From Lachnospiraceae bacterium (GTDB taxonomy: Bacteria; Bacillota; Clostridia; Lachnospirales; Lachnospiraceae): DNA of 37,215 nt. The translations under genes were made by a program, and so were the position numbers. Position 1 is the stretch's first letter. Each line of letters opens with the position of its first letter. Shown here one piece after another: positions 1 through 37,215 of this stretch. The stretch covers positions 1 to 37,215 of the forward strand of contig JAAWEK010000029.1 of NCBI GenBank assembly GCA_022794265.1, in the 5' to 3' direction. The notes under the pieces are model-generated. The model saw only the letters and a program-made list of their open reading frames with translations. It did not search any database and had not been told where the DNA came from.

Positions 1-48
<48 letters not shown>

Positions 49-260
49 AAGTTTTCCCGGATCCAGAACGACGTTAGCCATTCTTATCCGACACATCTTC
101 ATGTGTTCTGCTGTTCTTTTTGGATACTGTCTTCCGACAGTGTTCGCATTTGATGTCTTACATCTTGAAAAATTTGGAATTTTTCAGGGATGGTTGATAC
201 TGTTTAGTTTTCAATGTTCATGGTTTTTCTCTGCCGCTCTTTCCCAGCAGCAACTTTGGT
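49..260 (-). other. rRNA operon leader
   Basis: This is the transcribed leader between the proximal rrn promoter and 16S. On the minus strand it carries CATTGAAAACTAAACAGT, which resembles conserved clostridial rRNA spacer sequence. It also has two short hairpins: ACTGTC-loop-GACAGT near 126-142 and ACACAT-loop-ATGTGT near 90-106. Hairpins here could be pre-rRNA processing or antitermination structures; that role is inferred. No protein gene is supported. Confidence 0.6.
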
Positions 261-289
261 AGTTTACCATAACGCCAGGATTCTGTCAA
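261..289 (-). promoter_or_regulatory. rrn promoter P2 (proximal)
   Basis: On the minus strand there is a perfect -35 TTGACA at 284-289, a 17-bp spacer, and the -10 TAAACT at 261-266. It lies about 210 bases before 16S and points toward it. With the similar promoter at 367-395 it forms the tandem arrangement usual for rRNA operons. Confidence 0.88.
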
Positions 290-366
290 CTGTTTTTTTT
301 GACTTTTTTCTCAGTTCCCTGATTTTTTTATCGTTTTTTGTTGACCGTCTCACAAGCGACTTGAAT

Positions 367-395
367 ATGATATCACCCGGATTACCTTTTGTCAA
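367..395 (-). promoter_or_regulatory. rrn promoter P1 (distal)
   Basis: On the minus strand there is a perfect -35 TTGACA at 390-395, a 17-bp spacer, and the -10 TATCAT at 367-372. The -35 of both rrn promoters is preceded by the same AACAG context, which suggests a promoter duplication. Confidence 0.88.
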
Positions 396-520
396 CTGTT
401 TTTTGTAGATTTTTTGAATTTTGAATCAAGAGAAATTATTCCCTTCTCTTTGAATATTTCCATATAACGCCACATATCATAACATAAAGAATCCCGTTAG
501 TTACTTGAAAGGATATTACA

Positions 521-1057
521 ATGAACGATATAAAAAGACTCCGGCAGCTTGAAATCATCGGTATTCTATTTGTCATTACCACCGGCACACTGGCACATTT
601 TGTATATGACTGGAGTGGCAGGCAGAATATCATCGGACTGTTTTTTGCTCAAAACGAATCTACCTTTGAACATCTGAAACTGCTGTTCTATCCATACCTG
701 TTATATTCCGTATTGGAATACTGCCTTTTATTACACAGCTCTCTGACGGATTATGCCCAGAAACTCTCCTGTGGAAAATTCTTTGGTCTTCTTGCTGGTC
801 TTTTATCCATCATAACCCTTTTTTATACCTATACTGGTGTATTTGGAAACAGTATTCTCGCAGTTGATATTTCTATATTTATTCTCTCAGTAATTATAAG
901 TTTTATGGTCAGTTATTATCTGATCTCTCAGGAAACCTGCCTGTGCAGAGCAAATCCCGGAGTTTACCTGACATTAACCGGAATATTAATTTTTTACTTT
1001 CTGTTATTCAGTATCCGCCCGCCGGAAATTCCTTTATTCTCTCCGCCGAAGGACTAA
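521..1057 (+). CDS. DUF6512-like integral membrane protein
   Basis: A 178-residue protein with about five or six hydrophobic segments, so it is an integral membrane protein. The N-terminal stretch with LAHFVYDW and the later NESTFEHLKLLFYPY resemble the conserved signature that I associate with the clostridial DUF6512 family, whose function is unknown. The start is supported by AAAGGA ten bases upstream of ATG. The gene is convergent with the SNF2 helicase gene and the two stop codons share bases, so no terminator separates them. The family assignment is from memory of the motif. Confidence 0.75.
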   Translation: MNDIKRLRQLEIIGILFVITTGTLAHFVYDWSGRQNIIGLFFAQNESTFEHLKLLFYPYLLYSVLEYCLLLHSSLTDYAQKLSCGKFFGLLAGLLSIITLFYTYTGVFGNSILAVDISIFILSVIISFMVSYYLISQETCLCRANPGVYLTLTGILIFYFLLFSIRPPEIPLFSPPKD

Positions 1058-4000
1058 AAATCCAGTAATTCCATTAATTCTGCCCTGTCAAGTCTATTAT
1101 TTGTCATACCTTCACCGGAAACCACACGGTTGGCAAGTTCCGTCTTTTTCTCCTGAAGCCTGATAATTTTTTCTTCAATACTGTCCTTTGTTACTAGCTT
1201 CATAACCGACAGGGTCCGAATCTGTCCAATCCGGTATGCACGGTCTGTCGCCTGATTTTCAATAGCTCCGTTCCACCAAGGATCAACATGAATCACCACA
1301 TCTGCCGCTGTGAGATTCAATCCTGTTCCGCCTGCTTTCAAAGAAATTAAAAATACTGGTACCTGTTCTTTTTGAAATTCTTCCACCATTCTGCGCCGTT
1401 CTTCTTTAGTGTTTTTTCCGCTAAGAAATAAAAAAGATATATTTCTTATCTTTAACTCTTGTTCAATCTTTTTTAAAACGGTAACAAACTGGGAAAAAAC
1501 CAGAATCCGGTGTTCACCTTCCACTGCCTCTTCTATCAGTTCCATGCAGGTATCCATTTTACCAGAACCGCCATCATAATTTTCATAACATATATCCGGT
1601 GCACAGCAAATTTGCCGCAGTCTGGTCAGCTCCGCCAGAATTTTCAGCCGGTCCTCCTTCCATTCTTTCTCTGTTTTCTTTGCCAGCTCCATACGGAGCA
1701 AATCCAGTCTGGCATTATATAATTCCCTTTGTTTTTCGGTCATCCTTACATATACAATATGCTCCATCTTCGGCGGCAAATCTTTTAATACTTCCTCCTT
1801 TTTGCGTCTCAATATAAAAGGATGTACAAGTCTTTGTAATCTTTCCAGTATTGTTTCATCCTGATACCGGACGACAGGTATTTCATAATCCGCTTTAAAG
1901 CTTTCATAATCTTTCAGATATCCTGGCATAACGAAGTCAAAAATACTGTATAAATCGCTTAACCGGTTTTCAATAGGGGTTCCGGTCAATGCAAACCTTA
2001 CTTTTGCCTGGATTCTTTTTACCGCCCAGGACACCCGGGTTGTCAGATTTTTTATGTATTGAGCCTCATCGGCAATACAATACTGAAATCTGCAGAATTC
2101 ATATAACTCAATATCCCGTTTCAGCAAATCATATGAAGTGATAATGATATGATAATTTTCATATTCTTTTAACAGCTCTTCCCGTTTCTTCTGTTCCCCG
2201 ACTACTGCAAGTACCGATAAATCCGGTGCGAAACGGTTCACCTCACTTTCCCAGTTATAGACCAGGGAAGCTGGACAAATAATCAGGCTACTCTCTTTTT
2301 TTGCTTCCAGAAGAGTAATAATTTGTAATGTTTTTCCCAATCCCATATCATCTGCCAAAATTCCGCCGAATCCGAATTCAGACAGCATGGAGAGAAAGCG
2401 ATATCCTGTTTTCTGATAACTCCGCAGTTTTGCATTTAATTCTTCCGGAACTTCATAATCCGTATCTGATATTTCTTTCATATCTCTGGCAAGTTTTTTA
2501 AACTCTTTATTTCTCCGAACCGAATCGTCTACGGCTTTATCCCGTATGGTACCGTCTATATATCCTGCGAAATATCCGGGAATATGGATCGTACCAGTTA
2601 CAAATGCACCTCTGTCAAATCCCGGCCCGTTTTTAAGTTCTGCCAGCAGGGCAATATTTCCGTCCTCCAATCTGAAAAATTCTCCGCTTTTCAAACGGTA
2701 ATACTTCTTTTTATTGCGATAAGCTTCCAGAATATTATATATCTCATCTAAATTTAATTCTCCCGGCTGCACGGTGATATCAATCAAATCCCCATGCAGT
2801 CCTACACCAACCGACAGTTTCGGAGGTTCTGCTATTTTAAACACACTAAAATTATCTGCTGCATATACGGTTCCTACAGTATTTAATTCCGTGATTCCTT
2901 CACTTAAAAATCCAAACAGCTTTTCTTCTTCCGTGATTTTCCATTGTCTTCCTTCTTCTCCCCATATGATATTAAAATATTTCCCCACAATTTTCAGAAC
3001 TTCTCTTTCTTTTGCAATATCCCTGTATTCCCCCTCTGTTTCACGAATTTCATACAGTTCAAATATATCGTTTCCATATAACACATCTAACCTTAAAGTC
3101 AGAATTCCTCCTGTACCATCCAGATAGATATGAAATTTCGGTTCTGTGGGCATATAATCTTCTAAATTTATTCCCTCACAGACGATACCGATATGTTTTT
3201 GCAAACGGGTAATAACAGCGCCACAAAAAGCACGATAATCCGACCGGTTAATAAAATAAAAATTCCGGTCGGAATAGATTGCGCGCCTGCTCTTTTCTTT
3301 CATACTGTTCATGGTTCGGACAAACGGAATAACATCTTTAGAAAACTCCTGACTACAACGGAAAATCCCTTCTGTACACTGTACATAATCATGGCGGTCA
3401 CCATTTATGAGGCGGATTTCTTCCATATTTAATGATATTCCCATATCTGATTCATTCCGAATCATCAGACAAAGCTTCGGATTTTGTTCAGAAATCAGAT
3501 ATGGCCTGCCATCGATTATAAGTTCCTGATTCATATAAACCTGAAACAGCCGCTCCATAAAATACGGATAGACTGGTAGAAAACGATAATTACCAGAAAT
3601 CACTACCATTTCCTCAAAATTCGGAAAGCTTCCCTTAATCAGCTCCATTAAAAAATCCAGCTTTGGTAAGGATTCCTCCGCAAACGATGCTCTGTCATGA
3701 TACACCACACAGTTTTTTCCATACTCTGCCTGCTTCTTCGCCGTCATATCCTGTGCCAGTTTCACCAGATTCCGCACAACATATTTCTTTGTAATTCCTA
3801 TTTTTGCCTGAACAAGAAAACCATTCGCTCCGTTATTTGTAAGACTCAAATCCAAAAACACCTGACCACGGTCAGGTATCGTATCAGCAGTAACGGAATA
3901 TTTGCGGATTGCCGCCTGAATATCTCTGGAGGTTGGACGTTGCATTGTTACCGGAATCACCTCTTTTTTCAGTTCCTGGGATTTCCGGAATTTTACAAAG

Positions 4001-4293
4001 GAAAAGGCAACGGCCACATCATGTCTGCACATCTCGAATCCGTCTTTTTCACAAGTACAAGTATAATTGTATATTTTGCGTTCCTTGCTCTTTTCATCAA
4101 TCCACAATCTTACCTGATAAAGTTTCCCGTTTGGTTCATCACTTTCTTTAATCTCCGCAGTTACTTCATAGCGACCGGAATCCAGAAGCGGAATGACATT
4201 TAAACCATACACTCTCTGGCAGCCGTATAATTCCCGTCCCTGTTCATATTCCCGGTATTTGCTTATTTCCAGTATATCTTTGATTTCCAGCAC
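1054..4293 (-). CDS. SWIM zinc-finger SNF2-family DNA helicase/ATPase
   Basis: A large SNF2 protein (about 1079 residues). The N-terminus has a SWIM zinc finger (C79, C81, C89, H91 pattern CxC...CxH). A middle region matches the SNF2-associated bacterial type, and the C-terminal half carries the ATPase: DDMGLGKT near residue 647, DEAQ near 740, LTGTPIENR, and the C-lobe motifs SLKAGGTGLNL and QATDRAYRIGQ. It probably translocates on double-stranded DNA to remodel nucleoprotein or transcription complexes; the exact role in Clostridia is unknown. I chose the GTG at 4293 because GGGAGG lies just upstream; a GTG 30 bases earlier (4323) is also open. It is the last gene of a minus-strand run and overlaps the convergent DUF6512 gene by four bases. 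Confidence 0.93.
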   Translation of the reverse strand: MLEIKDILEISKYREYEQGRELYGCQRVYGLNVIPLLDSGRYEVTAEIKESDEPNGKLYQVRLWIDEKSKERKIYNYTCTCEKDGFEMCRHDVAVAFSFVKFRKSQELKKEVIPVTMQRPTSRDIQAAIRKYSVTADTIPDRGQVFLDLSLTNNGANGFLVQAKIGITKKYVVRNLVKLAQDMTAKKQAEYGKNCVVYHDRASFAEESLPKLDFLMELIKGSFPNFEEMVVISGNYRFLPVYPYFMERLFQVYMNQELIIDGRPYLISEQNPKLCLMIRNESDMGISLNMEEIRLINGDRHDYVQCTEGIFRCSQEFSKDVIPFVRTMNSMKEKSRRAIYSDRNFYFINRSDYRAFCGAVITRLQKHIGIVCEGINLEDYMPTEPKFHIYLDGTGGILTLRLDVLYGNDIFELYEIRETEGEYRDIAKEREVLKIVGKYFNIIWGEEGRQWKITEEEKLFGFLSEGITELNTVGTVYAADNFSVFKIAEPPKLSVGVGLHGDLIDITVQPGELNLDEIYNILEAYRNKKKYYRLKSGEFFRLEDGNIALLAELKNGPGFDRGAFVTGTIHIPGYFAGYIDGTIRDKAVDDSVRRNKEFKKLARDMKEISDTDYEVPEELNAKLRSYQKTGYRFLSMLSEFGFGGILADDMGLGKTLQIITLLEAKKESSLIICPASLVYNWESEVNRFAPDLSVLAVVGEQKKREELLKEYENYHIIITSYDLLKRDIELYEFCRFQYCIADEAQYIKNLTTRVSWAVKRIQAKVRFALTGTPIENRLSDLYSIFDFVMPGYLKDYESFKADYEIPVVRYQDETILERLQRLVHPFILRRKKEEVLKDLPPKMEHIVYVRMTEKQRELYNARLDLLRMELAKKTEKEWKEDRLKILAELTRLRQICCAPDICYENYDGGSGKMDTCMELIEEAVEGEHRILVFSQFVTVLKKIEQELKIRNISFLFLSGKNTKEERRRMVEEFQKEQVPVFLISLKAGGTGLNLTAADVVIHVDPWWNGAIENQATDRAYRIGQIRTLSVMKLVTKDSIEEKIIRLQEKKTELANRVVSGEGMTNNRLDRAELMELLDF

Positions 4294-4351
4294 GATTTTG
4301 CCTCCCTGTCCCACAGAATCCACAAATATTTTGCAAAAAACTCCACACGTT

Positions 4352-5335
4352 TTAAATCACATTGAATGACTTCAATATAAATATCCATCCGGTAATTGTA
4401 AATGCAGAACACAATGTGGTCAGCATTATAATACTGGAGGATAAAGTGCCTTCATGACCCATGTTTTTTGACATTACGTAACTGGTTGCCGTTGTGGGTG
4501 CTCCTAACATTACCAGGGCAGCGGCAATTTTATCGGCTGAAAATCCATACCATATGGCAACCGGAAGAAATACCAGCGGTTGAATGACAAGTTTAATCAG
4601 AGAAGCTGCAACGGCAGGTTTTATGTTTTTAAGCGCTTTTCTTCCCTCAAATCCTACGCCTATTACAATCAATGCCAGCGGTGTGGTAAGAGAACCGATA
4701 CTGCTTATGGTTTTATCAAGAATCACCGGAAAACCCACATCAAAAAAAGATAATAACATTCCGCCTAAAATACTTATTATTATAGGATTCTTACAAATTC
4801 CCTGAACAGAACTGATTATCTTTTTCTTCCTATGCCCGGTACTAATATGATTGCTTTCCATCTGTTGCCCATTCTCAAAGATTAGTACGATAACCGCAAA
4901 AATATTATAAAGCGGCACAGAGCCCAGCATCATTAACGGAGCCATCGTAGTATTTCCGCTGATGTTCTGGACAAGGGCAATACCCAGAATCGCTGCGCTT
5001 CCCCGGTATGCGCCCTGAACAAATTCTCCCACTATGGATTTGTCTTTTAAAACAATCCTGCTGCTTCCCCAAACAATCAGTATCCCTGTTAAAGTCACTG
5101 CCCCGCAATACAGGACATAGGCGCCGTCAAACGTATGGCGGATATCACATGCCATCATATTGTTCAATAGCATGGCCGGCAACGTAATTTTATAAACAAA
5201 GCTGTTTGCCGTTTTTGCAAATTCATCATTCAGCATACCCGTCCGTTTTAAAACATATCCCACTACAATAATTAAAAAAACAGGTATGACTGCATTAAGG
5301 CTGTATAGTAAATTCTCCATGTAACACCTGTGCAT
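4352..5335 (-). CDS. AEC-family (auxin efflux carrier-like) transporter
   Basis: About 327 residues with roughly ten hydrophobic helices. The N-terminal VIPVFLIIVVGYVLKRTGML, the following TLPAMLLNNM and the C-terminal LGAPTTATSYVMSKNMG are typical of the PF03547 permease family, which includes bacterial organic-acid and malate permeases. The substrate cannot be told. The start is ambiguous: the ATG at 5335 follows GGAGGG by five bases, while ATGs at 5347 and 5320 are in frame. It follows the ABC exporter pair after a 35-base gap and may be co-transcribed. Confidence 0.88.
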   Translation of the reverse strand: MHRCYMENLLYSLNAVIPVFLIIVVGYVLKRTGMLNDEFAKTANSFVYKITLPAMLLNNMMACDIRHTFDGAYVLYCGAVTLTGILIVWGSSRIVLKDKSIVGEFVQGAYRGSAAILGIALVQNISGNTTMAPLMMLGSVPLYNIFAVIVLIFENGQQMESNHISTGHRKKKIISSVQGICKNPIIISILGGMLLSFFDVGFPVILDKTISSIGSLTTPLALIVIGVGFEGRKALKNIKPAVAASLIKLVIQPLVFLPVAIWYGFSADKIAAALVMLGAPTTATSYVMSKNMGHEGTLSSSIIMLTTLCSAFTITGWIFILKSFNVI

Positions 5336-5370
5336 ATCGCCCTCCATCTGCGATAATGCCCTTCTTCACT

Positions 5371-7119
5371 CTATCTTGCAAACTGACTGTTATACAGGTC
5401 TGCATAAAAACCGCCGCGCTTTAGTAATTCTTTATGGTTACCCTGTTCAATAATACTTCCATCTTTCATTACCAGAATAATATCTGCTTCTTTAATAGTA
5501 GAAAGTCTGTGGGCAACGATAAAACTGGTCCTTCCCTTCATCATGGCAGCAAATGCGCTCTGAATCTTCTGTTCTGTTCTGGTATCAATGGAAGAGGTGG
5601 CTTCATCCAGAATCAGCATCGGAGGCAGACACAGCATGACTCTGGCAATACATAATAACTGTTTCTGTCCCTGGGACAGATTTCCGCCGTCCTCCGTAAT
5701 TACCGTATCATACCCTTGCGGAAGCCGTTTTATAAAGCCATGAGCATGGGAGGCCTTTGCTGCGGCAATGATTTCTTCATCCGTGGCTTCCGGTTTTCCC
5801 ATTGCCAGATTTTCGCGAATCGTTCCTCCCTTCAGCCAGGTCTCCTGAAGTACCATGCCGTAAGAGGTTCTTAAACTGTCTCTGGTAATCCGCCGGATAT
5901 CTGTTCCCTCCACTTTTATGGAGCCGCTGTTTACATCATAAAACCGCATTAGCAGATTAATTATTGTGGATTTTCCACAGCCGGTAGGTCCTACGATTGC
6001 CACCCGCTGTCCCGGCCTTACTGCCAGATTAAAATCTTCAATCAGTTTTTTCTCCGGAACATAAGAAAAACATACGTGTTCCAGATCAATCTTTCCCGAA
6101 GCATTTTCTAATACTGTCGCATCCGGTGCATCGGGTATCTGCGGTTCCTCCCCAATCAGTTCAAAGATTCTTGCCGCACAGGCCAGCGCATTCTGCAGTT
6201 CCGTTATAACACCAGATATCTCGTTAAATGGTTTGGTGTACTGATTGGCATAACTCAGAAAGCAGGAAAGCTGTCCCACACTGATTCCCCCATGCATGGC
6301 GGAAATGGCTCCTGCCAGTCCCACGCCGGTATATACCAGACTGTTTACAAAACGGGTCGCCGGATTGGTGATGGATGAAAAAAATACAGCCCGTAAGGAA
6401 TATTTTTCCAAATCATTATTAATCTTATCGAATTTTTTCAGGACTTCCGCTTCCTGTCCGTATGCCTGAACTACCTTTTGATTTCCAATCATTTCATCAA
6501 TCAGCGCAGTCTGTTTCCCCCTGGTCTCCGACTGTTTCTGAAACATGGAATATGTCCGTTTTGCAATAAAACTGGCCACAAACAAGGACACCGGAGTAAT
6601 CACCACCACTACCAGAGTGATTTTAAAACTAATGGATAACATAAAACACAGTGTACCGAAAATGGTAATTACACCAGTAAACAGCTGTGTAAATCCCATC
6701 AGCAGACCATCCGCAAACTGGTCCACATCTGCAATTACCCGGCTTACTATATCCCCATGGGAATTTCCGTCAATATATTTTAAAGGTACGATTTCCAGTT
6801 TTTTAAAAGCCTTATCCCGAATATCCCGGATAACTCCATAGGTAATCTTATTGTTACAGATATTCATAACCCACTGGGCCAGAGCTGTCAGCAGCATAAT
6901 GATAATAATTCGGATTAAAATCTTATATATTCCTTCAAAGTCCACGAACCCCTTTCCCAGAATCAAATCCACTGCATCTCCGGTAAGAATAGGAATATAC
7001 AGGGTGAATGCCACCGTTGCTACCGCAAACAAAAGAGACAGCACTACATAAACAGAATATTTTTTAATATATTCCAGGACTTTTTTCAATGTCTGCATCT
7101 GCGTCTTTTTATTTTTCAT
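5371..7119 (-). CDS. ABC exporter half-transporter, catalytic-Glu subunit
   Basis: A 582-residue type IV ABC half-transporter: a six-helix membrane domain (about residues 15-310) followed by an ATPase domain. Walker A GPTGCGKST is near residue 376, the signature is LSQGQ near 478, and Walker B ends ILDEATSSID with the catalytic Glu present. The partner encoded directly upstream has a canonical LSGGQ but Asp in place of the Glu, so the two should form a heterodimer with one competent ATP site, as in TM287/288 or BmrCD. AGGAGG precedes the ATG, and the upstream stop codon abuts it, indicating translational coupling. Substrate is likely a drug or lipid-like compound (inference). Confidence 0.93.
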   Translation of the reverse strand: MKNKKTQMQTLKKVLEYIKKYSVYVVLSLLFAVATVAFTLYIPILTGDAVDLILGKGFVDFEGIYKILIRIIIIMLLTALAQWVMNICNNKITYGVIRDIRDKAFKKLEIVPLKYIDGNSHGDIVSRVIADVDQFADGLLMGFTQLFTGVITIFGTLCFMLSISFKITLVVVVITPVSLFVASFIAKRTYSMFQKQSETRGKQTALIDEMIGNQKVVQAYGQEAEVLKKFDKINNDLEKYSLRAVFFSSITNPATRFVNSLVYTGVGLAGAISAMHGGISVGQLSCFLSYANQYTKPFNEISGVITELQNALACAARIFELIGEEPQIPDAPDATVLENASGKIDLEHVCFSYVPEKKLIEDFNLAVRPGQRVAIVGPTGCGKSTIINLLMRFYDVNSGSIKVEGTDIRRITRDSLRTSYGMVLQETWLKGGTIRENLAMGKPEATDEEIIAAAKASHAHGFIKRLPQGYDTVITEDGGNLSQGQKQLLCIARVMLCLPPMLILDEATSSIDTRTEQKIQSAFAAMMKGRTSFIVAHRLSTIKEADIILVMKDGSIIEQGNHKELLKRGGFYADLYNSQFAR

Positions 7120-8886
7120 TTATTCCGCCTCCTCTGCAGATGTATTTTCCTTTGCTGGTTCTTCCGGAATCTGGGTATGGTGAATTTCCTTATACGTTTC
7201 ACACCGTTTCAGTAATTCTTCATGGGTTCCTATGTCCAGCATCTCGCCGTCCTCCAACACAATGATTTTATCTGCATGCTGAATGGAGGAGGTTCTCTGG
7301 GATACAATAAACGTAGTAAGCGTATGACTCATTTTTTCATTCATGTCTTTTAATGCCTTCCGCAATCTGGCATCCGTTGCGAAATCCAATGCAGAAGCAC
7401 TGTCATCCAATATTAATATCTGCGGTTTTCGAACCAGAGCCCTGGCTATGGTCAGCCTTTGCTTCTGTCCTCCCGACAGATTTTTTCCTCCCTGTTCCAC
7501 AGGTTCATCTAATTTCAGTGGCTTATTTTCCACAAATTCCCTGGACTGGGAAATATCCAGAGCCTCATATATCTCTTCATCTCTGGCATCCTTCTTTCCC
7601 CATTGCATATTTTCACGAATGGTTCCTTTAAACAATACTGCTTTCTGCATGACCATCCCCACCATCTGACGCACATTTGAAAGTTTCATCTGCTTCACGT
7701 TCACTCCCTGTATCAGGACTTCTCCATCCGTGGCGTCGTAATATCTTGGTATCAGACTGACAATTGTTGATTTTCCACATCCGGTACCTCCGATAATGCC
7801 AATAGTTTCTCCCCGGTTCACCGTAAAACTGATATTTGATATGGCATTTTCTCCAGCTCCACTGTATGCAAAAGAAACATTTTTAAACTCAATAAAAGGA
7901 CTTTCTTCAACTGCACCGGCGATTTGTTCCTCTTCCGTAATTGCAGATTCTATATCAAATACATTCTCAATACGTTTGGCACAGGCCAGTGCTTTTGTTA
8001 CCGTAATAATCAGATTTGCCATTTTCACCAGCTCCACAAGAATCTGGGACATATAATTGACCAGCGCCACAACTTCTCCCTGGGTAAGGGCGCCGCTGTC
8101 CACCCGGATGGCTCCGATATAAATCAGTGCAGCAATGGCTCCATTGATGATAATATAAGTTACCGGATTCATAAGTGCGGAAATCCGCCCTACAAACATT
8201 TGTAATTTTGTTAATCCATGGTTTTCTTCTTCAAAAATATCTATTTCATCCTGCTCTTTGTTAAATGCCCGAATAACCCTGGCTCCAGTAAGATTTTCCC
8301 TGGTCAGCATCAGCACCCTGTCCAGGCTGCCCTGTACTTTCTTATACAACGGTATGCTGAAATACATAATCAGAAATACCACGGCACTCAGCAGTGGTAT
8401 CGCCACCACGAATACCAGCGCCGCTTTTACATCGATGGTAAATGCCATTATCATGGCGCCAAAAACGATAAACGGCGAACGCAACAGCAGACGCAGCGTC
8501 AGATTTACGCCGTTCTGTACCTGATTCACATCACTGGTCATTCTGGTAATCAATGTTGAAGTTCCCAGCGTATCGATTTCACTGAAAGAAAGACTTTGTA
8601 TATGGTCATATAATGAATGGCGCAGTTTTGCAGCAAAGCCTACGGCTGCCTTTGCTGCAAAAAATTGTGCGGTAATGGAACACACCAGTCCGATTACTCC
8701 CAACGCCACCAGTACCAGGCACATCTGCAGAATATATCCTTTCTCTCCGCTTCCTATACCCTTATCAATGATAGAAGCCATTACCAGAGGCACAAACAGT
8801 TCAAAGGTTGCCTCCAGTAATTTAAACAACGGACTTAATACAGTTTCTTTTTTATAATCTCTTAAATATTTTACCAATGATTTCAT
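7120..8886 (-). CDS. ABC exporter half-transporter, degenerate-site subunit
   Basis: About 588 residues: six-helix membrane domain then ATPase. Walker A GGTGCGKST is near residue 364, the signature LSGGQ near 468, and Walker B reads ILILDDSASALD, with Asp replacing the catalytic Glu. This is the hallmark of the noncanonical half of heterodimeric exporters. The start chosen is the ATG at 8886 (MKSLVKYLRDYKK), which has GGAG six bases upstream and matches the usual family N-terminus; an ORF opening 90 bases earlier would overlap the upstream serine acetyltransferase gene. The C-terminal tail is Glu/Ala-rich. Confidence 0.92.
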   Translation of the reverse strand: MKSLVKYLRDYKKETVLSPLFKLLEATFELFVPLVMASIIDKGIGSGEKGYILQMCLVLVALGVIGLVCSITAQFFAAKAAVGFAAKLRHSLYDHIQSLSFSEIDTLGTSTLITRMTSDVNQVQNGVNLTLRLLLRSPFIVFGAMIMAFTIDVKAALVFVVAIPLLSAVVFLIMYFSIPLYKKVQGSLDRVLMLTRENLTGARVIRAFNKEQDEIDIFEEENHGLTKLQMFVGRISALMNPVTYIIINGAIAALIYIGAIRVDSGALTQGEVVALVNYMSQILVELVKMANLIITVTKALACAKRIENVFDIESAITEEEQIAGAVEESPFIEFKNVSFAYSGAGENAISNISFTVNRGETIGIIGGTGCGKSTIVSLIPRYYDATDGEVLIQGVNVKQMKLSNVRQMVGMVMQKAVLFKGTIRENMQWGKKDARDEEIYEALDISQSREFVENKPLKLDEPVEQGGKNLSGGQKQRLTIARALVRKPQILILDDSASALDFATDARLRKALKDMNEKMSHTLTTFIVSQRTSSIQHADKIIVLEDGEMLDIGTHEELLKRCETYKEIHHTQIPEEPAKENTSAEEAE

Positions 8887-8911
8887 ACCAGTCTCCATGT
8901 CTTCGTATTTC

Positions 8912-9928
8912 TTATTTACATTTTTCCCAAATGCCGGATTCATTCGATATCTTTTCCGGATGTTCCGAAATTTCACCTGTTATTTTCAGCTTCTCCGAAT
9001 TTCCTTCTTTCATTTTTAATTCTGGATTTTTCACACTGACTTTCGTATTAGCGGGAATGGACTGTGTTATAAACGCATTTCCTCCGATTACCGTAGATTC
9101 TCCGATTACGGTTTCTCCGCCTAAAATCGTGGCTCCCGAATAAATCGTCACATTATCCTCTATGGTAGGATGCCGCTTCACTTCCCGAAGCTGCTGACCG
9201 CTTCTGGTAGAAAGAGCTCCCAGTGTAACGCCCTGATATAATTTTACATTATTTCCAATAACGGTAGTTTCACCGATTACCACTCCGGTACCATGGTCAA
9301 TAAAAAAATATTCTCCTATCTCTGCTCCGGAATTGATATCTATTCCTGTTTTACCATGGGCATATTCTGTCATTATACGCGGAATAAACGGGACATCCTG
9401 AACATACAGTTCATGGGCCAGACGGTATACATAAATTGCAAAAAATCCCGGATAGCAAAAAATGATTTCTTCTTTGCTTTTTGCTGCCGGGTCCCCGTCA
9501 AATCCTGCCTGTACATCTTTTAATAACATTTCCTGTATATAAGGAATCTTCTCAATCCAGTTCTGGCAGATTTCATTTGCCTTTTCTAAAATGAGGGGCT
9601 CCTGCATTTTTTCCTGTTCCATATAACGAATAGCTAACAGCACCTGCTGTTTTAACCGTTCCTGTATATCTACCAGCATTTTTCCCACATAATATTCTGC
9701 ATATGAATAGCTTAAACGAACATCCTCAAAATATCCGGGAAAAATGATTTTTCTTAAATCTTTTATTATACCAATGACTTCATTCCTATTGGGAAGATGC
9801 ATGGTTTTATTCAGACACAGCAGGTCCGAGTTCTGATAATTGAAAGTGATTTCAGAGACGGTTTCTTTAATGTTCATCTCTTCTTCCGTCACAACAACAT
9901 CCCCGCAGGATGTGTGTACCTTTTCCAT
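8912..9928 (-). CDS. cysE: Serine O-acetyltransferase
   Basis: About 338 residues. It should transfer acetyl from acetyl-CoA to L-serine, the first step of cysteine synthesis. The N-terminal two thirds is an alpha-helical extension; the C-terminal part is a left-handed beta-helix of hexapeptide repeats with the active-site region FIDHGTGVVIGET, then YQGVTLGALS and RHPTIEDNVTIYSGATILGG. It is longer than E. coli CysE (273 aa), like the EpsC/SatA group found in anaerobes. The ATG at 9928 is preceded by AGGAAGGAGA, better than the upstream in-frame ATG at 9955. It lies 25 bases upstream of the ABC exporter pair on the same strand. Cysteine-feedback residues were not assessed. Confidence 0.9.
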   Translation of the reverse strand: MEKVHTSCGDVVVTEEEMNIKETVSEITFNYQNSDLLCLNKTMHLPNRNEVIGIIKDLRKIIFPGYFEDVRLSYSYAEYYVGKMLVDIQERLKQQVLLAIRYMEQEKMQEPLILEKANEICQNWIEKIPYIQEMLLKDVQAGFDGDPAAKSKEEIIFCYPGFFAIYVYRLAHELYVQDVPFIPRIMTEYAHGKTGIDINSGAEIGEYFFIDHGTGVVIGETTVIGNNVKLYQGVTLGALSTRSGQQLREVKRHPTIEDNVTIYSGATILGGETVIGESTVIGGNAFITQSIPANTKVSVKNPELKMKEGNSEKLKITGEISEHPEKISNESGIWEKCK

Positions 9929-10088
9929 TCGATAAATCTCCTTCCTAATCTGCAATACGAATTACCGTATATATGTTATAAAGCTTCTCATCTGTATAAT
10001 ATGCATCAAAAAATTCCTGGACAGAATTTCCTATAATATTTTCGTAAGTTTTTATCTATTTGTAATCTTTGCCATTATAACCCAAAAT

Positions 10089-10134
10089 AAAAAGAATCAC
10101 AAGTATTGCTTCCCGCATACTTGTGATTCTTTTT
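10089..10134. terminator. Bidirectional intrinsic terminator
   Basis: A perfect 17-bp inverted repeat (AAAAAGAATCACAAGTA and its complement) with a 12-base loop, flanked by A and T runs, separates the alcohol dehydrogenase gene from the serine acetyltransferase gene. It lies just downstream of the dehydrogenase stop and suits termination from either side. Confidence 0.88.
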
Positions 10135-10185
10135 ATTTTTATACTGCAATCGTCAGTCCAATCAGACGGTTGATATATATTTTAT

Positions 10186-11376
10186 TTAAAAATCAATCGC
10201 CTCATCATAGTAACATGCCTTCAGCAGCTTTTCCATTTCCTCCTGAGACGGAGTTCTCGGATTGGAACCGGTACATGCATCGGATATGGCCAGTGCCGCA
10301 ACATCCGGCAGCTTTTCCATAAATTCCTTCTCATCTATGATTCCACCTTCATAATCTTTAATGCAGGCCGGAATATCCAGTGATCTGTTCATTGCCTGAA
10401 TCTCCTGAATCAATGCCTCTACCAGTGCATCGTCCGAATCACCCTTTAATCCGATAAAGGAAGCTATCTGGCCGTATCTCTGTTTTGCCTCTTCATTTTT
10501 GGAATTATACTTAATCACCTTTGGAAGATACATGGCATTGGCACAGCCGTGCACAATATGTCCGCCTGAAAAAGCAGCCCCCGTCTTATGGGCCATGGAG
10601 TGTACGATACCAAGCAATGCATTGGAGAATGCCATTCCTGCCAGACACTGCGCATTATGCATACGGTCTCTGGCTTCCATATCTCCGTCATAGGACTTCT
10701 TTAAGTCTTCATGTATCATCTTGATAGCATGGAGTGCAAGCGGATCCGTGTAATCACAGTGCAGTGTGGAAACATATGCTTCAATCGCATGGGTAAGGGC
10801 ATCCATACCGGTATGAGCCGTCAGTTTCTTCGGCATGGTCTCTGCCAGTGCCGGGTCTACGATGGCAACATCCGGTGTAATATTAAAATCTGCCAGAGGA
10901 TATTTAATTCCCTTCTGATAGTCTGTTATTACGCTGAATGCGGTAACTTCGGTAGCCGTTCCAGAAGTAGAAGGTATCGCGCAGAACTGCGCCTTTGTCC
11001 GAAGTGTCGGAAAATTAAATGGAACAATCAAATCTTCAAATGTGGTATCCGGATATTCATAAAATGCCCACATTGCTTTCGCCGCATCTATCGGCGAACC
11101 ACCGCCCATTGAAATAATCCAGTCCGGTTCAAATTCCCGCATCATTTCTGCGCCCTTCATAACGGTTTCCACACTTGGGTCCGGCTCCACATTTTCAAAA
11201 AGCTTTACTTCCATGCCTGCTTCTTCCAGATAGCCTACTGCTTTATCAAGAAAACCAAACCGCTTCATAGAGCCGCCGCCCACAACGATAATGGCTTTCC
11301 TGCCTTTCAGGTTCTTCAATTCCTCCAAAGAACCCTTGCCATGATATAAATCTCTCGGTAAAGTAAAACGTCCCAT
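10186..11376 (-). CDS. Iron-containing alcohol dehydrogenase
   Basis: A 396-residue group III (Fe-type) alcohol dehydrogenase. An N-terminal NAD(P)-binding half carries GGGSMKRFGFLD and SMGGGSPIDAAKA. The C-terminal half has the metal site region: D in the ITPDVAIVDP segment, then HTGMDALTHAIEAYVS, and later histidines in HSMAHKTGAAFSGGHIVHG. It likely reduces short-chain aldehydes such as acetaldehyde or butyraldehyde during fermentation; chain length cannot be predicted. AGGAGG stands upstream of the ATG and a TATAAT box lies at 11415-11420. It is a single-gene unit bounded by the terminator at 10089-10134. Confidence 0.93.
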   Translation of the reverse strand: MGRFTLPRDLYHGKGSLEELKNLKGRKAIIVVGGGSMKRFGFLDKAVGYLEEAGMEVKLFENVEPDPSVETVMKGAEMMREFEPDWIISMGGGSPIDAAKAMWAFYEYPDTTFEDLIVPFNFPTLRTKAQFCAIPSTSGTATEVTAFSVITDYQKGIKYPLADFNITPDVAIVDPALAETMPKKLTAHTGMDALTHAIEAYVSTLHCDYTDPLALHAIKMIHEDLKKSYDGDMEARDRMHNAQCLAGMAFSNALLGIVHSMAHKTGAAFSGGHIVHGCANAMYLPKVIKYNSKNEEAKQRYGQIASFIGLKGDSDDALVEALIQEIQAMNRSLDIPACIKDYEGGIIDEKEFMEKLPDVAALAISDACTGSNPRTPSQEEMEKLLKACYYDEAIDF

Positions 11377-11414
11377 AATAGAATACCTCCTAATCTGATT
11401 TAATGTATAAGGCT

Positions 11415-11420
11415 ATTATA
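11415..11420 (-). promoter_or_regulatory. -10 box of the alcohol dehydrogenase promoter
   Basis: A perfect TATAAT on the minus strand, about 40 bases before the dehydrogenase ATG. No convincing -35 is seen at 17 bp, and no clear Rex-type redox operator was recognised. Confidence 0.6.
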
Positions 11421-11487
11421 CTACATTTTCATAATAAAATGCCACTAAAATAACTATAAATTTCAATAAAACTTTTTCAAAAAATGC

Positions 11488-11517
11488 TTGATTAATGAAA
11501 CCTTTTTTGTGTATAAT
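11488..11517 (+). promoter_or_regulatory. Promoter of the aspartate kinase gene
   Basis: TTGATT at 11488-11493, an 18-bp spacer and a perfect TATAAT at 11512-11517. The expected transcription start (about 11524) falls inside the first copy of the 13-bp direct repeat that flanks the palindromic element, so the whole element would be transcribed into the 5' leader. Confidence 0.8.
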
Positions 11518-11520
11518 TGC

Positions 11521-11533
11521 AACTATGTAAATT
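11521..11533 (+). repeat. 13-bp direct repeat, left copy (probable target duplication)
   Basis: AACTATGTAAATT, identical to 11706-11718 and exactly flanking the 171-bp palindromic element. Removing the element and one copy leaves an ordinary 35-base leader between the promoter start and the aspartate kinase ATG, which supports an insertion with target duplication. Confidence 0.8.
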
Positions 11534-11534
11534 T

Positions 11535-11705
11535 AGGCGATTGCGAAACTCATTGTCACAGGTCAGAAGTTTCAGCGACTTGCGACTTTGGTCGGACAAT
11601 TTCAGTTTATTTGTCCGTTATAGGCGAACAAATGAGACGAAATTGTCCGTTCAACGGAGTGAAAGCGAAACTTCTGACCTGTGACAATGAGTTTGAAAAT
11701 CGCCT
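11535..11705. mobile_element. 171-bp palindromic MITE-like element
   Basis: Almost the whole segment is one imperfect inverted repeat. The outer arms share AGGCGATT and then a 24-base block (centred on CATTGTCACAGGTCAG) identical but inverted at 11547-11574 and 11666-11692; the inner arms share GGACAATTTC at 11594 and its complement at 11636-11645. The centre is near 11620. It has no coding capacity. Perfect 13-bp direct repeats flank it. The closed palindrome with target duplication fits a miniature transposable element; a 13-bp duplication would fit an IS4-like transposase, but the parent element is not in the window. Confidence 0.75.
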
Positions 11706-11718
11706 AACTATGTAAATT
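11706..11718 (+). repeat. 13-bp direct repeat, right copy
   Basis: AACTATGTAAATT, the second copy of the repeat at 11521-11533, directly followed by the ribosome site AAGAAAGGAAA of the aspartate kinase gene. Confidence 0.8.
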
Positions 11719-11737
11719 ACAAGAAAGGAAACGTACC

Positions 11738-13057
11738 ATGATTAAAGTTGTAAAATTCGGCGGCAGTTCCCTTGCCAATGCAGAACAGTTCAGAAAGGTG
11801 GCCGACATCATTCAATCTGATGACAGCCGCAGATATATCGTTCCTTCTGCTCCGGGAAAAAGATTTTCGGAGGATACCAAGGTTACGGATATGCTATATG
11901 AATGTTATTCCGCTGCCGCAAAAGGTAAAGATTATAAACCATTATTGGAGAATATTAAAAAGAGATATTATGAAATCATCAACGAACTGGGGCTTACGCT
12001 TTCTCTTGAGGCAGAATTCAGTATTATGGAAGCCTGCTTTATCGGTAAAGCAGGAAGAGATTATGCAGCTTCCCGCGGAGAGTATCTAAACGGTATCGTT
12101 CTGGCAAATTTTCTGGGATATGAATTTGTAGATGCCGCTGAAGTTATATTCTTTGACGATAACGGTGCCTTTGATGCTGACAGAACCAACCAGATTCTTT
12201 CCCAACGTCTGGCAGACATTGAGCGTGCAGTTGTTCCTGGTTTTTATGGCTCCATGCCAAATGATACCATCAAGACGTTCTCCAGAGGCGGTTCCGATGT
12301 CACCGGTTCCATAGTTGCAAAAGCCGTAAAAGCGGATTTATATGAAAACTGGACGGATGTTTCCGGCTTTCTGGTGGCAGACCCAAGGGTAATCGACAAT
12401 CCAAAGGTAATCACTACCATTACCTATAAAGAACTGCGTGAGCTTTCCTATATGGGTGCTACAGTTCTGCATGAAGATGCCATTTTCCCAGTCCGCAAAG
12501 AAGGAATTCCTATTAACATCAAGAATACCAACGCACCGGAAGACAGCGGTACCATGATTGTTGAAAGCACTTCAAAGAAACCGGAATATACTATCACTGG
12601 TATTGCCGGAAAGAAAGGGTTTACCGCAGTCAGTATTGAAAAAGATATGATGAATTTGGAACTGGGATTCGGCAGAAAGATTCTGGAGGTATTTGAAAAA
12701 AACGGTATTTCTTTTGAACATATGCCTTCTGGTATCGATACCATGAGCATTATTGTCCAGCAGTCTGAATTTGAAGCAAAAGAACAGGAAGTTCTGGCCG
12801 GAATTCACAGAAACGTATCGCCGGATTCCATTGAAATAGAATCGGATATCGCATTGATTGCAGTGGTTGGCCGTGGTATGAAATCTACCAGAGGTACGGC
12901 CGGAAGAATCTTTTCCGCACTGGCCCATGCCCATGTCAATGTAAAAATGATTGACCAGGGTTCCAGCGAGTTAAATATTATCATCGGTGTTAATGATGCC
13001 GATTTTGAAAAAGCATTAAAAGCCATTTATGATATATTTGTTTCTTCTGTTTTATAG
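11738..13057 (+). CDS. lysC: Aspartate kinase
   Basis: A 439-residue aspartokinase that phosphorylates L-aspartate, the first step toward lysine, threonine and methionine. The N-terminal amino-acid-kinase domain begins VVKFGGSSLANAEQF and contains FSRGGSDVTGS and a TDV/DPR region (NWTDVSGFLVADPR). The C-terminal 150 residues form two ACT domains (ITGIAGKKGFTAVSIEK and IALIAVVGRGMKSTRGTAG), the usual site of lysine or threonine feedback. It has its own promoter (11488-11517) and terminator. No lysine riboswitch was recognised in the leader; instead the leader holds the 171-bp hairpin element, which may affect expression. Confidence 0.95.
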   Translation: MIKVVKFGGSSLANAEQFRKVADIIQSDDSRRYIVPSAPGKRFSEDTKVTDMLYECYSAAAKGKDYKPLLENIKKRYYEIINELGLTLSLEAEFSIMEACFIGKAGRDYAASRGEYLNGIVLANFLGYEFVDAAEVIFFDDNGAFDADRTNQILSQRLADIERAVVPGFYGSMPNDTIKTFSRGGSDVTGSIVAKAVKADLYENWTDVSGFLVADPRVIDNPKVITTITYKELRELSYMGATVLHEDAIFPVRKEGIPINIKNTNAPEDSGTMIVESTSKKPEYTITGIAGKKGFTAVSIEKDMMNLELGFGRKILEVFEKNGISFEHMPSGIDTMSIIVQQSEFEAKEQEVLAGIHRNVSPDSIEIESDIALIAVVGRGMKSTRGTAGRIFSALAHAHVNVKMIDQGSSELNIIIGVNDADFEKALKAIYDIFVSSVL

Positions 13058-13083
13058 AAAACCTGTATATATAATAAAAAGCC

Positions 13084-13129
13084 AGCGGCATTCAGGATTG
13101 AGAGCTTCTTTCTGAATGCCGCTTTTTTA
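13084..13129. terminator. Bidirectional intrinsic terminator
   Basis: AGCGGCATTCAG at 13084-13095 pairs with CTGAATGCCGCT at 13112-13123, followed by a T run on the plus strand and by TTTTT on the minus strand. It ends both the aspartate kinase gene and the convergent ligase-like gene (stop at 13139). Confidence 0.92.
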
Positions 13130-13138
13130 TTCTCATTT

Positions 13139-14698
13139 TCAGCCGGTTAGGTTAAATGTTCTGCCATTTTCCGGTCCCCTGCACCCAAGCATACTGACCA
13201 TAAGCACAAACAACGGTGTGGTAACACACTGATTGATATCTACCAGAGACTGCAGGAGATAACCCAGAACACCAAATACTGCCGCTGCCATTATCACACT
13301 GTTTTCCCGTATCATATACCGGATTCCCTGACGCAGTTTAATAAACAATATAATAATATAGCAAAACAGTCCCAGGATTCCCGTGGTTATCAGATACTGC
13401 AAAAATTCATTATGGGCGTTATCATAATATGCACCGGTTGTAACATACATCTCATTGCTATAAAATTCCATCAGAAATGGCTGTAATGTATCACAGCCCA
13501 CACCAAATAATTTATTAATAAGTGGAAGTCTCCCATATTCACTTACCACCAGTTTCCAGATGTAACCCCTGTAACTTCCGAATTTTTCATTAAATCGCAG
13601 CATATTTTCCAGTCTGCCAAGAGGAATATTTTTTCCAACAGTACTAAAAAATATGATAACACCAACAAATATCAGAATAAAGAGAATTGCTGTTATCAGT
13701 ATGCCCCTGATATAGGATTTTTGAATACAGATTCCGTTTTCCCTCTGTCTGCTGCTGTTCCGGCACTGCCAAAAAGACAAGGCTGATAGGATTAGAAGAA
13801 ACAGAACCAATACTATAAATATTGTTTTATCCCCAAGGATTTTCTGGAATGTCTCCAGCGACCTGGGCATCTGTTTTTCCTCATTAATTAGTAAAAGGAT
13901 TTTACAGACTGCCAGTACCGGCAAGGAAATCATAAATATTCTGTAAATCTTCCGATTATCCCTGATTGCCACAAAGCCTGCCAGAAACATTGCTCCTGCA
14001 ATAATGGCCCCGCTTTCACATCCGGTAGCAAACAGTCCCGCTGCAGATATTACCAGCGTACTGCCATAGAAAATTCTGTCTCCCCATGCTTCGGCGTTTA
14101 CATAGAATACCATAACCACAGGAAGTACCAAACCATAAAAACTTGCCACCACATTAGCATGTCCCATGGTAGAGAGATACATTGCCTTTTCTCCAGTACC
14201 CAGTCCGTCATAAAATCCCAGAAAATCGATATCCAGAAAATGCAGGGAACCTATGACCGATGCTACTATGGATGATATGCAAAGCAATCGGAAGGTCCAA
14301 ACAGACGGTGTATAAAACCTTGTAATCATAAAATAGACAGCCACATAACAGGTAATGGTAATCAGCCCGGAACTTCTGCCGGGAGTACCCACAATAGCCG
14401 TCTGCATATGGTCAGAAAGCAGAACGGATATCAGGTTGATTCCCCACAGCACCAGAACTATCCAGTCCGCTCCCCATATTATTTCTTTCTTTTCCGCAGA
14501 ATCTTTTCCCCCGCCTTCCACAAAATAAGCCGTCAGGCAAAGCAATACCGTAATCCCGGTCATTATTACAAACAGATAAAACCGACAGGTTACGATATCA
14601 TAATAGTAGTTCTGATAATATAAAGGATAAACCAGAAACATAACTGTAACATAAAGAAATACAAACCCGGAAGTAATCGGATATAAATTATGCTTCAT
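13139..14698 (-). CDS. O-antigen ligase/polymerase-like membrane protein
   Basis: About 519 residues with some twelve or more hydrophobic segments and a long loop in the C-terminal half (MLRFNEKFGSYRGYIWKLVV ... GCDTLQPFL ... YYDNAHNEFLQYLITTGILG). The AHNEFLQ element is the conserved loop histidine motif of the Wzy_C/WaaL superfamily, which polymerises or ligates undecaprenyl-linked glycans. The role in this Gram-positive is probably cell-envelope glycan assembly (inference). The ATG at 14698 lies one base after the stop of the DnaJ-domain gene, suggesting coupling; GGAGGA lies 11 bases upstream. Confidence 0.85.
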   Translation of the reverse strand: MKHNLYPITSGFVFLYVTVMFLVYPLYYQNYYYDIVTCRFYLFVIMTGITVLLCLTAYFVEGGGKDSAEKKEIIWGADWIVLVLWGINLISVLLSDHMQTAIVGTPGRSSGLITITCYVAVYFMITRFYTPSVWTFRLLCISSIVASVIGSLHFLDIDFLGFYDGLGTGEKAMYLSTMGHANVVASFYGLVLPVVMVFYVNAEAWGDRIFYGSTLVISAAGLFATGCESGAIIAGAMFLAGFVAIRDNRKIYRIFMISLPVLAVCKILLLINEEKQMPRSLETFQKILGDKTIFIVLVLFLLILSALSFWQCRNSSRQRENGICIQKSYIRGILITAILFILIFVGVIIFFSTVGKNIPLGRLENMLRFNEKFGSYRGYIWKLVVSEYGRLPLINKLFGVGCDTLQPFLMEFYSNEMYVTTGAYYDNAHNEFLQYLITTGILGLFCYIIILFIKLRQGIRYMIRENSVIMAAAVFGVLGYLLQSLVDINQCVTTPLFVLMVSMLGCRGPENGRTFNLTG

Positions 14699-14699
14699 T

Positions 14700-15380
14700 C
14701 TACAATCTTCCTCCGCCGCAACAGCAAAGATTGCAGAGCAGATTTGCAAGACACAGCTTCATACAACAGTCATTTCCCATATATATGGCAGAACCGTAGG
14801 GATTCTGCATTCCCTGATACCAGTTTCCGCCGGATTCCATCTGATACACCAGATTCTGATAATCCCTGTTATTCGGCTCCATGGCGGCCGCTTGTTTCGC
14901 ATACTGCAAGGCAAGCACATTATTTCCGATACCTGCATTGGCAATAGCACTGAGATAATACCATCCTGCCGTCTTATTACCAATGCCATTCAGCACATTC
15001 AGGGCTTCCCTGTAATGACCAGAACGTATGAAATTTGCCGCAGCTCTCATATGTATTGTATACTCGTCTTCCGAGGCTCCCTGGGCGCTGCCGAATCCTC
15101 CGAAACTACCTTGTCCAAAGCCGCCGAAACCGCCGGCATTACCGTTACCATAATTTCCAGAATATCCACCGCCGTTATATCCGCTTCCCATTTCTCTTTC
15201 CCGCATGATCTGCTGATAAGCCTGCTGAATTTCTTTAAATTTCTCTTCTGCTTTGTCTCTATTGGGATTATTCACATTTGCATCCGGATGATATTTTCTG
15301 CTAAGAGCACGATATGCTTTCTTAACTTCATCTTCCGAGGCATTTCGTGATAATCCAAGGACACTATAGGGATCCAACAT
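14700..15380 (-). CDS. DnaJ-domain protein with Cys-rich C-terminus
   Basis: About 226 residues. The N-terminal J domain (DPYSVLGL to about residue 65) has the HPD motif (KYHPDAN) needed to stimulate a DnaK ATPase. A Gly/Asn/Phe-rich linker follows, then a TPR-like helical pair ([18 protein letters not shown]), then a tail with several Cys ending in CCCGGGRL. There is no DnaJ zinc domain, so it is a specialised J protein rather than the DnaK co-chaperone. The ATG at 15380 is preferred over the GTG nine bases earlier because the GTG sits too close to AGAGG. It overlaps the end of the DUF5685 gene and is coupled to the following ligase-like gene. Confidence 0.9.
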
Positions 15381-16206
15381 TTTTCTCACGCCTCTTTCTT
15401 CTGATTATATCGTACTTTGCAAATACTCCAGAATACAATATATTTCGTATTATATCAATATTTTCCACAACTGGCAACCGTTCAAATGCACGGCAGCACT
15501 CCCCCATCATCATTGTCAGTATTTTATGGACGTTTTCTTCAAACTCTTCTTCCGCATACAATACCTTAAACGGATTATAATTTCCAGTGCGTATATCATC
15601 TTCTATATCTTCATAGGCATCCATCAGATAAATAAATTTCCCCAGATAGAAACCCATTTTCCTTAAATCTTCTTCCCATTCATCCTTTCTGTAAACAAAT
15701 ATTTCACCCATTATCTCTCCAAAATACCCTGCTGCCAGATCTATGGTTAAATCATTTATTTTTTCCACCATGTGAATCTGATTCATCTTCTCCAGAATAA
15801 ATTCTATTTTTTCCTCATACCGCTTCCTGCAGTTCCGGTTCTTCCCTTTCATCAAAAGGGTTCCAATCCCCCCTGCCAGTTTTCTCTCATCCTTCCAGTC
15901 GTCCAGACATTTTTCATAGGATAAAATAATATTCATATCCGCCGCATATCCGGAAAATTCATTGACCACTGCCCTGTGCTTTTTAACAGGATGGGTCAGA
16001 CAGCGGGCCTGCAGGTGTCTGGTTTCGGTCTCATATAATCCGGTCAGTACCATAGCTAAAAAAGTCATATCATAACTAAGGGTAATTCGACCAATATTCC
16101 CATACCGCTCCCTGAGGGAATGACAGAGTCCGCAATAAAAGGATCTGTATACATCAAATTCCTTAAATTTCATTTCCGGCTGGTTTACCGTAATATATCC
16201 AAACAA
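15364..16206 (-). CDS. DUF5685-family protein
   Basis: About 280 residues. The N-terminus [20 protein letters not shown], followed by [17 protein letters not shown], is the conserved start of DUF5685, and CGLC with a later C in ARCLTHP could bind metal. The body is largely helical, with acidic segments (DAYEDIEDD) that recall all-alpha prenyl-synthase-like folds; function unknown. I chose the TTG at 16206, preceded by AGGAAAGGAAG, because the family begins at FGYI; the in-frame ATG at 16275 would translate the inverted repeat at 16224-16285 and is unlikely. It lies between a zinc-ribbon membrane gene and the DnaJ-domain gene, apparently in one operon. Confidence 0.85.
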
Positions 16207-16223
16207 CTTTTTTCTTCCTTTCC

Positions 16224-16285
16224 TAGAGCATGTTTGAAAAATGCTTTCTGGCAGATGGCTGGAATGATTTTTCAAACACGCTCTA
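16224..16285. repeat. 62-bp palindromic repeat unit
   Basis: TAGAGC at one end and GCTCTA at the other enclose near-perfect inverted arms (GAGCATGTTTGAAAAAT against the complement of ATTTTTCAAACACGCTC) with a 26-base middle. It stands between the zinc-ribbon gene stop and the DUF5685 ribosome site, so the polycistronic RNA would carry it as a hairpin. It looks like a dispersed REP or MITE-type unit; only one copy is in the window. Confidence 0.75.
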
Positions 16286-16292
16286 ATACCTA

Positions 16293-16688
16293 TTAACTTT
16301 TTTTGATAAATTCAGTATAGCATTTCGGACACCGAATGGATATTCGTCCTTTTCCTTTCGGAATTCTGATTCTTTGTCTGCAATTGGGACAAGTATAAAT
16401 ATGATGGGTCTTTCTTGTTTTCATATCTCTGTGGATTTTAGAAAAAAAAACTTTTACACGATTTTTATATTCAAGAAACTTCATATTTTCGGAATATCTC
16501 TTCTGGATGTTTCTGGAAAACATTCTGAAATACAGATATGCCATCATAACAACTGCCAGCAGATACAGCAACGGAATACCGATTATTCCGGAAATCAGCA
16601 GGAAAACGGCTCCCAGAATCAGCATAAACTTTGATAAATCGTCTACTCCGTACCTGCCATACATAAATCTAATAAATCGATCTCTCAT
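16293..16688 (-). CDS. Small membrane protein with C-terminal zinc ribbon
   Basis: 131 residues. Two hydrophobic helices (about residues 20-60) are followed by a basic stretch and a C-terminal zinc ribbon, CPNCRQRIRIPKGKGRISIRC ending PKC (two CxxC pairs). The ribbon sits on the cytoplasmic side if the positive-inside rule holds. Function is unknown; related small genes are common next to DUF5685 and DnaJ-type genes in Clostridia (from general knowledge). It appears to be the first gene of the operon running down to the ligase-like gene. The ribosome site is weak (GAAAG just before ATG). Confidence 0.8.
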   Translation of the reverse strand: MRDRFIRFMYGRYGVDDLSKFMLILGAVFLLISGIIGIPLLYLLAVVMMAYLYFRMFSRNIQKRYSENMKFLEYKNRVKVFFSKIHRDMKTRKTHHIYTCPNCRQRIRIPKGKGRISIRCPKCYTEFIKKS

Positions 16689-16812
16689 AATCTTTCACTA
16701 TCCAACCTTTCAATCCTAAAACTGCGTTTCTAATCTGTTCTCATATAATGCTACAACTTTTTGGTAATATTGCAATAAAATGAATCTAAAAAGTTATAAA
16801 TTAAATATAAAA

Positions 16813-16843
16813 ATCACACCGGATATCAGTTTTCCGGTGTGAT
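16813..16843 (-). terminator. Intrinsic terminator of the DUF1062 gene
   Basis: ATCACACCGGA pairs with TCCGGTGTGAT, an 11-bp perfect stem with a 9-base loop; on the minus strand it is followed by TTTTT. It lies 17 bases after the DUF1062 stop codon. Confidence 0.9.
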
Positions 16844-16859
16844 ATATGTAATTTTCCGT

Positions 16860-17189
16860 CTATTTTAAACTTCCGCCGCCACTCATTTCTTTGTCATATT
16901 CCACTCTGTTTCTTTTCAGAAAAGTTTTGTCATTTCCGTATCTTAATGCCAGTTCTTCATCATTTTCCAGAAAAAGCCGGTATTCCTCCGGCGGAATCCG
17001 GTTTGGTTTCTTTCTTTCATATACCGTCAGATTTAACGAATGCTTGCATTTTTCACACCGGTAAATCAGCCAGACATCTATTTTGTTTCCGTTGGCATTC
17101 ACCCTGAATTTTCCTGTGTTTAAAAAATACATTTTCTTTCTGCATCCTGAACATTTATGTAGAATTTTTATTGAATTGATATAGCTCAC
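16860..17189 (-). CDS. DUF1062-family protein
   Basis: About 109 residues. It has two Cys pairs (CSGCRKK and CEKC) flanking the stretch TGKFRVNANGNKIDVWLIY, a pattern I recognise as DUF1062, a small cytoplasmic zinc-ribbon-like family of unknown role. GTG at 17189 is chosen as start because AGGAG lies six bases upstream; the open frame continues back to a TTG at 17222 without a ribosome site. Upstream is a leader with an 8-codon ORF (17265-17291) and a small hairpin. The gene sits downstream of the CD3324-family gene but a terminator separates them. Confidence 0.83.
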   Translation of the reverse strand: MSYINSIKILHKCSGCRKKMYFLNTGKFRVNANGNKIDVWLIYRCEKCKHSLNLTVYERKKPNRIPPEEYRLFLENDEELALRYGNDKTFLKRNRVEYDKEMSGGGSLK

Positions 17190-17264
17190 ATTATCTCCTT
17201 TTATTTTTCGGATTATGCGCAAGCTATTACGGTATTTGGTTTTATTGTATTTGCAATAGCTGCG

Positions 17265-17291
17265 CTATGCAAAATAATAAGGTGTAAGCAT
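17265..17291 (-). CDS. Possible 8-residue leader peptide (MLTPYYFA)
   Basis: GGAGG lies eight bases before an ATG that opens an eight-codon ORF, MLTPYYFA, ending TAG. The stop overlaps a hairpin (TTTGCAATAGC and its near complement GCTATGCAAA at 17250-17272). It precedes the DUF1062 gene, and a similarly built leader precedes the next gene upstream (17707-17733). Translation is not proven; the strong ribosome site is the main support. Confidence 0.4.
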   Translation of the reverse strand: MLTPYYFA

Positions 17292-17312
17292 AAACTGACC
17301 TCCTGTATTTAT

Positions 17313-17352
17313 AAAAGCTGATATCCTGTTCCTTTAAAAGATATCAGCTTTT
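17313..17352 (-). terminator. Intrinsic terminator of the CD3324-family gene
   Basis: AAAAGCTGATATC and GATATCAGCTTTT form a 13-bp perfect stem with a 14-base loop, directly after the stop of the CD3324-family gene. The T run on the minus strand is within and after the stem. Confidence 0.85.
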
Positions 17353-17354
17353 CA

Positions 17355-17624
17355 TTAATTTTTATAATTCCTGATGATTCTTTGTACGCTTTTTTCCGTC
17401 AGAAAATACTTTTGTGACAGTTCCCTGACCGTTATACCGAATTGATATTCCTCATACATCTGGCGGTTCCGAATCATCAGCGCTTTCTTCGTATCCGTTC
17501 CTGCACCCCAGGGTTTATGACTTTCCGATTTTCTGGGAATATAAATCGTCTGCCCGTCTACATACTGCTGAATCAGCTCCAAAACTTCCTTTGGCAGAAT
17601 ATCCTCTGCCCGAATATAGCTCAT
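17355..17624 (-). CDS. CD3324-family helix-turn-helix protein
   Basis: 89 residues. The start MSYIRAEDILPKEVLELIQQ, then YVDGQTIYIPRK and a C-terminal helix-turn-helix (ITVRELSQKYFLTEKSVQRIIRNY) match the CD3324 family of small putative DNA-binding proteins. The ATG at 17624 has AGGAGG eight bases upstream. The frame stays open upstream to a TTG at 17678 that overlaps the stop of a nine-codon ORF, so short upstream ORFs may be translationally chained to this gene. The target is unknown. Confidence 0.82.
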   Translation of the reverse strand: MSYIRAEDILPKEVLELIQQYVDGQTIYIPRKSESHKPWGAGTDTKKALMIRNRQMYEEYQFGITVRELSQKYFLTEKSVQRIIRNYKN

Positions 17625-17674
17625 AGTTGCCCTCCTAATATTTATTTCTTTAGGATTCGCAATGGCTATAACAA

Positions 17675-17704
17675 TCAATTGTTTCTTTTTTCTGCAATAG
17701 CCAT
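17675..17704 (-). CDS. Possible 9-residue upstream ORF (MAIAEKRNN)
   Basis: An ATG two bases after the stop of the ORF at 17707-17733 opens MAIAEKRNN and ends at TGA. The stop overlaps a TTG in frame with the CD3324-family gene. An inverted repeat (AATGGCTAT with ATAGCCATT, loop 27) brackets it. It may be part of a chained leader, but it is too short for coding statistics. Confidence 0.25.
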   Translation of the reverse strand: MAIAEKRNN

Positions 17705-17706
17705 TA

Positions 17707-17733
17707 CTATGCTATTCCAATATATCGTTTCAT
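17707..17733 (-). CDS. Possible 8-residue leader peptide (MKRYIGIA)
   Basis: GGAGG stands eight bases before an ATG opening MKRYIGIA, ending in GCA TAG just as the other leader ORF at 17265-17291 does. It is the first ATG after the promoter at 17766-17794. Its position and ribosome site suggest real translation; function, if any, is regulatory or incidental. Confidence 0.4.
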   Translation of the reverse strand: MKRYIGIA

Positions 17734-17765
17734 ATGCATTTCCTCCGTATTTCTTTATACGTTGT

Positions 17766-17794
17766 ATTGTATCAAATGAGCTTTGCAGAAGCAA
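17766..17794 (-). promoter_or_regulatory. Promoter for the CD3324-family gene
   Basis: On the minus strand an extended -10, TGATACAAT, with hexamer at 17766-17771, lies 17 bp after a weak -35 TTGCTT at 17789-17794. Predicted start is near 17759, about 25 bases before the first leader ORF. Confidence 0.55.
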
Positions 17795-17900
17795 GTCCAT
17801 ATATTGTTAGAATTATTTATGTTCCATTTGGCAACTTTATATCTCCAAGCATAAATCTGCCTTCGATACCTCCCTGACAGAGAAAAAATATTAAACTGCA

Positions 17901-17957
17901 AAAAACTACACCTGTTCATTCAACATTTGTCCTTTGAATTTCACAAGTGTAGTTTTT
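17901..17957 (-). terminator. Intrinsic terminator of the second ABC exporter operon
   Basis: AAAAACTACAC and GTGTAGTTTTT pair across a 35-base loop; a T6 run follows on the minus strand. It is about 100 bases after the last gene of the MarR/ABC operon. The remainder of 17810-18059 shows no gene. Confidence 0.75.
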
Positions 17958-18059
17958 GTTTATCCTCTGTAAATAAATACTATACCTTATTCTAACATTG
18001 TCATATTTTGTATGTCAACGTATTTATTTACCGGTTATTAAATTGTTTTCTAAAAATCT

Positions 18060-19913
18060 CTACGCAATATCCTCAAACTGGGAATTATACAGCGAAGCAT
18101 AAAATCCGCCTTTTGCAATCAATTCTTCATGATTTCCCTGTTCAATAATATCTCCGTCCTTCATTACCAGAATTACATCTGCATCCTTAATGGTAGATAA
18201 TCTGTGGGCAATCACAAAACTGGTTCTTCCACGCATCAAATTGTCCATTGCCCGCTGAATTCTGGCTTCAGTTCTGGTATCCACTGAACTGGTTGCCTCA
18301 TCCAGAATCAAAATCTTCTTATCAGCAAGAATGGCTCTGGCAATGGTAAGAAGCTGTTTCTGGCCCTGAGAAACATTGCTGGCATCCTCATTTAATTCCA
18401 TCTGATAGCCCTCTGGCAATGTCTGTATAAAATGATGGGCATGAGCTGCCTTTGCTGCAGCAATTACTTCTTCATCCGTGGCATCGATTCGTCCGTACCG
18501 GATATTTTCCATAATAGTTCCCTTAAACAACCAGGTTTCCTGAAGAACCATACCAAAATTATCTCTTAAATCACTTCGGTTAAAATCACGGATATCATTA
18601 CCTTCTATTTTAATAGATCCGCTGTTTACATCATAAAAACGCATTAATAATTTTACCATGGTGGTCTTGCCGGCACCGGTAGGTCCTACTATGGCAACGG
18701 TTTGTCCCGGCTCTACCTTACAACTGAAATCATTAATAATAATTTTATCCGGATTGTATCCGAAATGAACATTTTCAAAGGATACATTTCCTTCTACTTT
18801 ATCCAGCTTTACAGGCTTCTCGGCAATCAGTTCCTCCTCCTGTTCATCTAATAATTCAAAGACACGTTCTGCTGCTGCAACCATGGACTGGAACATATTG
18901 GATACCTGGGCAATCTGCTGGATTGGCTGGGTGAAACTCTTAACATACTGAATAAAAGACTGGATATCGCCAATCTGAATGGTTCCATTGACCGCAAGGA
19001 AGGCTCCCACAATGGCAACCGCCACATACCCCAGATTTCCCACAAATGTCATAATCGGCATCATCATACCGGATAAAAACTGGGATTTCCATGCGGATTT
19101 AAATAAGATATCATTGGTTCTGTCAAATTCCTCCAGTACAATTTCTTCCCGGTTAAAGGATTTTACAATATTATGACCACTGTATATTTCCTCTATCTGC
19201 CCATTGATTCTTCCCAGATATTTCTGCTGCGCCACAAAGTATTTTTGTGAATGTTTCACCACGACACCAATCAAGATACCTGAAACCGGAAGAATAACCA
19301 AAGCAATCAACGTCATAATCGGACTGATGCTCAGCATCATTGCCAGGATACCGATTACCATGGTCACAGAGGTAATCATCTGCGTAATACACTGATTCAG
19401 ACTCATCTGAAGAGTATCCACATCGTTTGTAATTCTGGATAAAATTTCTCCCACCGTTCTGGATTCATAATAATTAATCGGCAGGCGGTTCAGTTTTTTC
19501 GAAATCTTATCCCGCAGATTAAAACATAACTTTTGGGATACACCTGTCATCAGCCAGCCCTGTATAAAGGAAAACAACGCACTGACTGCATACAGACCGA
19601 TTAATATCAATAAAATCATTCCAATTTTATCAAAATTAATTCCTCCGGTTCCACCAATCATCCGCATTAATCCTTTGCTCAGTTCCGTAGTAGCTTTACC
19701 AAGTATCTTTGGTCCTACAATACTGAATATGGTACTGCCTATGGCAAATATTAATACAAAAACAACCGCTATCTTAAATGGTTTTATTTCACTGACCAAT
19801 TTTTTGACGGTTCCTTTAAAATCTTTCGCTTTCTCAGCTGGCACGCCAGGTCCCCCGCCCATGGGACCCCTCGGCCTGTGATGGGAACGTCCGCTTTTCT
19901 GTTCTTCACTCAT
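18060..19913 (-). CDS. ABC exporter half-transporter, catalytic-Glu subunit (second pair)
   Basis: About 617 residues. A Gly/Pro/His-rich cytoplasmic N-terminus (HHRPRGPMGGGPG) precedes six membrane helices and an ATPase with Walker A GPTGAGKTT near residue 408, a degenerate signature VSQGQ near 511, and Walker B ILDEATSSVD with catalytic Glu. It pairs with the upstream subunit that has the good signature but Asp in Walker B. Its ATG overlaps the partner's stop as TAATG, so translation is coupled, and AGGAGG precedes it. Role: probably multidrug or antimicrobial-peptide export, inferred from MarR control. Confidence 0.93.
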   Translation of the reverse strand: MSEEQKSGRSHHRPRGPMGGGPGVPAEKAKDFKGTVKKLVSEIKPFKIAVVFVLIFAIGSTIFSIVGPKILGKATTELSKGLMRMIGGTGGINFDKIGMILLILIGLYAVSALFSFIQGWLMTGVSQKLCFNLRDKISKKLNRLPINYYESRTVGEILSRITNDVDTLQMSLNQCITQMITSVTMVIGILAMMLSISPIMTLIALVILPVSGILIGVVVKHSQKYFVAQQKYLGRINGQIEEIYSGHNIVKSFNREEIVLEEFDRTNDILFKSAWKSQFLSGMMMPIMTFVGNLGYVAVAIVGAFLAVNGTIQIGDIQSFIQYVKSFTQPIQQIAQVSNMFQSMVAAAERVFELLDEQEEELIAEKPVKLDKVEGNVSFENVHFGYNPDKIIINDFSCKVEPGQTVAIVGPTGAGKTTMVKLLMRFYDVNSGSIKIEGNDIRDFNRSDLRDNFGMVLQETWLFKGTIMENIRYGRIDATDEEVIAAAKAAHAHHFIQTLPEGYQMELNEDASNVSQGQKQLLTIARAILADKKILILDEATSSVDTRTEARIQRAMDNLMRGRTSFVIAHRLSTIKDADVILVMKDGDIIEQGNHEELIAKGGFYASLYNSQFEDIA

Positions 19914-22069
19914 TATGCACGGCCTCCTTTCAGTTCTGCCTCTGATAACTGGGATTTGGCAATTTCCTGATATGATTCGCAATTCCTCAATAATTCCTCA
20001 TGAGTGCCTATTCCTGCAATCTTACCTTCATCCAGTACAATAATCTGGTCTGCATGAAGAATTGTGCTAATACGCTGTGCCACTATGATTACGGTGGCAT
20101 CCGATATGTTTTCATTCAGGGCTTTTCTCAGAATCACATCAGTTTTGTAATCCAGAGCAGAAAAACTATCGTCAAACAGGAACACTTTCGGCTTCTTTGC
20201 TATGGCCCTGGCAATGGACAGTCTCTGCTTCTGTCCGCCGGATACATTGGTACCGCCCTGGGAAATTTCAGAAGTATAACCATCCGGTTTTCCTTCAATA
20301 AATTCCGTGGCCTGTGCAATCTGCGCCGCAAGTTTCATATCCTCATCAGTAATAAAATCTCCACCAAATTTAATGTTGGATTCTATATCACCAGAAAATA
20401 ATACTCCCTTCTGTGGTACAAAGCCCAACAGACTTCTCAGCTTATGCTGTGATAACTCCCGGATATCCACGCCATCAATGGTAATCTTCCCTTCCGTTAC
20501 ATCATAAAACCTTGGAATCAGATGAATCAGCGTAGATTTACCGCAGCCGGTACTTCCTATAATGGCCGTAGTCTTTCCAGGACATGCTGTAAAACTCAGC
20601 CCCTCCAGAGCATTTTCCTCTGCTCCCGGATATTTAAAGGATACATTATCAAACTGTACGATTCCAGTTGCATTCTGCAATTTTCCGTCTGCTTCTGCAG
20701 CATTCTCAGCATCCGATATGGCGGCTTTCGTCTGAATCACTTCATCAATACGGGAAGCTGCCACGCCGGCTCTCGGAAGCATGATGGAAATCATGGTGAG
20801 CATCAGGAAAGACATAATAATCATCATTGCATAGGTTATAAACGCCATCATATCTCCCACCTGAAGATTTCCCTTGTCAATTCCTTTCGCTCCCATCCAT
20901 ACAATCAAAACCGTTATACCATTCATAATAAACATCATACATGGCATCATGAAAGTCATAACACGATTGGTAAACAGCTGGGTTTTCATTAATTCCTTAT
21001 TAGCATCGTCAAACCGTTCTTCTTCCTGTTTTTCCCTTCCAAATGCCCGGATTACCAGCACACCAGTGAGTATTTCCCTGGATACCAGATTCAGTTTATC
21101 CATCAGAGTCTGCATAACCTTAAATTTCGGCAGCGCAATAGCCATTAACAACAATACCACACCCATTATAAGCAAAACAGCCAATACAATAATCCAGTCC
21201 AGACCCGTCCGGGTGCTTAATACCTTAATGATACCGCCTATTGCCAGAACCGGCGCATACATCACCATACGAAGCATCATTACGGTAACCATCTGAACCT
21301 GCTGAATATCGTTGGTACTCCTGGTAATCAGAGAGGCTGTGGAAAATTTATCCATTTCTCCATTTGAAAAGGATACTACTTTTTTAAACACTCCTTCTCT
21401 TAAGTCCATACCGATTTTCGCTGCCACCACGGAGGATATCAGTCCCGCCAGTATAGAGGCCGCCATGGCTACTACTGCAAATCCTAACATCATCAGACCT
21501 TTTTTTATCAGGTAATCGGTCTGAATCTTATCGGTATCCATACCGATTTGTTTATATTCCTGCTTTACAAATGCAACAGCCTGGCCTTCCACCAGCATAT
21601 CGCTGTAATCTCCCATTTCCTGCTGCATCTGTTCCTTCATAGCAAGCAATTCCTCTTTGCTGATGGCGCCTGCTTCATATCCCTGTTTCATCTGCTGCAG
21701 GGAGGAGGCATCCTGGGAAAGCATATTGGATATCAGTACAACCGGTATTCCGATTATAGAATCAATTTCATCGATTTTTTTCCGGCTGTCAGTATTTCTG
21801 CTGTAAATCTCACCCTCTTTTAAATCATAACAGGAAGAAAAGATTTCCATCTCCTCCTTTGTTAGAAACAAACAGATATTATCAAAAGTTTCCCTGCTGA
21901 TCTTTTCAGGCGCAATATGCTCAATACCCCCGCCGGTAATGCCCACATCTACAATATCTGCCGTATAGGACGGTAATTCCAGGTCACAGTACGCCTGAAC
22001 AATCAAAAGCATGATTATAACCAAAATCATTCCTATATGGCTTTTCCAGTACTTAAATAATTTAGACAT
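19913..22069 (-). CDS. ABC exporter half-transporter, degenerate-site subunit (second pair)
   Basis: 718 residues, about 130 longer than usual. The extra length is a soluble insert between the first two helices (about residues 35-180, with KEEMEIFSSCYDLKEGEIY and a Met/Gln/Glu-rich helical part), predicted to lie outside the membrane. The ATPase has Walker A GSTGCGKST near residue 504, VSGGQ near 606, and Walker B VFLFDDSFSALD with Asp in place of Glu. Such TM1-TM2 inserts occur in clostridial MarR-linked exporters. It overlaps the MarR gene by eight bases and is preceded by AGGAG. Confidence 0.92.
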   Translation of the reverse strand: MSKLFKYWKSHIGMILVIIMLLIVQAYCDLELPSYTADIVDVGITGGGIEHIAPEKISRETFDNICLFLTKEEMEIFSSCYDLKEGEIYSRNTDSRKKIDEIDSIIGIPVVLISNMLSQDASSLQQMKQGYEAGAISKEELLAMKEQMQQEMGDYSDMLVEGQAVAFVKQEYKQIGMDTDKIQTDYLIKKGLMMLGFAVVAMAASILAGLISSVVAAKIGMDLREGVFKKVVSFSNGEMDKFSTASLITRSTNDIQQVQMVTVMMLRMVMYAPVLAIGGIIKVLSTRTGLDWIIVLAVLLIMGVVLLLMAIALPKFKVMQTLMDKLNLVSREILTGVLVIRAFGREKQEEERFDDANKELMKTQLFTNRVMTFMMPCMMFIMNGITVLIVWMGAKGIDKGNLQVGDMMAFITYAMMIIMSFLMLTMISIMLPRAGVAASRIDEVIQTKAAISDAENAAEADGKLQNATGIVQFDNVSFKYPGAEENALEGLSFTACPGKTTAIIGSTGCGKSTLIHLIPRFYDVTEGKITIDGVDIRELSQHKLRSLLGFVPQKGVLFSGDIESNIKFGGDFITDEDMKLAAQIAQATEFIEGKPDGYTSEISQGGTNVSGGQKQRLSIARAIAKKPKVFLFDDSFSALDYKTDVILRKALNENISDATVIIVAQRISTILHADQIIVLDEGKIAGIGTHEELLRNCESYQEIAKSQLSEAELKGGRA

Positions 22070-22562
22070 TCGGATTCTCCTTTCGTTTTAATAATTCTTC
22101 TTCCATAATATCGGTTGACATATTAAATAATTCTATTAATTTTTTTACATTGTCCACACCCATACGGATAATCACACTATCAACAAAGGCATCCATCTCC
22201 TGTTGTGCCTGAATCCGTACTTCTTTCCCCTTTTCCGTGGCATATACAAACGTATTCCTGCGATTATTCTCATCAATTTCCCGTCTGATATACCCTTTTT
22301 CTTCCATATTTTTTAACATTCTGGATGCCTGCGGCATGGAGACATGAATCATATCGGCCAGTACCGATACATACATTCCGCTTCCGTATTTCAGCCCCTT
22401 TGTATTTAATACCTCTAAAACAAAATATTCTCTTTGAGTAATTCCGCCACACAATAAACTTTTAACGATTTTTTTCATTCTGACAGATGACAGAATCAGT
22501 TCTTCCTTCAACTGTTCTCTGTCAATATGACCTGTGGCAGTTCTACCCGTCTCTGAATCCAA
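22062..22562 (-). CDS. MarR-family transcriptional repressor
   Basis: 166 residues with the MarR winged helix: YFVLEVLNTKG, then helix-turn-helix VLADMIHVSMPQASRMLKNMEEKGYI and the wing RREIDENNRRNTFVYATEKG. The start is TTG at 22562, since the next Met lies well inside the domain; GGTGG is upstream. It heads the ABC exporter operon and two overlapping palindromes (22590-22611) lie in its promoter, fitting autorepression relieved by a transported ligand. Confidence 0.9.
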   Translation of the reverse strand: MDSETGRTATGHIDREQLKEELILSSVRMKKIVKSLLCGGITQREYFVLEVLNTKGLKYGSGMYVSVLADMIHVSMPQASRMLKNMEEKGYIRREIDENNRRNTFVYATEKGKEVRIQAQQEMDAFVDSVIIRMGVDNVKKLIELFNMSTDIMEEELLKRKENPNV

Positions 22563-22589
22563 TTTTATGCCACCACCTTTATACTATAT

Positions 22590-22611
22590 TTAACAGTGTT
22601 AATAATTAACA
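22590..22611. promoter_or_regulatory. Double-palindrome operator of the MarR/ABC operon
   Basis: Two overlapping perfect palindromes: TTAACAGTGTTAA (22590-22602) and TGTTAATAATTAACA (22597-22611), sharing a TGTTAA half-site. They sit 28 to 49 bases before the MarR start codon, where the promoter must be. The spacing would place two dimers on overlapping or opposite faces. Binding by this MarR protein is inferred. Confidence 0.72.
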
Positions 22612-22778
22612 TCGCCAATTATAATTCCATTAATAGGAATAGTCAACATTCGTTTTATTAACTTTTTATAAATATAATTAATATTTTTGTTCAATATTTA
22701 CAAATTTATTGTTTCTTGTTATGATTATCAGCGAATAATTATCCATTTTACGGCAAATTGTAAAAAATTTCTAAAAAA

Positions 22779-22820
22779 TGACAATTGTCACTACAAAAAT
22801 GGAAATAAAAACAATATAAT
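22779..22820 (+). promoter_or_regulatory. Palindrome and -10 box before the MacB-type gene
   Basis: A perfect 12-bp palindrome TGACAATTGTCA (22779-22790) lies 24 bp upstream of a perfect TATAAT (22815-22820), which is about 44 bases before the ATG. The palindrome could be an operator or could supply TTGTCA, although that spacing is too long for a standard -35. The rest of 22621-22863 holds no gene. Confidence 0.5.
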
Positions 22821-22863
22821 CTAAAATCAAAAACAGGTAATAAAAAAGAAAAGAGGAAATAAT

Positions 22864-25359
22864 ATGCTTAAACTACAGGATATTGTTAAAGAGTATTCGT
22901 CCGGCGACACTGTCGTACATGCTCTGAAAGGAATCAATCTGGAATTCCGGGAACATGAATTTGTTTCTATCCTCGGCCAGTCCGGCTGTGGAAAAACCAC
23001 TATGCTCAATATTATCGGTGGACTGGACCGCTATACCAGCGGCGACCTGACCATTGACGGAATATCCACAAAAAAATATAAGGATAAGGACTGGGATGCC
23101 TACCGGAATCACAAGATTGGTTTTGTCTTCCAGAATTACAATCTGATTCCTCATCAAACCGTGCTGTCAAATGTCGAACTGGCCCTGACCCTTTCCGGTG
23201 TTTCAAAAGCCGAACGCAGACGGCGTGCCATCGATGTGCTGAATCAGGTTGGATTGGGTGATCAGTTACATAAAAAGCCGAATCAGATGTCCGGTGGTCA
23301 GATGCAGCGTGTTGCCATTGCCAGGGCCCTGATTAACAACCCTGAAATCTTACTGGCAGATGAACCTACCGGCGCTTTGGATTCCGAAACCAGTGTTCAG
23401 ATTATGGAAATCTTAAAAAATATTTCCAAAGATAAACTGATTATCATGGTCACCCATAATCCGGAACTGGCAGCAAAATATTCATCCAGAATCATCCGTT
23501 TGCTGGACGGAACGGTCATCGATGACAGTAATCCTTTTAAGTCTTCTGAATCCGAACCGGAAACGAAAGAAAAAACTGCAACTGCCGAAAAGAAACCGAA
23601 AAACAGCAAAAATAAATTAAAAACTTCCATGTCTATGCTGACAGCACTTTCTCTAAGTCTGAACAACCTGATGACCAAGAAAGCCAGAACTTTTATGACT
23701 GCATTTGCCGGCAGTATCGGTATCATAGGTATTGCCCTGATACTTTCCCTGTCCAGCGGTATGCAAAATTATATTGACAGTGTGGAGCAGGATACCCTAT
23801 CCAGTTATCCTCTTACGATTGAGAAAACCACTATGGATTTAAGCTTTTTTTTCACCAATCCACACAAGAAAGACGATGGAATCATTTATGAACCGGACCG
23901 GATTTACTCAAATAATATGATGAGTTCCATGATGGATTCCATGCTGAATTCTATCAGTGTCAATGATTTAAAAGGCTTTAAAACTTTTCTTGATAACCCG
24001 GAAAACAAAGTTCTGGAATTGAGTAATGACATTCAATATGGTTATGACATAGACTTGATGGTTTACCGAAATGATATGGAAAAGGGTATTTTCCAGGTAA
24101 ATCCAAGCAGCGTTATGGCTGAGCTTTATGGCAGTGAAGAAATGGGTTCTCAGATATCTTCCATGATGCAGACAGATATCTGGACCGAAATGCTGAACAA
24201 TGAAAAACTTATTTCTTCCCAGTATGATGTGGTAGCCGGCCGTATGCCTCAGAATTATGACGAAGTGGTAGTTGTGGTGAACGAAGATAATACCATTTCC
24301 GAATATTCCTTATATGCTCTGGGTCTGCTGGACCTTACGGAATTCAAAAAAATGTTTGCCCAAATGCAGCAGGGCGAATTGCCGGATAATACATTGTCAA
24401 AGGAACAAATCAGTTATTCTTATGATGATTTATTATCCCAGCATTATAAGCTTATTATAAATACGGATATTTACACAGAAGAAAACGGTATCTGGACGAA
24501 CCGTTCCACTGATAATGATTATATGAAGAATCTGCTTCAGAATTCCATTGATATTAAAGTGGTGGGTATTATCCGTCCAAATAAGGATGCATCTGTGACT
24601 TCCATCAACGGAACCATTGCTTATACCAACGAACTGACCAACTACGTAATTGGTAAAATAAATGAAAGCGCCATTGTAAAACAGCAGACTGCAAATCCGC
24701 AGATTAATGTATTTACCGGACAGGCGTTTACTGATACCACATATGAAAATAATCTTTTAACCCTGGGTGCAGCTGATTTATCAAATCCTTCCACTATCAA
24801 CATTTATGCCAAAGATTTTGAATCCAAAGAAAAACTGACGGATATCATTGACAAATATAATGACGATATGGAAGCCGCCGGACAGGAGGATAAGGTTATC
24901 CAATATACGGATTATGTAGGTCTTATGATGTCTTCTGTCAGCGATGTTATCAATGCCATTAGTTACGTATTGATTGCTTTTGTGGCAATATCCCTGGTAG
25001 TTTCTTCTATTATGATTGGTATCATTACTTACATCTCTGTACTGGAAAGAACAAAAGAAATTGGTATCTTACGAAGCATTGGCGCTTCCAAACGTGATAT
25101 TTCCCACGTATTTAATGCCGAAACCTTAATCGTGGGCTTTGTTGCTGGCGCTTTGGGAATTATCATAACCATACTGCTGAATATTCCTATTAATATTATT
25201 ATTGAATCCATTGCAGATATCTCGGGAGTTGCCTCCCTGCCGGCAGGTGGTGCCGTCATTCTGGTAATCATCAGTATGCTGCTTACCTTTATCGCCGGAT
25301 TAATTCCGTCCCGGGTAGCTGCAAAGAAAGATCCGGTGATTGCACTTCGCTCGGAATAG
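22864..25359 (+). CDS. MacB/FtsX-type ABC transporter, ATPase-permease fusion
   Basis: 831 residues. The N-terminal ATPase has Walker A GQSGCGKTT (38-46), signature MSGGQ (142-146) and Walker B EILLADEPTG (161-170). A Lys/Glu-rich linker (about 225-255) leads to the first helix (MTAFAGSIGIIGIALILSL), a large extracytoplasmic domain (about 305-690), then three C-terminal helices of the FtsX type, ending VAAKKDPVIALRSE. Type VII ABC proteins use this build to move or signal about peptides, lipoproteins or antibiotics at the outer face; the substrate here is unknown. GAGG precedes the ATG. It is a single-gene unit with its own terminator, transcribed away from the MarR/ABC operon. Confidence 0.92.
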   Translation: MLKLQDIVKEYSSGDTVVHALKGINLEFREHEFVSILGQSGCGKTTMLNIIGGLDRYTSGDLTIDGISTKKYKDKDWDAYRNHKIGFVFQNYNLIPHQTVLSNVELALTLSGVSKAERRRRAIDVLNQVGLGDQLHKKPNQMSGGQMQRVAIARALINNPEILLADEPTGALDSETSVQIMEILKNISKDKLIIMVTHNPELAAKYSSRIIRLLDGTVIDDSNPFKSSESEPETKEKTATAEKKPKNSKNKLKTSMSMLTALSLSLNNLMTKKARTFMTAFAGSIGIIGIALILSLSSGMQNYIDSVEQDTLSSYPLTIEKTTMDLSFFFTNPHKKDDGIIYEPDRIYSNNMMSSMMDSMLNSISVNDLKGFKTFLDNPENKVLELSNDIQYGYDIDLMVYRNDMEKGIFQVNPSSVMAELYGSEEMGSQISSMMQTDIWTEMLNNEKLISSQYDVVAGRMPQNYDEVVVVVNEDNTISEYSLYALGLLDLTEFKKMFAQMQQGELPDNTLSKEQISYSYDDLLSQHYKLIINTDIYTEENGIWTNRSTDNDYMKNLLQNSIDIKVVGIIRPNKDASVTSINGTIAYTNELTNYVIGKINESAIVKQQTANPQINVFTGQAFTDTTYENNLLTLGAADLSNPSTINIYAKDFESKEKLTDIIDKYNDDMEAAGQEDKVIQYTDYVGLMMSSVSDVINAISYVLIAFVAISLVVSSIMIGIITYISVLERTKEIGILRSIGASKRDISHVFNAETLIVGFVAGALGIIITILLNIPINIIIESIADISGVASLPAGGAVILVIISMLLTFIAGLIPSRVAAKKDPVIALRSE

Positions 25360-25400
25360 ACTGTCAATTGAGAACAGATGATAATATATTTTTAAATATT

Positions 25401-25438
25401 AACTCCGTAAATCTGGGAATTCCCGGATTTGCGGAGTT
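25401..25438 (+). terminator. Intrinsic terminator of the MacB-type gene
   Basis: A 17-bp inverted repeat (AACTCCGTAAATCTGGG and its near-perfect complement) with a 4-base loop lies about 40 bases after the stop codon; ATTTATTA follows. The T run is interrupted but the stem is strong. Confidence 0.85.
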
Positions 25439-25549
25439 ATTTATTATAAATGCAGTCTGTTTCTATTCAATAGAGTCTTTGAAACTTTTTCTGTAAATTA
25501 GAGAAATAGATGGTCTTTTAATTTAAAAAATCATAGGAGACCTTTTATT

Positions 25550-25663
25550 ATGGCAAGAGAAAATTCATCCATTTGTCAAAATGAAAATGGACACTATCAT
25601 ATTCCCAGCAGATATCTCATCTGCGTTTGCCGGAACGGTATAAATCTACCAGCTGCTGTTTGA
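25550..25663 (+). CDS. Small ORF, 37 residues, unrecognised
   Basis: AGGAG lies nine bases upstream of an ATG opening a 37-codon ORF: MARENSSICQNENGHYHIPS then a Cys-containing end (LICVCRNG) and LPAAV. It may be the 5' stump of a longer gene cut off where the AT-rich antiporter region begins, since the composition changes nearby. A 37-codon ORF on the opposite strand (beginning MTETKQRRKPHKYTDNQ just after the antiporter stop) overlaps it; at most one is likely real. No other gene is seen in 25440-25712. Confidence 0.4.
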   Translation: MARENSSICQNENGHYHIPSRYLICVCRNGINLPAAV

Positions 25664-25712
25664 TTATCAGTATACTTGTGTGGTTTTCTTCTCTGTTTTG
25701 TTTCGGTCATAT

Positions 25713-26920
25713 TCATTCTGTTTTCTCTTCTTTCTCCAACAAATGTTGGTATGTCATATCAATGCCAAATGCGCCTAATGGAGCTGTAATTATGATTGAC
25801 AATACGGCTACCGATAACACAAGATTTCCGCAAGGCAGACCTAAAGACAATGGTACTGAACCAATAGCGGCTTGAACTGTTGCCTTTGGCAGATAGGCAA
25901 TGACACAAAATATCTTTTCTTTTAAGTTGAGTTTTGTACCTATTAAGCACAGACAAACACCAACAGAACGAAATATAAGTGCAATAATAATTATGAGAAC
26001 GGCACCAAATCCGGCTTCCAAAGTATAACGTATATCAACTGCCGCCCCTACAAGCACAAATAGAATAACTTCAGCGGCAATCCACAGTTTGCCAAATTTT
26101 TCAGAAAGACGAGCCGAAACCGAAACAACACTCTTTAACCGTAACATACAAGCCATACTCATAACTGCAAGAAGTCCCGAAACAGGAATAACATTTTTTA
26201 ACCATTCTTCTAAAGCAATCAACAGAAAAGCTGTTCCCAAAACAATAATAACTTTCATACTGTTGCGTACATAATGCCTGTTTGCATATTTTGCTTCAAA
26301 ATAAGCAGATAGAAAAACCCCCACAACTGCCCCTATGAATATGCCTAAAATAATCGAAATGGGAATGGTGATAAAGTCCATAATATTTATTGAGTTTCCT
26401 TGTGCCATTCCGATAAAAGTTGAGAACAGTACAATGACAAAGACATCATCTAAGGAGGCTCCTGTTAAAATAAGCTGCGGAATACCTTTTTTTGTTCCAT
26501 ATTTTGTTTCCATAAGCTGCACCATTCTAGGCACAATAACTGCCGGAGATACGGCAGCAAGAACAGCCCCCATAATAGCTGCATCAATCAGTGTTATTTT
26601 AAAAATAGATGGTGCAAACAAGACAAATGCCAGTATCTCAAAAACTGCGGGTAAAAAGGACATTAGTATTACCGGACATCCTACTTTTTTAAGTCACTGA
26701 TATTTAGGGATAATCCGGCTTTAATCAAAATAATTACTAATGCCATTTGCCGCAAATCAGCAGATATACCCAAAATGGAAGCGTCTAAAAGATTAAGTGC
26801 ATACTGTCCTAAAATAATTCCCGTAACCAACATACCAATAATACGGGGAAATTTCATTTTTTGACAAATGGAAGCCATAGCAAGACCAACGAGAAAAATT
26901 AATGCAAATGATGTCAACAT
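25713..26920 (-). CDS. Cation:proton antiporter, frame broken at a slippery site
   Basis: The gene is read in two frames. The first (26920 to 26681, 79 residues) starts MLTSFALIFLVGLAMASICQ and ends ...LSLNISDLKK. The second (to 25713) continues VGCPVILMSFLPAVFEILAF. Joined, they give about 401 residues with some twelve helices, LTGASLDDVFVIVLFST and a helix with SPAVIVPRM, as in the PF00999 Na+/H+ exchanger family. The junction is A AAA AAG followed by TAG: a -1 slip gives DLKKVGCP, and a one-base loss in an A7 run would look the same. A probable fluoride riboswitch lies just upstream, so the physiological trigger may be fluoride. AGGA precedes the ATG. AT-rich relative to genes before 25 kb. 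Confidence 0.82.
26684..26690 (-). other. A AAA AAG slippery heptamer before a stop codon
   Basis: In the zero frame of the antiporter the codons are TTA AAA AAG TAG, so the heptamer A AAA AAG is in the register needed for tandem -1 slippage, as in E. coli dnaX. The stop (26683-26681) follows immediately. No clear upstream Shine-Dalgarno stimulator or strong downstream stem was found by eye. Confidence 0.5.
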
Positions 26921-26942
26921 AAATAATCCTCATTTTAAACAT

Positions 26943-27035
26943 AAAAAAGCTAATGCCTTTCTGCGATAATGATAATCACAGAAATCATCAGCTTAAAAAA
27001 GCAATTTTGATTTCCTATGGGAGAACTTCATTCCC
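26943..27035 (-). promoter_or_regulatory. Probable fluoride (crcB-motif) riboswitch with terminator
   Basis: On the minus strand the RNA starts GGGAATGAAGTTCTCCC, close to the crcB consensus GGnGAUGGnGUUCnCC; later GCTTTTTTAAGCTGATG matches the GCU...AGCUGAUG stem, and GATTTC can pair with GAAGTT in the first loop as the pseudoknot requires. The 3' aptamer strand (AGCTGATGATTTCTGTG) is also the 5' strand of a hairpin ending CATTAGC followed by T6, so ligand binding would prevent termination. It ends 22 bases before the antiporter ATG. The linker between the first stem and the third is longer than usual. Call rests on recalled consensus. Confidence 0.75.
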
Positions 27036-27043
27036 TTTCTTGC

Positions 27044-27072
27044 ACTTTAACAAAAAAACAGAAAAATGTCAA
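27044..27072 (-). promoter_or_regulatory. Promoter of the riboswitch/antiporter transcript
   Basis: Perfect -35 TTGACA (27067-27072), 17-bp spacer, -10 TAAAGT (27044-27049). The predicted start, near 27037, is at the first G's of the aptamer, which supports the riboswitch call. Confidence 0.8.
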
Positions 27073-27358
27073 TGCTTGTAATGGTAATTCTACAGATGCT
27101 GAAAAAGTCCTTAACAAATTGCAACAGATGTTGGATTTAAATACATCTTATGTTTCTATTCAATGTATTCATCCAGCTTTTCTCTAGCAGCAATCATTCA
27201 TTTAAATACATCTTAACAAAGTAATTCTAACAAAGCCTCATTTTACAGGTATTTCAGCAATTTATTGTCACTATATTGTTGCTAATTATATATAACTATC
27301 TACTACTTTTTAATACTTATTACTATTACAAAGCAATAATAACTAAATAAAAAAATGA

Positions 27359-27541
27359 AAACCCACAAAAAGCAGCAATGAGGAAATAATGCGTGATTAT
27401 CTAAAAAATTATGATATCAGCATCAAAAGCGGAACCGATGTCAATTCCGTCATGCGTGACATGATGTCCATCCTTTTAGAAGGTGCATTAGATGGAGGAG
27501 CCGGATGAAGAACTCGGTTATTCCAAATATAATTACCAGAA
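27359..27541 (+). pseudogene. IS256-type transposase N-terminal remnant (plus strand)
   Basis: The frame reads MRDYLKNYDISIKSGTDVNS then VMRDMMSILLEGALD, followed after a frameshift by DEELGYSKYNYQN. These match the N-terminus of the IS256/mutator-type transposase copy at 36261-36755 (IRIKDGTDVNSVMRDMMS, ELGYSKYDYRN). There is no start region and no catalytic part. The fragment ends abruptly where an inverted related fragment begins. Confidence 0.78.
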
Positions 27542-27542
27542 C

Positions 27543-27683
27543 TCCGTTCCTGCTGTCATCGTTTTTTTTATTTCTATAGTCATACTTGGAGCAACCCAGC
27601 TCTTCATCCAAAGCACCTTCCAGAATGATGATGGACATCTTCTCTCTAAATGCCTTTTTGTGGACTTTCGTTTTTCTTGTCAT
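27543..27683 (-). pseudogene. IS256-type transposase N-terminal remnant (minus strand)
   Basis: ATG at 27683 opens MTRKTKVHKKAFREK, then MSIIILEGALDEELGCSKYD and DYRNKKNDDSRNG, matching the IS256-type N-terminus but lacking about 30 residues (the IKDGTDVNSVMRDM part). It is followed directly by the inverted plus-strand fragment. Upstream, CTCCAAACTG and CAGTTTGGAG (27690-27733) reproduce the hairpin seen before the copy at 36755, so it retains part of the element's left end. Confidence 0.75.
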
Positions 27684-27907
27684 AATAAAATCTCCAAACT
27701 GAGCAATATTTCTTACATCAGTTTGGAGATTTTAGACTTTCAAAGTGTTATATTCTTCTTAATTATACAAAATATAAATACGGTAGTCAAGAAAAAAATA
27801 AAATTTATTACATATCCTCACACAGACATACCCGCAAATCTCAACTTACTCAAAGCATTCATTCAAAAGAGATTTTCTATAATAGATAAGTCAATTTTTT
27901 TCATATT
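27684..27907. other. Intergenic, IS left-end hairpin then no recognisable feature
   Basis: The first 50 bases hold an inverted repeat (AAATCTCCAAACTG with CAGTTTGGAGATTT) that belongs to the IS256-type left end. The remaining AT-rich part has no ORF I can support. Confidence 0.5.
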
Positions 27908-28616
27908 CTATTTGACATATTTTATCGAATTTAAATCGAAGTTCATTTCCTGATTCATCATTACTATAACCCAATTTCCTTTTTTAGATATCCTTTCATT
28001 TAAAACTCTATCCAGTTTTGTTCCATCCTGGAAGAAAAAAGAAACATATTTCAATTCATAAGAACTTTGATTTTCTAATACTATTATAGCAATAATTAAA
28101 CATATTAAAATTGATAATAAATTAATCACTTTAAAGAATGAACCTATCAAAATTTCCAATGCATTAGTTATAATTGGCAAATATATAATTATTTTCCTAA
28201 TTTTTTTGTAATTTATAAATTTTTGTTTCATCTTTAAAATTTCATTCTCTTTATCACTTTCATATATATTTTTTAGAAAATATATGCATATGCCAACAAA
28301 TATAATATAAATAAGTAATTTCCTTATTTGATATGTAATTGTTGTGTCCGATATACTATATACTATATACTATATACTCGATACATAGTATACCAAAAAA
28401 TCCAACAATAATTGTCATAATATATATATAAATCCAAATGCGAAGTTGCAAAGTAATGTATCTGTCAAAGGAACCTTTTTTAACAGTTCCTCTCCATCCA
28501 TTTTCTAATTTTAACGGATGAAAAAAATTATGCAAATATGGTATTATAAAAATCAATAAAGGTATAATACCATAATATATATCCTCCCTATTTAAATTCC
28601 TTATTAATTCAATCAT
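27908..28616 (-). CDS. Putative membrane protein split by a heptanucleotide repeat
   Basis: Two ORFs are seen: 28616-28356 (86 residues, MIELIRNLNREDIYYGIIP...) and 28231-27908 (107 residues, MKQKFINYKKIRK...). The first ends inside a run of four 7-bp repeats at 28351-28378. The second frame is open upstream back to the repeats, and removal of one unit (three copies) joins both into a single 233-residue ORF with no stop. The joined protein would have about five helices (near residues 14-30, 58-82, 92-111, 135-150, 155-175) and a soluble C-terminal tail. The family is not recognised. It follows the AP2 gene by 29 bases on the same strand; AAAGGA precedes the ATG. Confidence 0.6.
28351..28378. 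repeat. Heptanucleotide tandem repeat, 4 copies
   Basis: Four perfect copies of ATATACT (AGTATAT on the coding strand). Seven is not a multiple of three, so a change in copy number shifts the reading frame of the gene that contains it, the classical arrangement for slipped-strand phase variation. Confidence 0.92.
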
Positions 28617-28645
28617 TTATCATTTTCCTTTCTCTGTATTTTTTT

Positions 28646-29332
28646 TCATTTTTCTGGATACGTTTCGGAATACCATGCCAGAAAATCACCAAATATATTT
28701 TTTTCAGCTTCATTTCTGGCAGCTATCGCCTCTTTTTTTTCAGAAAACCTTCCCAAATGATAATTTCTACCTTTAAAACAAATTTGAGCTCTCCATTTAT
28801 TTCTTGCTGAATCCCATGTTACACCTTTAATACCAGACGTGTTATTTTTTGGTATCTTTGCAGTTAAATTCTTAACATTTGTGCCTTCCACACAAAAATT
28901 TTCTGCAACATTCTTCCCTGCGATTTTACCATTATTAGAAGAAGTTTCTGCTGCAAAACATCCGCAGCTACGGACTGCTTTTTTTATCAAATTGCTTGCT
29001 GATACATATGCTATATTCCCACAAGAACATTCACATTTCCAAACAACTGAACCATTGATATTATCTCTCTGCTCTGTAGCTTCTATAGCTTTTAAGCGAC
29101 CAAATTCACAATTTGTTAAATCTTTTCCTTTTTTTAAATTATATTTCGCATTATAACAACCGCAACTTACACATCTGCCGGAAGTTACGTCCTCTACCCG
29201 CATCCATTTTTTTTCTTCACAATACGGACAAATTATATATAAATAAGTCCGCCCATTTTCTCTTTTTGAATCCAAAATCTTAAACCCATTAACAGTGGTT
29301 CCTACCCGTTCTGTAGCTTTTACATATGGCAT
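28646..29332 (-). CDS. Zinc-ribbon/AP2 domain protein
   Basis: 228 residues. The N-terminal half has two Cys clusters: CPYC with CVSCGC (about residues 35-58) and CECSCG with CGC (about 100-125), likely zinc sites. The C-terminus (SGIKGVTWDSARNKWRAQIC, FKGRNYHLGRFSEKKEAIAA) is an AP2/ERF DNA-binding domain. This domain is usual in phage and mobile-element HNH homing endonucleases, but no HNH core is visible here, so it is probably a DNA-binding protein or a nuclease derivative. GGGGAG lies upstream of ATG. It stands between the split membrane gene and the kinase-helicase operon, on the same strand, in very AT-rich DNA that suggests transfer. Confidence 0.85.
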   Translation of the reverse strand: MPYVKATERVGTTVNGFKILDSKRENGRTYLYIICPYCEEKKWMRVEDVTSGRCVSCGCYNAKYNLKKGKDLTNCEFGRLKAIEATEQRDNINGSVVWKCECSCGNIAYVSASNLIKKAVRSCGCFAAETSSNNGKIAGKNVAENFCVEGTNVKNLTAKIPKNNTSGIKGVTWDSARNKWRAQICFKGRNYHLGRFSEKKEAIAARNEAEKNIFGDFLAWYSETYPEK

Positions 29333-29637
29333 TTTTTAATCTCCCCTTCCCTGGTTATATCACTTTTGTATCCTATCAATATTGTTCCTATCCACATTGA
29401 CTGTCAAAAAAATCATTTTCTTTTCTCAATTCTTTAATTAATTCACTACACTACTTTAACTTTATATACAACACTTTTATTATTTTTAATATATATTATG
29501 TCACCAATTTTGGTGATTTTCAAGAATAATATTATTTATTTTCGCAATTTTACATCATTTTTCACTTTGTTTCTTTTATGTACTGTTGACACCTTCTAAG
29601 ATAAAAGGCAAGAGCAATCCACCCCTGCCTTTATGTA
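29333..29637. other. Intergenic region without a gene
   Basis: It contains the terminator of the kinase-helicase operon (29604-29632), a short palindrome TCACCAATTTTGGTGA (29501-29516) that could be an operator for the AP2 gene, and a minus-strand TTGACA (29402-29407) followed 18 bp later by AATATT, a weak promoter candidate. Otherwise nothing is seen. Confidence 0.5.
29604..29632 (-). terminator. Probable terminator of the kinase-helicase operon
   Basis: AAAGGCA and TGCCTTT pair across a 15-base loop five bases after the stop of the 481-residue gene; TTTATCTT follows on the minus strand. The stem is short, so efficiency is uncertain. Confidence 0.55.
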
Positions 29638-31083
29638 TTATTTATTTTTCTTTTTGTACCTGTACTTTCTATATGGTTGAGCTGTATCGCGTTTTTCGGT
29701 TTTATTATACTTCTGCTGTTCCTTTTTAGATGACTTGGATTTTGATAACGAAAATGATATCTCATAATCTTTGATTATATTAGCCATCTTATTCTTAATA
29801 ACATCAGAATCAAATTCTATTCGCCCTTCAAATACTGTAATCGGCCTATCAAAAACCTTTTCTGTTTTCTCCACAAACTCCACCAGAATATTAGGATAAA
29901 AACATACAAATTGTTCATTCGCTTCTTTTCTTTTTGATACAGACACTTCTTTTCTCTTTATTTTATCTCCAAACAGTTGTTCAAATATTTTTTCAATATT
30001 ATACTCTCTTTCCTCATATAATACCCAAATCTTCTTTTTAGTTATCTGATCTAATGCAGACACCATTCCAGAGGTCAAGAATTTTCTTAATCTTTCACAC
30101 GAAATAATTATTCCTTCATAATCGAATTCTTTATTATATGAAAATAACACCTCTAATTCCGTCTGGTCAATCAAAGCTCTAGTATGCATATATTCATCTA
30201 ATAATTCATCTGAAACTATTTCGGTTCCACTAAGTTTTCCTATCAAATCTTTTGTGTATTTCCTATTATCCTGATTGAGGATCATCTTATCATAGTGATC
30301 TTGTGCAAAATTCCAATTTCTTTCAAAAAAGTTTTCCATTCCAGGAAATACTACATCTCGAACTTGATTATAAAAACTATTTTGATATTTTTCTCCTATA
30401 TCTCCTTTTATAACAAACTCATAATCCTCTGTCTCATCATTTTTATAAATGAGAAGTTCATCTTTCACAAAATACAGTTTTTCATAAGCAATATCTAGAA
30501 TCTTATACAATTCTCTCTGTAAAACCCTTGTATTAAAAACATTGGCTTCTATCTGATTCCGTTGATATATTCCATTTATAGTTACATAATTACTTTCCAA
30601 AAAATCTTTTGTAATTGTTTGTTCTTGACTTAAACAAATTTCACTTTTGGAAGGATGTACAATTACATTTTTTCCACTTTCTTCAATGCTTCCTGTAATC
30701 ATATTAACGGAAAGTTCATTTAAATTTTTTTTACGAATAGTAACTAACTTTCTATCTGCTAATGCCTTTTTCCCTTCAGGTGTCATAATCAACTTATTTT
30801 CTGAAGTAATTATATATTTTTGCTCAATCATATCAACTATGGTTTCTTTTAAAAGTTTAAACTTCACGCCCATAATTGAAGAAATTTCATATACATCAGA
30901 TACTTCAATATCAATTAATCTTAATATTGTTTCAAAAAATAAATTAATTTCAGTTACTTCCTTCGTCAAACAAGTAATACCAATTTCACAAAAAGGAATA
31001 TAGATATCCTGTCTTTTAATCAAATGAAAATTTTTTAATTGCCGGGGAAGCTTTCCCGCTACGGCTTCTACTACCGGTTTCAT
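29638..31083 (-). CDS. Unrecognised 481-aa partner of the kinase-helicase
   Basis: I do not recognise a named family. An N-terminal segment (about residues 45-110, ETILRLIDIEVSDVYEISSI then LLKETIVDMIEQKYIITSEN) looks like a winged helix. A later part (about 345-385, EGIIISCERLRKFLTSGMVS then IWVLYEE) has the beta-alpha-beta rhythm of phospholipase-D-like domains, but no HxK motif is seen. The last 50 residues are strongly basic (KSKSSKKEQQKYNKTEKRDT), suiting nucleic-acid contact. It starts ten bases after the kinase-helicase stop with GGAGG upstream, so the two are one operon and likely act together. Alternatives are a substrate of the kinase or a regulator of the helicase. Confidence 0.8.
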   Translation of the reverse strand: MKPVVEAVAGKLPRQLKNFHLIKRQDIYIPFCEIGITCLTKEVTEINLFFETILRLIDIEVSDVYEISSIMGVKFKLLKETIVDMIEQKYIITSENKLIMTPEGKKALADRKLVTIRKKNLNELSVNMITGSIEESGKNVIVHPSKSEICLSQEQTITKDFLESNYVTINGIYQRNQIEANVFNTRVLQRELYKILDIAYEKLYFVKDELLIYKNDETEDYEFVIKGDIGEKYQNSFYNQVRDVVFPGMENFFERNWNFAQDHYDKMILNQDNRKYTKDLIGKLSGTEIVSDELLDEYMHTRALIDQTELEVLFSYNKEFDYEGIIISCERLRKFLTSGMVSALDQITKKKIWVLYEEREYNIEKIFEQLFGDKIKRKEVSVSKRKEANEQFVCFYPNILVEFVEKTEKVFDRPITVFEGRIEFDSDVIKNKMANIIKDYEISFSLSKSKSSKKEQQKYNKTEKRDTAQPYRKYRYKKKNK

Positions 31084-31093
31084 CCTTTTCCTC

Positions 31094-34000
31094 CTACTCC
31101 TCTATAATGCGACATCCTTCTGATTCTTTAATATATTTAATGATTTCAGGAAATTTATTTCCCCTAATTCTATAATTATCAAGGAAATTCATATCCCCAA
31201 CAATAATCAACAAACATCTTGCTCTAGAAAATGCAACATTAATTCTGGCTTCCAATTTCAAAAATCCAATGCCATATTTATTTGCACTACTTCGAACAGT
31301 TGAATAAAGAATAATATCTTTCTGGCTTCCTTGAAATGCATCTACAGTATCTACATCAATTTCAAGATTCTTGTAAGAATGCTGTTTCATCATTGTCTGT
31401 AAAATGTATTTTTGCGGTCCATATCCTGTGATCACTGCAACTTTAGTCCTTTGGGTAAGTTTAGAATCTAATTCCAACAATTTCTTTTCAATAATATTCC
31501 GTTCAAGATAATTTTGATATGATTTTTTTCCATTATTATCAAACTCCTTTTCATATCGTTCTTTGTTGGAATATTTTGATGTACTGATCCATTCAATTGC
31601 AGTACCCTCATACCCTTCTATACACAACTCTCTATCCTGTGCTTCTACACCATTCTGAATTTCATCTTTGTAAAACACATGGCTAATTAGTGTACCAATG
31701 GTCGGATGCATCCTGTATTGAATCGTAAGACGATGTTTATTATCATCTGGAAACATATTATACATTTTTTCAAAAATTCCTTGTGCCAAACTCTCTTCAT
31801 CAAGTTTTTCTCTATTATTTTTTATTATTTCGTTATCCAAAACTGGCGGTAATTGCTGATGATCACCCACCAGTATAATTTTATGCGCTTTATTTAATGA
31901 AACAGCTAATTCTGGAAAAGTTGCCTTGGCAGCTTCATCTACGATCACATAGTCAAAATCTACATCACGTATAATTCTGTTTGATACAAATCCGGTACAT
32001 GTTCCAGCAATAATTACTGTGCTTTTAATAATATATAATTCAATTTCATCACATTTTTTTAATTGCTCTGTCCACTCCCTTTGAATCTCTAAAATTTTTC
32101 TTGTTCTTTCTGATTTTATTCCTTTTGTTTTTTCTTTAAATCTATCAATAAGTTTCTGGTCTTCTTTTGAAAATTGTATATTTTCAATCTTTGAATTTTC
32201 TAATTTTGAAAAATACTGTTCAAATTCCTCTTCTTGTATTCCTATTTCTTCAAGTGCATTCCTAGCATATTCATTGCATAATTGTCTGACAGTTTGATAC
32301 CACTTCTCTTTTACATCATTAATAGAATACTCTTCTTTTATTTCCTCATTTAATTTATCATCTCTTCCTATACGGAGTAAATCCGGTCTTTTGTCACTTT
32401 CTCTGATCAAGTCTTCTAACATTTTATCCACTGCAGGATGTGATTGTGATACCAGCAAAACCTTCTTAGGCTCAATATCTGGATTCTGCTTATTCGATTT
32501 CAGTATTTGCAAAATTATTTCAATAATAACATTTGTTTTTCCTGTTCCAGGAGGACCTTGAATAATTGCTATTGAATCGGCATCTAACACTTTTTTAATT
32601 GCAGTCCTTTGAGACAAGTCCAATTTCTTATTAAAGAAATGTATAGGTTTTGAGATGACACTAACTGAAGGAGATTCTACCCCTGAAATAATTCTTTTCA
32701 AATTAAAAGAACACTGATAATCTTCTTTTTCTAAAACATTTAGTGCATCTAACTGTCTTTCAACATTGATCTTATCTTTTCTATAGTCTAAACAAATATA
32801 ACCACTTACTGGCAGCCCTATCGTTCCCTGCTTATTTATTTCTAAAACAACATGTCCTTTTTCATAAAGATCGTTCTCATAAATACCTATTGGTAAGGTC
32901 TTTATTCGGTCTTTTTTCCGCCCCTCTTTCTTCTCGTAAATAAACATTTGTTCCTTATTTAATCGTTCTTCATCTATAAATGTTCCCTTTTTAAGCCTGA
33001 ATCTTAAAAGATTCTCTTTCACTTCATAAGAATCATAAGGCAATCTCACAACATTTTTCTCAATATCTTCCCTTATTAACTCTAATAAATCTCGCCATAC
33101 TCCATATTTTTCCTTATACTCACAATCGACATTATTATTGGATATATAATTTTCATAATAGTCAATAATAATGTTTTTGATTTCAAAACTATTATTTTTT
33201 TGTTCCCAGTGTGCAAACTTTTTATCTACAAATCTTATTTTTCCTTCAAGTTTAGCATACCTTTTCCTCAATCTATCTCGCTCAATAGGTGATACCTTTT
33301 TAAACTTCACAACATCAAATACACTTTGCTCATCGTCAAACACACATTCTGCCAGAAAATTAAATCCTATAAAAATATAAACCATTGTTTCCACTTTCTC
33401 GTCAGATTCTTTCCTACAAAACGCATATAAATCTAAAAAGTTTTCTGGTATACAAGTTTCAGAAACCATTTTAATATCTGCCGACTGTGGCAACAGCTTA
33501 AGACTTCTCAATTCTTTTATTCGTTCATACGCCGCAGTCATAATTATTGTTTTATCCAAATCTAAGAAACGTGCAAATAACCTTGTAAAGTCGGATCTTA
33601 ATTCAAAAATATCTTCATACCTATCATTAGGATCTTCTGCTACCAGTTTCTTCAAAATGGGCTTTAATAAAACATCCATTCCTCGTGTTCTATCCAATAC
33701 ATTCTGAAACTGTACTGCCAATGGAGGCTGCTTTCCTGTAAACAAATAATAAACCACTGCACCAAGTGAATACAAATCACTTTTTTCAGTCGCATTTTCA
33801 CTGTGCTGATGAACCTCTGGTGCAGAATAGGCATTTGTTCCTAATTTATATACTGTTGCGGAATTAATCATATCATTGATTTTGCATATGCCAAAATCAA
33901 TCAATTTTACATTCTTATCCTCAGTAAGCATAATATTATTAGGGTTGATATCTCTATGAATGATACCATTAGAATGCGAAATTTCAATGGCATCTAATAA

Positions 34001-34354
34001 TTGTTTTATAATTGAAAATCTTTCTTTCGCACTAAAATTTTCAATGGGTGTTTTTCCTAATTCAATACCATTTATATACTCTAGATAAATCACACCAACC
34101 TTTTCTTTTGTTGTCGATGTACGCAAATAATCTTCTCCTAAAATATTCACAATGTTTGAACATTTATTTAATTTATGTAAGGCTCTCATTTCTCTTGTAA
34201 ATATAGCCTGATATAAAGGTTGTTCAATGCCAAAGATAATTTTTCTGACAATTAAATCTCCATTATCCTTATTTTTCAATACATCCACCACAGAATTTGT
34301 ATCTCCGCGTTCTTTCAGTCTTTTATATTCTTCCCAATCTTTAAATGTACTCAT
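31094..34354 (-). CDS. Ser/Thr protein kinase fused to SF1 (UPF1/DNA2-like) helicase
   Basis: 1086 residues. Residues 1-260 are a Hanks-type kinase: VRK Lys38, Glu55 in the C helix, HRD 133-135, Asn140, DFG 153-155, APE 178-180 (SAPE), and DRYEDIFEL at the end. The catalytic loop reads HRDINPNN, with Asn where most kinases have Lys, and the Gly-rich loop is degenerate. After a middle region (about 270-570) comes an SF1B helicase: GPPGTGKT 600-607, DEAA 806-809, GDHQQLPP 830-837, QYRMHP 879-884, VDAFQGSQKD near 1004 and VAFSRAR 1040-1046. There is no transmembrane segment. AAGGAG precedes the ATG and an extended -10 lies at 34392-34397. Kinase-helicase fusions are candidates for anti-phage defence, but function is not established here. 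Confidence 0.93.
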   Translation of the reverse strand: MSTFKDWEEYKRLKERGDTNSVVDVLKNKDNGDLIVRKIIFGIEQPLYQAIFTREMRALHKLNKCSNIVNILGEDYLRTSTTKEKVGVIYLEYINGIELGKTPIENFSAKERFSIIKQLLDAIEISHSNGIIHRDINPNNIMLTEDKNVKLIDFGICKINDMINSATVYKLGTNAYSAPEVHQHSENATEKSDLYSLGAVVYYLFTGKQPPLAVQFQNVLDRTRGMDVLLKPILKKLVAEDPNDRYEDIFELRSDFTRLFARFLDLDKTIIMTAAYERIKELRSLKLLPQSADIKMVSETCIPENFLDLYAFCRKESDEKVETMVYIFIGFNFLAECVFDDEQSVFDVVKFKKVSPIERDRLRKRYAKLEGKIRFVDKKFAHWEQKNNSFEIKNIIIDYYENYISNNNVDCEYKEKYGVWRDLLELIREDIEKNVVRLPYDSYEVKENLLRFRLKKGTFIDEERLNKEQMFIYEKKEGRKKDRIKTLPIGIYENDLYEKGHVVLEINKQGTIGLPVSGYICLDYRKDKINVERQLDALNVLEKEDYQCSFNLKRIISGVESPSVSVISKPIHFFNKKLDLSQRTAIKKVLDADSIAIIQGPPGTGKTNVIIEIILQILKSNKQNPDIEPKKVLLVSQSHPAVDKMLEDLIRESDKRPDLLRIGRDDKLNEEIKEEYSINDVKEKWYQTVRQLCNEYARNALEEIGIQEEEFEQYFSKLENSKIENIQFSKEDQKLIDRFKEKTKGIKSERTRKILEIQREWTEQLKKCDEIELYIIKSTVIIAGTCTGFVSNRIIRDVDFDYVIVDEAAKATFPELAVSLNKAHKIILVGDHQQLPPVLDNEIIKNNREKLDEESLAQGIFEKMYNMFPDDNKHRLTIQYRMHPTIGTLISHVFYKDEIQNGVEAQDRELCIEGYEGTAIEWISTSKYSNKERYEKEFDNNGKKSYQNYLERNIIEKKLLELDSKLTQRTKVAVITGYGPQKYILQTMMKQHSYKNLEIDVDTVDAFQGSQKDIILYSTVRSSANKYGIGFLKLEARINVAFSRARCLLIIVGDMNFLDNYRIRGNKFPEIIKYIKESEGCRIIEE

Positions 34355-34391
34355 CCCATATGCTCCTTAAAATAAAATAGTAACCATATCT

Positions 34392-34397
34392 ATTATA
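34392..34397 (-). promoter_or_regulatory. Extended -10 of the kinase-helicase promoter
   Basis: TGGTATAAT on the minus strand: a perfect TATAAT with the TGn extension, about 38 bases before the ATG. No good -35 is seen, as is common with extended -10 promoters. Confidence 0.65.
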
Positions 34398-34507
34398 CCA
34401 CTTTCATTCCTAAAAACATACAAAAAACAAAAGCATTATTCTGTCTCCCAACCACTAGCAGACATATCCTTCACTCCCCTGCCAACAGCTGATTATTTTT
34501 TTCTCCA

Positions 34508-34624
34508 TTAAAAATTATTAATCAAATTCAAATCTCTCTTATTCAACGCCTTGTGCATTGCTTCATTTTCTTTCTATAATGTTTCGTTCTCTCTTTTCAG
34601 CTTTGCCAACAGTTGTTCCAATTG
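34508..34624 (-). pseudogene. Remnant of a coiled-coil ORF, probably from a mobile element
   Basis: The frame reads QLEQLLAKLKRENETL, a stop, then KENEAMHKALNKRDLNLINN before the final stop at 34508. The heptad-like Leu/Glu/Lys pattern resembles coiled-coil parts of transposase or recombinase accessory proteins. It has no start, carries an in-frame stop, and abuts the IS256-type remnant at 34625, so it is a decayed fragment. The exact family is not recognised. Confidence 0.45.
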
Positions 34625-34825
34625 CAAAAAAACTGATATAAGACTTATGAATAGTTACTTAAGGGCAAAGCTGATTTTAATTAGTTCTATCCTTACCTGT
34701 ATTATACAGAACTTTTTCTGTATGTCAATAAAACCTGACGAAACAGGATGTTTTACAGCCTTCCTCTATACCACGATTTCTGAGTTCGTTCATGATGGAC
34801 ATCATGTCACGCATGACGGAGTTGC
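34625..34825 (-). mobile_element. Decayed, internally deleted IS256-type remnant
   Basis: From 34626 the sequence AACTGATATAAGAC and the following GGGCA and TGTATTATACA segments match the right-hand end of the copy at 36271-36828. It then jumps to CATCATGTCACGCATGACGG (34799-34818), the antisense of the VMRDMMS codons. The middle of the transposase is missing and neither terminal repeat remains intact. Orientation is the same as the copy at 36.3-36.8 kb. Confidence 0.72.
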
Positions 34826-35095
34826 TAAAAGGCATTTAAAAAATCTTTTTTATAGATTCGACTGAAGACTTCTAGATATGTTTCCAACCGAATCTATATT
34901 TGCAATATCGCATATTTGGGTGCATATCAAAAATAAAGATACGTCTTAGTTTGTTTTAATGCACTTTGTTTCGTTTTATTTCGTCTTAGTTCGTTTTATT
35001 ACTTCTTAATTTCATTGTCATGTACCCATTTTTCTTTACTATTTAATTGGCTGTGAGTATCACAGCTGATTAAACTATTTACTACAACCGCCTTA
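34826..35095. other. Non-coding AT-rich region with a direct repeat
   Basis: No ORF is supported. CGTCTTAGTTTGTTTTA (34942-34958) is repeated as CGTCTTAGTTCGTTTTA (34982-34998), 40 bp apart, with related CGTTTTATT between. GTGAGTATCACAGC near 35052-35066 contains a small inverted repeat. These could be binding sites belonging to the inverted-repeat cluster downstream. Confidence 0.4.
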
Positions 35096-35175
35096 CAAAA
35101 GAAAAGCCATCTGTTCGACTATCTGGTACGATGCTGATGCTTAACCATTCAAAAGAAAAGATGGCTTTTCTTTTG
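35096..35175. repeat. 17-bp perfect inverted repeat
   Basis: CAAAAGAAAAGCCATCT (35096-35112) and its exact complement (35159-35175) enclose 46 bases. It is the first of three consecutive inverted repeats. It could also act as a terminator on either strand, though no clean T run follows beyond the arm itself. Confidence 0.85.
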
Positions 35176-35184
35176 GCAAGATAC

Positions 35185-35204
35185 GCATTTGTATATACAA
35201 ATGC
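35185..35204. repeat. 20-bp perfect palindrome
   Basis: GCATTTGTATATACAAATGC is self-complementary over all 20 bases, ten bases after the preceding inverted repeat. Confidence 0.88.
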
Positions 35205-35210
35205 AACTTG

Positions 35211-35228
35211 TTAGGGGACACCCCCTAA
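35211..35228. repeat. GC-rich hairpin TTAGGGG/CCCCTAA
   Basis: TTAGGGG and CCCCTAA form a 7-bp stem with a 4-base loop in otherwise AT-rich DNA, six bases after the 20-bp palindrome. With its neighbours it resembles the layout of transfer or replication origins (inference). Confidence 0.75.
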
Positions 35229-35282
35229 GACCCTGGCAGAAATACTTAGCAATTTAAAACCTTTATTATATTAAATCTTTAT

Positions 35283-35311
35283 TCGACAAATATCCTCTTT
35301 TATGGTAAAAT
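35283..35311 (+). promoter_or_regulatory. Promoter of the NPCBM-like gene
   Basis: TCGACA (one mismatch to TTGACA) at 35283-35288, a 17-bp spacer and TAAAAT at 35306-35311 with a TGG extension. GGGAGG then precedes the ATG at 35344. Confidence 0.72.
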
Positions 35312-35343
35312 TTAATTATTAAAAACTAAAGGGAGGAAAAAAT

Positions 35344-36249
35344 ATGTATAAAAATGAAAGGATAATAGTTGCCATAATTGGATTAATTGGACTTATAGTG
35401 TCTGCAATTATTGGCGCAAAATGGAGCAAAGAAAATGTATCAGTAACAGTAAATATTGGTGGAGAAAGCGTTATACTAAAAGATAATGATATACAAGACA
35501 TGGCAAATGATAATGAAGAATTAAAGAATAAGATTTCTGATTATGAACAGCAGATAAATGACTTTAAGAATAAAGTTTCTGATTACGAAAAGCAGATAGA
35601 CGAATTAACCAAAACAAAAGAAAGTTTGTCAAAAAAATTAGGACTAGCAAATGGGGCATTAGAAGATGTTCCAGTAATTGAATATCAAAATTATGGTTTG
35701 TCCATAGATGGAGATGAAAAGACAATTAACACAGATAAATCATCAGTATCAATAAACGGAAGGCGATATTATTCTAAAGATTTTGTCGATAATTTATTAC
35801 CTGACAATAAGTCAGCAATTGAAAAAAATAATATACTTTATATTGGAACTGTAATAAAAGAAAAGACAAATTTATTTGATAGACAAATAATAGACAAGTC
35901 AGATAACGTATCTATTAGTACAGATGTGAAGGATACATTTGGAAATATGCATAGTAAGGCAGTTGTATTTACACATGAAGGAACTGATATTACAATTAAT
36001 GCAAATAGAGAATATTCCCATTTAAAATTCAAAATTGCTGTATTAGACGAATATAAGGGTGGAGGAATTATACAAATTGAAACAGAACAAGGAATTATAT
36101 ATACATCAAATGAAATATTAAATACAACTGAACCAACAGAAATTATTCGTCCGATAAATCAAGCTTCAAAAATTATCATAAGATATTTAGGAAGTGACCA
36201 TTGGAATTACACTATGGTTACAGATGCCTTTTTATATAATGAGGAATAA
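35344..36249 (+). CDS. Membrane-anchored coiled-coil protein with NPCBM-like domain
   Basis: 301 residues. One N-terminal helix (IIVAIIGLIGLIVSAIIGA) anchors it, probably with the rest outside. Residues about 50-100 form a coiled coil containing a direct repeat (ISDYEQQINDFKNK then VSDYEKQIDELTK). The C-terminal half (about 125-300) ends in FKIAVLDEYKGGGIIQIETE and IIIRYLGSDHWNYTMVTDAF, the pattern of NPCBM/NEW2 carbohydrate-binding modules. It may bind glycan or peptidoglycan, but it lacks an enzyme domain. It is AT-rich, has its own promoter and strong GGGAGG site, and stands alone between a repeat cluster and an IS remnant, so it is probably accessory cargo. Confidence 0.75.
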   Translation: MYKNERIIVAIIGLIGLIVSAIIGAKWSKENVSVTVNIGGESVILKDNDIQDMANDNEELKNKISDYEQQINDFKNKVSDYEKQIDELTKTKESLSKKLGLANGALEDVPVIEYQNYGLSIDGDEKTINTDKSSVSINGRRYYSKDFVDNLLPDNKSAIEKNNILYIGTVIKEKTNLFDRQIIDKSDNVSISTDVKDTFGNMHSKAVVFTHEGTDITINANREYSHLKFKIAVLDEYKGGGIIQIETEQGIIYTSNEILNTTEPTEIIRPINQASKIIIRYLGSDHWNYTMVTDAFLYNEE

Positions 36250-36260
36250 CTATCTAATAT

Positions 36261-36755
36261 CTAAAATAACGAGACTGTTTCACGTTTTGTGTAAACTAAA
36301 AAACTGATATAAGATGTGTAAATAGTTACAATGGGCAGAGCCGGGTTTTCTGGTTCTGCCCTTGTCTGTATTATACAAAGATTTTTGGAACTATCAATAC
36401 AGGCCGGAAAGCTTTCTGTATTCTGGTATTTTTTGATAAGCTGTGGCTCATAGTCTCCGTTCCGGTCACGAGGGATTGAGACATCCATATCTCCATAACT
36501 GGTATGCATTGTCTTTTTTGAGTGTCCGTTGCGGCTGTTGTCCGTTTTCTTGTTGCGGTAATCATACTTTGAGTAGCCGAGCTCTTCGTCCAGTTCCTCA
36601 TCCAGTACGCCTTCGAGAAGGACGGACATCATGTCACGCATGACGGAATTTACATCGGTGCCATCTTTGATGCGGATATCGTTATCTTTCTGATAATCAC
36701 GCATCATTTCTCTCATTGCTGCTTTTTGTGGACTGTCATTTTTTCTTCTTGCCAT
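36261..36755 (-). pseudogene. IS256-type transposase, truncated by internal deletion
   Basis: The ATG at 36755 follows GGAGG by eight bases and opens MARRKNDSPQKAAMREMMRD, then IKDGTDVNSVMRDMMSVLLE and IPRDRNGDYEPQLIKKYQNT, the N-terminal ~110 residues of an IS256/mutator (DDE) transposase, which is normally near 400 residues. The reading then enters the element's 3' non-coding end and stops at 36261, so the DDE catalytic residues are missing. It cannot transpose itself but could be moved by an intact relative. Confidence 0.88.
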
Positions 36756-36828
36756 AAATAAAACCTCCAAACTGTGTAATCTTATCTTACATCAATTTGG
36801 AAGTTTACACAAACTTTGAGATAGTCCC
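36271..36828 (-). mobile_element. Internally deleted IS256-type element with both ends
   Basis: The ends are imperfect terminal inverted repeats: GAGACTGTTTCACGTTTTGT at 36271 and, from the other end, GGGACTATCTCAAAGTTTGT, both followed by GTAAAC. The flanking 8-mers AAAATAAC (36263-36270) and AAAATACC (36829-36836) differ by one base and fit the 8-bp target duplication of this family. The 558-bp length and lost middle make it a MITE-like derivative. Confidence 0.82.
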
Positions 36829-36851
36829 AAAATACCTTATTGAGATACTTT

Positions 36852-36886
36852 AAGGGCAGAAAATCGCAAATACGACGCCTGCCCTT
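36852..36886. terminator. Possible terminator of the surface-protein gene
   Basis: AAGGGCAG and CTGCCCTT pair across 19 bases, 33 bases after the surface-protein stop. No clear T run follows on either strand, so this is a hairpin with a tentative role. Confidence 0.4.
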
Positions 36887-36918
36887 ATATGTCATAAAAC
36901 AACTATCTTATTTCGTAT

Positions 36919-37215
36919 CTATATTTTAAAACCTTTTCGTTTTCCAATTATATATCCACCTCCAATTACAAATGCTGCCAGTAACAACAAATACAGCTGA
37001 TTCTGTTTCCACGGTTCTGTCTCATCTCCGGTAACCGGAGCTTTATGGTTTTTAATCACGCTCTGGATGGTTACTACTGGTGTCTGGTCATCCAGATACT
37101 CAAAGGTATATTTATGTTTTGCAGAATCAATTGCATATCCTTCCGGAGCCCTGACTTCCACCAGATAATAAGAAATCATGTCCTGATATTCCCCTGTGGA
37201 ATTATCATAGGTGCA
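36919..37215 (-). CDS. Sortase-anchored pilin/SpaA-type surface protein, C-terminus (partial)
   Basis: The frame is open to the window edge, so only the last 98 residues are seen. They include the end of a SpaA/Cna-B type isopeptide domain (STGEYQDMISYYLVEVRAPE then GYAID and YTFEYLDDQTPVVTIQSVIKN), then a cell-wall sorting signal: KAPVTGDE (an APxTG variant of LPxTG), a hydrophobic helix (LYLLLLAAFVIGGGYIIG) and the basic tail KRKGFKI. The VEVRAPEGY segment is typical of these domains. The protein would be attached to peptidoglycan or to a pilus by sortase. Its N-terminus, promoter and any sortase gene are outside. Confidence 0.88.
   Translation of the reverse strand, partial: CTYDNSTGEYQDMISYYLVEVRAPEGYAIDSAKHKYTFEYLDDQTPVVTIQSVIKNHKAPVTGDETEPWKQNQLYLLLLAAFVIGGGYIIGKRKGFKI

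Follow-up and report, generated by a model that had tools for sequence, protein, structure and literature searches.

Analysis of the window, i.e., the whole 37,215-nucleotide stretch of Lachnospiraceae DNA studied here, revealed two open reading frames (ORFs) on the minus strand, at positions 31094 to 34354 (1086 aa) and 29638 to 31083 (481 aa). The stop codon of the first gene is positioned at 31094 and the ATG of the second at 31083, which leaves a spacing of 10 nt, and an AGGAGG sequence lies across the junction. Based on the family models described below, the genes are referred to as mkoA and mkoB. The GC content is 26 to 33% across the eight 1-kb intervals from 28 to 36 kb and about 35 to 44% in most intervals of 1 to 27 kb. 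Three IS256/Mutator-like pieces were found (36273 to 36826, 34627 to 34824, and 27350 to 27732), with mkoAB located between them. A match to PF00872 (Mutator/IS256 type) with an E value of 1.6e-21 covers 36261 to 36770, and an inverted match of 83% was detected between 27383 to 27494 and 36599 to 36710, in the pieces flanking the pair. The layout given in a preliminary description of this DNA, with two minus-strand genes ten bases apart in AT-rich DNA between IS256-type remnants, was thus confirmed.

Other features of the surroundings were also recorded. The right IS256/Mutator piece has imperfect inverted repeats (36273 to 36315 and 36784 to 36826) and appears to be a shortened copy derived by deletion. 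The middle piece contains a 12/12 sigma-70 promoter match (TTGACA, 16 nt, TATAAT) at 34701 to 34728 on the minus strand, which faces mkoA from a distance of about 350 nt; the total number of promoter-like sites was not above that in shuffled sequences (46 versus 41.6, standard deviation 6.1). The adjoining gene at 28646 to 29332 (minus strand) had been described as an AP2 gene. An AP2 match is present, but it is weak and below the Pfam cutoff (24.9 versus 33.3 bits); while Pfam gave this match only, the gene strongly matches phage families named HNH endonuclease (phrog_374, E 3e-32). The membrane gene suspected of phase variation was found as an 86-aa membrane-like ORF whose 3' end contains a 7-bp unit repeated four times without mismatch (28351 to 28378); slippage there could alter its C terminus. 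Further away, a fluoride riboswitch (RF01734, 41.6 bits; 26972 to 27044, minus strand) precedes a Na+/H+ exchanger-like gene (PF00999; 25713 to 26935, minus strand), the frame of which is broken near 26680; this gene may be a pseudogene, or the break may stem from a sequencing error.

The 1086-aa protein combines a protein kinase domain with a UPF1-like SF1 helicase. The kinase domain (aa 17 to 222; 33689 to 34306, minus strand; Pkinase, E 2.4e-33) contains Lys38, HRD (residues 133 to 135), DFG (153 to 155), and SAPE (177 to 180, with APE at 178 to 180). These motifs had led to its description as a complete Hanks kinase, a term that is slightly overstated because the glycine-rich loop, which reads ERGDTNS, is noncanonical by inspection. 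Helicase domain 1 (aa 578 to 839; 31838 to 32623, minus strand; AAA_11, E 3.2e-46) carries GPPGTGKT at residue 600 and DEAA at 806, and helicase domain 2 (aa 858 to 1055; 31190 to 31783, minus strand; AAA_12, E 2.4e-44) carries QYRMHP at 879 and VAFSRAR at 1040; all of the SF1B helicase motifs named earlier were therefore found. Searching among solved structures revealed UPF1, SMUBP-2, and NAM7 as the best matches of the helicase and PknB as the first match of the kinase, and the middle region (aa 265 to 560) gave one match with an E value of 0.27. The helicase motifs are retained across the seven members of the window's clade (the window, L033, L034, L046, L047, L131, and L132), and the catalytic Lys, the HRD Asp, and the DFG Asp are kept in all seven, L132 reading DYG.

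The winged-helix domain of the 481-aa protein (aa 48 to 110; 30754 to 30942, minus strand) was modeled with pLDDT values of about 87 to 93. It matched CggR with an E value of 4e-5 when a 12-sequence profile was used and only with an E value of 0.029 when the profile was restricted to the seven clade sequences; this was the best of the three matches that the clade profile gave among solved structures. Foldseek assigned the domain to DtxR/MntR/CggR with a probability of 1.00, but with E values of 0.03 to 0.2. The archaeal regulators TrmB/TrmBL2 are not known to have a helicase or kinase partner and differ in this from the window pair. Residues 305 to 450 (29734 to 30171, minus strand) form a possible degenerate PLD-like domain without HxK/HKD. 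In the first model, residues 250 to 278 and 366 to 481 mostly had pLDDT values below 50, and Foldseek gave no PLD match among the 50 matches listed. A PLD fold devoid of catalytic residues was predicted for the C terminus at low model confidence; a Pfam scan of the protein gave no PLD match, and a profile comparison of the C-terminal part alone gave no support for PLD. Compared over its whole length, the clade profile matched HKD-bearing MkoBs over 425 columns (probability 98.8, E 1.4e-16). The protein ends in a basic tail (aa 447 to 481; 29641 to 29745, minus strand) with 15 K/R and 3 D/E in the last 35 residues, which is also basic in L131 and L132 and not in L033, L034, L046, and L047. The winged-helix-like N terminus and the basic tail proposed in the preliminary description were both found, and the PLD-like region was a fair guess, favored by the low-confidence model but not by Pfam or the C-terminal profile.

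Mokosh type I, which was reportedly first described by Millman et al. in 2022, is the system to which the pair was assigned. With PADLOC-DB 2.0, the 1086-aa protein matched the MkoA models PDLC03921 (E 1.7e-203) and PDLC03920 (E 3.7e-173; aa 19 to 1082), and the 481-aa protein matched the MkoB model PDLC03923 (E 4.5e-51; aa 15 to 440), which had no match in the 14 control genomes. The MkoA and MkoB models also fit the pairs of three relatives (L033, L034, and L035); L046 is the reverse complement of L035. The kinase domain matches other defense-kinase models as well (PD-T4-6, mad6, and Stk2), more weakly. The resemblance to anti-phage systems noted earlier is therefore borne out, since the models are those of a defense system. 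The proposal of a candidate new system, made because no named system with this exact composition was known to its author, falls because PADLOC-DB 2.0 already names both proteins, and the reading as an unnamed system was rejected; membership in a named defense system is one of the outcomes that the preliminary description itself had set as refuting its proposal. In the accessible text of a 2024 paper, type I Mokosh comprises a separately encoded RNA helicase and PLD nuclease, to which an STK domain is added (PMC11672841), and a table in the available part of a 2023 review lists NERD and PLD domains for it (PMC10952713). The window pair shares with this system the kinase and UPF1-like helicase in a single protein, the gene order with an adjacent MkoB-family gene, and model matches over nearly the whole of both proteins, and it differs in that MkoB lacks the catalytic HKD of the PLD nuclease and MkoA has no NERD domain in a Pfam scan. 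Judged by the family models, the pair is very probably Mokosh type I in a variant form without a recognizable HKD or NERD.

Other known systems resemble the pair in part. Mokosh type II (MkoC) likewise has a UPF1-like helicase and, as may hold for the window pair, PLD, but in one protein encoded by a single gene, mkoC, according to the accessible text of PMC11672841, whereas the window has two separate ORFs and a kinase; the MkoC model matched the window MkoA with an E value of 7.1e-33, the best stretch lying inside the helicase. PglW of BREX type 2 combines NERD and kinase in one protein (PMC12839542, available part), as do long MkoAs such as that of L049, but the window MkoA has no NERD, and the PglW model matched it far below its cutoff (E 9.6e-15), the best stretch lying in the kinase. 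A UPF1-like helicase with a downstream winged-helix gene, as found in the window, is also the arrangement of CnuH/CnuE in CoCoNuTs, where the winged-helix gene carries a variety of nuclease effectors and the two proteins probably touch, to judge from an AF2 model (PMC11090510, accessible text). It is nevertheless very unlikely that the pair is a stand-alone relative of CnuH/CnuE and not Mokosh: in the same text, CoCoNuTs are McrBC-type GTPase systems whose kinase is a separate gene (TerY-P), no McrB-type GTPase was detected when 27 window ORFs (26 of the 59 that are at least 80 aa long, and one of 77 aa) were searched with Pfam, and the matches to the MkoA and MkoB models extend over almost the entire length of both proteins.

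The distribution of the pair was analyzed at several taxonomic levels. PDLC03923 matched 77 of 391 genomes of the class at E ≤ 0.001; only four matches were clear (the window's own genome, G063, G243, and G210), and the rest were short and weak, mostly over the winged helix. In G063, G243, and G210, the gene preceding mkoB encodes a kinase-helicase. Clear MkoB was present in 4 of 397 genomes of the family, own genome included, which adds the nearer relatives L131 and L132, and the model matched 3 of 9 genomes of the genus, two of them weakly and over the winged helix. In the orders of G063 (7 genomes) and G243 (33 genomes), MkoB was found in one genome each, namely, G063 and G243 themselves. 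No MkoB relatives were found in plasmid records, phage records, or viral contigs, and no MkoA was found in viral contigs.

Genome contigs were scanned with an MkoA alignment, and the best 80 of 379 relatives were taken. A helicase profile matched an ORF in 78 of these 80 loci, and in 15 the same ORF also matched a kinase profile at E ≤ 1, the weakest being L064 with 0.0019. In 14 of the 15 kinase-helicase loci, a same-strand gene of 440 to 525 aa follows at -37 to +6 nt (by our own start calls); in the 15th, L116, the frame terminates within the helicase, 18 nt short of the end of the contig. MkoA-MkoB adjacency was also found in L033, L034, L131, and L132. The pair is thus conserved together, a check proposed in the preliminary description. 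Among loci without a kinase match, ten (L055, L062, L069, L071, L072, L075, L080, L083, L093, and L106) have UPF1-like helicases of 1232 to 1284 aa followed by a gene of 244 to 260 aa, possibly another two-gene system. In 11 others (L054, L074, L094, L099, L103, L104, L107, L108, L110, L118, and L119), helicases of 1117 to 1541 aa are followed by a gene of 661 to 837 aa; the partners in L110 and L119 weakly match the MkoB profile, and these pairs may be CoCoNuT-like or other helicase-effector pairs.

A third conserved gene was considered as a source of a nuclease. BLASTP comparison of ORFs of at least 70 aa from six loci (the window, L033, L046, L047, L131, and L132) revealed only MkoA and MkoB as common to all, and this candidate was rejected. 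Besides mkoAB, two weak pairs were found, one recombinase-like (L033/L131) and the other regulator-like (L033/L046); L034 and L046 tell little about downstream genes because both end soon after MkoB. Directly upstream of mkoAB in L131 (127 to 4861) are three recombinase-size genes and a small gene; of the three, only the middle gene was searched, and it gave matches to tyrosine recombinases. We take this cluster to resemble a Tn554-type element. In L047, one neighboring gene, the only one searched, matches serine recombinases. The low-GC stretch, the insertion-element pieces, and the recombinases beside L131 and L047 fit mobility, and mkoAB looks horizontally acquired. The same low-GC island and recombinases, together with the sporadic occurrence of MkoB in the class, the family, and the genus, argue against a stress or RNA-surveillance module in which a UPF1-like helicase with a regulatory kinase would have a nonantiviral role. 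Such a module would agree with UPF1, SMUBP-2, and NAM7 as the best structural matches of the helicase and with the lack of any neighboring gene shown to act in defense, but we regard it as unlikely. Judging from sequence, we consider it highly probable that mkoAB, situated in a low-GC island of this Lachnospiraceae genome, encodes a Mokosh type I-like antiphage system.

To compare effector modules, alignments were made of 21 MkoAs, 18 of them from the 80 scan loci and the others from the window, L033, and L034, and of 18 downstream partners, 17 from the 80 scan loci and one from the window. The 18 scan loci comprised the 15 with a kinase match and, for comparison, L085, L086, and L101 without kinase; L116 has no partner. 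PDLC03922 matched 16 of the 18 partners at E ≤ 0.001, which supports but does not prove their homology because 3 of the 14 control genomes (Escherichia coli, Deinobacterium chartae, and Haloferax volcanii) are also matched. A NERD domain was found in 8 of 21 MkoAs, which are all eight long ones (1443 to 1670 aa, L116 incomplete); in each, it lies above the cutoff within the N-terminal 600 aa. The seven complete partners of these NERD-type MkoAs all lack the HKD pattern, L060 having HAK without the rest. The HKD pattern was detected in 5 of 18 partners (L048, L057, L059, L063, and L066), and Pfam PLDc_2 likewise in five; the HKD-bearing partners go with short MkoAs without a NERD match. Many pairs that are fitted by the Mokosh models are thus also without HKD. 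No pair in the sample has both NERD and HKD, and neither was found in the window, L033, L034, L046, and L047 or in the comparison loci L085, L086, and L101. L036, with PLDc_2, and L037, without a Pfam match, were left unplaced because the fetched loci contain only part of their MkoAs.

In a maximum-likelihood helicase tree, the NERD group lies on one side of a branch (support 100/100), and the five rows with neither module (window, L033, L034, L046, and L047) form one group (96/95). L059, which has a long branch, does not group with the other HKD rows, so that two changes are needed to account for them; long branches were flagged at L101 and L059. Since the loci compared are few and were selected for their similarity to the window clade, the mutual exclusion of NERD and HKD is a lead and not a rule. 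As far as the Mokosh literature within reach of the search goes, with most subscription journals outside it, no account of a NERD/HKD split or of a branch with neither module was met.

The HKD pattern is absent from the window MkoB and from the other six clade members, and the MkoAs of L131 and L132 align end to end with that of the window, which leaves no room for an extra domain. Beyond the named system, the distinguishing point is that neither nuclease module of the other Mokosh type I branches is recognizable in these sequences. The pair might instead be an ordinary Mokosh type I whose MkoB C terminus still acts as a nuclease through unrecognized residues, so that the difference would be one of sequence divergence only. 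The predicted PLD-like fold, the gene order, and the shared family models are consistent with this, but after aa 285 HxK is absent in six of the seven clade MkoBs, the sole HTK (in L047) lacks the rest of the motif, and R302, E309, and Y356 are the only invariant polar residues in the seven sequences. We therefore consider an ordinary nuclease-bearing Mokosh improbable.

The window pair was also compared with its nearest relatives. MkoA and MkoB are 80% and 58% identical to those of L131 and 65% and 40% identical to those of L132. The dN/dS values against L131 were 0.063 for MkoA and 0.188 for MkoB (NG86; dS 1.5 to 2.0, near saturation), and that of MkoB against L132 was 0.296 (NG86; dS near saturation). 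MkoB diverges faster than MkoA, most strongly in the C-terminal part (49% identity to L131) and the tail (29%) compared with 80% for aa 1 to 45. These data bear on the idea that the pair is a decayed remnant and that the missing nuclease motif reflects loss of function. The absent HKD, the insertion-element pieces on both flanks, and the MkoB frame of L132, in which roughly 45 residues are missing at the N terminus and which begins 123 nt downstream of MkoA (own start call), could be read in this way. However, the window frames are open, the helicase motifs and kinase catalytic residues are kept in the seven members, dN/dS is well below 1 (with dS near saturation), and HKD is absent from the whole clade; decay is thus highly improbable.

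For the preferred reading, a variant Mokosh type I, a mechanism can be outlined. MkoA and MkoB would associate, with MkoB coupling to the helicase through its winged-helix part in the manner proposed for CnuH/CnuE of CoCoNuTs. The helicase would engage phage RNA or exposed single-stranded DNA (ssDNA) during infection, and its ATP cycle would activate the complex. Other Mokosh type I branches would then act by cleavage, either through PLD in MkoB or through NERD in MkoA. In the window branch, the output would most likely consist of phosphorylation through the kinase or of the recruitment of a host nuclease, a preference that arises because no nuclease was recognized in the window pair, and the degenerate PLD-like part may have been kept as a nucleic-acid-binding or regulatory platform. 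Taken as a whole, this mechanism is tentative. Published statements on the Mokosh mechanism differ: the accessible text of PMC11291487 gives degradation of viral transcripts, a table row shared with other systems in the available part of a 2026 review gives the mechanism as unknown (PMC12926258), and a review table groups Mokosh with systems linked to mutations in functional phage proteins (PMC10286901).

In its most general form, the proposal is that Mokosh type I swaps its effector by branch, with PLD in MkoB, NERD in MkoA, or neither in a clostridial branch that includes the window. In that branch, the canonical RD-type kinase would be the output, the PLD fold would be a dead nucleic-acid-binding or regulatory platform, and an RNA- or ssDNA-sensing helicase would signal by phosphorylation instead of cutting. 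We offer this generalization as a speculative one that is rather unlikely to hold in full. The apparent either-or of NERD and HKD predicts an equal job for both domains, performed in different subunits. A branch with kinase and helicase and without a recognizable nuclease represents a natural separation-of-function experiment: if a window-type pair still blocks phages, cleavage by Mokosh itself would not be the sole output of the system.
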